DNA of 64,000 nucleotides from positions 1,810,001 through 1,874,000 of the forward strand of contig NZ_CP015438.1 in assembly GCF_001634285.1 (NCBI RefSeq). Reading direction: 5' to 3'. This DNA comes from Anoxybacillus amylolyticus. GTDB lineage: Bacteria > Bacillota > Bacilli > Bacillales > Anoxybacillaceae. The notes under the pieces are model-generated. The model was given only the letters and a program-made list of their open reading frames with translations. It was not told the origin of the DNA and made no database searches. Shown here piece after piece: positions 1 to 64,000 of this stretch (the stretch's first letter is position 1; each line of letters opens with the position of its first letter). The position numbers and the translations under genes were made by a program.

Positions 1-106
1 AATAGTCGGTGAACTGGAAAGTAAATGGCAATTGTTGAGCAAAGTGTTTATAAAACTGTACTTCTTTTTCCAATTCCTCGATTTTTTTTTCCATCTTCCT
101 ATCCAT
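1..106 (-). CDS. N-terminal fragment of an unidentified protein
   Basis: An open frame reads leftward off the window edge with no stop; 35 codons are visible. The ATG at 106 has AAGGAG 10 bases upstream, which decides the start. The visible part is highly charged (EKKIEELEKE), a likely short coiled coil, followed by a less charged stretch. I do not recognise the family. Too little is present to assign a function. Confidence 0.45.
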   Translation of the reverse strand, partial: MDRKMEKKIEELEKEVQFYKHFAQQLPFTFQFTDY

Positions 107-243
107 TTCGCCATTGCTCCTTATCTAAAAAAAGGTTCGTTAGTAGTGTACTGAAAATTTCATCGCTCGGCTAGAGGGAAGAAAAAAAAGATTTTATATT
201 TCTAAAAAACTATGTTCTAAATAATCAATAAAAACATAAAAAA

Positions 244-276
244 ATATTTCGTTAGACGAAATATTGTGATACAATG
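244..276 (+). promoter_or_regulatory. Promoter with overlapping perfect palindrome
   Basis: AATATTTCGT-TAG-ACGAAATATT (244-266) is a perfect inverted repeat with 10 bp arms. It is followed by an extended -10 element TGATACAAT (TACAAT at 271-276). The palindrome lies where the -35 would be, the usual place for a repressor operator. It precedes the MFS gene at 303. The cognate repressor is not evident nearby. Confidence 0.55.
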
Positions 277-302
277 AATTGGAAAAGAAAGGGAGATAGG
301 CA

Positions 303-1496
303 ATGTGGAAAAACCGGAATGTATGGATTATTCTAACGGGCGAACTTGTCGCTGGGCTAGGCATTTGGTTTGGAATCATCGGTAATTTAGAATTTTTACA
401 ACAACACGTTCCATCCGACTTTCTCAAGTCCCTTATTTTGTTTATTGGACTATTAGCAGGGGTCCTCGTTGGACCGCTCGCCGGCAAAGTATGCGACCGT
501 TATAGCAAAAAAATCGTCTTACTGTATTCTAGTTTTTTTCGGATGATAAGTGTCACGTTTATGTTGCTTGCGCTTCATTTTTCGTCCATCGGTTGGATGC
601 TTGTTTTTATGGTAACATTTCAAATCGCCGCTGCTTTCTATTTCCCTGCTCTTCAAGCGACGATTCCACTTATTGTAGAGGAGAAGGAATTGCTTGCGAT
701 GAACGGGATTCATATGAATGTTTCTACCATTTCGCGAATTGCAGGAACTGCGCTAGGGGGGATGTTTCTTACGGTGGTAAGCCTTCGATCGCTTTATATC
801 GCGAGTTTCATCGCTTACGTCATATTGTTCGGAGTGACATTTTTTCTACACATTCCTAATAAACAAACGAGCGAACGCAACCAACGGGCTAACATGCCTT
901 TCAAAGCGATGGTTCCGTTATTAAAAAAGTACCCGCTTGTTCAAATTGCGTTACTATTAACGATCATCCCGATGCTATTTCTCGGGGGATTTAACTTAAT
1001 TGTCATGAGCATTAGCGACTTGCAGCACGATCCGGCAGTGAAAGGGCTTTTATATACGACAGAAGGAATGGCATTTATGATCGGTGCTTTCGTTGTAAAA
1101 CGAATGGCAATAGGGCAGCGAAAGTCGCTGTATGTCTTCTCCCTACTAATTACCGTTTCGCAAGGCTCGCTATATTTTTCAGAAATAAAACTCGCTGCCT
1201 TAGCATCATTTGCCTTATTCGGCTTTAGTGTCGGCTGCTTTTTTCCGATTACGGCAACCATTTTTCAAACGAATATTCCGAAAGAGTATCACGGTCGCTT
1301 TTTTTCTTTAAAAAATATGTTAGACCGCGTATTATTTCAAATTGTCTTGCTTGGGACAGGATTTTTCTTGGATGTCATTGGTCTCGAAATGATGGTCGTG
1401 TTGTTTAGCAGCTTGTCTTTGTTGCTCATTGTTTATTTTTTTATGCGCGAAACGAACGAGTCGGTTTCTTCGCAGCGGCACGACTCTACTTTTTAA
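303..1496 (+). CDS. MFS transporter, macrolide-efflux/EntS-like
   Basis: A 397-residue integral membrane protein with about 12 hydrophobic segments and an MFS motif A-like loop (GPLAGKVCDRYSKK, about residues 58-71) after the second segment. Length and layout fit the MefA/EntS-like (MFS_3) drug or siderophore exporters. The substrate cannot be told from sequence. The start has a clear GGGAG site. It stands alone, convergent with the next MFS gene, behind a palindromic operator, so it is probably an inducible exporter. Confidence 0.8.
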   Translation: MWKNRNVWIILTGELVAGLGIWFGIIGNLEFLQQHVPSDFLKSLILFIGLLAGVLVGPLAGKVCDRYSKKIVLLYSSFFRMISVTFMLLALHFSSIGWMLVFMVTFQIAAAFYFPALQATIPLIVEEKELLAMNGIHMNVSTISRIAGTALGGMFLTVVSLRSLYIASFIAYVILFGVTFFLHIPNKQTSERNQRANMPFKAMVPLLKKYPLVQIALLLTIIPMLFLGGFNLIVMSISDLQHDPAVKGLLYTTEGMAFMIGAFVVKRMAIGQRKSLYVFSLLITVSQGSLYFSEIKLAALASFALFGFSVGCFFPITATIFQTNIPKEYHGRFFSLKNMLDRVLFQIVLLGTGFFLDVIGLEMMVVLFSSLSLLLIVYFFMRETNESVSSQRHDSTF

Positions 1497-1497
1497 C

Positions 1498-1523
1498 AAA
1501 GGAAGGGAACCGTCCCTTCCTTT
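1498..1523. terminator. Bidirectional terminator
   Basis: AAAGGAAGGGA-ACCG-TCCCTTCCTTT: 11 bp perfect stem with a 4-base loop, ending in T on both strands. It lies between the convergent MFS genes and overlaps the last codon of the minus-strand one. Confidence 0.85.
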
Positions 1524-2673
1524 ACCTAGTCGCGTTACTGTGTTGTTTCATGGCAAACAAGTAGTAGCAAAGAAATGCAAGACTACATAAAGCGATGCCG
1601 AGTACATATGGCAAATACGCAGTAAGCGTAAATAGCCAACCGGCAATGGGCGGCCCGACTAGCCTGCCGAGTGAATCAAAGGAAGAAAGGAATCCAGCAG
1701 CGCTTCCTTCGCCATCGGTTGCTTGCTTTGTGATGAGCGAGGAAAGGCAGGGGCGTATGACGCCGTTGCCAATGCCGAAAACCGATAAATAAAGAGCAGC
1801 AGTCCAAAAATTGTGAACGAGCAAAATAAGCGCAAACCCAATGGCAGAAAGAGCGATCCCGCCTTGGATCACTTTTCCTTCACCGAACGCACGAATCAGT
1901 TTGCCGATTAATCCGCCTTGAATGAAGGCGCTTGCTAGCCCCATAATCATAAAAATATAACCAAGTTCAACAGAATGAAGCCCTGCCCGTTGCGCTGCGT
2001 AGTAAGCAAACGTTGCCTCTAAACCAGCTAACGAAAAAGAAACAAACCACTGTAAAAGGTATAAAAACATAACAGGTTCTTTTCGCATGGATAAAGCAAA
2101 TCGTTTGGTCGGGTGATATGTTCGCTTTTCTTTTGGCAGTGATTCCTTTAAAAAAACGAGCACAAGTAAGAAAGTGGCAAGCGAAAGACACCCAGCTAAC
2201 CAAAACGGGGTATGTAAATCGTTTTTGGAAAGTATTCCGCCAATCGCCGGACCAAAAATAAACCCTAGTCCAATCGCGGCTCCAATCATTCCCATTCCTT
2301 TTCCGCGTTCTTCAACGGAAGTAACGTCTGCGACATAGGCTGTTGCTGTTGGCATCGTCGCTGCCGATAACATCCCGCCGATGATGCGTGCAATAAACAG
2401 CATCGAAAGCGTATTAGCGATGGCAAACAAGAAAAAGGAAAGCGTCAACCCGATAATGCCGAGCAATAAAAACGGTTTTCTACCATATCGATCGGACAGG
2501 CGACCCCAGACAGGTGAAAACAACAGCTGCATCAATGAATATACCGCCATTAACAGCCCAAGCTCCGTCGGTGTCGCTCCTATGTTTTCTGCAAAAAACG
2601 GAAGAATGGGAATGATAATGCCAAACCCGCACATCACAAGAAACATCACTACGAATAAAAGCGAAAGATTCAA
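1522..2673 (-). CDS. MFS drug:proton antiporter (DHA1, TetA/Bmr-like)
   Basis: A 383-residue, 12-segment MFS protein. Motif A (WGRLSDRYGRKP, residues 56-67) is canonical. An antiporter motif C-like stretch with GPAIGG is present in segment 5. This places it in the DHA1 drug:H+ antiporter group together with TetA and Bmr; the actual substrate is unknown. The start is TTG at 2673 with GGAGGTGATAGCGA before it. It is divergent from the MFS gene at 2751, the two starts being 77 bp apart, so the control region is shared. Confidence 0.82.
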   Translation of the reverse strand: MNLSLLFVVMFLVMCGFGIIIPILPFFAENIGATPTELGLLMAVYSLMQLLFSPVWGRLSDRYGRKPFLLLGIIGLTLSFFLFAIANTLSMLFIARIIGGMLSAATMPTATAYVADVTSVEERGKGMGMIGAAIGLGFIFGPAIGGILSKNDLHTPFWLAGCLSLATFLLVLVFLKESLPKEKRTYHPTKRFALSMRKEPVMFLYLLQWFVSFSLAGLEATFAYYAAQRAGLHSVELGYIFMIMGLASAFIQGGLIGKLIRAFGEGKVIQGGIALSAIGFALILLVHNFWTAALYLSVFGIGNGVIRPCLSSLITKQATDGEGSAAGFLSSFDSLGRLVGPPIAGWLFTLTAYLPYVLGIALCSLAFLCYYLFAMKQHSNATR

Positions 2674-2750
2674 TCGCTATCACCTCCAGTAAAATACTGC
2701 TCTTTTTATCATAATCGAGCACCAATTTATTTTCAAAGGAGAAATGCTCT

Positions 2751-3953
2751 ATGTGGAAAAAATTAAACCGTATTAGTCTACATATTATTATCGGAACTTT
2801 TTTTGCAAGAGCGGCAACGTTTATGACGATCCCGTTTTTATCTATTTATTTAACAAAAGTAAAAGGAGTAAGCGCAGTAGAGGCAGGCATGATTATTGGC
2901 ATAAGTTCTTTTGTCAGCATATTTAGCGGTTTTATTGGGGGATATTTATCTGACCGTTTCGGCCGCAAAAACGTCATGATTAGTTCTATTTGGCTTTGGT
3001 CGCTTGTTTTTATCGGTTTTGCGGTGGCGAACGATGTGTGGCTCTTTTTTTTATTGAACGCTTTACACGGAATATGCCGTTCTTTTTTTGAACCATCTTC
3101 TCGGGCGCTGTTGTCCGACGTAACCAAACAAGAGCATAAATTGCTCGTTTTTAACTTACGTTATGCGGCCATTAATGTGGCGGCGGCAATTGGTCCGCTC
3201 CTTGGCTTAAAAATGGGCAGCGCTTCTTCGACCTTGGCGTTTTGGTTGACCGCGTTCATTTACGGATTGTATGGGGTGTCGTTATGGTGGCTGTCTCAAC
3301 GTGAAGTTGTTTCCTCTCAACCAAAAGAAACACGCGTGACTTTTCGAAAAGCGTGCACGGTAATTGTTCACGACAAAATTTTTTTATTAGGAATGATTGG
3401 CATTACGTTAGGGGTAGCAGGGTATTCCCAATTTAGCTCTACTATTCCGCAATACGTATCATCCTACACCGATGGGGTTCAACTATTTTCTTATTTAATC
3501 GTCGTAAATGCAATTACTGTATTAATCGCCCAATACCCAATCACGCGCATCGGTAAAATGTATTCACCAGCAGTATCGATTGCGCTTGGAACAATAACTA
3601 GCGGTATTGGATTATGGCTATTTGGCTTATTTCATCACCCGCTTTTACTAGTAACAGCGATGGTTGTCTTTACCATTGGAGAGGTAATGATGTTTACGAT
3701 GACCGACTTATTTGTCGACCAAATCGCGAAACCGCAGATGAAAGGACTGTATTTCGGTGCAATGGGATTTACTTCTATCGGCAACGCGTTCGGTCCGGTA
3801 GTCGGAGGCTTTTTACTTTCCTTTTTCGGCATGTCGCGAGGTGGGTATTTATTTGCTTCGCTAGCACTCCTAAGCTTTTTAGGATTTCCTTTTCTTTTTT
3901 ATGTTGCTTATTTAATAAAAGAAAAAAAGCAGACAGTGGAATACAGTGCATAA
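2751..3953 (+). CDS. MFS transporter (DHA1-like, YttB/MdtH type)
   Basis: A 400-residue MFS protein with 12 predicted segments. Motif A is present (GGYLSDRFGRKN, residues 63-74). Segments 4-5 carry an Arg-rich loop and a proline-glycine motif typical of drug exporters. AAAGGAG lies 9 bases before the ATG. It is the third MFS exporter in a row and precedes the threonine deaminase gene by 54 bp. Whether the two are cotranscribed is unclear, because a TATAAT-like box (about 3,960) lies between them. Substrate unknown. Confidence 0.8.
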   Translation: MWKKLNRISLHIIIGTFFARAATFMTIPFLSIYLTKVKGVSAVEAGMIIGISSFVSIFSGFIGGYLSDRFGRKNVMISSIWLWSLVFIGFAVANDVWLFFLLNALHGICRSFFEPSSRALLSDVTKQEHKLLVFNLRYAAINVAAAIGPLLGLKMGSASSTLAFWLTAFIYGLYGVSLWWLSQREVVSSQPKETRVTFRKACTVIVHDKIFLLGMIGITLGVAGYSQFSSTIPQYVSSYTDGVQLFSYLIVVNAITVLIAQYPITRIGKMYSPAVSIALGTITSGIGLWLFGLFHHPLLLVTAMVVFTIGEVMMFTMTDLFVDQIAKPQMKGLYFGAMGFTSIGNAFGPVVGGFLLSFFGMSRGGYLFASLALLSFLGFPFLFYVAYLIKEKKQTVEYSA

Positions 3954-4007
3954 ATTCGCTATAATTGCAATGCAACCGTTTAACCTCATGACGAGCAGGT
4001 GATACAT

Positions 4008-5216
4008 ATGTTAACACTTAATGATGTTTTGCAAGCAAGAGAAAAAATGAAAGGAATTGTTCATCAAACTCCTTTGGAGCATTCGCAAACGTTCAGCCAG
4101 TTTTCCCTTAACGAAGTATACATGAAATTAGAAAATTTGCAGAAAACTGGTTCGTTTAAAGTTCGCGGCTCGTTTAATAAAATTATGTCGTTAAGTGAAG
4201 AGGAGCGACAGCGCGGAGTGGTGGCTGCCTCGGCAGGCAACCATGCCCAAGGGGTAGCGTACTCAAGCACGATGATTGGTATTCCGTGTACGATTGTGAT
4301 GCCGAAAGGGGCACCATTAAGCAAAGTGCAGGCAACAAAAGGGTACGGCGCAGACGTGATTTTACATGGAGATGTGTTTGATGAGTCGTTAGAATATGCG
4401 CTTGAACTACAGCGACAGCGGCAAGCAACGTTTGTGCATCCGTTTGACGATTTAGCAGTAATGGCTGGACAAGGAACGATTAGCTTAGAAATTTTAGAAC
4501 AGCTACCAGACGCAGAAGTAGTGTTATGCCCGGTGGGGGGCGGTGGATTGCTTGCCGGTCTAGCTTTTACGCTCAAGCAGCTAAAACCGTCGATTCAAGT
4601 ATATGGAGTAGAGTCTTCCGCCTGCCCAGGAATGACCGCGGCTCTTCGCCATAAAAAACCGGTCACGATCACGTCGTCCGATACAATCGCCGACGGCATT
4701 GCCGTGAAAAAACCGGGAAACATTACGTATGAATATATAGAAAAATACGTAGATGGCGTCGTTTGTGTGGAAGAGGCGGAAATTTCCCGAACGATGCTCT
4801 ATTTGCTCGAGCGAAATAAACTACTAGTGGAAGGATCAGGAGCGTGTTCCCTTGCCGCGTTGTTATATCATAAACTTCCGTTTACCGGCAAAAAAGTGGT
4901 GGCAGTGCTAAGTGGAGGGAATGTTGACGTTACGCTCATTTCCCGTATTATTGAGCGCGGCTTAGTCGAATCAGGACGGTTTGTGACGTTTACGACTGTT
5001 ATTTCCGATAAACCAGGACAGTTGAACAAACTACTGCGGATTATTGCGGAATTAGAAGCAAACGTCATGTCGATTCACCATCAGCGAATCGGAGCAAAAG
5101 TATTGCCGGGTCAGGCGGAAATTCATTTTTCGCTCGAAACAAAAAACCAAGACCATATTCACCACATCCATCAAGTGTTAATGAAAGAAGGATACGATGT
5201 GGAATTTTTCCAATAA
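4008..5216 (+). CDS. ilvA: Threonine ammonia-lyase (threonine deaminase)
   Basis: A PLP enzyme converting L-threonine to 2-oxobutyrate and ammonia, the first step toward isoleucine. From the ATG at 4008 (AGCAGG 8 bases upstream) it has 402 residues. The PLP-lysine is K51 in GSFKVRGSF, followed by the SAGNHAQG loop and the PLP-phosphate loop GGGGLL. Residues about 325-400 form a single ACT-like regulatory domain. Length and single ACT domain fit the medium form rather than the two-ACT biosynthetic form, so both biosynthetic and catabolic roles are possible. A GTG at 3999 is an alternative start. A bidirectional terminator follows. Confidence 0.93.
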   Translation: MLTLNDVLQAREKMKGIVHQTPLEHSQTFSQFSLNEVYMKLENLQKTGSFKVRGSFNKIMSLSEEERQRGVVAASAGNHAQGVAYSSTMIGIPCTIVMPKGAPLSKVQATKGYGADVILHGDVFDESLEYALELQRQRQATFVHPFDDLAVMAGQGTISLEILEQLPDAEVVLCPVGGGGLLAGLAFTLKQLKPSIQVYGVESSACPGMTAALRHKKPVTITSSDTIADGIAVKKPGNITYEYIEKYVDGVVCVEEAEISRTMLYLLERNKLLVEGSGACSLAALLYHKLPFTGKKVVAVLSGGNVDVTLISRIIERGLVESGRFVTFTTVISDKPGQLNKLLRIIAELEANVMSIHHQRIGAKVLPGQAEIHFSLETKNQDHIHHIHQVLMKEGYDVEFFQ

Positions 5217-5246
5217 AAAAGGGTGGCTACTATGCCATCCTTTTTT
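5215..5246. terminator. Bidirectional terminator
   Basis: A6-GGGTGGC-TACTAT-GCCATCC-T6 (one G-T pair). It serves ilvA on the plus strand and the small-protein operon on the minus strand. Confidence 0.85.
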
Positions 5247-5247
5247 A

Positions 5248-5502
5248 TTAATGAACAATCGATGGAGAGGAGGACCATTTGGTTTGTCCGATTCCTTCTT
5301 GTGCCATTTTCGCTTTTAAACTTTCAAGCATATACAGCCCCACCATGCCAACTAACTCCGCGTCATCCATTTCTTTAATAAGTGCAAGCAAATCTTCACG
5401 TCTTAACTCTTCTAATACGGACATGGTCAAAATCTCTGCATCTTCTTCATCACCAGTCAGTCGGTTTTTATAATATTCGTATAATTCGTCAATAAATTTC
5501 AC
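5248..5502 (-). CDS. Conserved small acidic Bacillus protein (DUF6154-like)
   Basis: An 84-residue soluble protein, acidic and mainly helical by composition (YKNRLTGDEEDAEILTMSV). The pattern 'MKFIDELYEYYKNRLTGDEEDAEI' in split form resembles a small Bacillaceae family that I believe is DUF6154; that assignment is from memory and not certain. It is the last gene of a three-gene minus-strand operon, 12 bp after the 43-residue gene. No function is known. Confidence 0.75.
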   Translation of the reverse strand: MKFIDELYEYYKNRLTGDEEDAEILTMSVLEELRREDLLALIKEMDDAELVGMVGLYMLESLKAKMAQEGIGQTKWSSSPSIVH

Positions 5503-5514
5503 GGCTGTCCCTCG

Positions 5515-5646
5515 CTATTGTCCGTCAGCACCGTTTAATGTCACGCGGCGAACGTGCTTATTTTCTTCTGTTTGCGCTTTTTTTGCTTTTTCGTTGACAA
5601 GCGATTTTTGATCGACTTCGCTGGACGGGGGTTGTTTTTTCACCAT
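5515..5646 (-). CDS. Small hydrophilic protein, 43 residues
   Basis: ATG at 5646 with CGGAGG 9 bases upstream, ending in TAG at 5515. The start overlaps the stop of the upstream gene (ATGGTGA), which suggests translational coupling. The product is very polar and Lys/Glu/Gln-rich with no hydrophobic segment (starts MVKKQPPSSEVDQ, ends VTLNGADGQ). It may be disordered. I do not recognise it. The ribosome site, overlap and operon position argue that it is real. Confidence 0.65.
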   Translation of the reverse strand: MVKKQPPSSEVDQKSLVNEKAKKAQTEENKHVRRVTLNGADGQ

Positions 5647-5912
5647 TTGTTCACCTCCGAAAAATGTTGGGCATGTTTGACGAACGTTTCGGCATTTTCA
5701 ATCAATCCGCAGGCAGCGCATTGCACACGGTAACTCGGACCGCGATAAGGGAGATGAAACGGATCGAGCGCCTCGCTCGTATATTCTATTTCCACTTCCC
5801 CAGTTTGCGGATGAAGCTTGACCGCTTTTGGATGCTGTTCAATAATATTGAATCGCGTTCGGTTTGTTTTGCATCCTGGGCATAACATCGGTTCCAAACG
5901 AATCACCTCCAT
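5640..5912 (-). CDS. Small zinc-ribbon-like protein
   Basis: 90 residues with two Cys pairs, CPGC (residues 12-15) and CAAC (about 65-68), spaced as in a zinc ribbon with a long insertion. The knuckles suggest Zn binding and a nucleic-acid or protein contact. No family name is recognised. First gene of the operon; the ATG at 5912 follows a GGAGGTGATT site, and its stop overlaps the next start. Confidence 0.7.
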   Translation of the reverse strand: MEVIRLEPMLCPGCKTNRTRFNIIEQHPKAVKLHPQTGEVEIEYTSEALDPFHLPYRGPSYRVQCAACGLIENAETFVKHAQHFSEVNKW

Positions 5913-5941
5913 TTTTTATTTTTCAAATTAGAAGGAGAATT

Positions 5942-5998
5942 ATGCATGCTAAGAGAGGAATGAAGGGGGAGCGCGGCGAAATAAAGATTAAGAAATGA
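5942..5998 (+). CDS. Possible basic 18-residue peptide
   Basis: ATG preceded by AGAAGGAGAATT, a near-ideal ribosome site, followed by 18 codons (MHAKRGMKGERGEIKIKK) and TGA. It lies in the 111 bp between the divergent small operon and the hydroxylase-like gene, 25 bp before the latter's GTG. It could be a leader peptide or chance. No homologue is known to me. Confidence 0.25.
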   Translation: MHAKRGMKGERGEIKIKK

Positions 5999-6023
5999 AA
6001 AGTAACAGAAAGGGTGAGAAGAA

Positions 6024-6635
6024 GTGGAAAAGTATATAAAAGAATTTTTTTCGGTAAAGGACATTGTTTTTATGTCTGCAACCGCTTTCATTTCACTTAT
6101 CGCCACAGTCGTTTTGGCGGAAAATTGGGTTGTTTTTTTGCCGTTTTTTCTCGGGATAGTGCTGTATGTCGTGAGTGAATATTTGACCCATCGGTTTCTT
6201 TTTCATATGAAGCCACCAAAGCATCCGTTTTTGCTTTCGCTACTGAAGCGCCTTCACTACGATCATCATGTGCATCCGAACGACCTCGAACGATTATTTT
6301 TGCCGATTTGGTACAGTCTTCCACAAATGATCGTCATCAGTATCGCTACGTACCTTCTTTTCCCACAACTCGCTTATGCGTTCGCAATATATGCCGGTTT
6401 ATCAGTCGCTCTCCTTTACTACGAATGGACACACTATGTGGCACACCGCCCGGTTCAACCGCGAACAAAATGGGGAAAGTGGATGAAAAAAATTCACCTT
6501 TGGCATCACTATAAAAATGAAAACTTTTGGTTCGGTGTAACGAATCCGTCAATGGACATCGTATTCGGTACGTTTAAAGAGGAAAAAGACGTGCCGAGAA
6601 GCGAAACAGCAAAGCAATTGATGAACAAAAAATAG
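6024..6635 (+). CDS. Fatty acid hydroxylase/sterol desaturase-superfamily membrane protein
   Basis: 203 residues, with 4-5 membrane segments and the His clusters of the di-iron membrane oxygenase superfamily: HRFLFH, HYDHHVH, a third HYVAH and HLWHH near the C-terminus. These residues would bind two irons on the cytosolic face and support O2-dependent hydroxylation of a lipid chain. Substrate unknown; carotenoid or fatty-acyl hydroxylation are options. The start is GTG at 6024, with AAAGGGTGAGAAGAA upstream. Confidence 0.8.
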   Translation: MEKYIKEFFSVKDIVFMSATAFISLIATVVLAENWVVFLPFFLGIVLYVVSEYLTHRFLFHMKPPKHPFLLSLLKRLHYDHHVHPNDLERLFLPIWYSLPQMIVISIATYLLFPQLAYAFAIYAGLSVALLYYEWTHYVAHRPVQPRTKWGKWMKKIHLWHHYKNENFWFGVTNPSMDIVFGTFKEEKDVPRSETAKQLMNKK

Positions 6636-6667
6636 CCTCTTCCCATAAGGGAAAGAAAGATAAACTA

Positions 6668-6697
6668 CTCCCACTTAGCTTGAAGTGGGAGATTTTT
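6668..6697 (+). terminator. Hairpin with T-run, possible IS605-end-like palindrome
   Basis: CTCCCACTT-AGCTTG-AAGTGGGAG followed by ATTTTT. The 9 bp stem would terminate the hydroxylase-like gene. The CCCACTT...AAGTGGGAG form also resembles subterminal hairpins of IS200/IS605 elements, but no transposase gene is next to it. Confidence 0.6.
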
Positions 6698-6709
6698 CTC
6701 GGAATTAGG

Positions 6710-7252
6710 TTAAAAAGAGCGAAACACTTTCTTCCAATAGTTTGCTTGTTGAATCGCTTGTTTGTCGTTCAACACTTCTCCAGGTGCATTTCCTTTCCCG
6801 ATAACATAACCGAGCCATTCGGTGCCGAAAAATTGAAAAATGTATTGGAACTGTTGCAACAGCGGAAGTCCTTTCACATACGGATCGTCTCCACCGCAAA
6901 GGACAACAAACGCTTTTTTCGTCTTCATTTCCTCCTTGAATGAAAACCGCGGATCGCGTAAACTTTGCGACCAACGATCGACAAACAACTTCATTTGTCC
7001 ACTCATTCCATACCAATAAATCGGTGTCGCAAATATGAGTATGTCATGTTCGCGGACGAGTTCAATAAGTTTTTCATAATCGTCGGCCACTTCGGTAAAT
7101 CCACCTAGCACGTGACGCTTATCAACAATCGGCTGGATGTAAAAATCTCGTAAGTTGACGTACGTATGCGCCACTCCTTGCATCATAACGTTCGTTAGCT
7201 GCTCCGTATTTCCGTTTTCTCGTGAACTTCCGTTTAACACTAATATTTTCAT
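6710..7252 (-). CDS. NAD(P)H-dependent FMN reductase / flavodoxin-like protein
   Basis: 180 residues with a flavodoxin-like fold. The FMN-phosphate loop NGSSRENGNT is at residues 7-16, and a central flavin-contact motif TPIYWYGMSGQMKLFVDR spans about residues 76-93. It belongs to the FMN_red/flavodoxin_2 group of quinone or azo reductases, and likely transfers two electrons from NAD(P)H to quinones or nitro compounds. It is divergent from the TetR gene (146 bp between starts), but no evidence ties it to that regulator. Confidence 0.85.
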   Translation of the reverse strand: MKILVLNGSSRENGNTEQLTNVMMQGVAHTYVNLRDFYIQPIVDKRHVLGGFTEVADDYEKLIELVREHDILIFATPIYWYGMSGQMKLFVDRWSQSLRDPRFSFKEEMKTKKAFVVLCGGDDPYVKGLPLLQQFQYIFQFFGTEWLGYVIGKGNAPGEVLNDKQAIQQANYWKKVFRSF

Positions 7253-7298
7253 GTGATCAACCTCTTTCTATTTAACTTTTTAACATTATAAATGATGA

Positions 7299-7328
7299 TT
7301 GACATTTCATGCAGCGATTCCGTATGTT
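7299..7328 (+). promoter_or_regulatory. Putative promoter for the TetR gene
   Basis: TTGACA (7299-7304), 18 bp spacer, TATGTT (7323-7328). A short inverted repeat ATGTT...AACAT overlaps the -10. Reasonable sigma-A match; not tested. Confidence 0.45.
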
Positions 7329-7398
7329 ATAAATAGCAACATAAAAAATATTTAACTTTTCAAAAAATTATGCTAATATGAAAGCGAAGGGATTGTCG

Positions 7399-8034
7399 AT
7401 GGCAGAAAAAACATTAAAAGAACGAATTATCGAGACAGCATTACGTCTTTTTGAACAATACGGTTACCACGGGGTCACCGTCGATCGGATTGTGACAGAA
7501 AGTGACGCTTCAAAAGGTGGATTTTACCATAATTTCAAATCAAAAGATGAGCTTCTTTACCATATTCATGACGTATTTATTACGTATGTATTAAACAAAG
7601 CGCAAGACGCATATAAAAATTACCATACACCGACAGAGCGGCTATGCGCGATCGTTCAGTCATTTGTAAAAGTATTCCATTTATATAAGGCGCATATTAC
7701 GGTTTTTTACCAAGAGTCTACGTATTTACGGCCAGAATACTCGCAACAAATTAATGAAAAGCGCGACGAGTTTAAACAAGTTATTTTCCAAGTCATTCGC
7801 GAAGGAATTGAAGCAGGGGAATTTCGTCCGGAACTTTCCGTTGAAATTACCGGCATGAGCATTATTGGCATGGTGAACTGGACGTATAAATGGTATAAAC
7901 CAAACGGACCGATGACGATTGAACAAATCGCAGCTCATTTTATCGATTTTATTTTACATTCCGTCTTGACGGAGGAAGCGAAGCAAAAAATAGAAAAAAA
8001 TCCCTTTTTTCTTGCAAGTAAACAAACGATTTAA
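7399..8034 (+). CDS. TetR-family repressor of the adjacent acyl-CoA operon
   Basis: 211 residues from the ATG at 7399 (AAGGGA 6 bases upstream); an ATG at 7378 is in frame but lacks a ribosome site. The N-terminal HTH spans about residues 20-45 with the TetR hallmark ASKGGFYHNFKSKDELL. The rest is the all-helical ligand domain. It lies 126 bp before yngJ, which has two palindromic operators in its promoter, so it most likely represses the operon and is released by an acyl-CoA. That role is inferred from position. Confidence 0.88.
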   Translation: MAEKTLKERIIETALRLFEQYGYHGVTVDRIVTESDASKGGFYHNFKSKDELLYHIHDVFITYVLNKAQDAYKNYHTPTERLCAIVQSFVKVFHLYKAHITVFYQESTYLRPEYSQQINEKRDEFKQVIFQVIREGIEAGEFRPELSVEITGMSIIGMVNWTYKWYKPNGPMTIEQIAAHFIDFILHSVLTEEAKQKIEKNPFFLASKQTI

Positions 8035-8083
8035 CAGAAAATTACAGATGTGAATAAAACCATTGATTGAGCAACGCAAACAA

Positions 8084-8136
8084 ACCAACTAGTCGGTCTT
8101 TGCCCTTTTTATAAACCGACTAGTCGGTTCTAATAT
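8084..8136 (+). promoter_or_regulatory. Promoter with two tandem TetR-type operators
   Basis: Operator 1 ACCAACTAGTCGGT (8084-8097) and operator 2 AACCGACTAGTCGGTT (8114-8129, perfect 16 bp palindrome) are centred 31 bp apart, about three helical turns. Operator 2 fills the spacer between a -35-like TTTATA (8108-8113) and the -10 TAATAT (8131-8136). This arrangement strongly implies repression of the yng operon. Confidence 0.75.
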
Positions 8137-8160
8137 ATCAAACAATGGGGGAGAGAACCG

Positions 8161-9303
8161 ATGAATTTTGCACTCACAAAAGAGCAACAAATGATTAAAG
8201 AAATGGTGCGGGAGTTTGCGGAGAAGGAAATTGTACCGAACGCGGCGAAATGGGATGAAGAAGCGTATTTTCCTGTCGAAGTATTCAAAAAAATGGGCGA
8301 GCTAGGGCTTTTAGGCATCCCGTTTCCGGAACAGTACGGCGGATCAGGTGGCGATACGATTTCGTATGCGATCGCCGTAGAAGAAATCGGCCGTGCATGC
8401 GGTGGGACTGGACTAAGCTATGCGGCAGCTGTTTCACTTGGCGCAAGCCCGATTTATTATTTCGGGACAGAAGAACAAAAACAACAATGGCTAGTTCCGA
8501 TGGCAAAAGGGGAAACGTTAGGCGCGTTTGGATTAACAGAACCAAACGCTGGGTCTGACGCTGGTGGAACGCGAACGAGAGCGGTGCTTGATGGCGATGA
8601 ATATGTCATTAACGGCGAAAAATGCTGGATTACAAACGCAGGACACGCTAGACAAGTCATTGTCACCGCTATCACCGGCAAAGACGAGCGCGGCAAAAAT
8701 ATTATCTCGGCTATTATTGTCCCAACCAACACCCCTGGCTTTACGATTCGCTGTAACTACGACAAAATGGGTGTTCGTGCTTCTAATACGTGTGAACTTG
8801 TCTTTGAAAACGTGCGTGTACCGAAAGAAAACGTGCTTGGCGATCCGACGAAAGGCTTCAAACAATTTTTATACACGTTAGATGGTGGACGCATTTCCAT
8901 CGCAGCACTTGCCGTTGGCATTGCACAAGCCGCGTTCGAGAAAGCGCTTCAATACGCGAAAGAACGTACCCAATTCGGGCAGTCTATCTCGAAATTCCAA
9001 GCGATTCAATTCAAACTGGCAGACATGGCGATGGAAATTGAACTCGCTCGCAACATGGTACACAAAGCCGCTTGGTTAAAAGACCAAGGGAAACCGTTTA
9101 CAAAAGAAGCAGCTTACGCCAAACTTTTCGCGTCGGAAGCGGGCTTTCGCGCGTGCAACCAAGCCATTCAAATCCACGGCGGTTATGGTTATATGAAAGA
9201 GTACGGGGTGGAACGCCATTTACGTGACATTAAACTGATGGAAATCGGCGAAGGAACGTCGGAAATTCAACGGCTCGTTATCGCCCGTCAACTTGGATGC
9301 TAA
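8161..9303 (+). CDS. yngJ: Acyl-CoA dehydrogenase (YngJ-like)
   Basis: A 380-residue FAD enzyme forming the 2,3-enoyl-CoA. It has the ACAD signatures [13 protein letters not shown] and WITNAGHA and the C-terminal [12 protein letters not shown], where E364 is the catalytic base at the position used by short/medium-chain enzymes. Human isovaleryl-CoA dehydrogenase lacks Glu there. As first gene of a leucine-degradation operon the likely substrate is isovaleryl-CoA, but the active site is of the short-chain type, so butyryl-CoA or mixed specificity is possible. Preceded by GGGGGAGAG. Confidence 0.92.
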
Positions 9304-9344
9304 CCGACCGGAAACGTACGCAAGGTGAAACAAGGGGGTATTTT

Positions 9345-10991
9345 ATGGCTGACATGTTGAATATCACAGTAGGGAAATTGCTTGAGGAAAAAGCAACAGC
9401 GCACCCAGACCATGAAGCGGTCGTCTATGCGGATCGCGGCTTACGCATGACGTATAAACAATTCGACGACTATTGCCGTTTCGTTGCCCGCGGATTGATG
9501 AAATTAGGCATTGAGGCAGGAGAACATATCGCCATTTGGGCGACGAATACTCCAGAATGGCTCGCTTGTCAATTTGCGACTGGAAAGATGGGCGCAGTGC
9601 TTGTCACGGTCAATACAAACTATCGAACAGCCGAATTAGAATATTTGCTAAAACAATCGGATTCTACTACGTTGCTTTTAATCGAACAATATCGCGACTC
9701 TTCTTACATCGAAATGATTTACGAAATTGCCCCAGAACTAAAAGAATGCGAACCTGGACAACTAAAAGCAAAACGGCTACCAAAATTAAAAAATGTCATT
9801 TTACTAAGCGATAAACGTTATCCAGGCACTTATTCATGGAACGACTTATTGGCGATGGCCAACGATGTAACAGAAGAAGCACTAGACGAACGGATGAACT
9901 CCCTTGACCCGCACGATGTCATCAACATGCAATACACCTCAGGAACGACCGGGTTTCCAAAAGGAGTCATGCTGACCCACTATAACATTGTCAACAACGC
10001 CTACAACATCGCCCAATGTATGAAACTTACAAAAGACGACCGTTTATGTATTCCCGTTCCGTTTTTCCATTGTTTCGGTTGTGTCCTCGGCACGTTAGCA
10101 TGCGTTTCCGTCGGCGCAACGATGGTACCGCTGCAAGAATTTAACGCAAAACAAGTATTGCAGACAGTGCAAGACGAAAAATGTACGGCGTTGCACGGGG
10201 TTCCAACGATGTTTATCGCTGAATTGAATGACCCAGACTTTGAAACATTCGATTTATCGTCTTTACGCACCGGGATTATGGCAGGCTCGAACTGTCCGAT
10301 TGAGGTGATGAAAGCCGTCATCGAAAAAATGGGTGCAAAAGAAATTACAATTGCCTACGGACAAACGGAATCATCCCCAGTCATTACGCAAACGCGGACA
10401 GATGACCCTATTCATTTGCGCGTCGAAACGGTCGGCAGAGCCCTTCCAAACGTCGAAGTAAAAATCGTTCAACCGGGAACGAGCGAAGAAGTGCCACGCG
10501 GCGTGCAAGGGGAATTATGTACGCGCGGCTATCACGTCATGAAAGGATATTATAACAACCCAGAAGCGACGAAAGAAGCGATTGACGAAGATGGTTGGCT
10601 CCATACAGGCGATTTAGCGGTCATGGATGAGAATGGATACTGCCGTATTACAGGCCGGTTAAAAGATATGATTATTCGCGGTGGGGAAAACATTTATCCG
10701 CGAGAAATCGAGGAGTTTTTATATCAACATCCGAAAATTTTAGACGTTCAAGTCGTCGGTGTCCCTGACGAAAAATATGGAGAAGAAGTGATGGCGTGGA
10801 TCATTTTAAAAGAAGGACAGACAGCAACCGCCGAAGAAATTCGCGAATTTTGCCGCGGGAAAATTTCACGCCACAAAATTCCACGTTACATTGAATTTAC
10901 CGACGCGTATCCGATGACAGCATCAGGGAAAATTCAAAAATTCAAGTTGCGTGAACAAGCAAAACAGCGGCTTGGACTTGTCAGAGAATAG
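9345..10991 (+). CDS. yngI: Acyl-CoA synthetase (AMP-forming), YngI-like
   Basis: 548 residues from the ATG at 9345, with CAAGGGGG 6 bases before it; an upstream in-frame ATG at 9297 would overlap yngJ. ANL-superfamily motifs: P-loop [31 protein letters not shown], the hinge [16 protein letters not shown] and the adenylation lysine in [10 protein letters not shown]. It activates a carboxylic acid to its CoA thioester via an acyl-AMP. In the leucine operon it may recycle acetoacetate or branched or medium-chain acids; the exact substrate is not shown. Confidence 0.9.
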
Positions 10992-11000
10992 GGGGATTGT

Positions 11001-12353
11001 ATGTTTAAAAAAATTTTAATTGCCAACCGCGGGGAAATTGCTGCACGGGTCATTCGGACGTGCAAAAAGCTAGGAATTCAGACAGTCGCGGTCTATTCTG
11101 AAGCGGACGCCGATTCCCTCCATGTGAAATGGGCGGACGAAGCGTTTCTCATCGGGAAACCACGCGTGAGTGAAAGCTATTTAAATATCGAAAAAATCAT
11201 CGAAATTGCTAAAGAAACAAAAGCGGAAGCCATTCACCCAGGATACGGCTTGTTATCAGAAAACCCAACGTTTGCCCGCCGCTGCGAAGAAGAAGGAATT
11301 GTATTTATCGGTCCAAACGCGGATGTCATCGCTAGCATGGGAAGCAAAATCGAAGCGCGCAAAACGATGGCCGAAGCTGGTGTCCCGATCGTTCCAGGCA
11401 TTTCGTTTCCGCTGCAAGATGTGGAAGAAGCGGTGAAAACCGCGGAAACAATTGGATACCCGATCATGTTAAAAGCATCTGCTGGCGGGGGCGGCATCGG
11501 AATGCAAATCGTCCGCACCGAGGAAGAATTGCGGAAAGCGTTTGAAGGCAACCAAAAACGAGCGGCATCTTTCTTTGGCGATGGCGCGATGTATTTAGAA
11601 AAATATATTGAAAACCCAAGGCATATTGAAATTCAGCTTCTTGCCGACCATCACGGAAATTGCGTGTATTTATGGGAACGGGAATGCTCGATTCAGCGTC
11701 GACATCAAAAAGTGATTGAAGAAGCTCCATCGCCATTTTTAGACGAAGACACGCGGCGGAGCATGGGCGAAGCAGCGGTGCGTGCGGCGAAACATATTGG
11801 CTATACGAATGCTGGAACGATTGAATTTCTTGTCGATGAACAAAAAAACTTCTACTTTCTCGAAATGAATACACGTCTTCAAGTCGAACATCCGGTGACG
11901 GAAGAAATCACAGGCATCGATCTTGTCGAAGAACAGCTTCGGGTAGCTGCTTTCGAACGGCTAGGCTACACTCAACAAGACATCCAACGGAACGGTCATG
12001 CCATCGAAGTACGTATTTATGCGGAAGACCCGAAAACATTTTTCCCGTCACCAGGAACGATTACTGCTTTCCAATTGCCAGAAGGGGAAAACGTCCGCAA
12101 CGAAACAGCGGTAACAAGCGGCGTCGCAGTCACGCCATTTTATGACCCGATGATTGCTAAACTGATTACAAAAGGCATCACGCGAGAAGAAGCGATTGCG
12201 CGGATGATCCAAGCGCTTGAGCATTATCAAGTGGAAGGGATAAAAACGAATATTCCGATGTTACAAGAAGTATTGAACCACTCGGCATTTCAAGCGGGAC
12301 ATACAACCACGAACTTTATTGCTACGTATTTGTATAAACAGTCGGCGAAATAG
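11001..12353 (+). CDS. yngH: Biotin carboxylase subunit of 3-methylcrotonyl-CoA carboxylase
   Basis: 450 residues, the usual size of an AccC-type subunit. Order: N-terminal MFKKILIANRGEIA, an ATP-grasp domain with the glycine loop ASAGGGGIGMQ, the ECSIQRRHQK stretch, catalytic FLEMNTRLQVEHPVTE and a C-terminal lid. It carboxylates biotin on the small carrier encoded next. Paired with yngHB and yngE it would form methylcrotonyl-CoA carboxylase. It starts 9 bp after yngI with GGGGG before the ATG. Confidence 0.92.
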   Translation: MFKKILIANRGEIAARVIRTCKKLGIQTVAVYSEADADSLHVKWADEAFLIGKPRVSESYLNIEKIIEIAKETKAEAIHPGYGLLSENPTFARRCEEEGIVFIGPNADVIASMGSKIEARKTMAEAGVPIVPGISFPLQDVEEAVKTAETIGYPIMLKASAGGGGIGMQIVRTEEELRKAFEGNQKRAASFFGDGAMYLEKYIENPRHIEIQLLADHHGNCVYLWERECSIQRRHQKVIEEAPSPFLDEDTRRSMGEAAVRAAKHIGYTNAGTIEFLVDEQKNFYFLEMNTRLQVEHPVTEEITGIDLVEEQLRVAAFERLGYTQQDIQRNGHAIEVRIYAEDPKTFFPSPGTITAFQLPEGENVRNETAVTSGVAVTPFYDPMIAKLITKGITREEAIARMIQALEHYQVEGIKTNIPMLQEVLNHSAFQAGHTTTNFIATYLYKQSAK

Positions 12354-12367
12354 CCCATTCTGAAGAT

Positions 12368-12393
12368 GTCTTCCGCTGATAGAGGCGGAAGAC
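12368..12393 (+). other. Intra-operon hairpin
   Basis: GTCTTCCGC-TGATAGAG-GCGGAAGAC, 9 bp perfect stem, in the gap between yngH and yngHB. No T-run follows, so it is unlikely to be a full terminator; RNA processing or stability is possible. Confidence 0.5.
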
Positions 12394-12434
12394 TTGCTTA
12401 CATAAAACCTAAGGAAAATGGAGGAAAACGAGCA

Positions 12435-12647
12435 ATGAAACAAGTAGTAGCCACAATGGCAGGAAACGTATGGAAAATCGTTGTAACAGTAGGAGAGCAA
12501 GTGGAAGAAGGGCAAGATGTCGTCATTTTAGAATCGATGAAAATGGAAATTCCAATTGCTGCAGAAGCCAGTGGAACGGTACAAGAAATTCATGTGCAAG
12601 AAGGCGATTTCGTCAACGAAGGAGACGTTTTATTGACATTGGAATGA
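12435..12647 (+). CDS. yngHB: Biotin carboxyl carrier protein
   Basis: 70 residues, just the biotinyl/lipoyl-attachment domain. The biotinylated lysine is in ESMKME, about residue 35. It lacks the Pro/Ala-rich N-terminal linker of AccB. It carries CO2-biotin between the yngH and yngE products. GGAGG lies 10 bases before the ATG. Confidence 0.93.
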   Translation: MKQVVATMAGNVWKIVVTVGEQVEEGQDVVILESMKMEIPIAAEASGTVQEIHVQEGDFVNEGDVLLTLE

Positions 12648-12758
12648 GGGAAAAGAGGTGAAACAAGTCAATCACTCACCACTTAAAGTCTTATCCTTTT
12701 AAAGCGGTTCTTGTAAAAAGATCCAACATTGTTAATTGAAAGGAGGAATCGCCTGATT

Positions 12759-13667
12759 ATGATGAAATGGCCTAAGCATGTCACCATTAAAGAAGTCGGT
12801 CCGCGCGATGGGCTGCAAAACGAAGCGGTCACGGTTGCAACAGAAGACAAAATTGCTTGGATTCAACAGCTAGCGAACACTGGACTGACATACATTGAAA
12901 TTACATCGTTCGTTTCCCCAAAATGGATTCCGCAGCTGTCGGATTCATACGAAGTAGCAACGAACATTGAACGGATAGAAGGCGTAACGTATGCTGCACT
13001 TGTTCCAAACCAAAAAGGATTAGAAAAAGCGCTCGCCGCTAATGTCGATGAAGTGTCTGTCTTTATGTCTGCAAGCGAGACGCACAATCGGAAAAACATT
13101 AACAAATCAATCGCAGAAACGTTTCCGATATTAGCTGACGTCGTTCGGGAAGCGAAAGCGGCGCAAAAAACGGTGCGGGGCTACGTGTCAACCGTGTTCG
13201 GTTGTCCATATGAAGGGATGGTTTCTATAGAGCAAGTCAGCGATGTGGCCGAAAAATTGCTCGATATGGGCATTGATGAATTGTCGCTCGGCGATACGAT
13301 TGGCGTCGCTAACCCTCGCCAAGTGGAACAAGTGCTTACGGTGCTACTGAAGCGATTTCCAAAAGAAAAACTCGCGATGCATTTTCACGATACGCGCGGT
13401 ACAGCGTTAGCCAACGTGCTTATGTCGTTGCAAATGGGAATTACTACGTTTGATAGTTCGCTCGGTGGATTAGGAGGCTGCCCATATGCCCCAGGAGCGT
13501 CAGGAAATGTTGCGACAGACGATTTGCTTTACATGTTACATGGCATGGGGATTTCTACTGGCGTTGACCTCGATCGCTTAACGGAAGCCGCCTTATTTAT
13601 TCAAGAGAAAATCGGACGAGCGCTCAATAGCCACCATTTACAAACAATCGCTTCGTGCCGTACTTAA
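12759..13667 (+). CDS. yngG: Hydroxymethylglutaryl-CoA lyase
   Basis: 302 residues (ATG at 12759 or 12762, after AAAGGAGG). A TIM-barrel DRE-metallolyase: VGPRDGLQNE near the N-terminus binds the metal and substrate, MHFHDT supplies metal-binding His, and the family signature GLGGCPYAPGASGN holds the catalytic Cys. It splits HMG-CoA to acetoacetate and acetyl-CoA, the last step of leucine breakdown. Confidence 0.93.
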   Translation: MMKWPKHVTIKEVGPRDGLQNEAVTVATEDKIAWIQQLANTGLTYIEITSFVSPKWIPQLSDSYEVATNIERIEGVTYAALVPNQKGLEKALAANVDEVSVFMSASETHNRKNINKSIAETFPILADVVREAKAAQKTVRGYVSTVFGCPYEGMVSIEQVSDVAEKLLDMGIDELSLGDTIGVANPRQVEQVLTVLLKRFPKEKLAMHFHDTRGTALANVLMSLQMGITTFDSSLGGLGGCPYAPGASGNVATDDLLYMLHGMGISTGVDLDRLTEAALFIQEKIGRALNSHHLQTIASCRT

Positions 13668-13772
13668 TGGCAAGTATAAGCGCGCGGGCGCTGATTACCT
13701 ATGACTTTCGCTTGCTGACTACCATCGACATGCGATGTAGTCGCATTCACCTAATCAAAGGAGGATTGGAGA

Positions 13773-14549
13773 ATGGAAGCTGTGCTTTATACGATAGAAA
13801 ATGGAGTTGCGTGGATTACACTAAATCGCCCGCAAGCAGCAAACGCGCTATCGGTAACGTTGCTGAACGAATTGCAACAATTGATACGTGAATTGAAATT
13901 CGCCAAAAATGTCCGCACAGTCATCGTTACTGGGAGCGGAGAAAAAGTGTTTTGTGCAGGTGCAGATTTAAAAGAGCGCGCCGGCATGAACGAAACGGAA
14001 GTGCGCCAAACCGTTGCGCTTATTCGCGACACCATTAACGCCTTTGAACAACTTCCACAGCCAGTCATTTGTGCGCTGAACGGTTCGGCGTTCGGCGGAG
14101 GATTGGAATTGGCACTGGCGTGTGATATTCGTATTGCTGCTGACCATGCACTGCTCGGCTTAACCGAAACATCACTGGCTATTATTCCAGGCGCTGGAGG
14201 AACGCAGCGGCTTCCTCGCTTAATTGGGGTAGGAAAAGCAAAAGAACTCATCTTCACCGCAAAACGCATTTCCGCTACGGAAGCACTAGATATCGGGCTT
14301 GTCGAACACGTCGTGCCACGTGAACAATTGCTTCTAAAAGCCAACGAACTTGCGCAACAAATTGCCCAAAACGGTCCAATTGCCGTCGTCCAAGCAAAAC
14401 TTGCCATTAACCGCGGGCTTGACGTCGATTTATCTACAGGATTAAAAATCGAACAAATGGCGTATGAAGTCACGATTCCGACAAAAGACCGTTTAGAAGC
14501 GCTAGCGGCTTTTAAAGAAAAACGAACACCGGTCTACAAAGGGGAGTAG
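13773..14549 (+). CDS. yngF: Enoyl-CoA hydratase (methylglutaconyl-CoA hydratase)
   Basis: 258-residue crotonase. Oxyanion-hole motifs are VFCAGADLKER and GSAFGGGLELALACD, and the region ETSLAIIPGAGGTQRLPR carries the second catalytic Glu. In this operon the expected reaction is hydration of 3-methylglutaconyl-CoA to HMG-CoA. AAAGGAGG precedes the ATG. The 105 bp gap after yngG holds GC-rich inverted repeats but no clear promoter. Confidence 0.92.
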   Translation: MEAVLYTIENGVAWITLNRPQAANALSVTLLNELQQLIRELKFAKNVRTVIVTGSGEKVFCAGADLKERAGMNETEVRQTVALIRDTINAFEQLPQPVICALNGSAFGGGLELALACDIRIAADHALLGLTETSLAIIPGAGGTQRLPRLIGVGKAKELIFTAKRISATEALDIGLVEHVVPREQLLLKANELAQQIAQNGPIAVVQAKLAINRGLDVDLSTGLKIEQMAYEVTIPTKDRLEALAAFKEKRTPVYKGE

Positions 14550-14553
14550 AGCT

Positions 14554-16092
14554 ATGAACGGAAAAACACTAACAGAAACATTAATGGAACGCACAAAGCA
14601 AATCGAGCAAGGTGGAGAACAAAAATACCATCGAAAAAACGCGGAACAAGGGAAGTTGTTCGTCCGCGACCGCTTGAAGTTGCTATTTGACGATGGCATG
14701 CAGTTTGAAGATGCTTTGTTTGCTAATTGTCTTGCGGACGGTCTTCCTGCCGATGGTGTTGTCACTGGAGTCGGGAAAATTAACGGGCAAACGGTATGCG
14801 TCATGGCTAACGACTCGACCGTCAAAGCAGGGTCGTGGGGAGCGCGAACGGTTGAAAAAATTATTCGCATTCAAGAAACAGCTGAAAAACTTCGCTGCCC
14901 GATTTTATATTTAGTCGACTCCGCTGGTGCGCGCATTACTGACCAAATTGAAATGTTCCCTGGACGCCGCGGAGCAGGGCGTATTTTTTACAACCAAGTC
15001 AAACTTTCAGGAAAAGTGCCGCAAATTTGTTTATTGTTCGGACCATCTGCTGCTGGCGGTGCCTACATTCCAGCGTTTTGCGATATCGTCATTATGGTCG
15101 AAGGAAACGCATCAATGTATTTAGGCTCTCCACGCATGGCAGAAATGGTCATCGGGGAAAAAGTAACGCTCGAAGAAATGGGTGGAGCGCGCATGCATTG
15201 CAGCGTATCCGGTTGCGGCGATGTGCTTGTTAAGACAGAAGAAGAAGCCATTCAGTTTGCGCGGAAGTATTTATCGTATTTTCCAGCGAATTTTAGCGAG
15301 AAGCCACCTATTCATGAAGTAAGACCGCCAAGAACGTTTGAAAAAACGATCGAGGACATTTTGCCAGTCAACCAAAATGCGCCGTTTAACATGTACGATT
15401 TAATCGAACGGTTTATCGACGAAGGTTCGTTTTGCGAAATTAAAAAATTGTTTGCGCCTGAACTGATTACAGGGCTTGCTCGCTTAAACGGCGAACCGAT
15501 TGGCATTATCGCAAATCAGCCGCGCGTCAAAGGCGGCGTCTTGTTCCATGACTCAGCCGATAAAGCTGCAAAATTTATTACGCTTTGCGATGCGTTCCAT
15601 ATTCCGCTTCTCTTTTTAGCCGACATCCCTGGATTTATGATCGGCACAAAAGTAGAACGCGCAGGCATTATTCGCCATGGGGCAAAAATGATTTCGGCGA
15701 TGTCGGAGGCAACCGTGCCGAAAATATCGGTGATCGTTCGCAAAGCGTACGGCGCTGGACTTTATGCGATGGCAGGACCAGCATTTGAACCGGATTGCTG
15801 TCTAGCGTTCCCGAACGCGCAAATTGCAGTCATGGGGCCAGAAGCAGCGGTAAATGCCGTATATGCGAATAAAATTGCCGAGCTTCCAGAAGAAGAACGC
15901 CCGGCATTTATTGAGCAAAAACGGGAAGAATATCGCCGCGATATCGATATTTACCGTCTCGCTTCGGAAATGGTGATTGACGGGATTATCGCTCCGAATT
16001 CATTGCGGGAAGAATTAATTCGCCGTTTTGATGCGTATCGTTCGAAATACATGACGTTCTCTGAACGAAAGCACGGCGTCTATCCAGTCTAA
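14554..16092 (+). CDS. yngE: Carboxyltransferase subunit of methylcrotonyl-CoA carboxylase
   Basis: 512 residues with fused beta and alpha carboxyltransferase (crotonase-like) halves. Landmarks include RDRLKLLFDDG, VDSAGARITDQ, SAAGGAYIPAF, the second-half NQPRVKGGVL and the GAGLYAMAGPAF oxyanion region. It transfers CO2 from carboxybiotin to an acyl-CoA, here probably 3-methylcrotonyl-CoA. It is the last yng gene, 4 bp after yngF. No strong terminator follows directly. Confidence 0.92.
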   Translation: MNGKTLTETLMERTKQIEQGGEQKYHRKNAEQGKLFVRDRLKLLFDDGMQFEDALFANCLADGLPADGVVTGVGKINGQTVCVMANDSTVKAGSWGARTVEKIIRIQETAEKLRCPILYLVDSAGARITDQIEMFPGRRGAGRIFYNQVKLSGKVPQICLLFGPSAAGGAYIPAFCDIVIMVEGNASMYLGSPRMAEMVIGEKVTLEEMGGARMHCSVSGCGDVLVKTEEEAIQFARKYLSYFPANFSEKPPIHEVRPPRTFEKTIEDILPVNQNAPFNMYDLIERFIDEGSFCEIKKLFAPELITGLARLNGEPIGIIANQPRVKGGVLFHDSADKAAKFITLCDAFHIPLLFLADIPGFMIGTKVERAGIIRHGAKMISAMSEATVPKISVIVRKAYGAGLYAMAGPAFEPDCCLAFPNAQIAVMGPEAAVNAVYANKIAELPEEERPAFIEQKREEYRRDIDIYRLASEMVIDGIIAPNSLREELIRRFDAYRSKYMTFSERKHGVYPV

Positions 16093-16139
16093 TGGACTTG
16101 CCAAAAGGAAAAAGATTATGTATGATAATAATCATCGCT

Positions 16140-16325
16140 GCGGTGTACGTGAACGAATGAAGTTTCAACCGATGGCTGAAAAGAGGGAGTTCTACATCGA
16201 AACGGGAATGTCATGCCCTACGATGCGGAAATAGGGACGACACGAATGTTTCTGCGAACACCCACGTAGTGGAGTGTGGTTGAGAAACTGCATTCACCCA
16301 ACGGCAACTCGCGGCGGCAAACGAA
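16140..16325 (+). mobile_element. Probable IS605/TnpB 3'-end remnant
   Basis: The 345 bp gap between yngE and marR holds no intact gene. In the frame ending near 16325 the sequence reads WSVVEKLHSPNGNSRRQT; other frames give GNRDDTNVSANTHVVECG. As I remember them, these resemble tails read through the 3' ends of IS1341/IS605-type tnpB genes (the guide-RNA region). No transposase domain remains. The assignment rests on recalled similarity and is tentative. Confidence 0.35.
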
Positions 16326-16358
16326 CCGATCAAAAAAGGTCGGTTCGTTTGCTTTTTT
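16317..16358 (+). terminator. Strong rho-independent terminator
   Basis: GCAAACGAACCGA and TCGGTTCGTTTGC form a 13 bp perfect stem with a 10-base loop, followed by T6. It isolates the yng operon and remnant from the MarR operon; its T-run overlaps the marR -35. Confidence 0.9.
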
Positions 16359-16407
16359 CCTACAAACATAGTATAATCATAATTCGCACACGAATAGTTC
16401 GTATTCG
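16349..16407 (+). promoter_or_regulatory. Promoter with MarR-type operators
   Basis: TTGCTT (16349-16354), 17 bp spacer, TATAAT (16372-16377). Directly downstream lie ATTCG-CACA-CGAAT (16382-16395) and the overlapping CGAATA-GTTCG-TATTCG (16391-16407). Placed at and after the transcription start, these inverted repeats are likely autoregulatory sites for the MarR protein. Confidence 0.65.
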
Positions 16408-16437
16408 AATTATTTCAGTTAGAAAGGAGGGGATAAG

Positions 16438-16878
16438 GTGGAAGCATTCGGTCGGGAAATGATGTACTCTGTATTTCGAATTCGCAAAGCGCTATACACC
16501 TTAATTCGAGAGGACGCTACAAGAGTAGGGATTACAGAACTACAGCTAATCATTCTTTATACGTTATCGAAAAAAGAAAACATCCGCTTAAACGATTTAG
16601 CAGAAAAATTAAACATGAGCAATAGCACGATTAGCGGGACGATTGAACGCCTTGTCAGTGCGGGATTGGTCATACGCAAGCCATCAAAAGAAGACCGGCG
16701 TGCGGTTACGCTTCACCTTTCAGAAAAAGGAAAAGAAAAACTACAAGAAGCGTTCAATGACGAATCGCTTCTAATTCAGCGATTGCAAAAAGTAGAAACA
16801 ACGCTCGCAAAAGAGGAGATGGAAATATTACTATCGCTACAACAAAAAGTAAAAACGATTTTATTAGGGGAGGAATGA
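16438..16878 (+). CDS. MarR-family regulator (YhbI-like)
   Basis: 146 residues, starting at GTG 16438 with AAAGGAGG 7 bases upstream. The winged helix is at about residues 50-105: LNDLAEKLNMSNSTISGTIERL is the HTH (split view) and KPSKEDRRAVTLHLS the wing with the conserved DRR. It heads an operon with an HlyD adaptor and a 14-TM MFS pump. The order matches the Bacillus yhbI-yhbJ-yhcA set, so it is presumably a drug-responsive autorepressor. Confidence 0.88.
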   Translation: MEAFGREMMYSVFRIRKALYTLIREDATRVGITELQLIILYTLSKKENIRLNDLAEKLNMSNSTISGTIERLVSAGLVIRKPSKEDRRAVTLHLSEKGKEKLQEAFNDESLLIQRLQKVETTLAKEEMEILLSLQQKVKTILLGEE

Positions 16879-16882
16879 ACCG

Positions 16883-17521
16883 GTGAGCATGAAACGTTTA
16901 ATTACGTTAAACATTATTGTATTGCTTTTACTAGTAGCAGGGGGGATTGCGGCTTATTACTATGTCAATGAAACAACGAATTACATTAAGACAGACAACG
17001 CACGGATTGACGGGCAAGCAATTTCTATCGTACCTCCGACGGCAGGAAAATTAGTCGATTGGTCTGGCGATATTGGGAAAACGTTTAGTAGCGGTGACCA
17101 AATTGGCGCAGTGTCGGACGGAAAAAATACGTTTCCGATTACCGTTCCACATCATATGACAATCGTTCAGCAAAGTGCAGTCACCAACTCGCTTGTTGCG
17201 CCAACAGTTCCTCTAGCGCGTGGATACGACTTATCGCACTTATGGGTTACTGCCAATATCGAAGAAACAAAAATCGAAGACATTAAAACAGGGCAAGATG
17301 TCGATATTTACGTCGATGCTTATCCAGACCGTAAATTTACAGGAAAAGTAGAAAAGTTAGGGTTCGCCACTGCGAATACGTTTAGCTTGTTGCCAAGCTC
17401 GAATACGACAGGCAACTATACAAAAGTGACACAAGTCATTCCGATTACGATTTCTATTGATGACTATAATGGGGCGGGACTTGTACCAGGAATGAACGTC
17501 ACCGTTCGCATTCATAAGTAG
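16883..17521 (+). CDS. HlyD/EmrA-type membrane adaptor, short form
   Basis: 212 residues: one N-terminal membrane anchor (about residues 6-27) and an outer domain with TDNARIDGQAISIVPPTAGKL, the hallmark of EmrA/HlyD lipoyl halves. The long coiled coil of Gram-negative EmrA is missing, as expected for a cell without an outer membrane. It likely assists the EmrB-like pump encoded next. Start at GTG 16883 or ATG 16889. Confidence 0.85.
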   Translation: MSMKRLITLNIIVLLLLVAGGIAAYYYVNETTNYIKTDNARIDGQAISIVPPTAGKLVDWSGDIGKTFSSGDQIGAVSDGKNTFPITVPHHMTIVQQSAVTNSLVAPTVPLARGYDLSHLWVTANIEETKIEDIKTGQDVDIYVDAYPDRKFTGKVEKLGFATANTFSLLPSSNTTGNYTKVTQVIPITISIDDYNGAGLVPGMNVTVRIHK

Positions 17522-17530
17522 GTGATGATG

Positions 17531-19186
17531 ATGTCAACGTTTTTCACGGGGTACATCTTCTTTTCCCTTCTTGTGCTAGGGCTGTTTAATTATATGTTAA
17601 GAAAGAAAAAACAAACGAACGTACAAGAAGAGGAAATCATAGCGGAAAAAGAAATCGCCCCTCAAGCAGCGGGGGATATGACATTAGGAACAAGTCGAGC
17701 GAAAGTCGTAGCGACGATTATGCTTGGGGCGTTTGTTGCGATTTTAAACCAAACATTAATTAACGTAGCGCTCCCTCATATGATGGGAGACTTGAATGTG
17801 GAAACGTCAACGATCCAATGGCTTGTGACCGGCTATATGCTCGTCAACGGGGTATTGATTCCAATTAGTCCGTTTTTAATCGCGAAATTTCCGACGAAAA
17901 AACTATTTCTTTCAGGTATGGCGTTTTTCGCTGTCGGGGCGCTCATCTGTTCGTTCGCCCAATCGTTTGCAGTGATTTTAACCGGTCGGTTAATTCAAGC
18001 GGTTGGCGCAGGCATTATTATGCAGCTGATGATGGTTGTAATGCTAACGATTTTCCCGCCGGAAAAACGAGGGGTAGCGATGGGAACGGTTGGGATCGCG
18101 ATGATGTTTGCCCCAGCGATTGGTCCGACGTTATCTGGGTGGCTAGTGGAACATTATTCATGGCGTCTTCTGTTTGATATCGTTTTGCCGATTGTGATTA
18201 TCGATATTGTATTAGCCTTTCTTTGGTTAAAAAATACGCCAAAAACGACCAATCCGACATTAGATGTTCGTGGGGCTATCTACTCTACCCTTGGCTTTGG
18301 CGGCGTGTTATACGGTTTTAGTGAAGCTGGTAGCAACGGTTGGGGGAGTACGGAAGTAGCGGTTTCGATTGCGATTGGTGTCTTTTTCCTTATTTTGTTT
18401 ACTTGGCGTTGTTTTACAGCCGAACATCCGATTTTAAATTTGCGTGTCTTTAAATACAGCGTGTTTACGCTGACGACGATTATTGGCTGCGTGTTAAATA
18501 TGGCATTATTTGCCGCGATGGTTCTGTTGCCTGTGTATTTACAAAATATCCGTGGCTTTACTCCGCTTGATTCGGGGTTGCTTCTGTTGCCTGGCGCGAT
18601 TGTGATGGCGATTATGTCACCGATTTCGGGAATGATTTTTGACAGGATTGGCGTTCGGTCGTTAGCGATTGTCGGGCTGATTATAACAGTTGTGACGACA
18701 TGGGAATTTAGCCAACTAACGTTAGATACACCGTATCGACATATTTTATGGCTCTATATTTTCCGGATGCTTGGCATGTCGATGCTGTCGATGACGATTA
18801 TGACGGCGGGATTAAACGTATTGCCACGCCACTTGTATAGCCACGGAACGGCAGCCGCGAATACGTTGCGCCAAGTCGCTTCTTCGTTAGGAACAGCGTT
18901 TCTTGTTACGGTGATGTCTAACCGGGCGAAATTTCACGCGGAAAATTATCGCAATGAATTGACAAGCGATAACCCAATCGCTGTCGAGACGGTGGCACAT
19001 CTGAAACGGCTCATTCCGAGCGATGAAGCGGTCACCCAATTACTGTACGGATTAGTGCAACAACGTTCCGCGGTAGAAGGCATTAACGATGCGTTTATCG
19101 TGGCGACCGTACTAGCGTTAGTAGCGCTCATTTTATCCTTCTTCTTAAAAGGGAAAAAGAAACAATCCGCTGTACAAGAGAGCTGA
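17531..19186 (+). CDS. EmrB/QacA-type MFS multidrug transporter (DHA2)
   Basis: About 551 residues and 14 membrane segments. The N-terminal segment is separated from the core by a charged stretch of about 40 residues, and the pump core starts near KVVATIMLGAFVAILNQTLINVALP. DHA2 features are the motif-A-like GYMLVNGVLIPISPFL loop and the motif-C-like GPTLSGWL. Three ATGs follow the HlyD stop; the one at 17531 has AGGTG at the best distance. A proton-driven drug exporter; substrates unknown. Confidence 0.88.
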   Translation: MSTFFTGYIFFSLLVLGLFNYMLRKKKQTNVQEEEIIAEKEIAPQAAGDMTLGTSRAKVVATIMLGAFVAILNQTLINVALPHMMGDLNVETSTIQWLVTGYMLVNGVLIPISPFLIAKFPTKKLFLSGMAFFAVGALICSFAQSFAVILTGRLIQAVGAGIIMQLMMVVMLTIFPPEKRGVAMGTVGIAMMFAPAIGPTLSGWLVEHYSWRLLFDIVLPIVIIDIVLAFLWLKNTPKTTNPTLDVRGAIYSTLGFGGVLYGFSEAGSNGWGSTEVAVSIAIGVFFLILFTWRCFTAEHPILNLRVFKYSVFTLTTIIGCVLNMALFAAMVLLPVYLQNIRGFTPLDSGLLLLPGAIVMAIMSPISGMIFDRIGVRSLAIVGLIITVVTTWEFSQLTLDTPYRHILWLYIFRMLGMSMLSMTIMTAGLNVLPRHLYSHGTAAANTLRQVASSLGTAFLVTVMSNRAKFHAENYRNELTSDNPIAVETVAHLKRLIPSDEAVTQLLYGLVQQRSAVEGINDAFIVATVLALVALILSFFLKGKKKQSAVQES

Positions 19187-19212
19187 TCGGTAAGTGACCG
19201 GTCAGCTTTTTT
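19181..19212 (+). terminator. Terminator of the efflux operon
   Basis: AGCTGATCGGT-AAGTG-ACCGGTCAGCT followed by T6; the stem overlaps the last codons of the pump gene. Confidence 0.88.
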
Positions 19213-19271
19213 CATAATCGCTCCACCCTTTTCATACATATAAGACAAGCAAAGGAAAAGGGGGAGTATTA

Positions 19272-19430
19272 GTGGCTTATTTCGGATCAAAAGGCTGGCT
19301 TGTGGAGCAATTAAAAAAGAGCGGTATTCATCGTCATCCTGTCGAGCGAAAAAAGTTGGAAACGTATAAAGCTGCGATTTTGTATGGACTGTACGAAAAA
19401 TATGTACAAAAAGGACGTATTGCGCAATAA
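19272..19430 (+). CDS. yflJ: YflJ-like small protein (DUF2639)
   Basis: 52 residues. GTG at 19272 follows AAAAGGGGGAG. The sequence (starts VAYFGSKGWLVEQLKKSG, then HPVERKKLETYKA) closely matches my memory of the small Bacillus YflJ family: basic, soluble, without known function. It stands alone after the efflux-operon terminator. Confidence 0.8.
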   Translation: MAYFGSKGWLVEQLKKSGIHRHPVERKKLETYKAAILYGLYEKYVQKGRIAQ

Positions 19431-19448
19431 GGCAAAGATCGCTACAAT
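19420..19448 (+). promoter_or_regulatory. Sigma-A-like promoter
   Basis: TTGCGC (19420-19425), 17 bp, TACAAT (19443-19448). It overlaps the end of the yflJ-like gene and would drive the gene at 19483. Confidence 0.5.
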
Positions 19449-19482
19449 AGAAGGAGTAACGGATGATGAAAGGAGTAGGAAG

Positions 19483-19689
19483 ATGATCCATCATACTTGG
19501 CTGAACCGTCCGACGATGAAGAAAGTGAAATGTGTACATACGAATGCCGAAAAATACGTCGTCAACCGCGTATTGACCCCAGGCAAAACGTATGAGGTGA
19601 AAAACGAAACAGAAGAATTTTACTTTATCGTTGATAATACAGGAAAAGTCGGCGGGTTTTATAAAGATTATTTTAAAGAGGCGAATTGA
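19483..19689 (+). CDS. Small conserved protein (DUF6501-like)
   Basis: 68 residues from the ATG at 19483, with AAAGGAG 7 bases upstream. The body KVKCVHTNAEKYVVNRVL...GKTYEVKNETEEF...DNTGKVGGFYKDYF looks like a small beta-barrel and matches a Bacillus family I recall as DUF6501 (not certain). Function unknown. It ends just before a terminator and 48 bp before the first IS copy. Confidence 0.7.
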   Translation: MIHHTWLNRPTMKKVKCVHTNAEKYVVNRVLTPGKTYEVKNETEEFYFIVDNTGKVGGFYKDYFKEAN

Positions 19690-19700
19690 CTCGCCTCTTT
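19678..19700. terminator. Terminator, bidirectional
   Basis: GAGGCGA-ATTGAC-TCGCCTC with TTT on one side and AAA on the other. Before the IS insertion it would also have ended the germination operon coming from the right. Confidence 0.7.
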
Positions 19701-19737
19701 CATAGTGCAAAGGAAGAAGGTAGAATTATTTAAATTT

Positions 19738-21102
19738 ACTGTAGTTGAGCAATTTCAATTACAATAATTACCATGTAAAAGAGACAAACAGGGTACCCCT
19801 TATGCCACGTGGAGCTGTTTTTTCACGGTATCAATGGGAATATTTTGTTTCGCTGCATGGTAAATGAACTCCACGAGGCTATGTCCTTTTCTCTTGCGCA
19901 GGAGATCGAGCCCATCCGAAAAATCGCTGTTAGACTCGAATAGGCTGTACACGTAAGCAAGCTGCACCAAGATCCAGTAACGTTTCACCGCTCGATGATG
20001 ACGAACGCGGTACCCATCGAGTTTCAGCTGGTCTTTCGCTTGACGGAAAAAACATTCGATCGACCAACGCTCGGCATAGTAGCGCAAGATGTCTTCGTCG
20101 CTTAGCTCCCAATCGGTGCTCAAGACGCAATGAAGATGTTCCGGTGTCATCGGTTGATCGGCTTTCCAAACAAGTAGCACCACCGCATCATCGAGACCGT
20201 TGAGCGCTCCTTCGTAACGATAGACGCGATAGCGCTCTTCTCCCACCGTGACGAGGCGGGTGTCATTCGGTTCGAGATAGCGGGCAAACTGCTTCGCTTG
20301 GATGGCGATGCCTTTCGGATAGAGAATCCGGTTCGTCTTAAGCATCGCGATGACGTGGAACCCTTTTTTCAAGCAGGCTTCCACGAGTGCTTTCGATGGA
20401 TACCAAGAGTCCATCAGTACATAAACAGGACGACTCACATCCAAAGAAGAAAGCATCTCAATCGCGAGTTTTCCTTTGCTTTTTCCAGCCTCCTTGTCGT
20501 AGGGGCGAAAAGCAAACGGAAACGCTTGAGTCATCGTATGAACCATGAGCCAAACGAGAGAATGCCCCCAAATCGATTTTTTCTCTGTGTGAGAATAATG
20601 CCAATCACACCCTTGAATAGCGCATGTTGCCCGTGACGAAGGCTTCGTTTTTTGGCAAATCGTATCATCGATGGAAACAAAAATGGGTTGATTCTTCTGT
20701 TTGGCGATGCGTTCGACACGATGAAGCATCCACTGCTGGAGTTTGCGGAGCAATGTCTCTTCATCCCACGGACTTTTCGTGAAAAAATGGCTCAGTGTCG
20801 TGCGATGGTTCGGATGAAAACTCCCATGATGTAGATCGGTCAACGTTCCCGAAAAACCTTTCGTCACCATCGCATCCACGATATGAACGAGATGCTTCAT
20901 CACAGGTTTCGAGAAATAAAGCGCCAACCCCAACGTCGTGAAAAACTTGTGGATTCCTTGATGATGTGCTAATCTATTCATGAGACATGAACCTCCTTGT
21001 GTGAATGGTTGGTAGCACATCTATTCTAACCAAGGAATCGGGTTCATGTCTTCTTTTTTGTCTCAATGTAAATTTATGTTATCGATTTTGCTCATCTACA
21101 GT
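19738..21102 (-). mobile_element. IS4-superfamily insertion sequence, copy 1 (1,365 bp)
   Basis: Terminal inverted repeats ACTGTAGTTGAGCAA (left) and, read inward, ACTGTAGATGAGCAA (right) match at 14 of 15 positions. One minus-strand transposase gene. It is flanked by AAATTT direct repeats (19732-19737 and 21103-21108). If the ends are taken one base shorter (CTGTAG...CTACAG) the duplication becomes 8 bp TAAATTTA. It is inserted in the last codons of the germination C-subunit gene. No base difference from copy 2 was seen. Confidence 0.95.
19800..20981 (-). CDS. IS4-superfamily transposase, copy 1
   Basis: 393 residues from the ATG at 20981 (AAGGAGG 10 bases upstream); an earlier in-frame ATG at 21020 has no ribosome site. 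DDE residues are visible: first D in FVSIDDTICQ, second D in VYVLMDSWYPSK, and the E within the YREK signature YAERWSIECFFRQAK (Y-x2-R-x3-E-x6-K). Cut-and-paste transposase. ISfinder family not decided from sequence alone (IS4 group or IS701). Confidence 0.93.
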   Translation of the reverse strand: MNRLAHHQGIHKFFTTLGLALYFSKPVMKHLVHIVDAMVTKGFSGTLTDLHHGSFHPNHRTTLSHFFTKSPWDEETLLRKLQQWMLHRVERIAKQKNQPIFVSIDDTICQKTKPSSRATCAIQGCDWHYSHTEKKSIWGHSLVWLMVHTMTQAFPFAFRPYDKEAGKSKGKLAIEMLSSLDVSRPVYVLMDSWYPSKALVEACLKKGFHVIAMLKTNRILYPKGIAIQAKQFARYLEPNDTRLVTVGEERYRVYRYEGALNGLDDAVVLLVWKADQPMTPEHLHCVLSTDWELSDEDILRYYAERWSIECFFRQAKDQLKLDGYRVRHHRAVKRYWILVQLAYVYSLFESNSDFSDGLDLLRKRKGHSLVEFIYHAAKQNIPIDTVKKQLHVA

Positions 21103-22233
21103 AAATTTACGAGTACCAGAGGTATCAATAGAAAGATCGACTTTAACGGTTTTCAACGTCTCTTTTCTCAGAGGAATACTTCCATTAACGGATACTTTCT
21201 TCCACTCTTTTGGTCTTTCTTGATATAATGTCTCGGAAAGATTAAATATATCGATGTGGTGTGTCAACCCCCTCATATATAAATCCCTCACTTCTTGTTC
21301 CACTGTTTTTTTCGCTAGAGCAAGGAGTTGCTTCTCTGTTAACGGTTTCCTCAGTTCGATCAGGCTTCCTTTTGCTTTTATTTCTATCGTAAATTGAGGA
21401 AACGATGTGTTTTGTTTATAAGAAATTGTTGAAGTTGGACCAAGTACAACGATAGAAGCAACAACATTTCCCCCTTTTTTTACATAAATAGGAGTACGGG
21501 AAATATCTTTTTCAACCCAACGCATTCCTTTTAAATCGGAACGATTGATGCATGTTTGCAATTTATAGTGTTTTAAAAAGCAAATACCAGACACGGCTAA
21601 CATCGGTTTTATTTTGTGGTTCTCCTCCCAATGTGTTTTTGAAATGGTAAGATAGGGAATTCGTACGGTTTTCCCGGGTTCATTTATATCCGCAACAAAA
21701 CGATTTAGACGGATCGGGCGGATAAAGGAACTTTGCTCGAAAATTTCTATCGGATTAGCTAACAACGAAAAATAGACGGATGCTTGTAGTAATGGAACAG
21801 TAGAAAAAAGCTTATCCAACCGTTCTTTTGTTGCATACACCCAAAGTGTATGACGAATCTCATTATATCGGTCAAGTACATCAAACACATCTTCAAGGGG
21901 AGCCCGTTTTAATGCACGATCTGTAAAAACTATTGCTTTCACATGTCCCCATGACACCATTTGTTGAATGGAGGGATAAATGTTATCCGTGACAATGTTA
22001 AATGTTTTTCCTGTTGCCTTTCCAACAGTGGTATTGATTTTTTGTTGCCCGCCTCCTGCTTCCGCTTTAGCTAAGCCTGTAAAGCTAATGAGCTGAACAT
22101 ATACAATAAATTTATTATTTTTATAATCAATTCCAACTGAGTGAATATAGACAACATGGTCAATATTTTTTGTCCCCCAACATCCAGTCAATAGGAAAAC
22201 AGAAAGAAGAAGGGGGACGATCCGTTTGAGCAT
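21079..22233 (-). CDS. Germinant receptor C-subunit lipoprotein with IS-derived tail
   Basis: 384 residues. Signal peptide with lipobox LLTGC (Cys at about 18), then the GerAC three-domain body (Ger(x)C family). It would be anchored to the outer face of the spore inner membrane. The ATG overlaps the A-subunit stop (TAATG). The last residues TVDEQNR are read from the IS; removing the IS and one repeat restores ...RKFK-stop, so only the tail is changed. Third gene of a B-A-C operon that is visibly more AT-rich than its neighbours. Confidence 0.9.
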   Translation of the reverse strand: MLKRIVPLLLSVFLLTGCWGTKNIDHVVYIHSVGIDYKNNKFIVYVQLISFTGLAKAEAGGGQQKINTTVGKATGKTFNIVTDNIYPSIQQMVSWGHVKAIVFTDRALKRAPLEDVFDVLDRYNEIRHTLWVYATKERLDKLFSTVPLLQASVYFSLLANPIEIFEQSSFIRPIRLNRFVADINEPGKTVRIPYLTISKTHWEENHKIKPMLAVSGICFLKHYKLQTCINRSDLKGMRWVEKDISRTPIYVKKGGNVVASIVVLGPTSTISYKQNTSFPQFTIEIKAKGSLIELRKPLTEKQLLALAKKTVEQEVRDLYMRGLTHHIDIFNLSETLYQERPKEWKKVSVNGSIPLRKETLKTVKVDLSIDTSGTRKFTVDEQNR

Positions 22234-23753
22234 TAGTTATCCTCCTTTTTTGGCGTGGTATCTTTCGGATGTAATAAACCTGCTCTTTTATTGAATTTTT
22301 TCCATGTATTAGGAATAATTACTTTTACTATATCCATGCTTGGTGGAGAGAGAGGTGCTAAATAGGGAACCCCAAATGTTGTTAAATTAGCCACATACGT
22401 TAATAAAAAAAACAGCGAAACGATAAATCCAAATAACCCAAAAACAGAAGAAAACACGAGCACAATAAACCGCAACAGTGTAACTGCCCCCGCTAAATTT
22501 TGATTAACTAACGTAAAGGTAGCAATTATAGAAATAGCTGTAACAACAAGGGTAGGAGGAGCAGCCAATCCCGCATCAATAGCGGCCTGACCAATAATAA
22601 GTCCACCTACAACCGATAATGTTTGCCCAACCGCAATTGGCAGTCGCATTCCCGCTTCTTTAAAAACTTCAAATAACCCAAGCATTAAAAACATTTCTAA
22701 TGTGACAGGGAGCGGGACTCCCTGTCTTGAAAGTACAAGGGTTGCCAACAATGTAAAAGGAAGCTCATATGGATGAAAGGAGGTTAGGCAAACCCAGAAA
22801 CCAGGTAAATAAATCGATACGGAAATCCCAAACAATCGCAATATTCTCTGAAATGCCACGAAAAAAAAGGCTGTATTATTATCTTCTGATGTATTTAATA
22901 AAAAGGTTAGATTTCCCGGACCTATCATAACCGTCGGGGTTCCATCTACCATAAGAACAAACCGACCATTTAATAAGCAATTGACAGCATAGTCTGCTCT
23001 TCCAGTATATCCGAACAAAGGAAATAAAGAGAAACGTTTGTCGCCGATTAGCTCTTCTAATTGGTTAGTGCTAGTAATCGCATCCATATTTAAATTTAAA
23101 ATTCGTTTCCTTACCTCATCAATGATTTGTGTGTTTGCAATGTCTTTTACATATAATAAACCTACTTTTGTTTGGCTTCTTGTCCCGACAACAAACAATT
23201 CATACGCTAGTTGGTGTGATTTCATCCGTTTACGAATGAGAGCGACATTTTTTGAAATTTCCTCAATAAATCCATCTTTTGGACCGCGAATCGATACTTC
23301 TGTGTTCGGTTCTTCTGGAGTACGATTTGGTGGATTGGCTAGTGTTAACGAATATAAAACATCTGCTTCTTGAAAATAAATAAGCAAATCTCCATTAAAC
23401 AAAAGATAATTGAGGTCATCAACCCGAACTTCCTTTCCCATTAGCTGCATCGGCATAAATTTGTTCGCCTCAATTTCTTCAACGGTTTGACAAGGATAGT
23501 TTCGGCACATATTATGAAACATTGGAAACACGACTTCTTTCAATTGTCTTGAATCACATAGTTCCTCACAATAAATAAACACCATCGTCATTGGGATATG
23601 GTTTCCCGTTTGAATAGTAGAAGTAAGAATAGCAACATCTTTGCAATACGAGTATAGTTGGCGTAGGGATTGTTCGGTGATTAAGATGGTGTGATTAGCG
23701 TTATGGTCATTAGTTTTTTGCTCATGTTTTGATGCTCGAACAGGAATTTGCAT
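22233..23753 (-). CDS. Germinant receptor A-subunit (GerAA/GerKA family)
   Basis: 506 residues: a long hydrophilic N-domain (about 1-290) with the family signature TEVSIRGPKDGFIEE, then 5-6 membrane segments including the GVPLPVTLEMFLMLGLFEVFKEAG (split) region, and a short polar tail. With the B and C subunits it forms the germinant receptor in the spore inner membrane. The start is 2 bp after the B-subunit stop, with GGAGAGAATAGTA upstream. Confidence 0.92.
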   Translation of the reverse strand: MQIPVRASKHEQKTNDHNANHTILITEQSLRQLYSYCKDVAILTSTIQTGNHIPMTMVFIYCEELCDSRQLKEVVFPMFHNMCRNYPCQTVEEIEANKFMPMQLMGKEVRVDDLNYLLFNGDLLIYFQEADVLYSLTLANPPNRTPEEPNTEVSIRGPKDGFIEEISKNVALIRKRMKSHQLAYELFVVGTRSQTKVGLLYVKDIANTQIIDEVRKRILNLNMDAITSTNQLEELIGDKRFSLFPLFGYTGRADYAVNCLLNGRFVLMVDGTPTVMIGPGNLTFLLNTSEDNNTAFFFVAFQRILRLFGISVSIYLPGFWVCLTSFHPYELPFTLLATLVLSRQGVPLPVTLEMFLMLGLFEVFKEAGMRLPIAVGQTLSVVGGLIIGQAAIDAGLAAPPTLVVTAISIIATFTLVNQNLAGAVTLLRFIVLVFSSVFGLFGFIVSLFFLLTYVANLTTFGVPYLAPLSPPSMDIVKVIIPNTWKKFNKRAGLLHPKDTTPKKEDN

Positions 23754-23755
23754 TA

Positions 23756-24841
23756 CTATTCTCTCCTTGCTTTTATCGATGAAATGAGCGCTAATATAGC
23801 AAGTAAAAAAGACAGAAATAAGATGAGAAAAAGTGATAAAGGTAATACAGCTTTATTTAGCATATGTAGAAATGCATTGTCGCTAATAGGAACGAGCGAG
23901 GCCGCTAAAATAGCAAGGTATAGAACAATTAGCACCCAACGTCGTGACTGTTCATTGGTGATACCAAACAGTTCAGGAACTAAAGCGGTAGCAAGAGAAA
24001 TCCGAACAAAAGCACCTGATAACCACTGATAAATAGAAAGAAAATCCATATGTTCAATGTATGTCCCTAAATTGATTAATCGCCATTGTTCAAATGCCGG
24101 GTAACGCAATTGCGCTGCTTTTATCGGTCCAAATTCAATAATCGCCCCGATTGTAGGGCCGATACTTAAACTCGCTGCTAAAAAAGCAAGTACTAACAAC
24201 CCTAAAAATGGAAATTGGGGCTGCAACCGATGTTGCATAAATAAAATGATTAGAATTTCCGCATATCCAGCACCTGTATAAATCATTCCCTTCCAAACAG
24301 GATCCCAACCATTTTCTAAAATAGGCTTTAACAATGAATAATCTTTATGTGGAATAGTTGTAAACATCACAAAGACACCAAAAATAACAACAAAAGGCAA
24401 TATAATGACCGATGTTTTAGCCACTGAAGGAATTCCCAAATAAGCGTTATAAAAGCAAAGAATCGACAATGTAAGAGAAATCGCCCAGTTTGGTGTAGCA
24501 GTTAAATAGGTAGTTGTTGTAAAGGTGACCGTATCTTTTAAAGTTACATAACTAATAGTGATTAGTAGTAGTGTTCCGAGAAACGCTACTAAATATGCAA
24601 CAATAGTAGAAAATTCTGATTGTATCCATTGGAATAGAGGAATTTGTTTCGATTGCTTCATAATAAAGTGCAGAAGAGGAAGCCAGAAAAACATAATTCC
24701 TAATGTTAAAATCGCTGCAATCCATGCGTCTCGGTGTGCTGCTTCCAGTAAAAGAGGAATAACGATTACATGGTTCATTAAACCGATGGACAGCATTAAT
24801 ATGCAAGCAATTTGAACAATGTTTAATGGATGGGCTTTCAC
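23756..24841 (-). CDS. Germinant receptor B-subunit (GerAB/GerKB family)
   Basis: 361 residues, about ten membrane segments, APC-superfamily fold; this subunit binds the germinant (an amino acid or sugar) in known receptors. First gene of the operon, with GTG start at 24841 after GAAGGTGAT. The B-A-C order is unlike gerA (A-B-C) or gerK (A-C-B). Specificity cannot be inferred. No convincing sigma-G promoter was found upstream. Confidence 0.9.
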   Translation of the reverse strand: MKAHPLNIVQIACILMLSIGLMNHVIVIPLLLEAAHRDAWIAAILTLGIMFFWLPLLHFIMKQSKQIPLFQWIQSEFSTIVAYLVAFLGTLLLITISYVTLKDTVTFTTTTYLTATPNWAISLTLSILCFYNAYLGIPSVAKTSVIILPFVVIFGVFVMFTTIPHKDYSLLKPILENGWDPVWKGMIYTGAGYAEILIILFMQHRLQPQFPFLGLLVLAFLAASLSIGPTIGAIIEFGPIKAAQLRYPAFEQWRLINLGTYIEHMDFLSIYQWLSGAFVRISLATALVPELFGITNEQSRRWVLIVLYLAILAASLVPISDNAFLHMLNKAVLPLSLFLILFLSFLLAILALISSIKARRE

Positions 24842-24921
24842 GATCTATCACCTTCTTTGTATTGGAATAGGATTTATTGTTTCCCAAAGGATGCAAATCC
24901 ATTCTTTTTCAATAATAAGGA

Positions 24922-24949
24922 TTGAGAAGTTAGAAAAATCTGATACAAT
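24922..24949 (+). promoter_or_regulatory. Promoter for the leader and EamA pair
   Basis: TTGAGA (24922-24927), 16 bp, then extended -10 TGATACAAT (TACAAT at 24944-24949). It predicts a transcript start near 24956, 27 bases before the leader peptide. Confidence 0.6.
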
Positions 24950-24982
24950 AAACAAATAAGATTCATATAGGGGGGACGACAA

Positions 24983-25030
24983 TTGTATATGGATTTGTTT
25001 GAAAACGACCAACCAGTTGCTTGCTTCTAA
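24983..25030 (+). CDS. Leader peptide of a translational attenuator
   Basis: 15 codons, TTG start at 24983 (AGGGGGG 7 bases upstream) or ATG at 24989, product MYMDLFENDQPVACF, TAA at 25028. Its last three codons (Ala-Cys-Phe) form arm 1 of the four-arm structure described in the next entry. Position, ribosome site and overlap with the pairing arm make a regulatory role much more likely than a functional peptide. Confidence 0.6.
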   Translation: MYMDLFENDQPVACF

Positions 25031-25083
25031 GGCGGAGCAAGCGCTCGCTCCGTCTGATAAAGAAAAAGAAAAAAGACGGAGGG
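25019..25083 (+). promoter_or_regulatory. Four-arm RNA switch masking the EamA ribosome site
   Basis: Arm 1 GCTTGCTTC (25019-25027) pairs with arm 2 GGAGCAAGC (25034-25042). Arm 2, as GGCGGAGC (25031-25038), can instead pair with arm 3 GCTCCGTC (25047-25054). Arm 3, as CTCCGTCT (25048-25055), pairs perfectly with arm 4 AGACGGAG (25074-25081), which contains most of the Shine-Dalgarno sequence of the transporter. So 1:2 plus 3:4 hides the ribosome site and 2:3 exposes it, the logic of ermC-type translational attenuation. Confidence 0.65.
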
Positions 25084-25090
25084 AAACAAG

Positions 25091-25969
25091 ATGAGACAAA
25101 CTTTTTTCGGTTCCTTGTATTTATCGCTCGCTGCTGGCATCTGGGGCGGGATGTATGTCATTAGTAAATATGTGCTCGATTACATTCCACCATTCACACT
25201 TGTTTGGCTTCGGTATGCGGTTGCCTTTTTTGTATTATGGATGATATTACGCGTGCAGCGCGTTTCTGTTCCGAAAGAAAAGCAAGAGTGGAAGCTGATT
25301 ATTTGGATTGGGATCATTGGTTACGTCCTTTCGATTTCTTTGCAATTCGTCGGTACGAAATGGTCGGATGCCCATACCGCTTCGCTCATTACATCGGCGA
25401 CACCAGCATTCATTGTGCTCTTTGCCTGCTGGATGTTACACGAAGCGATTACGTGGCGAAAGTTGTTTGCGCTACTATTAGCAACAGCAGGGGTCGTTGT
25501 CGTCGTCGGATTAGGCGGCGGGGAGGCGACTTCGTTTGTAGGGAACGTATTATTAGTCGGTGCGGCGCTAACATGGGCGCTTTTATCGGTGCTCGTAAAA
25601 ATCGCGTCTGCCCGACTGTCGGTATTAGTCATTACGACATATGCGATTTTCGTTGCGCTTGTTGGCACAACACCGATGATGGTGTGGGAGGTATGGAAGG
25701 AGGTACCGTTAACCTTTTCGTTGTCGATAGTCCTAGGGGTTCTTTACCTTGGTATTGTATCGACCGCATGGGCGTTTTTTCTTTGGAATAAAGGAATGGA
25801 AATGATGGATGCAGGGATTGGTTCGTTATTTTTCTTTTTCCAACCGCTCGTCGGCTCTTTGTTCGGCTGGTTGTTTTTACAAGAGCGATTGGATGTTCCG
25901 TTTTGGTTTGGCGGAGCGCTCATTATTACAGGAGTTGTCATTGCTGTCCTTGAGACAAAGCCATCGTAA
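25091..25969 (+). CDS. DMT-superfamily (EamA) exporter, first of a pair
   Basis: 292 residues with ten membrane segments in two EamA repeats (about 5-140 and 150-285). EamA proteins export amino acids, metabolites or drugs; the substrate here is unknown. The SD (GGAGGG, 8 bases before ATG) is the masked arm of the upstream RNA switch. The second exporter gene follows 13 bp later, so the two may form a heterodimer or have separate substrates. Confidence 0.88.
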   Translation: MRQTFFGSLYLSLAAGIWGGMYVISKYVLDYIPPFTLVWLRYAVAFFVLWMILRVQRVSVPKEKQEWKLIIWIGIIGYVLSISLQFVGTKWSDAHTASLITSATPAFIVLFACWMLHEAITWRKLFALLLATAGVVVVVGLGGGEATSFVGNVLLVGAALTWALLSVLVKIASARLSVLVITTYAIFVALVGTTPMMVWEVWKEVPLTFSLSIVLGVLYLGIVSTAWAFFLWNKGMEMMDAGIGSLFFFFQPLVGSLFGWLFLQERLDVPFWFGGALIITGVVIAVLETKPS

Positions 25970-26335
25970 GAGGAGGGAGAAAATGTCAAGTCGCGCCAAA
26001 GGATTAGCGATGGTAGTAACCGGTGCAACACTTTGGGGGCTGTCAGGGACAGCTGCGCAAATATTGTTTCAAGAAAAGCACGTCACGGCGGAATGGCTCG
26101 TAGCAGTAAGGATGGTATTGGCTGGTTTTGTGCTTGTCGTATTAAGCGCCTTCAAAGGGCTTGAGCCGTTGGCTATTTGGAAAGACCGAAAAAGCCGTTG
26201 GCAGCTTATTGTGTTCGGATTAGTTGGCATGCTTGGCGTGCAATATACGTACTTTTCTTCCATCGCCACCGGGAATGCTGCGACGGCTACGCTACTGCAA
26301 TATTTAGCGCCGGTGTATATTGTTTTATATTCATT

Positions 26336-27700
26336 ACTGTAGTTGAGCAATTTCAATTACAATAATTACCATGTAAAAGAGACAAACAGGGTACCCCTTA
26401 TGCCACGTGGAGCTGTTTTTTCACGGTATCAATGGGAATATTTTGTTTCGCTGCATGGTAAATGAACTCCACGAGGCTATGTCCTTTTCTCTTGCGCAGG
26501 AGATCGAGCCCATCCGAAAAATCGCTGTTAGACTCGAATAGGCTGTACACGTAAGCAAGCTGCACCAAGATCCAGTAACGTTTCACCGCTCGATGATGAC
26601 GAACGCGGTACCCATCGAGTTTCAGCTGGTCTTTCGCTTGACGGAAAAAACATTCGATCGACCAACGCTCGGCATAGTAGCGCAAGATGTCTTCGTCGCT
26701 TAGCTCCCAATCGGTGCTCAAGACGCAATGAAGATGTTCCGGTGTCATCGGTTGATCGGCTTTCCAAACAAGTAGCACCACCGCATCATCGAGACCGTTG
26801 AGCGCTCCTTCGTAACGATAGACGCGATAGCGCTCTTCTCCCACCGTGACGAGGCGGGTGTCATTCGGTTCGAGATAGCGGGCAAACTGCTTCGCTTGGA
26901 TGGCGATGCCTTTCGGATAGAGAATCCGGTTCGTCTTAAGCATCGCGATGACGTGGAACCCTTTTTTCAAGCAGGCTTCCACGAGTGCTTTCGATGGATA
27001 CCAAGAGTCCATCAGTACATAAACAGGACGACTCACATCCAAAGAAGAAAGCATCTCAATCGCGAGTTTTCCTTTGCTTTTTCCAGCCTCCTTGTCGTAG
27101 GGGCGAAAAGCAAACGGAAACGCTTGAGTCATCGTATGAACCATGAGCCAAACGAGAGAATGCCCCCAAATCGATTTTTTCTCTGTGTGAGAATAATGCC
27201 AATCACACCCTTGAATAGCGCATGTTGCCCGTGACGAAGGCTTCGTTTTTTGGCAAATCGTATCATCGATGGAAACAAAAATGGGTTGATTCTTCTGTTT
27301 GGCGATGCGTTCGACACGATGAAGCATCCACTGCTGGAGTTTGCGGAGCAATGTCTCTTCATCCCACGGACTTTTCGTGAAAAAATGGCTCAGTGTCGTG
27401 CGATGGTTCGGATGAAAACTCCCATGATGTAGATCGGTCAACGTTCCCGAAAAACCTTTCGTCACCATCGCATCCACGATATGAACGAGATGCTTCATCA
27501 CAGGTTTCGAGAAATAAAGCGCCAACCCCAACGTCGTGAAAAACTTGTGGATTCCTTGATGATGTGCTAATCTATTCATGAGACATGAACCTCCTTGTGT
27601 GAATGGTTGGTAGCACATCTATTCTAACCAAGGAATCGGGTTCATGTCTTCTTTTTTGTCTCAATGTAAATTTATGTTATCGATTTTGCTCATCTACAGT
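26336..27700 (-). mobile_element. IS4-superfamily insertion sequence, copy 2 (1,365 bp)
   Basis: Same ends and apparently the same sequence as copy 1, same orientation, offset exactly 6,598 bp. It is flanked by TCATT direct repeats (26331-26335, 27701-27705), or 7 bp TTCATTA if the ends are set one base inward. It interrupts the second EamA gene. Confidence 0.95.
26398..27579 (-). CDS. IS4-superfamily transposase, copy 2
   Basis: 393 residues, identical to the copy 1 product, with the same DDE/YREK motifs (IDDT, MDSWY, YAERWSIE). Start at 27579 chosen by the AAGGAGG site. Both copies are intact and presumably active. Confidence 0.93.
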   Translation of the reverse strand: MNRLAHHQGIHKFFTTLGLALYFSKPVMKHLVHIVDAMVTKGFSGTLTDLHHGSFHPNHRTTLSHFFTKSPWDEETLLRKLQQWMLHRVERIAKQKNQPIFVSIDDTICQKTKPSSRATCAIQGCDWHYSHTEKKSIWGHSLVWLMVHTMTQAFPFAFRPYDKEAGKSKGKLAIEMLSSLDVSRPVYVLMDSWYPSKALVEACLKKGFHVIAMLKTNRILYPKGIAIQAKQFARYLEPNDTRLVTVGEERYRVYRYEGALNGLDDAVVLLVWKADQPMTPEHLHCVLSTDWELSDEDILRYYAERWSIECFFRQAKDQLKLDGYRVRHHRAVKRYWILVQLAYVYSLFESNSDFSDGLDLLRKRKGHSLVEFIYHAAKQNIPIDTVKKQLHVA

Positions 27701-28261
27701 TCATTAGTGAAAGAAAAACAAAAGCCGACGGTGAAAATTAGTTTCGCAGTTTTTTTAGCGCTTGCAGGCACGTTTTTACTAATGACAAACGGCACAACCA
27801 ATCAGTTTACGGTTTCACTTGTGTCCGTCGTTTGGGGCGTGTTGTCTGGTGGCGCGTTAGCGTTTTATACGCTTGCTTCTGCCAAGCTATTAAAAACGTG
27901 GCAGACGATGCTTGTCGTTGGATGGGGGATGGTCATTGGCGGCACGGCGATGTGCTGGCTCATTCCATCGTTTGTCCCAACGAATATCGTATTCGGGGTC
28001 GATACGTGGCTATTAATTATTTTTGTCGTTCTTTTCGGGACGCTAATCGCGTTTTTACTATTTGTCGAAAGCATTCGCCATTTATCGCCGACGGAATCAA
28101 GTTTGTTGTCAAGCGTCGAGCCGCTATCTGCTGTCCTTGCCTCGATTGTTTTTTTACACGTTCCGTTTGGCATATTCCAAGCTGTCGGAGCAGCATGCAT
28201 TCTATGGACGGTTTTTCTTCTTTCCGATCTACCGAAAAAACGAATGTACCGCAACATGGAA

Positions 28262-28285
28262 GGGGTGTAGCGATTCGCTACCCCC
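28262..28285. terminator. Bidirectional terminator
   Basis: GGGGTGTAGCG-ATT-CGCTACCCCC lies between the convergent exporter and kinase genes and includes both stop codons. A moderate T-run is seen on the plus strand only. Confidence 0.65.
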
Positions 28286-29540
28286 TTGTTGTTGCGGACG
28301 GAAATGTAATGGTTATCGTCGTTCCTTTTTGGATTTTGCTGTCAATTTTCCACGTCCCGTTCATTGTTTCAATCAATTTGACGGCCACCATCGCTCCGAG
28401 CCCTGTCCCTTTTTCTTTCGTGCTGAAATACGGCTCACCAAACCGACTAATTTGCTCGGCTGTCATCCCAATGCCGGTATCTGCAATCGCTACTATCACT
28501 TCTTCTCCTTTGCAGGAACAAGAAACGGTGACCGTGCCGCCTATCGGTGTTGCCTCGATGCTGTTTTTTACTAAGTTTAAAAAGCATTGTCGAAAATATT
28601 CGGCATTACCAATGATCATACACGGCTGGCACTTTTCAATGAGATGTACTCCATTCATTCTGGCGAATGGCTGCAATAAATGAGCCACTCGCTCCAACTC
28701 TTGTCCTACGATGAGCACTTCTTCTTTTTTCGGCGTCGGTTTGGCAAACGTTAAATAGTTGTTAATAATCGTTTCTGCACGGTCGATTTCTTCGAGGGCA
28801 ATGTGCATGTATCGCTCTTGCGTTTCTTTTGGCATAGGCTGTGACTTCATTAATTGAAGAAATCCTCTTACTACGGTTAACGGATTGCGCACTTCATGAG
28901 AAATGCTCGCTGCGAGTTGGCTGACAATCTCCATTTTTTCGATTTTCACAAGCTTTGACCGCATGATGATTGCGTCTTTTAACGTTTCAAGAATGTAGAC
29001 GATAAATAACATCGCAAACGGTGGGACTAAAATAAAATCAAAAATATAGGAATCGATGACTTGAAAATCAAAAAAGACGACCGCGATGACTGTTACTAAA
29101 ATGTCAAGCAAAAGCGTCAGCCACATGGATGCAAATAATTTATCCGTACGATTTAGGCGGCGAAAGGCAGGAGAAGCCAAAGCAGCAATGATGAACATCG
29201 TGAAGTAGACGGCCACAGTGATCGGTTGAAATCCGTAAAAGAAAAACCGAACGGCAAGCAATATAAGCAACAAGGCGCTTCCTACGGTCCAACCTCCGTA
29301 TAATGTGCCAATCAGAAATGGGATTTGCCGCAAATCATGAACGCAATTATACGCAATGTAAATCGGGAACTTCATGCACAGTAATAACGGGACTCCTGTG
29401 CAAATAATCAAAAGCAGCTGCTTATGACGAGTATTCGTTTTCCACCATTTTCCATGATCATAAATAAAATAATAGACAAACATGCTTGATAAAATGTAAA
29501 ACAAGTTATTTAAAAGGTTCTGGTTGATATACGTTCCCAT
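28278..29540 (-). CDS. KinB-like sporulation histidine kinase
   Basis: 420 residues from the ATG at 29540 (AGGAG 7 bases upstream). The N-terminal half has 5-6 membrane segments of 5TM/LytS-like type (FLIGTLYGGWTVGSALLL). It is followed by a HisKA domain with the phospho-His in SISHEVRNPLTVVRGFLQL and a HATPase domain with N-box NLVKNSIEATPIGG, G1 DTGIGM and G2 GTGLGAMV. The layout and H-box are very like B. subtilis KinB, which feeds the Spo0F phosphorelay. No response regulator is adjacent, as for other orphan sporulation kinases. Confidence 0.87.
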   Translation of the reverse strand: MGTYINQNLLNNLFYILSSMFVYYFIYDHGKWWKTNTRHKQLLLIICTGVPLLLCMKFPIYIAYNCVHDLRQIPFLIGTLYGGWTVGSALLLILLAVRFFFYGFQPITVAVYFTMFIIAALASPAFRRLNRTDKLFASMWLTLLLDILVTVIAVVFFDFQVIDSYIFDFILVPPFAMLFIVYILETLKDAIIMRSKLVKIEKMEIVSQLAASISHEVRNPLTVVRGFLQLMKSQPMPKETQERYMHIALEEIDRAETIINNYLTFAKPTPKKEEVLIVGQELERVAHLLQPFARMNGVHLIEKCQPCMIIGNAEYFRQCFLNLVKNSIEATPIGGTVTVSCSCKGEEVIVAIADTGIGMTAEQISRFGEPYFSTKEKGTGLGAMVAVKLIETMNGTWKIDSKIQKGTTITITFPSATTRG

Positions 29541-29637
29541 ACACGATCTCCTAATCGACAAACATTTAACAATACTAATTATACGAAAAGACAGCGGGTT
29601 GAAAATACATTTTTCTCACCGAAATAGGGGAAATACG

Positions 29638-29686
29638 TTGTTTTTTTGTATGACGTGTACTATAATTAATAATACAGTTAGTATAC
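29638..29686 (+). promoter_or_regulatory. Promoter and GntR operator
   Basis: TTGTTT (29638-29643), 17 bp, TATAAT (29661-29666). The inverted repeat GTGTACTA (29655-29662) and TAGTATAC (29679-29686) spans the -10, a likely site for the YtrA-type regulator encoded next. Confidence 0.55.
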
Positions 29687-29713
29687 ATCATTTGGAAAGG
29701 AGGCGGGGTAGGA

Positions 29714-30103
29714 ATGTTTGAGCTTGATATTCGCAGTCGGCAGCCAATTTATGAGCAGCTCGTCGAGAAAATGAAAGAACTCATCATCCATGAAGTATGG
29801 CAACCACACGAGCAGTTACCGTCTGTAAGACTGTTAGCGAAAGAGTTGACGATCAATCCGAATACGATCCAAAAAGCGTATCGCGAACTAGAGCACCAAG
29901 GCTACATTTATTCCATCCCTGGAAAAGGAAGCTTTGTCGCTCCGCAACCCCCGTCTATGAATCAAGAAAAAGCAGCAACGATGAAACAGCAAATGTTTAA
30001 ACTATTATGCGAAGCGCTTTATATCGGGATGGCAAAAGAAGAGCTTTTAGCGCTAGTCGAGGCAGCAGAACAAACGGTAAAGGGGGAGAAAAACGATGAT
30101 TGA
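29714..30103 (+). CDS. GntR-family regulator, YtrA subfamily
   Basis: 129 residues. The winged HTH (about 10-75) contains QLPSVRLLAKELTINPNTIQ, followed by the short helical tail typical of the YtrA group, which lacks a full ligand domain. The gene starts an ABC-transporter operon and overlaps the next gene by 8 bp. YtrA in Bacillus responds to cell-wall antibiotics; the same inducer class is a guess here. Confidence 0.9.
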   Translation: MFELDIRSRQPIYEQLVEKMKELIIHEVWQPHEQLPSVRLLAKELTINPNTIQKAYRELEHQGYIYSIPGKGSFVAPQPPSMNQEKAATMKQQMFKLLCEALYIGMAKEELLALVEAAEQTVKGEKNDD

Positions 30104-30995
30104 CGTTCGTGGTGTCCGGAAAGAATTCGCGGATGTAGAAGCGGTGAAAGAGGTGAGCCTTCATGTGGAGCGTGGTTCAATTTATGGATTGCTTGGCTCA
30201 AACGGCGCTGGAAAAACGACGCTGTTAAAAATGATCGCCGGCATTTACAAACAAGATCACGGCGACATTTTGATCGCTGGAGAACGAGTTTTTGAAAATA
30301 CGAGCATTAAACAAAAACTGTTGTTTTTACCGGACGCGCTTTACTTTTTTCCACAAACGACGATTCGGCAAATGGCGCAATTTTATCGCGATGTTTATCC
30401 GTCATGGAACGAGGAACGGTTTGTTCAATTACAAGAAGCATTTCCACTTGATCTCGATAAAAAAATTCACCGCATGTCAAAAGGAATGCAGCGACAAGCA
30501 GCGTTTTGGCTTGCGTTTTCTGCCATGCCGGATGTGATGATTCTTGATGAACCGCTTGACGGATTAGATGCGGTCATGCGGCAAAAGGTGAAAAATTTAC
30601 TCGTGCAAGATGTTGCCGAGCGACAGATGACTGTCATCATTTCTTCGCACAATTTGCGCGAAGTGGAAGACCTTTGTGATCATATTGGTATTTTGCATAA
30701 AGGCGAAGTGATTTTAGAAAAAGAACTGGACGATGTAAAAGCAGACGTGCATAAAATTCAAGTGGCCTTTCGCGGCGGCATTCCGTCTTCTTTTTTAAGC
30801 GGGTTGCATGTCGTGTATCAAGAACAGCGCGGCAGCGTCCTTCTTTGCATCGTTCGCGGGCAAAAAGAGCGGGTAGAATCGTATATTCACCAATTTGAGC
30901 CGGTCATTTTCGATGTACTGCCGCTAACATTGGAAGAAATTTTTGTGTATGAAATGGGAGGGGTTGGGTATGCCATCGAAAATATTCTCGTATAA
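30096..30995 (+). CDS. ABC transporter ATPase (YtrB-like)
   Basis: 299 residues. Walker A GSNGAGKTT (about 36-44), signature MSKGMQRQAAF, Walker B VMILDEPLDGLDA and a switch His in IISSHNLREVE. The C-terminal extension of about 80 residues is as in bacitracin/lantibiotic-type ATPases. It energises the permease encoded by the overlapping next gene. Confidence 0.9.
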   Translation: MIDVRGVRKEFADVEAVKEVSLHVERGSIYGLLGSNGAGKTTLLKMIAGIYKQDHGDILIAGERVFENTSIKQKLLFLPDALYFFPQTTIRQMAQFYRDVYPSWNEERFVQLQEAFPLDLDKKIHRMSKGMQRQAAFWLAFSAMPDVMILDEPLDGLDAVMRQKVKNLLVQDVAERQMTVIISSHNLREVEDLCDHIGILHKGEVILEKELDDVKADVHKIQVAFRGGIPSSFLSGLHVVYQEQRGSVLLCIVRGQKERVESYIHQFEPVIFDVLPLTLEEIFVYEMGGVGYAIENILV

Positions 30996-32943
30996 CCGTT
31001 CGCTATTTGTGCAAAATGTCCGAAACATTGGCTGGATCGGCATTGTTCATCTTCTTTTATTGTTTGCGGCCATTCCGCTGCGGATACTGATGATTTATAC
31101 GAATCAAAAACGCGATTATTCGCCGGTTTTTCATAACGTGTTTGAGTTTTCCAACGTGTTTCAGGGGATGATTGCGTTTACCGTTCCAGTGCTGTTAGCG
31201 ATCTTTTTATTCCGCTATATGCAAATGAAACGATCCGCTGATTATATGCATAGCTTGCCGCTTCGGCGTGAAACGTTGTTTTTTCAACAAATGACATTTG
31301 GCGCTCTTATGCTCGTTATTCCTGTGCTAGCTACAGTGCTTTTAACGGCTTTGTTATGTCAGTTGCCATTGGAAAATATGCACATTTCTGCCGCGGATCT
31401 CGTTCGTTGGACGGCAGAGATGTTACTTATGGAGCTGTTTGTCTTTAGTGCGAGCGTATGGGTAGGTATGTTTACAGGCATATCCGTATTGCAAGGGGCG
31501 TTCGCTTACATTTTGTTTTTATTCCCAGCCGGCATTTCAGTACTTATCCTTATGAATATGCGCTATGTGTTGTCCGGATTTGCCGCGGACTATTATTTAA
31601 GTGCGAATCTAGAACGGATCGTACCATTTTTCCGGTTTGTAGAACTAGCAGACAAACCGTTGGCTTCGTTCGAAATGGCAAGATATGCGTTGGCAATCGT
31701 AGTATGTTACTTATTGTCTATTTGGCTATACAAACAGCGGCATAGCGAAGCGGCAGGTCAAGCGATTGCTTTTCCAGTACTTCAACCGGTCTTTTCATTC
31801 GGCGTGACGTTTTGTTTTATGCTCGTTGGCGGGTTGTATTTTGGCGAAACACAGCGAAGCCTCGGTTGGATTTTGTTTGGGTATGTGACGTTTTCTCTTG
31901 TCGGGTTTTTTATTGCGTCTGCCATTATTGAAAAAACGTGGCGTATTTTCCACCGTTGGAAAGAATATGCCGTCTTTATCGTGGCAATAGTCGTCATCGG
32001 CAGCCTTGTTCGTTTCGACATCACCGGCTATGAAAAGCGCCAGCCAGCGTTATCTGACATTCAGCGCGTCTATTTTGGCGAATCGGTGTATCAATTTGAG
32101 CGGCAAACCGAGAAGCAATATATTTCGTACGTTCAATCCGATCAATTTTTACAAACGACGCAAAATATAAAAAACGTGTACGCTTTCCATCGCCAATTAA
32201 TTGAAGACCGTCCGACGTCGTTTGCGTTCGGAGAAAATACCCGCCAAGTCGTCATCGGCTATGTATTAAAAAACGGGGAAAAAATGGTGAGAATGTACTC
32301 GATTCCAATAAACGAGTACAAACCTTTTTACGAAGCGATTATGGAATCACGGGAATATAAACACAACTACTACTTGTTATTGCAAGACAATGTGTCGCCG
32401 ATTCGTCAAATCACGCTTCGGGCGGAAGAAAAAACGGTTCAAATCGCAGATCCAAAACAAATCGAGTCGTTTATCGCGGTGTTGAAAACGGAGCTAAAAG
32501 AAGAGCCATTTACCGAGATGATTTCCCCAACCAATGACTGGGGGACGATTGAACTGTTGCAAGGAGACGGCGACCAAATGCAGCTTTCGTGGAAAAAATC
32601 GTACGCTAGAATCGATGCGTGGCTGAAACAACACGACTTGCTTTCCAAAGCAAGAATAACAGCAGACGATATTCAATACGCCATCGTGGTTAAAAACGAT
32701 GCGCGCACACCGCTTTATAACCTAGTAGAAAATCCGACGTTTGTAAAAGAGCTAGAAACAAGAACCGACGTGTTGCGCATTACGGATAAAAAGCAGCTAG
32801 AAGAGTGCTTGCAAAAAGCATCGTCTTATAAAACGGAATCGCGCTATATTATCGCCTTTTACCGTACCGCTCACGCTGAACCAGAATGGCATGTGATCGA
32901 TGAAGAAGCGCTTCCATCGTTTATTCGCGAGCAATTGCCATAA
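30970..32943 (+). CDS. ABC permease with large C-terminal extracellular domain (YtrC/D-like)
   Basis: 657 residues from the ATG at 30970 (GGGAGGGG upstream), overlapping the ATPase gene by 26 bp. About 10 membrane segments lie in residues 1-350, then a polar domain of about 300 residues predicted outside the cell (rich in charged residues, no signal). It combines YtrC/YtrD-like membrane parts with a DUF6449-like tail. Probably exports or senses a cell-envelope compound. Confidence 0.8.
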   Translation: MPSKIFSYNRSLFVQNVRNIGWIGIVHLLLLFAAIPLRILMIYTNQKRDYSPVFHNVFEFSNVFQGMIAFTVPVLLAIFLFRYMQMKRSADYMHSLPLRRETLFFQQMTFGALMLVIPVLATVLLTALLCQLPLENMHISAADLVRWTAEMLLMELFVFSASVWVGMFTGISVLQGAFAYILFLFPAGISVLILMNMRYVLSGFAADYYLSANLERIVPFFRFVELADKPLASFEMARYALAIVVCYLLSIWLYKQRHSEAAGQAIAFPVLQPVFSFGVTFCFMLVGGLYFGETQRSLGWILFGYVTFSLVGFFIASAIIEKTWRIFHRWKEYAVFIVAIVVIGSLVRFDITGYEKRQPALSDIQRVYFGESVYQFERQTEKQYISYVQSDQFLQTTQNIKNVYAFHRQLIEDRPTSFAFGENTRQVVIGYVLKNGEKMVRMYSIPINEYKPFYEAIMESREYKHNYYLLLQDNVSPIRQITLRAEEKTVQIADPKQIESFIAVLKTELKEEPFTEMISPTNDWGTIELLQGDGDQMQLSWKKSYARIDAWLKQHDLLSKARITADDIQYAIVVKNDARTPLYNLVENPTFVKELETRTDVLRITDKKQLEECLQKASSYKTESRYIIAFYRTAHAEPEWHVIDEEALPSFIREQLP

Positions 32944-32973
32944 AAAGTGTCCCGTTAAGGGGCGCTTTTTTTC
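32942..32973 (+). terminator. Terminator of the Ytr-like operon
   Basis: AAAAAGTGTCCC-GTTA-AGGGGCGCTTTTTTT, stem with two G-T pairs. Confidence 0.8.
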
Positions 32974-33022
32974 GTATAAACGAAGCAAAGCCATACATCT
33001 TTTAACGATTAAGCTCGTTTTT

Positions 33023-33098
33023 ATTCAAATATTTATTTGAATGTATTGACGGATTGGAAGCTCGTTTCATATACTATATTCAAACCAATATTTGAATA
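33023..33098 (+). promoter_or_regulatory. cad promoter with two CadC-type operators
   Basis: Operator 1 ATTCAAAT-ATTT-ATTTGAAT (33023-33042), then TTGACG (33046-33051), 18 bp and TATACT (33070-33075), then operator 2 TATTCAAA-CCAATA-TTTGAATA (33077-33098) over the transcription start. The arms match the imperfect palindromes bound by ArsR/SmtB cadmium sensors. Confidence 0.75.
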
Positions 33099-33112
33099 TG
33101 GAAGGTGCGAAG

Positions 33113-33473
33113 ATGGCAAAAGATATGTGTGAAGTCGTTTGTGTCGATGAAGAGAAAGTGCGTGCGCTAAAAGGGCAAATGGAAGACTTACAGGGAGTAC
33201 AGCAGCTGTTTAAAGCGCTTGCGGATGGCACGCGGTTAAAGATTATTTATGCATTGACGTTAGAAGAAGAGTTGTGTGTGTGATGTCGCCAATATTATCG
33301 GGTCGACAGTGGCCACAGCATCACACCATTTGCGTTTTCTACGCGATATGGGGCTAGCGAAACATCGGAAAGAAGGAAAGCTTGTGTTCTACTCGTTACA
33401 AGACGAGCATGTGCATCAGCTTGTATCGATAGCGCTCGTACACGCAAAGGAGTTGAAAAACGATGGAGAATAA
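33113..33473 (+). pseudogene. cadC: CadC metal-sensing repressor, frameshifted in a TG repeat
   Basis: ArsR/SmtB repressor. Frame 1 runs from the ATG at 33113 to EEELCV then TGA (33281-33283); frame 2 carries CDVANIIGSTVATASHHLRFL to 33473. CadC reads ELCVCD here. The gene has five TG units (33273-33282) and six would restore the frame. The break falls in the Cys-x-Cys metal site. If real, the product lacks the recognition helix and cadA is unregulated; phase variation or a sequencing error are alternatives. Confidence 0.85.
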
Positions 33474-35565
33474 ACAAGTATATCGGCTTCAAGGGCTTTC
33501 TTGTGCGAATTGTGCCGCGCAATTCGAAAAAAATGTGAAAGCGATTGAAACGGTGGAAGAGGCGCATGTCAACTTCGGGGCGGCGAAATTAACGGTCGTT
33601 GGCACGGCGACGCTTGACCAATTAGAAAAAGCAGGGGCGTTTGATGGGATTCATGTCATTCCAGAACATGAGCGGAAGGAAGTACCGCACGTTCCCTTTT
33701 GGAAAAAACGGGCGAATGTTCTTGCATTCATTTCCGCTGTTTTTCTTGTGATTGGCTACCTCATTTCGTTTGTTAAAGGCGAGCAGCACGGACTAGTGAC
33801 TGGCATGTTCGCCTTGGCGATTGTCATCGGTGGGTATGATTTGTTTCGAGCAGGGCTAGCGAATTTAGGACGTCTTCAGTTTGATATGAAAACGCTCATG
33901 ACAATTGCCATCATTGGCGCAGCGCTCATCGGGGAATGGAAAGAAGGCGCCGTTGTTGTGTTTTTATTTGCGGTTAGCGAGGCGCTTGAGCGATACTCGA
34001 TGGAGCGGGCACGCCGCTCGATTCGCCATTTAATGGATCTTGCACCGAAAAAAGCGCTTGTGCGACGAGGCAATCGAGAATATGAAGTGGATGTCGATGA
34101 TTTGCAAGTCAATGATATCATCGTCGTTAAGCCAGGCCAAAAAATAGCAGCGGATGGGGTTGTCATCAACGGCGCTTCTTCCGTTAACGAAGCCGCGATT
34201 ACAGGGGAGTCGCTACCGGTGTATAAAACGGTCGGCGATGACGTGTATGCGGGAACATTGAATGAAGAAGGAGCGCTAGAAGTGCGTATGACGAAGCGAG
34301 TGGGTGATTCAACGATTGTGAAAATCATTCATCTTGTCGAAGAAGCGCAAGCGGAACGAGCTCCGTCGCAGCAGTTTGTCGACCGGTTCGCCCGCTATTA
34401 TACGCCGGCAATTATGGCGATTGCGGCGCTTGTTGCCATTTTGCCACCATTATTGTTTTCAGAGGATTGGAAAACGTGGATTTATCGCGGGTTAGCGGTA
34501 TTAGTAGTCGGTTGTCCGTGTGCGCTCGTCATTAGCACGCCGGTGGCCATTGTGACCGCCATCGGTCGAGCAGCTCGGCTTGGTGTGTTGATTAAAGGCG
34601 GCGTCTATTTAGAAACGTTAGGTCGGCTTCAAGCGATTGCTTTTGATAAAACAGGAACGTTGACAAAAGGAATGCCAGAAGTCACCGATATTCGTACATT
34701 TCATGAACGAAGCGAAGAGGAGCTGTTGCACCTTTCGGCATGCATGGAAAAATATTCGCAACATCCGCTCGCTGCGGCGATTGTACGAAAGGCGAAAGAG
34801 AGAGCATTGCCGCTTGACAATTTCGACGTTACCAACTTCCGCTCGATGACGGGAAAAGGGATCACCGCTACCGTCAACGGAGCAACCTACTATGTTGGCA
34901 GCCCTGCATTATTTTCCGACCATCTATTATCGCAAGACATTCGTGACGTCATTCAAGCACTTCAACAAGAAGGAAAAACGGTTGTCGTTGTCGGGGATAC
35001 GGAACAAGTCTTCGGTGTAATCGCCATTTCGGACCAAGTGCGCGAACAAGTGGCGTCTGTTGTCCAACAATTGCGCGCTGCCGGGGTAACGGACATCGTC
35101 ATGGTTACAGGCGACAATCAAGCGACAGCGAACGCGATTGGGAAAGCGGCTGGCATCACCGAAGTCCGGGCGGAATTGCTTCCAGAAGATAAGCTTCATA
35201 TCATCAAAGAAATGAAACAGCAATACGGTCGAATCGCTATGGTGGGCGATGGAGTGAACGATGCCCCGGCCTTGGCAGCTGCGGATGTTGGCATTGCGAT
35301 GGGGAGAAACGGCACCGATGTTGCGCTAGAAACTGCGGATATCGTGTTAATGGCGGATGATCTCCAACAGCTTCCGTATGCGATTCGGCTGAGCCGTCGG
35401 ACGTTACGAATCATTCAACAAAACATCGCCGTAGCTTTTCTATTAAAACTGCTTGCGCTCATTTTTATCGTTCCAGGATGGCTCACATTATGGATGGCCA
35501 TTTTCGCCGACATGGGCGCGACGTTAATCGTTTTATTTAACTCATTGCGACTAATGCGGGTTTGA
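33463..35565 (+). CDS. cadA: Cadmium/zinc-exporting P1B-type ATPase
   Basis: 700 residues. A single N-terminal HMA domain with GLSCANCAAQ, then eight membrane segments, the metal-gating CPC in GCPCALVIS, phosphorylation DKTGTLTKG, HP motif in SQHPLAAAI and hinge GDGVNDAPALA. CPC together with the single CxxC domain fits a Cd/Zn/Pb exporter. It overlaps the cadC reading frame by 11 bp, so translation is probably coupled to cadC. Confidence 0.95.
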   Translation: MENKQVYRLQGLSCANCAAQFEKNVKAIETVEEAHVNFGAAKLTVVGTATLDQLEKAGAFDGIHVIPEHERKEVPHVPFWKKRANVLAFISAVFLVIGYLISFVKGEQHGLVTGMFALAIVIGGYDLFRAGLANLGRLQFDMKTLMTIAIIGAALIGEWKEGAVVVFLFAVSEALERYSMERARRSIRHLMDLAPKKALVRRGNREYEVDVDDLQVNDIIVVKPGQKIAADGVVINGASSVNEAAITGESLPVYKTVGDDVYAGTLNEEGALEVRMTKRVGDSTIVKIIHLVEEAQAERAPSQQFVDRFARYYTPAIMAIAALVAILPPLLFSEDWKTWIYRGLAVLVVGCPCALVISTPVAIVTAIGRAARLGVLIKGGVYLETLGRLQAIAFDKTGTLTKGMPEVTDIRTFHERSEEELLHLSACMEKYSQHPLAAAIVRKAKERALPLDNFDVTNFRSMTGKGITATVNGATYYVGSPALFSDHLLSQDIRDVIQALQQEGKTVVVVGDTEQVFGVIAISDQVREQVASVVQQLRAAGVTDIVMVTGDNQATANAIGKAAGITEVRAELLPEDKLHIIKEMKQQYGRIAMVGDGVNDAPALAAADVGIAMGRNGTDVALETADIVLMADDLQQLPYAIRLSRRTLRIIQQNIAVAFLLKLLALIFIVPGWLTLWMAIFADMGATLIVLFNSLRLMRV

Positions 35566-35572
35566 CGTCAAT

Positions 35573-35605
35573 CCCCCTTGCGATAAAGGCAAGGGGGGGT
35601 TAATT
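35573..35605 (+). terminator. Terminator of cadA
   Basis: CCCCCTTGC-GATAAAG-GCAAGGGGG, 9 bp perfect stem, followed by GGTTAATTTGTTTT. Confidence 0.75.
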
Positions 35606-35818
35606 TGTTTTCTTCCGAAACCAATGAACACATACTTCCACTCCCCACAATCCGATAACGAAAAAAAGGATACCCATTTCCATCGGTTCCATCACTTTGA
35701 ACGGGTGAAAAATATCGATCACAGATCGATACATATCCATTCCTAATAACAAATTCATGATAATAGCGATGCCGGCAAGCAAGATAGGAATGAGGAATGA
35801 AATAGCCATAAATTTCAT
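35600..35818 (-). CDS. Small two-TM protein, candidate germinant-receptor D subunit
   Basis: 72 residues from the ATG at 35818 (GGAG 6 bases upstream). Two hydrophobic segments (about 3-25 and 48-66) flank a short polar loop. Size, two segments and position, divergent from a gerKA-like gene, match the small D subunits (GerKD type) that modulate germinant receptors. Sequence similarity was not tested. A weak sigma-G-like pair, TGAATA-18-AAGGATA, lies upstream on this strand. Confidence 0.6.
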   Translation of the reverse strand: MKFMAISFLIPILLAGIAIIMNLLLGMDMYRSVIDIFHPFKVMEPMEMGILFFVIGLWGVEVCVHWFRKKTN

Positions 35819-35890
35819 AGATCTCTCCACTCCCGTCAAACAAATTTTTTTTATCCTTTTTCTTTGCCTCCTTTTCTATTCATAGGTATT

Positions 35891-35921
35891 TGTATAACCA
35901 GCAACATGATTGCTCATCCTA
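35891..35921 (+). promoter_or_regulatory. Sigma-G-type (forespore) promoter
   Basis: TGTATA (35891-35896), 18 bp, CATCCTA (35915-35921), matching the sigma-G consensus TGnATA / CATnnTA. It would drive the germinant receptor operon in the forespore, as expected for such operons. Confidence 0.65.
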
Positions 35922-35951
35922 ACAAATAGCAATAGTGAATGGGGGAGAAAA

Positions 35952-37553
35952 ATGTGGTTTCAATGGAAGAAGCAACTAAGAAAGACGACTAAAAGAAACG
36001 AACAAAGCGGTCAGGCAAAAGATGGAATTGATGAAACAGTAGAAAGTGAATTGCAGCGAAATATCGAGACGGTCCGGAATACGACGGGAAACAGCGTCGA
36101 TGTCGTCATTCGCCGTTTTTTGCTCGGAAAAGAAGAGGGGATTCCAGCAGCGCTCCTCTTTGTAAGCGGGATTGTAGATGAAGAGATGATTCATCAATTT
36201 TTGCTGGAATCCGTCGTTCAACTAACGATCCCGCCTTCTTATTGTCGAGAGGAAGCATTGGTTTATATCGAACAGAAAATCGCGGCCGCTGGCAAGATGA
36301 AACGAATCAAACGGTGGAGCGAGCTATTTTTAGCACTGATGTCCGGAGAGGTTATTCTTTTGATTGATGGAGTTCCGGAAGCGTTAAGTGTGGAGGCAAA
36401 AGGTGGAGAGCACCGGGCGATTGAAGAACCGGCCACACAACTGTCGATCCGCGGACCACGGGAAGGATTTACCGAATCTTTGGCAACGAATGTCGCAATG
36501 GTTCGTCGTCGCATTCAAAATCCTCATCTATGGCTAGAAGCGATTACGATTGGTGAAGTGACACAAACGAATGTATCGATCATGTATATAAAAGGAATCG
36601 CTAGCGATGAAATTGTTGAGGAAGTTCGAAGGCGTTTGCAGCGTATTCGTATTGATGGAATTCTTGAATCCGGCTATATCGAGCAACTAATTGAAGACCA
36701 GACATTTACTACTTTCCCGACAGTCTATCATACAGAGCGCCCAGATAGTGTAGCGGCAAACTTATTAGAAGGCCGCATCGCTATTTTTGTAGAAGGAACG
36801 CCGTTTGTGTTAATAGCGCCGACAGTATTTATCCAGTTTTTTCAAGCAGTCGAAGATTATTATGCCCGCTTCGATATTGCCACAGCGCTGCGATTTTTGC
36901 GAGTATTAGTTTTTTTCATCTCCCTCGTAGCTCCGTCCGTTTATATTGCAGTAACAACATTTCATCAAGAAATGATGCCGACTCAACTCGTCATCGCTAT
37001 TGCGGCTCAGCGGGAGTCTGTCCCATTCCCCGCTTTTGTGGAAGCGTTGATGATGGAAGTAACCTTTGAAATTTTGCGGGAAGCGGGGGTGCGGCTTCCG
37101 CGCGCAGTCGGCCAAGCCGTTTCTATCGTTGGTGCTCTTGTCATCGGCCAGGCAGCGGTTGAGGCAGGCTTTGTTTCTTCTGCCATGGTTATTGTTGTAT
37201 CCATTACGGCGATTGCTAGTTTTGCCACTCCATCATTTGCTATTGCGATTTCGGCGCGTTTAATTCGTTTTTTACTTATGGTTTTAGCGGCGTTATTCGG
37301 ATTTTACGGTATTTTGATCGGCATAGTTTTGATGACACTTCATTTATGTAGCCTCCGTTCGTTTGGAGTGCCGTATATGTCGCCGCTTGCACCGTTAATT
37401 CTAAGCAATATCCGTGATACGTTAGTACGATTTCCGATGTGGGCATTAACAGAGCGGCCGCGCTTAATCAATCAGACAAATATGGTGCGGCAAGGAAACG
37501 ATCAGCGTCCAAAACCGCCTAATCAACCGGAGAAAGAAGGGGATAACCATTAA
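35952..37553 (+). CDS. gerKA: Germinant receptor A-subunit (GerKA-like)
   Basis: 533 residues from the ATG at 35952 (GGGGGAG upstream). N-terminal hydrophilic domain (to about 300) with the signature TQLSIRGPREGFTESLATNV, then 5-6 membrane segments (ESVPFPAFVEALMME... region) and a Pro/Gln-rich tail. First gene of an A-C-B operon, the order of B. subtilis gerK. Acts in the spore inner membrane. Confidence 0.92.
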   Translation: MWFQWKKQLRKTTKRNEQSGQAKDGIDETVESELQRNIETVRNTTGNSVDVVIRRFLLGKEEGIPAALLFVSGIVDEEMIHQFLLESVVQLTIPPSYCREEALVYIEQKIAAAGKMKRIKRWSELFLALMSGEVILLIDGVPEALSVEAKGGEHRAIEEPATQLSIRGPREGFTESLATNVAMVRRRIQNPHLWLEAITIGEVTQTNVSIMYIKGIASDEIVEEVRRRLQRIRIDGILESGYIEQLIEDQTFTTFPTVYHTERPDSVAANLLEGRIAIFVEGTPFVLIAPTVFIQFFQAVEDYYARFDIATALRFLRVLVFFISLVAPSVYIAVTTFHQEMMPTQLVIAIAAQRESVPFPAFVEALMMEVTFEILREAGVRLPRAVGQAVSIVGALVIGQAAVEAGFVSSAMVIVVSITAIASFATPSFAIAISARLIRFLLMVLAALFGFYGILIGIVLMTLHLCSLRSFGVPYMSPLAPLILSNIRDTLVRFPMWALTERPRLINQTNMVRQGNDQRPKPPNQPEKEGDNH

Positions 37554-38745
37554 ACGCAGGAGTATTTTTCTTGTTGTGATGCTTGTTCATATGATGCTTC
37601 TTTCCGGCTGTTGGAGTAAAAAGGAATTAACAGAGTTAGCTTTTGTTATTGGGGTGGGGGTCGATAAAAAAGGAGGAAAGTACATGATAACCCTTCAAGT
37701 AGTTAATCCTGGTAATATAGCTGGAGCTACGCAAAGGGGCGGGGGAAGCAGCGGTCTTCCAGTTACTTTGTACACTTCGACTGGCGATACGTTAGTAGAA
37801 GCGAGCCGCAAAGCTTCTAAAAAAATATCTAGGCTTACATACTATGCCCATACGAACCTTATAGTTATCGGAGAAGAAATGGCGAGCGAAGGGATTAAGG
37901 AAGTATTTGATGCGATAGAAAGAAATCCACAATTTCGAACAACAGCTAGCGTTATTGTAGCTCGTCAATGTACGGCCAAAGAACTGTTATCCGTGCTTAC
38001 GCCCATTGATAAAATACCAACTAATCAAATGATAAAAACATTGGAACTAACTGAGAAAGTATGGGGAGAAAATCTGAACGTCCATGCTGGTGAGGTAATT
38101 GAGATTCTATCTCTTGGTGGAAAAGAAGTGGTGATGAGTAGTTTCCGTATCGCTAGAAACAAAATAATAGGGGAACAACAAAACAATCTCCGATCGATAG
38201 AGCCGTATACTTTTCTTCATGCAGGAGAATTAGCTGTTTTTCAAAAAGGAAAACTTATTAGTTGGATGAGTGGGAAACAAGCACGAGGTGTTTTGTGGTT
38301 GCTCAATAAAATTCATCAAACAGCCGTTACTATCGATTGGCAAAAAACAAAAGAAGCTATTTCTTATAAGGTCGCCAGATCAAAAACAAAAGTAACCGCT
38401 AAAATAAACAATGGAAAGCCAATAATTTCTGTCATCATTAACATGGAAGGAGATATTGGCGAGGTGCTTGTCGCTATTGATTTAACAGACCCTAACAACA
38501 TTTCTCTATTGGAAAAAAAGCTCCAACAAGAAATAAAAAAAGAAGTGAAAAATACTATTCTCTACGCTCAAAATGAAAAAAGCGATATTTTTGGATTCGG
38601 AGAGGTTGTCCATCGATTGTATCCTAATGAATGGAAACGGTTGAAGAAAAACTGGAACGAGCAATATTTTTCTCGCCTACAAGTAAAAGTAAATATACAT
38701 GTGTTTATTCGACGGACTGGATTGAGAAATAAACCGTATTTTTAA
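37549..38745 (+). CDS. gerKC: Germinant receptor C-subunit lipoprotein, probable ATT start
   Basis: Ger(x)C-family lipoprotein. An ATG at 37576 gives only an 11-residue signal before the lipobox Cys (LLSGC). Reading from ATT at 37549 adds (M)KRRSIFLVV, a complete signal peptide with a positive N-region. GGGG sits 6 bases before the ATT, and ATT overlaps the gerKA stop (ATTAA). From there the protein has 398 residues. ATT is a rare but known start codon; an ATG-to-ATT mutation is the alternative. GTG 37573 is another option. Confidence 0.85.
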   Translation: MKRRSIFLVVMLVHMMLLSGCWSKKELTELAFVIGVGVDKKGGKYMITLQVVNPGNIAGATQRGGGSSGLPVTLYTSTGDTLVEASRKASKKISRLTYYAHTNLIVIGEEMASEGIKEVFDAIERNPQFRTTASVIVARQCTAKELLSVLTPIDKIPTNQMIKTLELTEKVWGENLNVHAGEVIEILSLGGKEVVMSSFRIARNKIIGEQQNNLRSIEPYTFLHAGELAVFQKGKLISWMSGKQARGVLWLLNKIHQTAVTIDWQKTKEAISYKVARSKTKVTAKINNGKPIISVIINMEGDIGEVLVAIDLTDPNNISLLEKKLQQEIKKEVKNTILYAQNEKSDIFGFGEVVHRLYPNEWKRLKKNWNEQYFSRLQVKVNIHVFIRRTGLRNKPYF

Positions 38746-38760
38746 TGAAAAGGCAGTGAA

Positions 38761-39885
38761 ATGAATATGGAACGAGCCCAGTTAAATGCTCGACAATTAT
38801 TGGTACTCGCTATTTTATTTGAACACGGTAGCGCCATGGTTATTCCGCTCGGGGTCGATGCTAGGCAAGATGGATGGATTGCAATTGTGTGTGGCATGGT
38901 TTTCGGGTGGATGTTGTTTTTTGTTTATTACCTTATTTTTACATATTATCCTTTGGTTCCGCTTACTTCATATAGTCAGCAAATTATAGGTCCATTTTTC
39001 GGGAAAGGGGTTGCGCTCACATACGTTCTCTATTTTTTATATATTGCAGCCCGCGTGTTACGCGACTTTGGCGAGCTTTTGTTGACGTTTGCTTATCCAG
39101 AGACACCGTTATTCATTTTAAATGCAGTGATGATGATGACCGTTATGTATGCCGCCTATAAAGGAATTGAAGTGTTAGCGCGAACAGGAGAATTATTTTT
39201 CTTTTGGCTTTGTTTAACAGGGATTGTAGGGCTAGTACTTGTGATAATAGCAGGTTTAATAGATGTTCACCGGTTGCAGCCGGTTCTGGAAGAGGGATGG
39301 AAGCGAGTATTCAAAGTGGTGTTTACGCAAACGTTGTATGTTCCGTTTGGCGAAATGGTCGTATTTACGATGCTTTTTCCGTATATCCATCAACCTGAAA
39401 AAACGAAAATAGTCGGTTGGCTCGCTATGTTCCTCAGCGGAATCAATTTGGCGGCCATGATGGCAACGAATATTGCGGTATTGGGAGCGGATACCGTTTC
39501 ACGTTCCACTTTCCCTCTTTTAAATACCATCCGGGAAATTCGGGTGGCGAATTTTTTAGAGCGGTTGGATGTACTATTTATGATTGCATTAGTCGTTGGC
39601 GGTTTTTTCAAGATTAGCCTTTTTTTTTATGCTGGAGTGATCGGCACAGCCGATTTATTCCGAGTGAAAGAACATCAACGTCTTGTGTATCCGCTTGGCC
39701 TTTCTGTGTTGTTGCTGTCGATTGCTATTGCCAGCAATTTTTCGGAGCATATTAAAGAAGGATTAAATATTGTGACGCTCTATATGCATATCCCGCTACA
39801 AGTCGGCATTCCGTTGTTGTTGCTTTTGTTCGCAATCATTCGTCATCGTTCATCTTTCTTGTTTAGGAAGCAGGAAAAAAAGTAG
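38761..39885 (+). CDS. gerKB: Germinant receptor B-subunit (GerKB-like)
   Basis: 374 residues, ten membrane segments, spore germination APC-type permease family. The N-terminus has AQLNARQLLVLAILFEHGS, typical of GerAB/GerKB. It follows the C-subunit by 15 bp. Presumed germinant-binding subunit; germinant unknown. Confidence 0.9.
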   Translation: MNMERAQLNARQLLVLAILFEHGSAMVIPLGVDARQDGWIAIVCGMVFGWMLFFVYYLIFTYYPLVPLTSYSQQIIGPFFGKGVALTYVLYFLYIAARVLRDFGELLLTFAYPETPLFILNAVMMMTVMYAAYKGIEVLARTGELFFFWLCLTGIVGLVLVIIAGLIDVHRLQPVLEEGWKRVFKVVFTQTLYVPFGEMVVFTMLFPYIHQPEKTKIVGWLAMFLSGINLAAMMATNIAVLGADTVSRSTFPLLNTIREIRVANFLERLDVLFMIALVVGGFFKISLFFYAGVIGTADLFRVKEHQRLVYPLGLSVLLLSIAIASNFSEHIKEGLNIVTLYMHIPLQVGIPLLLLLFAIIRHRSSFLFRKQEKK

Positions 39886-39902
39886 GGGAGGACGAAATTT
39901 TA

Positions 39903-40001
39903 ATGAAGGAAAGTATTTTTGAAAAGGGGGAATTTTTCTTTTTTATGATGAGTATCTATTATCCAAATACTAGTAAAAGGGTTGAAAACAAGTGGACGTA
40001 G
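39903..40001 (+). CDS. Possible 32-residue protein overlapping the phosphatase start
   Basis: ATG at 39903 with GGGGAGG 11 bases upstream; 32 codons with a hydrophobic centre (FFFFMMSIYY); the TAG overlaps the GTG start of the PAS-phosphatase by 10 bp. It may couple translation of the phosphatase, or be chance in an AT-rich leader. Confidence 0.25.
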   Translation: MKESIFEKGEFFFFMMSIYYPNTSKRVENKWT

Positions 40002-41434
40002 AGTTGAATGTGGTGGAAAAGCTGGAGAATGTGCATGCGCAGGAAGGGATTGTCATTACGACCGACAAAGGAACGATTATCGCAATTAGCGAACGTATAT
40101 TGTCGGTCATTGGCTATGAAAAAGAGCGGGTCATCGGGCGATCGTTGCGAACATTGTTTTCGCATTCGTTTGCAGCAGATGGGGAAGCGATATGGACACA
40201 TTTGCAAACGCATCCCCAATGGAAAGGGGAAGTTTGGCTTCGTTCGTCAACCGTTTCCCGTCGAAAACAGGTGACGGTTGATGTGGTATGGTGCGAAGAA
40301 GTTCGCACAAAATTATACGTTTGGCAGTTTACGGATGTTCCAGAGTCGGAGTATGTTGTTGAGGCGATATATAAAGCATCGCCCATTGCCATGGTCAAGC
40401 TCAATCACACCATGAACGTCCATTATTGGAACGAAGCGGCGGAACAACTTTTCGGATGGAAAAAAGAAGACATTATCGGTCAGCCACTTTTTTCTTTATT
40501 GCAATGCCGCCCAAGTTATATGCAAAACATGCTTGAACAAACTGTACAAGGAGAACCGCTAACGTTTGAATGTACGGCAAGACGAAAAAACGGGGAGGTG
40601 CTCTATCTCGCTTGCTCGGCGATTGCAATCGCTTACAATGAACATATTCAAGGATATATCGTAATGATTACCGATATCACGAAAATGAGGCAAAAGGAGA
40701 TCGAGCATGAAAAACAAGTGGAACTAGCAAAAAAAATTCAACAAAGCGTACTCACTCCTCTCCCTCAACATGACACAATTACGATGGACGCGATTTATAT
40801 TCCATCGGAAGAATTATCAGGCGACCTTTATGCATGTTATCAAATTGACGACCATCGTTTTGGGATGATGATTATTGATGTCATGGGCCACGGCCTTTCT
40901 TCTTCCCTAATTAGCATGTCGTTGCGCTCGTTGTTAAGAGGGCTCATCCTTCGGGTAGTAGATCCTGTTTCCGTTGCACTAGAGCTAGAAAAACATATCC
41001 AAAACTTGTTTCCGGAAAAAGAGCTAGAGATGCATTATTTGTTTTCGATGATTTATTTAGTCATAGATACGAAGCAACAAAAAATAGAATACGTTAATGC
41101 TGGTCACCCGTATGGGCTGATGTTGACAAATGACGGAGAAATAATAGAGCTAGATAAAGGTGGTCTTGCGATTGGCAGTCCTTTTTCTGTCCCGTTTGAA
41201 AAAGGGGTTGTCCATTACAATAAACGAGCGAGGTTGTTTTTATACACCGATGGCATTTTAGAAGAAATCGATTCGTCTATTTTAATGAGTCTTGACAAAA
41301 TTCGTCGATTTTTAACAAATTACCATCATCTATCCGATCAGCAGTTTTTGCGGCTACTCGTTGACTATCATGTGTGTCAGGCCCATCCTGCAGATGATAT
41401 TTGCTTACTTTCCATTACAATTCAAGAATGGTAG
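39992..41434 (+). CDS. PAS-PAS-PP2C (SpoIIE-type) serine phosphatase, RsbP-like
   Basis: 480 residues, GTG start at 39992 (AAGGG 10 bases upstream). PAS 1 at about 10-105 and PAS 2 at about 120-235, then a helical linker and a PP2C/SpoIIE domain (about 275-480). Metal-binding Asp are in SGDLYACYQ, IIDVMGHGLSSSL and FLYTDGILEE. RsbP-type enzymes dephosphorylate an RsbV-like protein in response to a signal felt by the PAS domain. It is the first gene of a three-gene partner-switching set. Confidence 0.88.
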   Translation: MDVELNVVEKLENVHAQEGIVITTDKGTIIAISERILSVIGYEKERVIGRSLRTLFSHSFAADGEAIWTHLQTHPQWKGEVWLRSSTVSRRKQVTVDVVWCEEVRTKLYVWQFTDVPESEYVVEAIYKASPIAMVKLNHTMNVHYWNEAAEQLFGWKKEDIIGQPLFSLLQCRPSYMQNMLEQTVQGEPLTFECTARRKNGEVLYLACSAIAIAYNEHIQGYIVMITDITKMRQKEIEHEKQVELAKKIQQSVLTPLPQHDTITMDAIYIPSEELSGDLYACYQIDDHRFGMMIIDVMGHGLSSSLISMSLRSLLRGLILRVVDPVSVALELEKHIQNLFPEKELEMHYLFSMIYLVIDTKQQKIEYVNAGHPYGLMLTNDGEIIELDKGGLAIGSPFSVPFEKGVVHYNKRARLFLYTDGILEEIDSSILMSLDKIRRFLTNYHHLSDQQFLRLLVDYHVCQAHPADDICLLSITIQEW

Positions 41435-41443
41435 GTGCAAGAA

Positions 41444-41863
41444 ATGTACGAGATGGTGCTTCGCTGCCCGGCAAATGTCGAAACGATCGAGCTTTGCGAT
41501 CTAATCATTGATTCTCTCGCCTCGTTTTTCGTTGTTCGTGACAGGCAAGCACTCGTTTTATCGGTTCACGAAGCGATCATTAACGCGGTCGAAGCAGTGC
41601 GAACGCAATTCGATAACGACGATGCCTGCCACATTACGGTCTCGGTGCGCATTACAGCAGAAGAGGTAACCATTTTGGTTGCAGATGCGGCGAACGGTCT
41701 TTCGAAACAACACATCGAAAGCAGGCAGGAGAAAAGATTAGAAGATGTGCTGTTAGAAGAATCGGGACGAGGACTTCTATTGATGAGAGAATTGATGGAT
41801 GATTTATGGGCGGAGCCGTTAGAAAACGGTGCATATGCAATTGGAATGAAAATGAGGAGATGA
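41444..41863 (+). CDS. RsbW-like anti-sigma factor/serine kinase
   Basis: 139 residues from the ATG at 41444 (AGGTG 6 bases upstream). GHKL ATPase fold: N-box HEAIINAVEAV, G1 region VADAANGLS in place of the usual DxGxG, and G2 GRGLLLMREL. It would bind and phosphorylate the STAS protein encoded next, and otherwise hold a target sigma factor or other partner. The degenerate G1 box leaves kinase activity uncertain. No sigma factor gene is in the cluster. Confidence 0.82.
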   Translation: MYEMVLRCPANVETIELCDLIIDSLASFFVVRDRQALVLSVHEAIINAVEAVRTQFDNDDACHITVSVRITAEEVTILVADAANGLSKQHIESRQEKRLEDVLLEESGRGLLLMRELMDDLWAEPLENGAYAIGMKMRR

Positions 41864-41867
41864 AACG

Positions 41868-42251
41868 ATGAAGATGCCAACGATTCGGATTGAAGCAACC
41901 TCTACCGTGCAGTATGCAAAAATTTCGCTAAAAGGAAAATTGGTGTACAGTACGCAGCAAATGGCGAAACAAACATTAATCGAATTATTCCAGCAAGCGG
42001 AACATGATGTGTATTTATTTGATGTGAGCGAGTTGGCGTTTATTGATAGTACAGGTCTTTCAATGTTTGTTCATTTGCTCAAACAAGAAACGGATAAACA
42101 AAAAACTTTTCTGTTTGTTTTTGCAGATAATCAAGCAATCCAAAAGCTGTTCACTATCGCCAAGCTTCATCGTTTGTTCATCTTTGTCCCAACCGAGCGA
42201 GATGCTGTTCGATGGTTAGCGAGCCGATCGAGGCAACCCGTCAATCGTTAA
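41868..42251 (+). CDS. STAS-domain anti-anti-sigma factor, RsbV-like
   Basis: 127 residues with a STAS fold. The phosphorylation motif FIDSTGLSMFV carries the conserved Ser. It is 4 bp after the kinase gene. Expected cycle: phosphorylated by the RsbW-like kinase, dephosphorylated by the PAS-PP2C enzyme, and the free form releases the kinase's partner. Confidence 0.88.
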   Translation: MKMPTIRIEATSTVQYAKISLKGKLVYSTQQMAKQTLIELFQQAEHDVYLFDVSELAFIDSTGLSMFVHLLKQETDKQKTFLFVFADNQAIQKLFTIAKLHRLFIFVPTERDAVRWLASRSRQPVNR

Positions 42252-42256
42252 CGATT
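42243..42256 (+). repeat. Perfect 14 bp palindrome at the STAS gene end
   Basis: AATCGTTAACGATT spans the stop codon and is followed by TTG. It could be a weak terminator stem or a binding site for the adhT promoter region downstream. Confidence 0.35.
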
Positions 42257-42376
42257 TTGTCATATGTTTTTGACAGTTTTTTGAAAAGAACTATTTCCCT
42301 CTTCTTCCTTTTTCGGAAAGCGACTATGATAGAAAGTGAGCAAGATGTTTCTTGGAAATAATGGGAGGGGAAAACG

Positions 42377-43393
42377 ATGAAAGCAGCAGTTGTTCGTGAA
42401 TTTAAAGCACCACTAGAAGTAAAAGAAGTAGAAAAACCATCTATTTCCTATGGCGAAGTGCTTGTGCGCATTAAAGCATGCGGCGTATGCCATACGGATT
42501 TGCATGCAGCGCATGGCGACTGGCCAGTAAAGCCGAAACTTCCGCTGATTCCAGGCCATGAAGGCGTTGGGGTCGTAGAGGAAGTAGGACCGGGCGTCAC
42601 TCACTTAAAAGTAGGCGATCGCGTCGGTATTCCTTGGCTTTATTCGGCGTGCGGCCATTGTGACTATTGTTTAAGCGGACAAGAAACATTGTGTGAAAAC
42701 CAGTTGAATGCAGGATATTCAGTAGACGGCGGATATGCAGAATATTGCCGGGCGGCTGCCGATTATGTCGTGAAAATTCCGGACAACTTGTCATTTGAAG
42801 AAGCTGCACCAATTTTCTGTGCAGGTGTCACAACCTATAAAGCGCTGAAAGTAACTGGCGCGAAACCAGGTGAATGGGTTGCCATTTATGGCATCGGCGG
42901 ACTAGGCCATGTGGCGGTGCAATATGCGAAAGCCATGGGGTTGAACGTTGTTGCTGTTGACCTTGGCGATGAGAAACTTGCGTTAGCAAAAGAGCTCGGA
43001 GCAGACCTTGTGGTCAATCCACTAAAAGAAGATGCTGCGCAATTTATGAAGGAAAAAGTTGGCGGGGTTCACGCGACAGTGGTCACAGCCGTATCGAAAC
43101 CAGCGTTTGAGTCAGCGTATCAATCGCTTCGCCGCGGCGGTGCGTGCGTGCTTGTTGGATTGCCGCCAGAAGAAATGCCAATTCCAATTTTTGATACGGT
43201 ATTAAATGGGGTAAAGGTCATCGGTTCCATTGTCGGAACGAGAAAAGATTTGCAAGAAGCGCTTCAATTTGCTGCAGAAGGCAAAGTAAAAACAATCGTT
43301 GAAGTGCAGCCGCTTGAAAAAATTAACGACGTGTTCGATCGGATGTTAAAAGGACAAATTAACGGACGTGTCGTATTAACATTAGAAGAATAA
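42377..43393 (+). CDS. adhT: Zinc-dependent alcohol dehydrogenase, ADH-T type
   Basis: 338 residues, medium-chain dehydrogenase. Catalytic Zn ligands are C38 (CGVCHTDLH), the His of GHEGVGVV and a Cys near FCAGVTTYK; the structural Zn is held by four Cys in [16 protein letters not shown]. The NAD-binding loop is GIGGLGH. It is very close to my memory of G. stearothermophilus ADH-T: NAD-dependent interconversion of primary alcohols and aldehydes. GGGAGG precedes the ATG. TTGACA at 42270 may belong to its promoter, though no clear -10 at the right distance was found. Confidence 0.94.
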
Positions 43394-43400
43394 TAGGGTT

Positions 43401-43430
43401 AGGATGTCTCGGGGACGAGGCATCCTTTTT
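43401..43430 (+). terminator. Terminator of adhT
   Basis: AGGATGTCTC-GGGGAC-GAGGCATCCT with T5. Confidence 0.85.
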
Positions 43431-43457
43431 CTATTTGAGCACCAAAATTGTAAAACA

Positions 43458-43495
43458 CCCTTCCCCCGATGTAAAATGAAAGACATCAGGAAGGG
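43458..43495 (+). promoter_or_regulatory. Hairpin masking the ABC exporter ribosome site
   Basis: CCCTTCC (43458-43464) and GATGT (43468-43472) pair with ACATC (43483-43487) and GGAAGGG (43489-43495), leaving a 3x1 internal loop. The right arm is the Shine-Dalgarno sequence of the gene at 43506. It may act as a translational switch or thermometer; no leader peptide was found. Confidence 0.45.
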
Positions 43496-43505
43496 GAGAA
43501 AAAAG

Positions 43506-45233
43506 ATGTGGCGTGTGCTTTCCCTCTTAAAACCTTATCGAAAATGGATGGGAATCGCTTGGTTTTTAATGCTCATTGAACTTATCGCTGAACTTTGGCA
43601 GCCGTTATTAATGGAAAAAATCATTAACCAAGGCGTTATGAAAAACGATTTGCCCGTCATTTGGAGATGGGGAGCGGTGATGATTGTTGCTTCCTTGCTA
43701 GCGTTTGCTGCGGGAATTACGAATTCATTTGCGGCAGCGTACGTCGGTCAGCAATTTGGTTTTGATGTGCGCAAACGGTTATTTATGAAAATTCAATCAT
43801 GCTCTCTTCCGCAGCTCGAACAATTTTCCACCGCTTCTCTTATTACGAGAATAACAAACGATGTGACACAAATACAAAACATGGTATTTATGAGCTTGCG
43901 CATTATGTTACGAGCACCATTATTGATTATTTTTGGCATGGTCATGGCGCTCATCGTCCAAGCAAAGCTTGCTCTTGTTCTTGTCGTGCTTGTCCCATTT
44001 TTGCTCCTTTTTTTAATTTGGGCGATGAAAAAAGCAGCTGAGCGATTTTCGCGTGTCCAACAAGCGTTAGATCGAGTCAATCGCATCATGCGAGAAAATA
44101 TGGCGAATATGCGGCTCATTAAAGCGTTCGTTCGCAGTACATATGAACAACAGCGCTTCCGAAACGAAAACGAAACATTAATGGCGCAAACGATGACCGT
44201 CTCGCGCTTTGTCGAAGCGATTACACCTGTTTTGCTCTTTTTTATGAATGTGGCAATTGTCGTCATTTTGTTCATTGGGCGAAAAGAAATCCAAACAGGA
44301 GGAGTCAACGCAGGTGAAGTAGTCGCGGTCATTAACTACACGACACGAATGACTGCAGCGTTATCTATTTTTACGTTCGTAACGATGGCGTTTTCTAGGG
44401 CAAGAGCATCCGGACGGCGCATCGCCGAACTATTCGAGCTTCCGACCGATACGAAAGAACGTCCACATCACGCCATAATCACGCGAGGCGAGCTCGAATT
44501 TGTACACGTCTCGTTTCGATATCCTGCGAGCGAATCGTTTGTGCTACGCGATGTTTCTTTTTCCGTTCGCGCAAATGAAACGGTCGCTATTTTAGGAGAA
44601 ACGGGGGCAGGGAAATCGTCGCTATTGCAGCTTGTTCCGCGATTATATGAGGCGACGGAAGGGACGATTTTTATTGATGGCATCGACATTCGCCATTGGG
44701 ACGAAACAACGCTGAGGGCAGCTATCGGGGTCGTTCCACAAGAATTGTTGTTGTTTTCCGGAACGATTCGCGAAAATATTTGTTTCGGAATGAACGTGTC
44801 AGATGAAGAAATGGTTGAAGCAGCAAAAGCAGCGCAAATTCACGATGCCATTATGTCGTTTCCAAACCAATATGACACAATCGTCGGACAAAAAGGGGTG
44901 ACGCTGTCGGGTGGGCAAAAGCAACGGATTGCCATCGCTCGTGCGCTCATTCGCAAGCCGAAACTCTTACTCCTCGATGATTGCATGAGCGCGCTAGATG
45001 CCAAAACGGAAGCGAACGTTTGGCAAGCATTGAAAACATACCAATGTACAACACTTATCGTAACGCAAAAAATAACGACAGCGATGGAAGCAGATACCAT
45101 TCTTTTATTAAAAGATGGACAGCTACTCGCACATGGGACGCACCAACAGCTACTTAATAATGAACTATATCACCAAATCGTCGACTCGCAGCTTGGAAAG
45201 AAGGGGATAAGCGATGATCCGCGCACATCATAG
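43506..45233 (+). CDS. Heterodimeric ABC multidrug exporter, half with degenerate site (YfiB-like)
   Basis: 575 residues: six-segment type IV exporter membrane domain (1-320), then the NBD. Walker A is GETGAGKSS and the signature LSGGQKQR is canonical. Walker B reads LLLLDDCMSALD, Asp replacing the catalytic Glu, and the H-loop is IVTQKIT, Gln replacing His. That is the pattern of the degenerate half of BmrCD/TM287-288-type heterodimers. An in-frame ATG at 43476 lacks a ribosome site. It overlaps the second half-transporter by 20 bp. Confidence 0.9.
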   Translation: MWRVLSLLKPYRKWMGIAWFLMLIELIAELWQPLLMEKIINQGVMKNDLPVIWRWGAVMIVASLLAFAAGITNSFAAAYVGQQFGFDVRKRLFMKIQSCSLPQLEQFSTASLITRITNDVTQIQNMVFMSLRIMLRAPLLIIFGMVMALIVQAKLALVLVVLVPFLLLFLIWAMKKAAERFSRVQQALDRVNRIMRENMANMRLIKAFVRSTYEQQRFRNENETLMAQTMTVSRFVEAITPVLLFFMNVAIVVILFIGRKEIQTGGVNAGEVVAVINYTTRMTAALSIFTFVTMAFSRARASGRRIAELFELPTDTKERPHHAIITRGELEFVHVSFRYPASESFVLRDVSFSVRANETVAILGETGAGKSSLLQLVPRLYEATEGTIFIDGIDIRHWDETTLRAAIGVVPQELLLFSGTIRENICFGMNVSDEEMVEAAKAAQIHDAIMSFPNQYDTIVGQKGVTLSGGQKQRIAIARALIRKPKLLLLDDCMSALDAKTEANVWQALKTYQCTTLIVTQKITTAMEADTILLLKDGQLLAHGTHQQLLNNELYHQIVDSQLGKKGISDDPRTS

Positions 45234-46989
45234 GAAAGTCATAAAAGAGAAGCGCCCAGCGAAGGAAAACATTCAAACGTTAAAGCGAATATGGGCGTTT
45301 CTTGCCGAAGAGAAACGTCGGGTTTTACTGGTCATTGGCTTAGTAATCGTTAGCTCAGTGCTTAGCCTTCTCGGTCCGTACCTTGTCGGAAAAGCCATCG
45401 ACACGATAATCGCAAAAAAAACACACGATTTTACAATGTTTTTCAGTGTGATGTTATTGGGGTATTTGGCGCTTTCCTTTTCTCTTTTTTTACAAAACTA
45501 TTGGATGATTGGCATTGCCCAACGAACGGTGTCTTCCTTTCGCATGCGGCTATTTGAGCATTTCCATCAATTGCCGCTCGCTTTTTTTACACGCCAAAAA
45601 TCAGGGGAATTAATGAGCCGAGTAACAAACGACATTGACAATATGAGCCAGACGTTTGACAGCACAGCTATTCAAGTCATTTCTAGTACACTTACGTTGG
45701 TGGGGGCAATTGTGGTCATGCTTTCGTTAAGCCCTATACTTACGGCGGTCACCCTTCTCATTGTCCCGCTTTTGTTTGGTGGCATGAAGTGGATTACGAA
45801 TCGAACACAACCGCGTTTTCGCGCGCAGCAACAACAACTAGGCGACTTGAACGGATTCGTCGAAGAAATCATTTCTGGTCAAAAAGCGGTCAAATTGTTT
45901 GCGCAAGAAAAAGAAATGACCGCTCGCTTTTTGCAAAAAAATGAGCAGTTAAAACAAGCCGGTTTTTGGGCGCAAGCGTATTCTGGATTTATTCCAAAGC
46001 TCATGAACGTGTTAAACAACTTAAGCTTTGCGCTTCTTGTCGGCATCGGCGGAATACTAGCTTATGAAGGGATGGTATCGGTCGGAACGATTGTTATTTT
46101 TACGGAATATGCTCGGCAATTTATCCGTCCGCTAAACGACCTTGCCAACCAATGGAATACGTTCCTATCTGCATTAGCTGGGGCAGAGCGAGTATTTGCG
46201 ATATTAGACGAACAGACAGAAGAAGAGGAAGAAGCGCAGAACTTACCGGGGATTCGTGGGGAAGTGGAATTTCAACACGTGTCGTTTTTCTACGAGCAAG
46301 GGAAAGAGGTGCTTCATGACATTGATTTTTCCGTAAAACAAGGAGAAACCGTTGCGCTCGTCGGTCCAACCGGGGTAGGAAAAACGACGATTCTCCAACT
46401 ATTGACGCGATTTTATGACCCTACGAACGGGAGGATTTTGGTGGATGGCCACGACATTCGCCACATCAAACGGGAAAGTTTGCGCCGGCAAATGGCGTTT
46501 GTGCTGCAAGACGTCTTTTTATTTCAAGGGACGATTCGAGAAAATATCCGGTACGGTCGGCTAGAGGCGACCGATGAAGAAGTAATAGAAGCAGCGAAAC
46601 AGGCAAATGCGCATTCGTTTATTATGAAACTGCCAAACGGATACGATACGATGTTACAGCAAGACGGGGGCGGCATTAGCCAAGGACAGAAACAGCTGCT
46701 TGCGATTGCCCGCGCGATGATTGCCCGTCCAGCCATTTTAATTTTAGATGAAGCAACAAGCAACGTCGATACAGTGACCGAATTGGCGATTCAAGACGCA
46801 TTAGTGCGCTTGATGAACAACCGCACCTGTTTTGTAATCGCCCATCGGTTAAACACGATTCAACACGCCGACCGGATTTTGGTACTTCAAGAAGGAACGA
46901 TAGTTGAACAAGGGACGCACGATTCGCTATTGCAAAAAAAAGGGGTCTATTACGAGCTATATCATCGCCAGTTTCAGGAAGTATCCTAA
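45214..46989 (+). CDS. Heterodimeric ABC multidrug exporter, catalytic half (YfiC-like)
   Basis: 591 residues: six-segment membrane domain and NBD with Walker A GPTGVGKTT, Walker B LILDEATSNVD with the catalytic Glu, and H-loop His in VIAHRLNT. Its signature is ISQGQKQLL rather than LSGGQ, the complement of the degenerate motifs in the partner. So one composite ATP site is consensus and the other degenerate. Drug substrate unknown. Confidence 0.92.
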   Translation: MIRAHHRKVIKEKRPAKENIQTLKRIWAFLAEEKRRVLLVIGLVIVSSVLSLLGPYLVGKAIDTIIAKKTHDFTMFFSVMLLGYLALSFSLFLQNYWMIGIAQRTVSSFRMRLFEHFHQLPLAFFTRQKSGELMSRVTNDIDNMSQTFDSTAIQVISSTLTLVGAIVVMLSLSPILTAVTLLIVPLLFGGMKWITNRTQPRFRAQQQQLGDLNGFVEEIISGQKAVKLFAQEKEMTARFLQKNEQLKQAGFWAQAYSGFIPKLMNVLNNLSFALLVGIGGILAYEGMVSVGTIVIFTEYARQFIRPLNDLANQWNTFLSALAGAERVFAILDEQTEEEEEAQNLPGIRGEVEFQHVSFFYEQGKEVLHDIDFSVKQGETVALVGPTGVGKTTILQLLTRFYDPTNGRILVDGHDIRHIKRESLRRQMAFVLQDVFLFQGTIRENIRYGRLEATDEEVIEAAKQANAHSFIMKLPNGYDTMLQQDGGGISQGQKQLLAIARAMIARPAILILDEATSNVDTVTELAIQDALVRLMNNRTCFVIAHRLNTIQHADRILVLQEGTIVEQGTHDSLLQKKGVYYELYHRQFQEVS

Positions 46990-47021
46990 AGACTTGTACG
47001 AACAATCGCACAAGTCTTTTT
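46988..47021. terminator. Terminator between ABC exporter and MOSC gene
   Basis: AAAGACTTGT...ACAAGTCTTT, 10 bp perfect stem, T6 on the plus strand. Confidence 0.8.
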
Positions 47022-47668
47022 TATTGTTCTAGCCGTTTTAGAAACATGCGACGCCAATCTTCCGACAACGCTTGTTCCGCAACAATCGCACGCATCGCTT
47101 CTTTATTGCTCTTCTCGACATAATAAACACGGTTGACATATTCAACAGAAAATGGACGTGCGCTCCGTTCCATTAATTTAAGCGAATGTCCTGCTTGAAC
47201 GGTTCCTTCTTGTAACACCCGAAAATAAAAGCCAGTGTAGCCAGTCGTTTGTACGTGAAGTGGTAAGTCAATAAGCCTGTGCCGTTTCGCTAATTTCACA
47301 CATGGCTGACGCGGCTGAGAAACTTGAAGAATAGCGGTACCGACTTCAAATATATCGCCGATGCAGACGTCTTTTTCTACTAATCCAGCAAGTGTTATAT
47401 TTTCCCCAAACGATCCTGCAAGAAAGGGGCGACCATACAGCCGTTCCCACGCGGAAAAATGTTCTGATGGATACGCACATACCGCTTTATCTCGTCCGCC
47501 GTGATGGATTAAATCGGCTTGTCCGTCGCCGACAAAATTTGTTTTTGTCAACCAAAGCGGCGTAGCCACTGGTTGTTTGTAAATGCCGGTCGTTACTGCT
47601 CTTCCGTCCATCATGACTATTTTCGGCTGACCAACGTTCAACGAAACAATAGATGGTTGATGCAACAC
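47021..47668 (-). CDS. MOSC-domain protein (YiiM-like)
   Basis: 215 residues from GTG 47668 (GGAGG 6 bases upstream; TTG 47665 also possible). MOSC features are GGRDKAVCAYPSEHF, the GSFGENITLAG motif and the conserved Cys of QPRQPCVKLAKR, the expected Mo-cofactor or sulfur ligand. YiiM-like proteins detoxify N-hydroxylated bases; that role is inferred only. Divergent from the thioredoxin-like gene. Confidence 0.87.
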   Translation of the reverse strand: MLHQPSIVSLNVGQPKIVMMDGRAVTTGIYKQPVATPLWLTKTNFVGDGQADLIHHGGRDKAVCAYPSEHFSAWERLYGRPFLAGSFGENITLAGLVEKDVCIGDIFEVGTAILQVSQPRQPCVKLAKRHRLIDLPLHVQTTGYTGFYFRVLQEGTVQAGHSLKLMERSARPFSVEYVNRVYYVEKSNKEAMRAIVAEQALSEDWRRMFLKRLEQ

Positions 47669-47779
47669 ATTCAGCCTCCTCAAACATACTTTACCACGAT
47701 TGTAGTCGGAAAACGTGCAAAAATCTACCACGTTTCCTATAATAGAGATGAAAAAATTGTGCAAGAAAGGGTGGTTACG

Positions 47780-48337
47780 ATGCCAGCAGTGGAATCGACG
47801 ATGTTTCCGTTAGGAAAACAAGCGCCATCTTTTGCGCTAGTAAATGCAATAGATGGCAATGTTGTGCGGTTAGAAGACATCAAATCGGACGTCGCGACGG
47901 TGATTATGTTTATTTGCAACCATTGTCCGTTTGTGAAGCACGTGCAGCACGAGCTTGTTCGTCTAGCGAACGATTATCAGCCAAAAGGGGTGACGTTTGT
48001 CGCCATTAACTCAAATGACGTAGAAAAATATCCAGACGATTCTCCGGAAAATATGAAAAAAGTAGCGGAAGAGTTCGGGTATCCGTTCCCGTATTTATTT
48101 GATGAAACGCAAGAAGTCGCAAAAGCGTATCAAGCGGCATGCACGCCAGATTTTTACGTCTTTGACCGTGAACTAAAATGCGTATACCGCGGGCAACTAG
48201 ATGACTCTAGACCAGGAAACAATGTCCCAGTGACAGGCGCTTCCATTCGTGCAGCGTTGGATGCGTTATTAAGCGGACATCCAGTACCAGAGCTGCAAAA
48301 ACCGAGCATCGGCTGCAGCATCAAATGGAGAAATTAA
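47780..48337 (+). CDS. Thioredoxin-fold redoxin (AhpC/TSA-like)
   Basis: 185 residues from ATG 47780 (AAAGGGTGG upstream). Peroxiredoxin/TlpA-like fold: FPLGKQAPSFAL, then FICNHCPFVKHV with the CxxC redox motif at about residues 46-49, and the cis-Pro in CTPDFYVFD. Likely a cytosolic thiol oxidoreductase; substrate unknown. No signal peptide. Confidence 0.87.
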   Translation: MPAVESTMFPLGKQAPSFALVNAIDGNVVRLEDIKSDVATVIMFICNHCPFVKHVQHELVRLANDYQPKGVTFVAINSNDVEKYPDDSPENMKKVAEEFGYPFPYLFDETQEVAKAYQAACTPDFYVFDRELKCVYRGQLDDSRPGNNVPVTGASIRAALDALLSGHPVPELQKPSIGCSIKWRN

Positions 48338-48464
48338 CAGAGTGGACGGTTGTCAGCGTTCTTTTATGAAAATACCCAACATTAGCGTGTTGGGGTGAGC
48401 AAAATTTATTCATTTCCTCCCTTCTAAAGAATAAAAGTAAGGAATGAATTTTGATTTCTCCCTA

Positions 48465-48655
48465 TTGACTTTTAAAAATTTATCGTGTAATATGTAATAA
48501 GTACCATTCAGTTCGTTATTTAAGGATCGTTGTAAGTCGCGCCTCATCGGAAGAGAAGGCCCTCTTAGCAAGCCTTCCTTACGATGGTAGCGCGGCTTTT
48601 CTGTTTGTGAGTAATGAAGGATGGTCAATTTTCAATTTGTTTTGGAGGAATTCAA
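48465..48655 (+). promoter_or_regulatory. Cold-shock gene promoter and structured 5' leader
   Basis: The 318 bp between the redoxin and csp genes holds TTGACT (48465-48470), 17 bp, TAATAT (48488-48493), then a leader of about 155 bases. It can fold with GTCGCGC...CATCG pairing to CGATGGTAGCGCGGC around 48537-48595. Long structured leaders are typical of csp mRNAs and act in cold induction. An inverted repeat CCCAACA...TGTTGGG (48374-48393) may end the redoxin gene. Confidence 0.65.
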
Positions 48656-48856
48656 ATGAACACAGGTACAGTAAAATGGTTTAATGCAGAAAAAGGATTT
48701 GGCTTTATTGCAACAGAAGGCGGAAACGACGTATTCGTTCACTTCACTGCAATCCAAGGCGACGGATTTAAAACGCTTGAAGAAGGACAAAAAGTGACAT
48801 TTGACATTATCAACGGAAACCGTGGTCCACAAGCGGCAAACGTTCGAAAAGGATAA
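48656..48856 (+). CDS. csp: Cold-shock protein (CspA/CspB family)
   Basis: 66 residues. Single-strand nucleic-acid-binding beta barrel with RNP1 KGFGFI and RNP2 VFVHF. GGAGG lies 8 bases before the ATG. Acts as an RNA chaperone at low temperature. Confidence 0.96.
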
Positions 48857-48867
48857 ATGTAGGTACG

Positions 48868-48903
48868 AAAAGTGGTTCTGCTTTCGGGCAGAACCACTTT
48901 TTT
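48868..48903 (+). terminator. Terminator of csp
   Basis: AAAAGTGGTTCTGC-TTTCGG-GCAGAACCACTTTTTT, 14 bp stem. Confidence 0.92.
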
Positions 48904-49060
48904 CATATATTTCTTAAAAAGGAAAAGCTATATGCCATCAGCTTGAGTCGTTGCCTCCTATTCGCTCTTCGCCAATAAGCAGGCGCTTTACGAAAGAAAA
49001 ACGAGATTCACACTGGCGCAGCTTCGGAGCTGCAAGGATGGACGAGAGGTAGGGCTTCCA

Positions 49061-49089
49061 TTGTTTCAGGTTTTTCGATATGGTATAGG
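49061..49089 (+). promoter_or_regulatory. Possible promoter of the GGCT-family gene
   Basis: TTGTTT, 17 bp, TATAGG. Upstream (48904-49060) no gene is seen; a tight hairpin GCAGCT-TCGG-AGCTGC lies near 49017-49032. Confidence 0.35.
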
Positions 49090-49104
49090 AGAGGGGGGAG
49101 ATAG

Positions 49105-49488
49105 ATGCCGCGTGTGTTTGTTTATGGGACGTTGCTTGTTGGAGAAGCAAATCACCATGTTGCCGCGCCGTATGTGCAGCATGTACAGCCAGGAAAAGTG
49201 AAAGGACAACTGTACGACGTCGGTGCGTACCCAGCGCTTGTACTAGAAGGAGAAAGTGTAGTCGTTGGCGAATGGCTAACCGTAACAGAAGAAGGAATCA
49301 AACAAATGGATCTTTTAGAAGATTACGAAGAAGGTCGAAACAACAACGAATATGAGCGGGTATGGGTGAAAGACTGTGAACAAGACATCGAAGGGTATGT
49401 ATATATCTACACGCCCGAAAAAGCTGCGATACTCCCGCGAATCGAGTCTGGCTCATGGCGAGAATACCGCCGAGCGAAGACATGCTAA
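49105..49488 (+). CDS. Gamma-glutamylcyclotransferase-like protein
   Basis: 127 residues. GGCT/AIG2 fold with the N-terminal substrate loop VFVYGTLLVG (residues 4-13) and the conserved acidic residue region LLEDYEEG. The family cyclises gamma-glutamyl amines; the substrate here is unknown. GGGGGGAG before the ATG. Confidence 0.85.
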   Translation: MPRVFVYGTLLVGEANHHVAAPYVQHVQPGKVKGQLYDVGAYPALVLEGESVVVGEWLTVTEEGIKQMDLLEDYEEGRNNNEYERVWVKDCEQDIEGYVYIYTPEKAAILPRIESGSWREYRRAKTC

Positions 49489-49522
49489 AAGTGTTTGGGA
49501 TACACCAGACACTTTTTTTATT
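49487..49522 (+). terminator. Terminator
   Basis: AAAAGTGT...ACACTTTTTTT with an inner TGG/CCA pairing. Confidence 0.8.
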
Positions 49523-49669
49523 CTCTAAAAAGCATAAATATACAGATGTTCTTTCTTCGTTACGCCATTTTACTTTTTCTTCCACACTTTTGTTGTCTAT
49601 ATATCGCACTTATATTGAAAGCGTTTTCTATGAAAATTATAAAAATACAAAAAGATTGATAAAAAAGTA

Positions 49670-49745
49670 TTGCAAAAACGAGAAAGGTTCCATATAATAA
49701 AATCATGTTAGAAAAACAAACGTACGAATGTGAGGTTATGTAACA
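49670..49745 (+). promoter_or_regulatory. glnA promoter and GlnR/TnrA box
   Basis: TTGCAA (49670-49675), 17 bp, TATAAT (49693-49698). TGTGAGGTTATGTAACA (49729-49745) is an exact match to TGTNA-N7-TNACA, the GlnR/TnrA consensus. It sits about 30 bp after the -10 and ends on the first base of the start codon, a road-block position, so nitrogen-excess repression is likely. Confidence 0.7.
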
Positions 49746-51097
49746 TGTCGAAAGTTTTAGGTTCGCAAGCGGATGTGTTGGCGCAAATTAAAGAAACGAT
49801 TAAACAAAAACACGTAGAATTGTTGCATTTGCAATTTGTCGACATTGAAGGTATTTTAAAGCATGTAACTGTTACAGCAGAGCAGCTCGACGATGTTGTC
49901 GAAGGAAAAATTATGTTCGACGGTTCTTCTATCAAAGGATTTTCGCCAATTAACCGTTCCGATCTTTACCTTCTTCCAGACTTAAATACGTTTGCAGTCC
50001 TTCCTTGGACGGTGGAAGAAGGATATGCAGAAGCGCGTTTCCTTTGCTCGGTCACTAATCCCGACGGCACGTTATTTGAAGGCGACCCGCGCAATGTTTT
50101 GAAAAAAACAGTAGAGCGTGCGGCGCAAAAAGGGTATACGATTTCGGTCGGTCCAGAGTTAGAGTTCTTCTTATTTAAAACAGATGAAAACGGAAATCCA
50201 ACAACCGAACCGCAAGACAACGGCGGCTATTTCGAACCATCACCAAAAGACCTTGGTGAGCGCGTACGATTAGCTATTTATCGCGCGTTAAAGGCGATGG
50301 GCTTTACAATTGAAGCATCGCACCACGAAGTAGCGGAAGGTCAACACGAAATTAACTTTAAATATGCTGATGCGTTAGGAGCAGCCGACAACGCAACGAC
50401 ATACAAATGGGTTGTAAAAACAATCGCAAGCCAATATGGCCTTCATGCGACATTTATGCCGAAACCGGTATTTGGCATTAACGGCTCTGGTATGCACGTG
50501 AACATGTCATTATTTAAAGATGGCGAAAATGCGTTCTTCGATCCAAGCGATGAAAATCAACTTTCCGCAACGGCTTATCAATTTATCGCTGGCTTATTGA
50601 AAAACGTGAAAAGTTTTGCAGCGGTAACAAACCCATTAGTGAACTCATACAAACGGCTTGTGCCAGGCTATGAAGCACCATGCTATATCGCTTGGTCAGC
50701 ATCGAACCGTTCGGCGTTGATTCGTATCCCAGCAAAACGCGGCGTAGCTACTCGCGTCGAACTTCGTTGCCCAGATCCATCTGCAAATCCATATTTAGCA
50801 TATGCAATTATCGCTGCTGCAGGGCTTGACGGAGTCGAAAACGGCTTGCAAGCACCAGCGCCAATTGATGAAGACATTTTCCACATGTCCGAAGAGCGCC
50901 GGGCAGAGCTTGGCATCGAAAACCTTCCTGGTAGCTTAGGAAAAGCAATCGAAGAATTAGAGGCGGGCACCATTGGTCGCGACACGTTAGGCGAGCACGT
51001 CTTTAATGAATATGTCGCCATGAAAAAAGCAGAATGGGATAGCTATCGCACAGCAGTACACGCATGGGAAATTGAACAATACCAAGGAAAATTTTAA
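49745..51097 (+). CDS. glnA: Glutamine synthetase type I, divergent paralog
   Basis: 450 residues: ATP + glutamate + ammonia to glutamine. Motifs: MFDGSSIKGF, the metal-binding GPELEFFLF, ASHHEVAEGQHEINFKY, GSGMHVNMSL, NSYKRLVPGYEAP and NRSALIRIPA. Compared from memory with B. subtilis GlnA it is clearly a different paralog: the feedback Arg62 position (FVRIEES) is Pro68 here (FSPINRS), and no glnR gene precedes it. The start is ATG 49745 (GAGG upstream). It may be a second, differently regulated enzyme or a gamma-glutamyl ligase relative, though all core GS motifs are kept. Confidence 0.9.
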   Translation: MSKVLGSQADVLAQIKETIKQKHVELLHLQFVDIEGILKHVTVTAEQLDDVVEGKIMFDGSSIKGFSPINRSDLYLLPDLNTFAVLPWTVEEGYAEARFLCSVTNPDGTLFEGDPRNVLKKTVERAAQKGYTISVGPELEFFLFKTDENGNPTTEPQDNGGYFEPSPKDLGERVRLAIYRALKAMGFTIEASHHEVAEGQHEINFKYADALGAADNATTYKWVVKTIASQYGLHATFMPKPVFGINGSGMHVNMSLFKDGENAFFDPSDENQLSATAYQFIAGLLKNVKSFAAVTNPLVNSYKRLVPGYEAPCYIAWSASNRSALIRIPAKRGVATRVELRCPDPSANPYLAYAIIAAAGLDGVENGLQAPAPIDEDIFHMSEERRAELGIENLPGSLGKAIEELEAGTIGRDTLGEHVFNEYVAMKKAEWDSYRTAVHAWEIEQYQGKF

Positions 51098-51125
51098 AAA
51101 ACGGGCGTATCGCCCGTTTTTTTGT
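51096..51125 (+). terminator. Terminator of glnA
   Basis: AAAAAACGGGCG-TAT-CGCCCGTTTTTTT. Confidence 0.92.
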
Positions 51126-51184
51126 TTCCTCGTTCGTTAAAACTTGGTAAAATACTAGAAAACAATACGATAGGGGAGAAGGTT

Positions 51185-52147
51185 ATGGGGAAACCAGTTG
51201 ATTTAGGGTATGACATTTCCTTAATTGACGTATTTGATTTAAAGACACCTGAACGCACCGGTACATATGTGCTTCACGAAAAAGAACTAACGATTATTGA
51301 AACGAGCGCAAGCCCGTCGATACCGTACTTACTCGCCGGTTTAGAAGCGCTTGGGATAAACCCAGCAGATATTCAATACATTATCGTCACCCATATTCAT
51401 TTAGATCATGCCGGTGGTGCAGGATTACTCCTTGAAAAATGCCCAAACGCCCGCGTCATCGTTCATCCGAAAGGAAAGCGGCATTTAGCTGACCCTTCCA
51501 AGCTCATTCAAGGGGCAAAAGTGGTATATGGCGAGAAGTTCGCCGAACTGTTTGACCCGATTGTTCCGATTCCGGAAGACCGGCTCGTTACGATGGAAGA
51601 TGGAGATACGTTAACACTTAGCGACGAACGCACACTCACCTTTTTCGATACACCAGGGCATGCGAACCATCATTTTTCTATTTACGATTCGAAAAGCAAC
51701 GGCATATTTACAGGCGATACGATTGGTGTCTATTATCCACAACTGCTTGCGTATGGGGTGGAACTTTATCTTCCGTCTACCTCGCCAAGCCAATTTAATC
51801 CCGAAGCGATGCTTCATTCGGCAAAACGGCTTGAAGAACAGAGCCCATCGCGTATTTATTTCGGTCATTTCGGCATGTCAGAGCATCCAGCTGCCGTATT
51901 CCAACAATTGCGCGAGTGGTTGCCGAAAATGGTAGAAGTAGGCGAGCGCGTCATAACGGAACAGCCACTTTTGTCGTTTGAAGACAAAACAAAAACGGTA
52001 GCCGATGGCTTTATGAAATTAGTACAGCCGTATTTAGATGCGCGCGGGGTCCCACGTGAGGCAAGCGTTTACGACCTTCTTCGACTTGATTTAATCGTTT
52101 GTGCCATGGGAATGGTTGATTATTTCCAAAAACAAGAAGAAAAATGA
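51185..52147 (+). CDS. MBL-fold metallohydrolase
   Basis: 320 residues from ATG 51185 (GGGGAGAAGG upstream). The metallo-beta-lactamase motif VTHIHLDHAGGAG (HxHxDH) is at about residues 81-93, later His are in TPGHANHHF, and the Asp in FTGDTIG, so two metal ions are expected. It has an extra C-terminal helical region of about 90 residues. Substrate unknown; no hydrolase subfamily can be assigned. Confidence 0.87.
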   Translation: MGKPVDLGYDISLIDVFDLKTPERTGTYVLHEKELTIIETSASPSIPYLLAGLEALGINPADIQYIIVTHIHLDHAGGAGLLLEKCPNARVIVHPKGKRHLADPSKLIQGAKVVYGEKFAELFDPIVPIPEDRLVTMEDGDTLTLSDERTLTFFDTPGHANHHFSIYDSKSNGIFTGDTIGVYYPQLLAYGVELYLPSTSPSQFNPEAMLHSAKRLEEQSPSRIYFGHFGMSEHPAAVFQQLREWLPKMVEVGERVITEQPLLSFEDKTKTVADGFMKLVQPYLDARGVPREASVYDLLRLDLIVCAMGMVDYFQKQEEK

Positions 52148-52175
52148 AAGCGGTCGCATGATGCGCCGCTTTTTC
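52147..52175 (+). terminator. Terminator
   Basis: AAAGCGGTCGCATGATGCGCCGCTTTTT, stem with one mismatch. Confidence 0.75.
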
Positions 52176-52235
52176 TATCGCGCCTTATTCGGTTTATAAT
52201 AGAAATGGTGTATCAAGTAAAGAAAGGGTGATTCG

Positions 52236-53024
52236 GTGAAGATCAACAGCGTGAAAATGATCGCGATTCTTTCTGTGCTCGCAAGCATTTTATGGGGATA
52301 TGGGCTTGTAGCAATGGTACAAGACCAATTTTTTCATCCGACCGCATCTGCCCCACCAAAAAGCGTAGCGAAAACGGAAAATGACCACGCACTCCACCTT
52401 GTGGCGCTTGGTGATTCATTAACGCGCGGTACAGGGGATGAAACAGGGAAAGGTTACGTTGGCTATCTTGTCGATGACTTGCGCACAAAAACGAAGCAAC
52501 CGCTTCAAGTCACTAATTTAGCGGTGAAAGGATTGCGCTCTAAAGAACTTGTCGAACAACTGAAGCAACTAGAAATCCAACGGCAGCTAAAACAAGCAGA
52601 TTTCGTATGTATAACCATTGGTGGAAACGATTTATTTCAAGGGGGCGAATCGTTGCGGAACTTTTCGCCTCAGCGCATAAAACAAACGGAAAACGCGTAT
52701 TTGCATAACTTGGAAACGATTTTCCGGACGATTCGAACCGTCAATTCACAAGCGGTCGTGTTTTATATTAGCCTTTACAACCCGTTTCAACAGTTAAACA
52801 ATGGACAAGCAACATCGAAAATCGTGCGGCAATGGAATTACGATTCCGCAGAAGTAGCGGCGCGTTATCCAAACATCGTTGCCGTGCCAACGTATGATTT
52901 ATTCGAAATGCATACAAACGAATATTTATATAGCGACCAATTCCATCCGAACAAAGAAGGGTACAAGCTCATCGGCGAACGAGTATCTGCGCTTATTACG
53001 TTTGTGAAAGGGGAGGGAAAATGA
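52236..53024 (+). CDS. SGNH/GDSL-family lipase or esterase (YpmR-like)
   Basis: 262 residues, GTG start (AAAGGGTG upstream). N-terminal membrane anchor or signal (about 7-28), then SGNH blocks: GDSLTRGTGD (catalytic Ser), the Gly of block II, TIGGNDLF (Asn) and DQFHPNKEGY (Asp/His). An extracellular esterase anchored to the membrane. It overlaps the next ABC gene by 4 bp (ATGA), so the three genes are an operon. Confidence 0.88.
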   Translation: MKINSVKMIAILSVLASILWGYGLVAMVQDQFFHPTASAPPKSVAKTENDHALHLVALGDSLTRGTGDETGKGYVGYLVDDLRTKTKQPLQVTNLAVKGLRSKELVEQLKQLEIQRQLKQADFVCITIGGNDLFQGGESLRNFSPQRIKQTENAYLHNLETIFRTIRTVNSQAVVFYISLYNPFQQLNNGQATSKIVRQWNYDSAEVAARYPNIVAVPTYDLFEMHTNEYLYSDQFHPNKEGYKLIGERVSALITFVKGEGK

Positions 53025-53929
53025 CCGATACATTAGTCGTACAAAATTTGCGGAAAACAATTGGAAAAAAAGAGATTATTAAAGGGTTGTCGTTTTCTTT
53101 ACGTGAAGGGGAAGTGTTCGGTTTTTTAGGTCCGAACGGTGCAGGCAAAACGACGACAATCCGCATGCTTGTCGGCTTAATTAAACCGACCTCTGGGCGT
53201 GTTTCCATTTGCGGATACGACCTCCAACGCCAATTCTCTGACGCGATTCGCCATGTTGGTTGCATTGTTGAAAATCCAGAACTATATCCATATTTAAGCG
53301 GTTGGGAAAACCTTGAACATTTTGCGCGCATGCTTCCTTCTTTCGCAAAAGAGCGGCTACATGAAGTCGTTTCTTTAGTTGGGCTACAACACCGCATTCA
53401 CGACCGCGTCCGTACGTATTCGCTTGGGATGCGCCAGCGGCTTGGCATCGCCCAAGCGTTGTTAGGGCAACCGAAAGTGTTAATTTTAGATGAACCGACG
53501 AACGGGCTAGATCCAGTCGGGATTCGTGAAATGCGCGAGTTTATTCGTTCTTTAGCGGAAAAAGAAAAGCTTAGTGTGCTCGTTTCTTCTCATTTGCTAA
53601 GCGAAATTCAGCTTATGTGCGACCGAGTGGCGATTATGGCGAAAGGGGAAATTATCCGCATCGACGACGTCGAAACACTACTGAAAGAACAAGCACGCGT
53701 CTATTGGAAAGTAGATTCATTAGAACGGGCAAAAGCGATTTTAAAAGAACAAACGACCGTACTCGGCGAAGCTGACGGGAGAATTGTCACTTTTTATGAA
53801 GCAAATCAACTAGCGGCTTGGAACGAAAAACTCGTTCAAGCTGGCATTCGCGTGAGTGAAATTCAACCGAAACTACCGACACTAGAAGATTTATTTATCG
53901 AACTCACAGGAGGGGAAACGATTGATTAA
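53021..53929 (+). CDS. ABC transporter ATPase (BcrA/YxlF-like)
   Basis: 302 residues. Walker A GPNGAGKTT, signature YSLGMRQRLGIAQ, Walker B VLILDEPTNGLDP, switch VSSHLLSE. The C-terminal extension is as in antibiotic-immunity ATPases. Works with the permease encoded next. Confidence 0.92.
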   Translation: MTDTLVVQNLRKTIGKKEIIKGLSFSLREGEVFGFLGPNGAGKTTTIRMLVGLIKPTSGRVSICGYDLQRQFSDAIRHVGCIVENPELYPYLSGWENLEHFARMLPSFAKERLHEVVSLVGLQHRIHDRVRTYSLGMRQRLGIAQALLGQPKVLILDEPTNGLDPVGIREMREFIRSLAEKEKLSVLVSSHLLSEIQLMCDRVAIMAKGEIIRIDDVETLLKEQARVYWKVDSLERAKAILKEQTTVLGEADGRIVTFYEANQLAAWNEKLVQAGIRVSEIQPKLPTLEDLFIELTGGETID

Positions 53930-54902
53930 CCTCGTCTACAACGAAATGTTGAAAATCGTTCGCAAAAAGCGACTGTTCATCATTTCCGCCATCATTGCCG
54001 TCCTTGTCGGCTTGTTTACATACGCACAATATAAGCACGTCCAAGATGTACAAAAGCGGCTAGGGACAGCCGATTGGCGCACGCAGCTACAACAGCAAAT
54101 TATTGACACACAAAATCGGCTCAACTCAAGCGGCATTTCCGAAGAATGGCGGAAGTTTTTAAAAATTCGGCTCCAGCAACAACAATACTATTTAGACCAC
54201 AATATTAACCCTTCCGCACCAGGCGCTCCGACGTTTATGCGGATGTTTGTCGAAAATTCGATTGAATTGTTTTTGCCGTTAATGGTCATGGTCGTCGTTG
54301 CTGATTTAGTATCATCAGAAGCGAGCGGCGGGACGATGAAGCTATTATTGACGCGGCCAGTAAAACGATGGAAAATATTGTTTAGTAAATATATTGCGAT
54401 GGGGTTATCGATTTCGTTTATTATGCTGGCGCTTGTGGTGCTCTCCTATGCTATTTCTGGTGCTGTTTTTGGTTATGGGGGCTGGAATTTACCGTTGCTA
54501 ACAGGATTTACGGTACAGGGGGAAGAATTAAATACAGCAAGCGTCCATCTCATTCCGCAGTGGAAGTATTTGCTGATAGAATTAGGGCTTGCCTCGTTTG
54601 TTGCCATCGTCGTCGGAACGTTGACATTTATGTTATCGACCATCATGCGAAGCACTGCCGCTGTCATGGGGATTATGCTAGCGGCGCTTATCTCAGGTAC
54701 AATTTTAACCAATATGGTTTCTTCTTGGAAATCGGCAAAATATTTGTTCATCGTCAACCTTAGTTTAACGGATTACATCAGCGGAACAGCCCCGCCAATC
54801 GCTGGAATGACGCTCGGGTTTTCGATGGCTGTTTTGGCTGTTTGGGGATTGGCGGCGCTTCTTGTTTCGTTTTTCGTTTTCATGACTCGCGATGTGTACT
54901 AG
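53922..54902 (+). CDS. ABC-2 type permease
   Basis: 326 residues, TTG start at 53922 (GGAGGGG 6 bases upstream), overlapping the ATPase gene by 8 bp. Six hydrophobic segments; a polar coiled-coil-like loop (about 40-90) follows the first. The ABC-2 hallmark SSEASGGTMKLLLTRPVKR is at about 127-145. Exports lipid-like or peptide compounds; substrate unknown. Confidence 0.88.
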   Translation: MINLVYNEMLKIVRKKRLFIISAIIAVLVGLFTYAQYKHVQDVQKRLGTADWRTQLQQQIIDTQNRLNSSGISEEWRKFLKIRLQQQQYYLDHNINPSAPGAPTFMRMFVENSIELFLPLMVMVVVADLVSSEASGGTMKLLLTRPVKRWKILFSKYIAMGLSISFIMLALVVLSYAISGAVFGYGGWNLPLLTGFTVQGEELNTASVHLIPQWKYLLIELGLASFVAIVVGTLTFMLSTIMRSTAAVMGIMLAALISGTILTNMVSSWKSAKYLFIVNLSLTDYISGTAPPIAGMTLGFSMAVLAVWGLAALLVSFFVFMTRDVY

Positions 54903-54915
54903 AAAGGGAGATGGT

Positions 54916-55533
54916 ATGGAACAATTATGGGAAAAATTGCGGAATCGAACCCCTTCCCCGATTGGGATGACGACATTTACAAAGTATGCCGTGCTTCTTC
55001 CCCTAGTAGAAAAAAACGGGGAAATACATCTGTTATTTGAGGTTCGTTCCCTACAATTACGAAGACAGCCGGGAGAAATTTGTTTTCCCGGCGGAAAAAT
55101 CGATACGAGCGATGCAGACGCACAAGCAGCTGCAATCCGCGAAACATGTGAAGAACTTGGAATACGAGAAACGATGATTTCGGACGTGTTCCCGCTCGAT
55201 TATCTCATTTCCCCATTTGGCATGATCGTGTATCCGTTTGTGGCTCGTTTAGCTCATCCGGAGCAAATTCAGCCAAACGCAGAAGAAGTAGCCGCGACGT
55301 TTACCGTCCCGCTTACGTTTTTCCTGCACACAGAACCGGATGTGTATCGCGTTCATTTTCAAGCGCGTCCAGAACCGGATTTCCCATTTGAGAAAATTCC
55401 CGGTGGAAAAAACTATCACTGGCGTCCGCGGCAAATCGATGAGTATTTTTATGAATACGAAAACAACGTCATTTGGGGCTTAACGGCAAAAATTGTGCAT
55501 CATTTTGTCGAGATTATCCGCTCTGTCGACTAA
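54916..55533 (+). CDS. NUDIX hydrolase, CoA pyrophosphatase-like
   Basis: 205 residues from ATG 54916 (AAAGGGAGATGG upstream). The segment LRRQPGEICFPGGKIDTSD followed by IRETCEELG is the NUDIX box with the UPF0035 element seen in CoA pyrophosphatases (YeaB/NudL). It likely cleaves CoA to 4'-phosphopantetheine and 3',5'-ADP. It converges with the next gene, sharing 20 bp. Confidence 0.88.
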   Translation: MEQLWEKLRNRTPSPIGMTTFTKYAVLLPLVEKNGEIHLLFEVRSLQLRRQPGEICFPGGKIDTSDADAQAAAIRETCEELGIRETMISDVFPLDYLISPFGMIVYPFVARLAHPEQIQPNAEEVAATFTVPLTFFLHTEPDVYRVHFQARPEPDFPFEKIPGGKNYHWRPRQIDEYFYEYENNVIWGLTAKIVHHFVEIIRSVD

Positions 55534-56404
55534 ATTCCCTCTTTTCTTTGAGAGGGAATTCTTTTCGTGGCATTTCTGCGTATAAAATCCCCACAAGCAC
55601 AAGCGCAGCACCGATGTACCCTTTCAGCGGCAACACTTCTCCTAAAAATAGATAGCCAAATAGTGCCGCGAATACGGGCTCAAGCGAAAAAATTAGTCCA
55701 GCGTGGGCAGCGGTCGTATATTTTTGCGCAACCGTTTGTACGACAAACCCAATCGCGCTGCACAAAATGCCTAACGCGAGAATTGCCACCCATGCACTCG
55801 GCGTCGGAGATGTCAGAGACTCGAACGAAAGCGAAACAACGAAGCTAATGAATCCGCAAGCACCGAGCTGTAAAATGCCAAGCGCAAGCGAATCGGAATG
55901 TTTCGTCAATTGGCCGGTGACAACAATATGCATCGCATAGCACACAGCAGCAAGGATGCAGAATAGATCGCCTTGTTTCATCGTCATCCCGCCTTTTAGT
56001 GTTAAAAGGGCAATCCCAACCGTTGTCAAAAATACCCCAATAACGACTTGACGGGCAAGTGTTTGTTTGAAAAACAACGCCGAAAAGAGCGGAACAAAAA
56101 TCACCGTTAAACTAACTAAAAAGCCCGCGTGGGAAGTCGTTGTTGATCGGACGCCAATCATGACGAACGCAAAAACGAGAAATAACATCGTTCCTAATAA
56201 AAACGCATGCCGAATCGTTCGGCGGTCTACACGCCATAGCCGTTGATAAAAAACCGCTCCCGCTATGAAAAACGCAAGTAAAAATCGCAACGCGATAAAA
56301 TAAAACGGCGGAAGGGAAGAAAGCCCCATTTTCATAAATAAATACGACGCTCCCCAAAAAATCGTAACGATGGCGAGCATTCCGTTCGCTTTTGCTTGAC
56401 TCAT
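55514..56404 (-). CDS. DMT-superfamily (EamA) exporter
   Basis: 296 residues, ten membrane segments in two EamA repeats. Exports an amino acid or metabolite; substrate unknown. It is divergent from a LysR gene, which probably regulates it. Its last codons overlap the stop of the NUDIX gene and contain the NUDIX terminator. Confidence 0.88.
   Translation of the reverse strand: MSQAKANGMLAIVTIFWGASYLFMKMGLSSLPPFYFIALRFLLAFFIAGAVFYQRLWRVDRRTIRHAFLLGTMLFLVFAFVMIGVRSTTTSHAGFLVSLTVIFVPLFSALFFKQTLARQVVIGVFLTTVGIALLTLKGGMTMKQGDLFCILAAVCYAMHIVVTGQLTKHSDSLALGILQLGACGFISFVVSLSFESLTSPTPSAWVAILALGILCSAIGFVVQTVAQKYTTAAHAGLIFSLEPVFAALFGYLFLGEVLPLKGYIGAALVLVGILYAEMPRKEFPLKEKREFSRQSG
55533..55565 (+). terminator. 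Terminator within the opposite gene
   Basis: AATTCCCTC-loop-GAGGGAATT followed by CTTTTC, just after the NUDIX stop but inside the coding end of the minus-strand exporter. Confidence 0.65.
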
Positions 56405-56524
56405 GCCAAAATCGTCCTTTCATTAGATTCGTTGTAAAATAGTATACATGGACAATTAAAATAAGGAAAATGAATGTTTATCATCTATTGTATGAAAACA
56501 ATTCATATAAAAGGGGAGAAGAAG

Positions 56525-57439
56525 ATGTCGCTCACCAAACTCGAAGTGTTCGAGAAGGTAGTCGAAGTAGGCAGTGTATCGAAGGCGGCGGAAGCGCTCG
56601 GCTTGACACAATCAGCCGTTAGCCATGCGCTAGCAAGTTTAGAAGCAGAGTGGGGATTTTCGTTATTGCAACGAGATCGCTCTGGCGTACGATTAACAAG
56701 CAACGGGGCGCATATGCTGAAATACGTTCGCGAAGTATTGCATTGGCATGAACAACTAAAGCAACAAGTTGCCGCGATTAACGGCTTAGAATGGGGGACG
56801 GTTCGCATCGGAACGTTTACGAGTGTATCCTCTCAATGGCTGCCGCCGATGATTCAAACGTTTCGCACGGCACATCCTTCCATCCACATGAAATGGTTCG
56901 AAGGAGACTACGAGGAGATTCATCATTGGATTGTAAATGGCATCGTGGATTTCGGTTTTTTATCGTTATCCGCTTCGAAAACACTCGACACAATCCCGCT
57001 CAAAAAAGACCCAATCGTTTGCGTCGTGCCAATCAATCATCCGTTTTCTAATCAGCAAACGGTCACCCTTTCACAAATTGAACGAGAAGCGTTTATTATG
57101 CCGAAATGGGGAAGCGACCACGATGTGCGGCGCATCTTAAAAGAAAACCGCCTCACACCGAACATCCAATACGAAATCGTCGAAGAGCAAGCGATTATGG
57201 CAATGGTTGAATGCGGACTTGGCATTAGCATTTTGCCGAAAATGGCAATATATCGCCCACCGGAACACATTCGCTTAATTGAGATAGAAGGAGACCATTA
57301 TCGAACAATCGGCATTGCGGCAACGTCGTTTTCGCATCTTTCTCCAGCAGCGAAAACATTTATTCGTTGTCTTTTCGAATGGCTGAACGAGCAGGGGATG
57401 CTTGATTTTCCGATAGAGCGCCGCTTTATGTTGACATGA
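56525..57439 (+). CDS. LysR-family regulator
   Basis: 304 residues from ATG 56525 (GGGGAG 6 bases upstream). N-terminal winged HTH (3-62) with GSVSKAAEALGLTQSAVSHA, then a periplasmic-binding-like effector domain. Divergent from the EamA exporter, so it is likely its activator, responding to the exported compound. The -35 of the downstream promoter lies in its last codons. Confidence 0.88.
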   Translation: MSLTKLEVFEKVVEVGSVSKAAEALGLTQSAVSHALASLEAEWGFSLLQRDRSGVRLTSNGAHMLKYVREVLHWHEQLKQQVAAINGLEWGTVRIGTFTSVSSQWLPPMIQTFRTAHPSIHMKWFEGDYEEIHHWIVNGIVDFGFLSLSASKTLDTIPLKKDPIVCVVPINHPFSNQQTVTLSQIEREAFIMPKWGSDHDVRRILKENRLTPNIQYEIVEEQAIMAMVECGLGISILPKMAIYRPPEHIRLIEIEGDHYRTIGIAATSFSHLSPAAKTFIRCLFEWLNEQGMLDFPIERRFMLT

Positions 57440-57481
57440 AACCAAAAGGTTTCGTATAATAAAAAAGGAAACCATTTGGTT
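57431..57481 (+). promoter_or_regulatory. Promoter with two ArsR-type operators
   Basis: TTGACA (57431-57436), 18 bp, TATAAT (57455-57460). AACCAAAAGGTT (57440-57451) fills the spacer and AACCATTTGGTT (57470-57481) follows the -10; both are AACC-N4-GGTT palindromes centred 30 bp apart. Likely sites for the ArsR protein at 57915. Confidence 0.65.
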
Positions 57482-57500
57482 GCGAAAGGAGAGACAGCAC

Positions 57501-57908
57501 ATGATGTTACCGAATATTTGCCAAACTGCTGTATTGCAAGCGCCGATTCAAAAAGTGTGGGAAGCAGTCGCGACGTCCGAAGGGCTAGCTGCATGGTTTA
57601 TGCCGAACGATTTTCAACCAGTTGTTGGGCATTCATTTCATTTAAACGCCGGTCCATTTGGCATGTCGCCTTGCCAAGTGACAGAAGTCGACCCGCCGCA
57701 CCGTTTGTCGTTTCGGTGGGGAAAAGATTGGACGATTACGTTTGAACTGAAAGAAAAGGGAGAACAAACCGAATTTACCCTCATTCATTCCGGATGGGAT
57801 AGCGAACAAGTCACGGAATTTGGCGAAGCTCATACGGTAGTGCGCGACCGGATGGATCAAGGATGGAAAAAGCTTATCCAATCGTTAGGCGCTTACATCG
57901 AGGGATAA
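57501..57908 (+). CDS. SRPBCC/AHSA1-domain protein
   Basis: 135 residues from ATG 57501 (AAAGGAG 9 bases upstream). A START-like cavity protein with VWEAVATSEGLAAWFMP and a C-terminal long helix. AHSA1-type proteins are often encoded beside an ArsR regulator, as here. They may bind a small hydrophobic ligand; function unknown. Confidence 0.85.
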   Translation: MMLPNICQTAVLQAPIQKVWEAVATSEGLAAWFMPNDFQPVVGHSFHLNAGPFGMSPCQVTEVDPPHRLSFRWGKDWTITFELKEKGEQTEFTLIHSGWDSEQVTEFGEAHTVVRDRMDQGWKKLIQSLGAYIEG

Positions 57909-57914
57909 GAGGCT

Positions 57915-58253
57915 ATGCTCGCAAAGCATGACGTATTTCATGCCATTGCCGATCCGACCCGGCGGAAAATGTTGCAGCTGTTAGCGGAAAAAGAATGGTC
58001 AGTCACAGCCATCAGCAATCAATTTCCCATTAGCCGGACAGCTGTTTCGAAACATTTGCGCATTTTAGCCGAAGCAGGGCTCGTTTACGAACAAAAAGTC
58101 GGCCGCGAAACGAGGTATCACCTTAATCCGTATCCGTTGTTCGAGCTAAAACAATGGCTCGCCTTTTACGAGCGCTTTTGGGAAAATAAACTAGCGATGC
58201 TGCAACATTATGTGGAAACAAACACAAACGAAAAAAATAAGGGAGAATTGTAG
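57915..58253 (+). CDS. ArsR-family regulator without metal Cys
   Basis: 112 residues with a winged HTH: ADPTRRKMLQLLAEKEWSV...SRTAVSKHLRILAEAGLV. No Cys at the usual metal sites. Belongs to the ArsR group paired with AHSA1 proteins, so it may not sense metal. Starts 6 bp after the SRPBCC gene. Probable autorepressor of the operon through AACC-N4-GGTT sites. Confidence 0.87.
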   Translation: MLAKHDVFHAIADPTRRKMLQLLAEKEWSVTAISNQFPISRTAVSKHLRILAEAGLVYEQKVGRETRYHLNPYPLFELKQWLAFYERFWENKLAMLQHYVETNTNEKNKGEL

Positions 58254-58254
58254 G

Positions 58255-58512
58255 ATGATTATTACAAACGAAGCAAAAGAGGCATTAAAGGAAATATTGA
58301 AGGAATACGGAAAAACGGGGATTCGGTTTTCCGCGGCGGACAACACACCGGTCGCGCTGTCGCTTGATGCGCCTGAAGCAACCGATCGGGTTGAAATCAT
58401 TAACGGCATTCAAGTGGCGATGGATGAGCAGGCGCTTGTTTTGTTAGAACAGGTAACGCTTGACGTTGAAGAAACAGAAGAAGGCTTACAGCTTGTTTTA
58501 GTTGGAGGATAA
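58255..58512 (+). CDS. HesB/IscA-like small protein lacking cysteines
   Basis: 85 residues from ATG 58255. Begins IITNEAKEALKEILKEYGKTGIRF and has the HesB-like beta pattern (GIQVAMDEQALVLLEQVTL) but none of the Fe-S-binding Cys. So it is a Cys-free relative, unlikely to carry an Fe-S cluster. It is 1 bp after the ArsR gene; role unknown. Confidence 0.75.
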   Translation: MIITNEAKEALKEILKEYGKTGIRFSAADNTPVALSLDAPEATDRVEIINGIQVAMDEQALVLLEQVTLDVEETEEGLQLVLVGG

Positions 58513-58555
58513 TTACCATCGAAACATTTTTTTACGAGTAGAGAGGAAGAAACGG

Positions 58556-59146
58556 GTGGATGTTGTCAAAGGAATACTTATTGGATTATCCGTCGCCGCG
58601 CCGGTAGGACCGATTGGGCTATTATGCATCCAGCGGACGATGACGCACGGAAGGGTTATCGGATTTATCTCCGGACTAGGAGCAGCGACGGCGGATGCGC
58701 TTTATGGCCTGATTGCAGGGCTTGGCTTTACTGCCGTTACGCACTTTCTTCTTGAGCAACAAACGTGGATTCGATTTATCGGAGCGTTGTTTCTTGCGTA
58801 TTTGGGAATCCGAACGTTTCGTGCAAAAGCTGCTCGGATACCGGCGCAGGCGCGCGGAGGGAACGCGCTCACCGCTTATTTATCGGTGCTTTTTTTAACC
58901 CTTTCTAACCCGATGACGATTTTATCGTTTCTTGCCGTTTTTTCTAGCCTCGCGATCTCGTCATCTTCCGTTTTCCTTTTTCTTTCCGGCGTCTTTTTTG
59001 GCTCAGCGATATGGTGGCTTTTTTTGAGCGGAATGGTCGGGTTGTTTAGGCGAAGGCTCGAAGAACGGTACTTAACGATAATTAACCGGTTATCCGGGCT
59101 GCTTCTTTTAGGATTTGCGCTATGGGCGGTATACGGTTTGTTTTAA
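58556..59146 (+). CDS. LysE/RhtB-family amino-acid exporter
   Basis: 196 residues from GTG 58556 (GAGAGG 9 bases upstream). Six membrane segments, with the family signature GLSVAAPVGPIGLLCIQRT near the N-terminus. Exports amino acids or related compounds; substrate unknown. Confidence 0.88.
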   Translation: MDVVKGILIGLSVAAPVGPIGLLCIQRTMTHGRVIGFISGLGAATADALYGLIAGLGFTAVTHFLLEQQTWIRFIGALFLAYLGIRTFRAKAARIPAQARGGNALTAYLSVLFLTLSNPMTILSFLAVFSSLAISSSSVFLFLSGVFFGSAIWWLFLSGMVGLFRRRLEERYLTIINRLSGLLLLGFALWAVYGLF

Positions 59147-59149
59147 CCA

Positions 59150-59194
59150 AAAGCGATTTTTGTTCGACATGTGTTGTCGAACAAAAATCGCTTT
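59150..59194 (+). terminator. Very long perfect hairpin (20 bp stem)
   Basis: AAAGCGATTTTTGTTCGACA pairs perfectly with TGTCGAACAAAAATCGCTTT across the loop TGTGT. Only a weak T-run follows. It probably ends the LysE gene, but the length is unusual. Confidence 0.75.
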
Positions 59195-59211
59195 CTTCAT
59201 GAGAAAAACGA

Positions 59212-59268
59212 TTGTTTTTTCTGAAAGTTCTAAACTATAATACAAGTAACATACTAACCAGTTGGTAT
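59212..59268 (+). promoter_or_regulatory. Promoter with TetR-type operator
   Basis: TTGTTT (59212-59217), 18 bp, TATAAT (59236-59241). Downstream ACTAACCAGTTGGT (59253-59266) fits ACYRACYAGTYGGT, the same pattern as the two operators before yngJ, with outer TAT/ATA arms. Confidence 0.6.
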
Positions 59269-59304
59269 AAATGTGTGTATTTTGAACGAACAGGAGAGGG
59301 GATT

Positions 59305-60483
59305 ATGTTTTTACGTCTAACCGACGAACAGAAAATGGTGCAAAAAGCCATTCGCAAATTTGTGGAAAAAGAGTTAATGCCGCTTGAAAATGACGTGTTG
59401 CGCAACGAACGAGAAGGACGGTCAAGCCTTCCGAAAGAAACGCTAAAACAATTACAGTTGAAGGCAAAAGAAGCGGGATTTTGGGGCATTAACACACCAG
59501 AAGAGTACGGTGGGGCAAATTTAGGACACGTGATGATGGCAATTGTCATTATGGAAGTATCGAAAACGTTCGTTCCGTTTCAGTTTGGCGGTTCAGCGGA
59601 TAATATTCTTTATTATGCGAACGAAGAACAGAAGAAAAAATATTTACTCCCGACCATTAACGGCGAGAAAAAATCGTGTTTTGCGATGACCGAACCGAGC
59701 GCAGGCTCAGATACGCGCAATATTAAAATGACAGCAGTGAAAGACGGCGATGAGTGGGTATTAAACGGCGAAAAAACGTTCATTACCGGCGGAAACGACG
59801 CTGATTTTGTCATGGTTATTGCAATAACGGATAAAGAACGGCATCAAGCAACACAAGGTCGGGAAGGGGTGACGTGCTTTATTGTCGATCGTGACATGGG
59901 CTGGCGATCTGAACCGATTTATACGATGGGACCTGCGACACCAGCAAGCCTCATTTTCGAAAACGTCCGCGTTCCGGAAGAAAATATTTTAGGAGAGTTG
60001 CACGGCGGCTATAAGCTCGGGCTCGAATGGATTGGCTATGCGCGTTGGGTAGTCGGCGCAAGAGCGATAGGGGCAGCTGAACGACTATTGCAAATGGCCA
60101 TTGATTATGCGAAAGAACGTGTCACGTTCGGCAAACCGATTGCCGAAAGACAAGCGATTCAATGGATGATTGCCGATTCCGCGACCGAAATCGAAGCGGC
60201 CAAATGGCTCGTATTGAATGCGGCATTTACGCTTGATCAAGGAGAAGATAATCGCCATTTGGCGTCGATGGCGAAACTGTTCGGAGCGAATATGGGCAAC
60301 CGTGTCATCGATCGCGTCTTGCAAATTCACGGTGGAATGGGCTATACGAAAGAAATGCCGATTGAACGTTGGTACCGCGAGGCGAGACTTTGGCGCATTT
60401 ATGATGGGACGGACGAAATTCAGCGAATGGTAATTGCACGAAATTTATTAAAAGGACACGTGAAACTCGGGCAATTTCTATAA
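59305..60483 (+). CDS. Acyl-CoA dehydrogenase with Asp at the catalytic-base position
   Basis: 392 residues from ATG 59305 (GAGAGGGGATT upstream). ACAD signatures FAMTEPSAGSDTRNIK, EKTFITGGNDADF and GKPIAERQAIQ. The C-terminal motif reads RIYDGTDEIQRMV: Asp (about 367) replaces the usual catalytic Glu, and the alternative isovaleryl-type position is not Glu either. FAD-dependent alpha,beta-dehydrogenation is expected but substrate and activity are uncertain. First gene of an operon with a SDR and two hydratase genes. Confidence 0.9.
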   Translation: MFLRLTDEQKMVQKAIRKFVEKELMPLENDVLRNEREGRSSLPKETLKQLQLKAKEAGFWGINTPEEYGGANLGHVMMAIVIMEVSKTFVPFQFGGSADNILYYANEEQKKKYLLPTINGEKKSCFAMTEPSAGSDTRNIKMTAVKDGDEWVLNGEKTFITGGNDADFVMVIAITDKERHQATQGREGVTCFIVDRDMGWRSEPIYTMGPATPASLIFENVRVPEENILGELHGGYKLGLEWIGYARWVVGARAIGAAERLLQMAIDYAKERVTFGKPIAERQAIQWMIADSATEIEAAKWLVLNAAFTLDQGEDNRHLASMAKLFGANMGNRVIDRVLQIHGGMGYTKEMPIERWYREARLWRIYDGTDEIQRMVIARNLLKGHVKLGQFL

Positions 60484-60514
60484 AAATTAAAAACGCTATC
60501 GAAGAGGAGGAAAA

Positions 60515-61279
60515 ATGATGGGAAGATTCACAGGAAGAGTAGCCTTCGTCACCGGCGGAAGTAGAGGGATTGGCAAAGCGATTGTCGAACAGTTTGCCAA
60601 AGAAGGAGCAAACATTGCATTCGTTGATTTAAACGAAGAGGCGCTGCGCGAAACGGCAGCGGAACTAAAAGAAAAGGGCTATGCCGTCTATGCGAAAGTA
60701 GCGGACGTTACCGATGCTATGCAAGTCGAAACCGTAGTACAAGAAATTGTCGATGCGTTCGGGGCAGTGGACATTCTTGTCAACAACGCCGGCGTCATCC
60801 GTGATAACTTGTTGTTTAAAATGACGGATGCCGATTGGGAAACGGTCATGAACGTTCATTTAAAAGGGGCTTTTTATTGTGCGCGCGCCGTACAAAAATA
60901 TATGGTCGAGCGCAAATACGGACGCATCATTAACATTTCGTCTACTTCCGCACTCGGTAACCGCGGACAAGCGAACTACGCTACCGCAAAGGCGGGGCTG
61001 CAAGGGTTTACGAAAACGTTGGCGATTGAACTAGGCAAATACGGCATTACGACGAACGCCGTTGCGCCTGGATTTATCGAAACGGACATGACGAAAGCAA
61101 CCGCAGAACGCATCGGCATTTCCTTCGATGAACTTGTGCAAGCAAGCATCGCGCACATTCCGGTTGGAAGAAGCGGGAAGCCAGCGGATGTCGCCCATGC
61201 TGTCGCATTTTTTGCCGATGAAAAATCATCGTTTATTAACGGTCAAGTACTTTACGTGGCGGGTGGACCGAAGACATAA
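60515..61279 (+). CDS. fabG: 3-oxoacyl-ACP/CoA reductase, FabG-like SDR
   Basis: 254 residues. NAD(P) loop TGGSRGIG (residues 12-19), NNAG, catalytic Ser in NISSTSA, and Tyr/Lys in NYATAKAG. Reduces or oxidises 3-hydroxy/3-oxoacyl thioesters; the operon suggests (3R)-hydroxyacyl-CoA. GGAGG before the ATG. Confidence 0.9.
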   Translation: MMGRFTGRVAFVTGGSRGIGKAIVEQFAKEGANIAFVDLNEEALRETAAELKEKGYAVYAKVADVTDAMQVETVVQEIVDAFGAVDILVNNAGVIRDNLLFKMTDADWETVMNVHLKGAFYCARAVQKYMVERKYGRIINISSTSALGNRGQANYATAKAGLQGFTKTLAIELGKYGITTNAVAPGFIETDMTKATAERIGISFDELVQASIAHIPVGRSGKPADVAHAVAFFADEKSSFINGQVLYVAGGPKT

Positions 61280-61367
61280 GAAAAGCCAAGTGGATCGGGT
61301 AGCTCTCGAAGCCAAACGTTCTTCCAACATAAATCTTTTTATCCGATGAAATAAGGGGGCGAGTTTG

Positions 61368-61817
61368 ATGTTTGCCGAACATGTGGGCAAATGCTCAAAG
61401 AAAGTAAAAAATGTTGTCGAAAGAGGAGCGGTGAAAAAATTTGCCGAAGCGATCGGCGATCTTCATCCGATTTACTGGGAGGAAGAAACGGGCAAAAATT
61501 CTCGCTATCAAACAAATATTGCCCCGCCAACATTTCCGCGCGTGTTTGATTATGGTGTAATTGAAGGGTTGAATCTTCCGGCGAAAGGGCTTATTCACGG
61601 TGAACAGTCCTTTCATTATAACCGACCTCTTTTGGTTGGGGAAGAGCTGTTTTGTTATGCGAAAGTGGAAAGCTATGACGAAAAGCAAAGCAGCATGGGG
61701 AATATCGGACGGCTAGTCATTACAAGCTACGGGGAAGATGTGTCAGGAAATATCATTTTCACTTCTACAGCGACGATTCTTCTTACAGAAGCGGTCAGAA
61801 AGGCGATGATAGTATGA
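61368..61817 (+). CDS. MaoC/HadA-like hydratase subunit, non-catalytic type
   Basis: 149 residues, hot-dog fold of the FAS1-dehydratase/HadA type. Where MaoC enzymes have a D-x4-H dyad this one reads GDLHPIYWEE, lacking the His at the expected place. Overlaps the next gene by 4 bp (ATGA). Together they look like the HadA-HadB heterodimer known from mycobacterial fatty-acid synthesis. Confidence 0.82.
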   Translation: MFAEHVGKCSKKVKNVVERGAVKKFAEAIGDLHPIYWEEETGKNSRYQTNIAPPTFPRVFDYGVIEGLNLPAKGLIHGEQSFHYNRPLLVGEELFCYAKVESYDEKQSSMGNIGRLVITSYGEDVSGNIIFTSTATILLTEAVRKAMIV

Positions 61818-62257
61818 CTAAACTAGTTGCATTACAAGTCGGTCATTCTTTAGAGGAAATCCAGTTACCCCCTGTATCAAGACTCGATTTAATTCAATAT
61901 GCCGGGGCCTCGGGAGATTACAACCCGATCCATACGATTGAAGAAGAAGCGAAAAAGGCAGGGCTGCCGGGGATTATTGCGCACGGCATGTGGACAATGG
62001 GCAACCTCGCCAAATTATTCACCCCGTATGTCCAACAAGGCTTTATCCAAGACTATTCGGTTCGATTTAAAGGCATGGTCTTTCTCGGTGACGTCATTAC
62101 CCTTCACGCCACGTTAACCGAAAAAACAGACGGCCATCTTCGCTTTCGCGTCGCTGCCACTAACCAAAACGGCAACGACGTTATTCAAGGGGAAGTGGTG
62201 GTTGCTTTATACGACCGCGAAGATCGCACAAGCTTCACCGAGGAGGAAACGCCTTAG
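61814..62257 (+). CDS. MaoC/HadB-like (R)-hydratase, catalytic subunit
   Basis: 147 residues with the hydratase-2 motif ASGDYNPIHTIEEEAK (catalytic Asp and His) and GLPGIIAHGMWTMG. Expected to hydrate trans-2-enoyl thioesters to (3R)-hydroxyacyl thioesters or the reverse, with the HadA-like partner binding the chain. Confidence 0.87.
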   Translation: MTKLVALQVGHSLEEIQLPPVSRLDLIQYAGASGDYNPIHTIEEEAKKAGLPGIIAHGMWTMGNLAKLFTPYVQQGFIQDYSVRFKGMVFLGDVITLHATLTEKTDGHLRFRVAATNQNGNDVIQGEVVVALYDREDRTSFTEEETP

Positions 62258-62304
62258 ACCGATGGCGCATGGAGTGAGACAGCTACCCAATCGTAAAATT
62301 CGTT

Positions 62305-62343
62305 AAAAAATCTCGATTCCTCAGACGGAATCGGGATTTTTTT
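62305..62343 (+). terminator. Terminator of the acyl-CoA operon
   Basis: AAAAAATCTCGATTCC-TCAGAC-GGAATCGGGATTTTTTT. Confidence 0.9.
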
Positions 62344-62415
62344 GGGTCGCTATATGTGACGAGACGCACTACAGCGACGACTGGTTTATGATTGAATATT
62401 AGTGGGGGGAAGAAC

Positions 62416-62916
62416 ATGGTCTATTACATTTGGCTTGCCGTTAACGGCTTGCTTCTTATCTTTTCGTTGCTTTTTATTTGGGTGTTTCGTCCGTATGATT
62501 CCACGACCGTACTAGCAGGAAAATTGCTCGCGCAACTAGCCATTCTTTTGTTTTTTATCAACGTCAATATGTACTTTATTTTTCTTGTCATCCGCAAATC
62601 GAAAGTTCGGCGTGTGAAGGTCACGTTAAGCAAACGAGCAAGAACTATGATGAAAGCGCACATCTCGCTAGCGCTAGCCGGTGCGAGCATGATTTTGCTT
62701 CACGGCATAGTCATGATATGGAAATTAGGAGCGACCATCGGGTTTATCCATCCGAAAATGGTCACTGGGTATGGGAGTATCGGCTTACTAGCCATCACAC
62801 TGTTTGCTGGATTTCTTCGCCATCGCAAAGCGTCCCGGTTTAGAAGAAAGTTTCATCTTATCACCGCCATGCTGTTTGCGTGTTTGTTTCTCATCCATTT
62901 ATTTTGGTCGATATAG
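62416..62916 (+). CDS. Four-to-five-TM membrane protein, cytochrome b561-like
   Basis: 166 residues from ATG 62416 (GGGGGGAAG upstream). Five hydrophobic segments. His residues lie in membrane-facing places (KAHISLALAG, ILLHGIVM, RKFHLITAML, FLIHLFW), spaced as possible haem ligands of a b561/ferric-reductase-like fold. Haem binding is inferred from this pattern only. Confidence 0.7.
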   Translation: MVYYIWLAVNGLLLIFSLLFIWVFRPYDSTTVLAGKLLAQLAILLFFINVNMYFIFLVIRKSKVRRVKVTLSKRARTMMKAHISLALAGASMILLHGIVMIWKLGATIGFIHPKMVTGYGSIGLLAITLFAGFLRHRKASRFRRKFHLITAMLFACLFLIHLFWSI

Positions 62917-63283
62917 GAGGAAGAAACGAGGGGATAATGGCTCTTTTAACGACATACAAGAACCGGCAAGTTTTTCTTTGAGGTCTACAAAGATTGTATC
63001 GAAATAATCATTTCACATGTAAGGATAATTTGCGTGTGCTCAACTTTCGTATGAAAAAAGTTAGAAAAATAAAAAAAATCAAGTTATTTGGATTTTCACT
63101 GAAACAGTAGTAAAATGGAAATGCAATCGGTTTATCACTATGAATATGTTGTAAAATAAAAATCCACCGTTTTTTGAAATCATAACAACTCCCCTATTGT
63201 ATAATACTTTTTTCATATGGGAGCTGCTAAAAAACGGCATTTATCGTGTAAAGCGATTTATTAGCTTTGGAGGGTATTCAAAC
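62917..63283 (+). promoter_or_regulatory. odhA upstream region
   Basis: 367 bp without a gene. TATAAT at 63200-63205 is preceded by no good -35 at normal distance; it lies between CTCCC and GGGAG and, further out, CCGTTTTTT and AAAAAACGG, a broken dyad around the promoter that could be a regulator site. An ATG-proximal GGAGGG precedes odhA. The rest is AT-rich with no clear structure. Confidence 0.4.
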
Positions 63284-64000
63284 ATGAACACGAATGAAAG
63301 TTTCAGAAATCCATGGGAAAAGTTTCACGGTCCAAATCTTGGATACGTCATGGAAATGTACGAGCGGTATTTACAAGATCCAAGTCTGGTTGATCCAGAA
63401 TTGAAAGACTTGTTTGACCGCTGGGGACCGCCTGAAATACAGGATGTGAACGATGCTGTTGATCAGAAATATTTTGCGCAGCACACTAATGTACGTGCGA
63501 ACTTGTTAGAAAAATATGTTCAGGCAATCAAATTGGCTGATGATATCCGTACTTTCGGGCATTTAGATGCTCAAATCAATCCGCTGGAAACAACTGAAAA
63601 AGATTCGAACCATCTCGATCTTCAACCGTTCGGACTAACGGAAGAAGATTTAAAATCGATTCCTGCTTCGATTATTAGTGCGTATTTGCCTAGCTATATG
63701 CAAAATGGGCTTGAAGCGATTCAATATTTAAAAACGGTTTATACATCGAAACTAGCGTTTGAATTTGGACATGTTCAAAATATTGAGGAAAAAAACTGGC
63801 TATTACAAATGGTCGAGTCAGGCAGCTATATCCCTTCGATCTCGAATGCGAAGAAAATGGAACTGTTAAAACGGCTCACAGAAGTGGAAGTGTTTGAGCA
63901 ATTTTTGCACCGGACATTCGTCGGTCAAAAACGTTTTTCAATTGAAGGGGTTGATACGCTAGTACCATTGCTTGATGAGATTATTTCAGAATCTGTACAA
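63284..64000 (+). CDS. odhA: 2-oxoglutarate dehydrogenase E1 component, 5' part
   Basis: 239 codons visible, open at the window edge. The N-terminus PWEKFHGPNLGYVMEMYERY and the later FLHRTFVGQKRFSIEGVDT are typical of OdhA/SucA. The thiamine-diphosphate site lies beyond the window. E1 decarboxylates 2-oxoglutarate in the TCA cycle. ATG 63284 has GGAGGG 9 bases upstream. Confidence 0.93.
   Translation, partial: MNTNESFRNPWEKFHGPNLGYVMEMYERYLQDPSLVDPELKDLFDRWGPPEIQDVNDAVDQKYFAQHTNVRANLLEKYVQAIKLADDIRTFGHLDAQINPLETTEKDSNHLDLQPFGLTEEDLKSIPASIISAYLPSYMQNGLEAIQYLKTVYTSKLAFEFGHVQNIEEKNWLLQMVESGSYIPSISNAKKMELLKRLTEVEVFEQFLHRTFVGQKRFSIEGVDTLVPLLDEIISESVQ

Follow-up and report, generated by a model that had tools for sequence, protein, structure and literature searches.

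A candidate translational attenuator with a conserved LFEND(Q/V)P leader peptide ahead of an EamA exporter gene

The closest described counterparts of the element analysed here are the erm and cat attenuators (ErmCL, ErmBL, cat), in which a short leader with its own Shine-Dalgarno (SD) sequence and a set of alternative hairpins precede a gene whose SD is freed by a stalled ribosome. The hairpins are built from four arms, the first pairing with the second and the third with the fourth, or alternatively the second with the third. In ermC, stalling in the leader exposes the downstream SD (PMC10219788, in excerpt). A sequestered ribosome-binding site is also opened by a stalled ribosome at the toiL-topAI upstream open reading frame (uORF) of E. 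coli, according to a partial text of PMC12121999. Judging by excerpts on the remaining systems, a leader or uORF precedes a gene that relieves the effects of ribosome-targeting drugs in mef/msrD and vmlR, and in TnaC the nascent chain and a small molecule together halt the ribosome.

The element described here lies in front of a gene for an EamA (DMT) exporter, in a window of 64,000 nucleotides of Anoxybacillus amylolyticus DNA. EamA transporters are common and often have no known substrate. The regulatory logic proposed is already known from the erm and cat attenuators; the element itself, as far as its sequence can be compared, appears to have neither an Rfam 15 match nor a published description. 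Covariance models of Rfam 15 gave no gathering-score match over the leader in the window and six relatives. No leader, attenuation or arrest-peptide element ahead of an EamA or DMT gene was found among the matches listed from the open-licence PMC literature, a body to which subscription papers and preprints do not belong, and the strings LFENDQP and LFENDVP are not mentioned among the matches listed from the open full-text literature.

Leader, RNA arms and exporter gene in the window

A sequence-only reading of the window had proposed a promoter, a 15-codon open reading frame (ORF) with its own ribosome site and four pairing arms ahead of a pair of exporter genes. A consensus scan does predict a sigma-A type promoter at 24922-24949 on the + strand (TTGAGA-16-TACAAT with TG; 10 of 12 consensus matches), shuffled sequences averaging 0.4 sites. 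The SD of the leader, GGGGGG, lies at 24970-24975 (+) and is followed at 24983-25030 (+) by the ORF, MYMDLFENDQPVACF and a stop, which belongs to a family of 55 distinct loci. Its 15 sense codons and stop read TTG TAT ATG GAT TTG TTT GAA AAC GAC CAA CCA GTT GCT TGC TTC TAA. The ORF therefore stands as read, with the correction that the initial methionine is encoded by TTG and not written as such in the DNA; the near relative L003 has ATG at this codon. A pattern scan of the window's own genome finds the leader a single time. The conserved core, LFENDQP, occupies 24995-25015 (+) and is proposed, from synonymous and non-synonymous counts and from a stall scan, to be an arrest motif, the predicted stall placing the Gln codon 25010-25012 in the P site and the Pro codon 25013-25015 in the A site.

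The four arms, all on the + strand, were checked base by base, and the three pairings that had been claimed hold at their coordinates. Arm 1 (25019-25027) consists of the codons immediately 5' of the leader stop, and is followed by arm 2 (25031-25042), arm 3 (25047-25055) and arm 4 (25074-25082). Positions 25019-27 pair with 25034-42 through 9 pairs, one of them G-U (1:2); 25031-38 pair with 25047-54 through 8 pairs, one G-U (2:3); and 25048-55 pair with 25074-81 through 8 pairs without any mismatch or G-U (3:4). Arm 4 also carries the exporter SD as proposed, since it overlaps GGAGG at 25078-25082, upstream of the ATG at 25091. The minimum-free-energy fold of 24957-25096 includes both 1:2 and 3:4 (-40.3 kcal/mol, z = -4.16), and none of 200 shuffles was equally stable. 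In this folding model, the exporter SD would be sequestered as long as no ribosome is stalled on the leader. Elsewhere in the window, a match to the cspA thermoregulator (48580-48901, +) adjoins a match to the BsrC sRNA (48988-49074, -).

The gene behind the leader (25091-25969, +) encodes a 292-aa exporter that matches PF00892 over two stretches with E = 6.4e-44 and 150 bits (cut-off 28.2); its nearest named homologs come from Anoxybacillus, with about 90% identity. The proposed exporter pair is confirmed as far as this first EamA gene goes; an intact second gene is not there, a DDE_Tnp_1 transposase gene having split it. The transposase gene lies at 26398-27618 (-) and the pieces of the second EamA gene were matched at 25983-26342 and 27644-28267. 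Of 29 named loci (L002-L030), 9 were found to have a second EamA gene next to the first, one of the 9 being partial, and an exporter pair was therefore rejected as the general target of the leader.

The exporter scored below the cut-off of the substrate-named NCBIfam models in all five families listed (YddG, YedA, the O-acetylserine/cysteine exporter and others), reaching 62.9 bits with the YddG model (cut-off 300), and the best NCBIfam model, TIGR00950, gave 104.4 bits (cut-off 230.2). A sequence search of solved structures returned a sole, weak match, 5i20 (E = 0.002), and the gene neighbours of the leader-exporter loci on plasmids gave no clue to the cargo.

Distribution of the leader family and its link to one exporter subfamily

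Relatives were gathered in two ways. Two sets came from protein searches: set 1 comprises 40 homolog loci from GTDB genomes, whose upstream regions were collected, and set 2 derives from 101 genomes, of which 51, counting the window's own, match at E <= 1e-60; 50 of these were read (G053 was omitted). Independently of the protein, the degenerate pattern (L/F)FEND(Q/H/V/L/D/E)P was scanned against 397 genomes of the order and 398 genomes of the phylum, and matched in 56 and 11 genomes, respectively. The reversed control pattern gave about 10 matches per scan, to be compared with 60 (order) and 11 (phylum) for the forward pattern; the order scan is thus enriched and the phylum scan is not. Three of the 11 phylum matches are leaders before EamA, the window's among them. 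Loci were then retained by a filter with three demands: the motif FE(N/H/K/D)(D/Y)(Q/V/R)P, no more than 20 codons to a stop, and the start motif of EamA behind it. The 55 distinct leader loci that pass this filter, 27 of which come from the protein-selected sets, span Bacillales, Peptococcaceae, Desulfosporosinus and Pelosinus and share the core LFEND(Q/V)P. Conservation across homologous loci had been named as a check on the sequence-only reading, and these 55 loci agree in leader and layout.

The strict motif FE(N/H)D(Q/V)P was present in 21 of the 50 loci of set 2, altered in 4 and missing from 25; in set 1, which overlaps set 2, the corresponding numbers for the 40 loci were 17, 1 and 22. 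The altered motifs in the protein-search sets are LLENDQP and LLEKYRP. About half of the exporter orthologs in this protein-selected sample therefore have no leader. Among other named carriers, the leader occurs in several Anoxybacillus, in Desulfosporosinus, in Bacillus sp. AFS001701 and in one assembly each of Pelosinus fermentans and Peptococcaceae. The orthologs of A. ayderensis (L008/L081) and A. pushchinoensis (L004/L082) are leaderless, and at L008 a short leader remnant precedes a fairly open SD. Aneurinibacillus terranovensis (L019) has a leader-like ORF that ends in RTERDVPSLRI at most 170 bases 5' of the EamA start; by eye its hairpin layout is similar, and its core may be a divergent E-x-D-V-P.

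Plasmids carry the leader too. Of 13 plasmid hits, 5 loci were read, and 4 of them have it, on pBM500 and pMLY91_1 of P. megaterium, pPM400 of B. badius and pMEGANia of Niallia taxi; the Selenomonas plasmid does not. The leader of pBM500 (L192) is MFLAPLFENDVPVALLRP, and the leader stretch of this plasmid matches 9 plasmid records. None of the PLSDB gene-table rows listed for the plasmid loci annotates a leader gene. Carriage by phages was considered and rejected: three IMG/VR stretches match the VP-type pattern, the type that was scanned, and none is a leader before EamA.

An SD-like site precedes the start codon of the leader at 50 of the 55 loci, and the lengths of these 50 leaders range from 12 to 29 codons, 49 of them lying between 12 and 20. 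The shortest, such as MLFENDQPAACF followed by a stop in Anoxybacillus mongoliensis (L007), have 12 codons, which indicates that the start methionine is all that is needed ahead of LFEND.

How tightly the peptide is tied to the exporter was read from the 70 distinct pattern matches of the order and phylum scans, sorted by ORF length, by residue x (Q or V in the core) and by tail. Short ORFs in which FEND(Q/V)P lies at most 14 codons from the stop precede an EamA start motif within 500 bases in 41 of 41 cases, which represent 38 distinct stretches, the window's included. The other 29 matches (long ORFs, other x residues, long tails) had the EamA motif in no case, 3 of the 29 being covered for less than 400 bases. 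Among the 55 loci, the EamA frame covered is short at three (L150, L166 and L175), and an SD-like site stands immediately before the exporter start at every one. Short frames at L138, L139 and L146 contain FEND(L/V)P, end in GGT(V/I)S and have no EamA motif behind them; they may be one other repeated sequence.

In a tree of 90 EamA proteins, made by a quick method that carries a long-branch warning, one branch splits all 23 rows with VP leaders from all 29 rows with QP leaders, and leaderless rows fall on both sides. One leaderless clade of 13 rows belongs to a single genus code, g4, which I take to be Geobacillus. This clade and the A. ayderensis remnant before an SD fit the view that the leader is a long-lived trait that has been lost several times, on a tree that does not separate gain from loss.

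Conservation of the core and arms, and the position of the ribosome

Codon pairs were compared among the 27 leaders from protein-selected loci. Synonymous and non-synonymous differences numbered 197:51 at L, 26:0 at F, 0:0 at E, 165:26 at N, 152:0 at D and 199:0 at P, and 76:140 at the x position, which is Q or V. The flanking codons show the reverse, with 10:290 for the one preceding L and 52:270 for the one following P. Conservation of F, E, N, D, x and P is partly by construction, since three of these residues (F, E and P) are set by the filter and the other three are limited to a few choices. The core Leu lies outside the filter for these 27 leaders and is Leu in 25 of them; over all 55 it is Leu in 53, written with five codons, some of these loci coming from the pattern that demands L or F. 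The core Pro, required by the filter, is found in all 55 leaders and uses four codons. Taken together, the codon counts indicate that the leader core is selected as a peptide. The core Glu codon is GAA in 55 of 55 leaders amid varying neighbouring codons.

Selection on the arms was examined in 40 representatives of the 55 loci, obtained by clustering at 85%. In 26 of the 40, arm 1 starts directly behind the Pro codon, at the next base, and in all 40 it starts within six bases of that codon. All 40 have 6 or more pairs in each of the helices 1:2, 2:3 and 3:4, with arm 2 shared in 40 and arm 3 in 39; these counts prove little alone, since long, overlapping search windows make pairing easy. More telling is a swap test, in which arms paired better with their own partner than with ones swapped in from other loci: for 1:2, the values were -14.6 and -9.4 kcal/mol (p = 2e-11), and the same preference was found for 2:3 (p = 4e-7) and 3:4 (p = 3e-9), all p-values ignoring kinship beyond the clustering. 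The control pair, 1:4, showed no effect (p = 0.29). Within the 18 VP representatives, the effect is strong for 1:2 (p = 2e-5) and weak for 2:3 (p = 0.049) and 3:4 (p = 0.085). Pair types, read from the best duplex of each locus, change on either side of helix 1:2, several being used per position; at one arm 1 position in the 22 QP representatives they are GC in 10, CG in 5, AT in 4 and unpaired in 3. The arms are selected as RNA, with compensatory pairing. The folding and covariation check across homologs that the earlier reading had called for thus favours its three helices.

The effect of a ribosome was simulated by folding each mRNA as if it were occupied as far as 17 nt from the first base of the P-site codon, a choice that agrees with inverse toeprints, which are reported to end at +17 from the P site (PMC6238534, in part). 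The scan is a thermodynamic folding, with no co-transcriptional component. Over the 40 representatives, the mean exposure of the exporter SD, scored as unpaired, was 0.09 without a ribosome and rose to 0.39, its highest average, with Q/V in the P site and Pro in the A site. Asp in the P site gave 0.30 and Pro 0.29, the value was again 0.09 four codons past Pro, and there was little exposure with the ribosome at codons well outside the Asp-Pro stretch. In 160 shuffled controls the curve was flat at 0.25-0.28, with 0.26 for the no-ribosome comparison. Exposure rose by more than 0.1 at Q/V in 30 of the 40 representatives and did not in the other 10; its maximum fell on Q/V in 20, on Pro in 8 and elsewhere in 12. 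When the footprint edge was varied from 15 to 18, the peak remained at Q/V, tied with Pro at 15 and with Asp at 18, and the value for Pro in the P site moved between 0.26 and 0.37. All 55 loci gave a mean curve similar to that of the representatives. The window's own curve is weaker, with 0.20 in the absence of a ribosome, a peak of 0.49 one codon earlier, at Asp, then 0.35 at Gln and 0.29 at Pro, and three loci (L028, L136 and L190) show zero gain. In leaderless homologs, many of them distant, the SD is more open than in those with a leader (0.34, n=37, versus 0.16, n=32; p = 2.5e-4). The average exposure thus peaks at the Q/V-Pro step, and a stall would be effective at the very place where peptide conservation stops.

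These results bear on where the ribosome would have to stop. The sequence-only reading had placed the stall on the last codons of the leader, caused by a ribosome-targeting drug or by a shortage of charged Cys or Phe tRNA. Peptide conservation ends at Pro, with arm 1 beginning at most six bases later in 40 of 40 representatives, and in the folding scan the SD is, on average, best opened at the Q/V-Pro step and left closed by a ribosome four codons past Pro, all of which argues against the last codons. Starvation for Cys or Phe is unsupported, because neither residue is conserved: Cys stands at +3 after Pro in 12 of the 55 leaders and Phe at +4 in 22. The erm/cat-like part of that reading, with 1:2 and 3:4 opposed to 2:3 and a hidden SD, is supported by how leader and arms are conserved, pair in compensation and fold in the relatives.

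Proposed mechanism, alternatives and known systems

The element is probably a translational attenuator of the EamA exporter, worked by pausing of the ribosome on a conserved nascent peptide; that ribosomes really stall, where exactly, and at what signal, I infer. With the leader empty or read to its stop, arm 3 would pair with arm 4 and hide the exporter SD. A signal would pause the ribosome after LFEND(Q/V), at the addition of Pro or just after; the paused ribosome would mask arm 1, leaving arm 2 free to take arm 3, and arm 4 would be released together with the SD. The signal would most likely be a small molecule that acts with the ribosome and the LFEND(Q/V) chain, plausibly the substrate of the exporter itself, a ribosome-targeting compound being the alternative candidate; arrest of this chain by a drug or a metabolite is possible. 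A bolder version, to which I would give slightly less than an even chance, is that LFEND(Q/V)P defines a new class of very short arrest peptides, in which 7-8 residues and a specific small molecule in the upper tunnel or the peptidyl-transferase centre block transfer to proline, making the ribosome a sensor for a metabolite or natural antibiotic exported by this EamA subfamily.

The most serious competitor, still unlikely, is a general sensor of ribosome stress, in which many translation inhibitors would stall ribosomes on the leader with no single ligand, as proposed for toiL-topAI. The partial text of PMC12121999 credits toiL with sensing at least five drug classes by a like logic, and excerpts of PMC6238534 report that ribosomes pause at XP(X) in dependence on erythromycin when Pro is in the P site, a position that opens the SD in the folding scan here as well. 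From the excerpts of PMC6238534 and PMC13410324, such XP(X) pauses establish that Pro steps can be drug-sensitive, and no more. A general sensor would have no need of seven almost invariant residues that stop at a single codon, and codons well away from the Asp-Pro stretch yield little exposure. The Pro codon in the A site at the best average stall, and its presence in all 55 leaders through four different codons (the filter requires Pro), would also suit a codon-starvation attenuator, in which uncharged tRNA-Pro, or tRNA for Gln or Val, halts the ribosome at the same codon whatever the peptide. This is improbable: neither LFEND nor its mostly synonymous drift would be needed by a sensor of that kind, the Pro codon there is single rather than part of a run, the leaders listed contain no runs of codons for one amino acid, and inducing an exporter under proline starvation would seem to make little sense.

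The two remaining alternatives shift the site of action, and both are very improbable. Hairpins controlled by ribosomes are often terminators, and the leader might thus act by transcription attenuation rather than on translation initiation; yet there is no terminator-like site in window positions 24880-25100, and the SD-like site just before the exporter start at 55 of 55 loci speaks for translation. Strong conservation of the peptide would equally be expected if it functioned in trans, the hairpins merely setting a fixed low expression, an idea with marginally the poorest prospects of all; in both subtypes, however, arm 1 starts at the point where the core stops, the residues at the C-terminus change along with the RNA arm, and exposure of the SD depends on the position of the ribosome. 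Rho-dependent loss of unread mRNA is possible. Were the leader gated by a ligand, the stalling compound would point to the cargo of the whole exporter subfamily, and a new arrest peptide would be at hand in which only about eight residues are enough to sense a compound. The natural losses of the leader from certain lineages and its plasmid copies in Priestia megaterium, strain QM B1551 included, offer ready comparison strains.

The erm and cat leaders are not known to have an LFEND(Q/V)P core, and these attenuators control an rRNA methylase or an acetyltransferase, in contrast to a DMT exporter here. On the partial text of PMC12121999, toiL is reported to respond, at different positions, to no fewer than five drug classes, whereas here there is one core and one codon stands out. 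The mef/msrD and vmlR systems, as excerpted, respond to known drugs and act partly by transcription attenuation; here an EamA exporter follows the leader, and a terminator is absent from the part of the window scanned. TnaC, in the excerpts available, controls the tryptophanase operon, and 7 or 8 residues would suffice here before the predicted stall. TnaC is longer than the LFEND(Q/V)P leaders.
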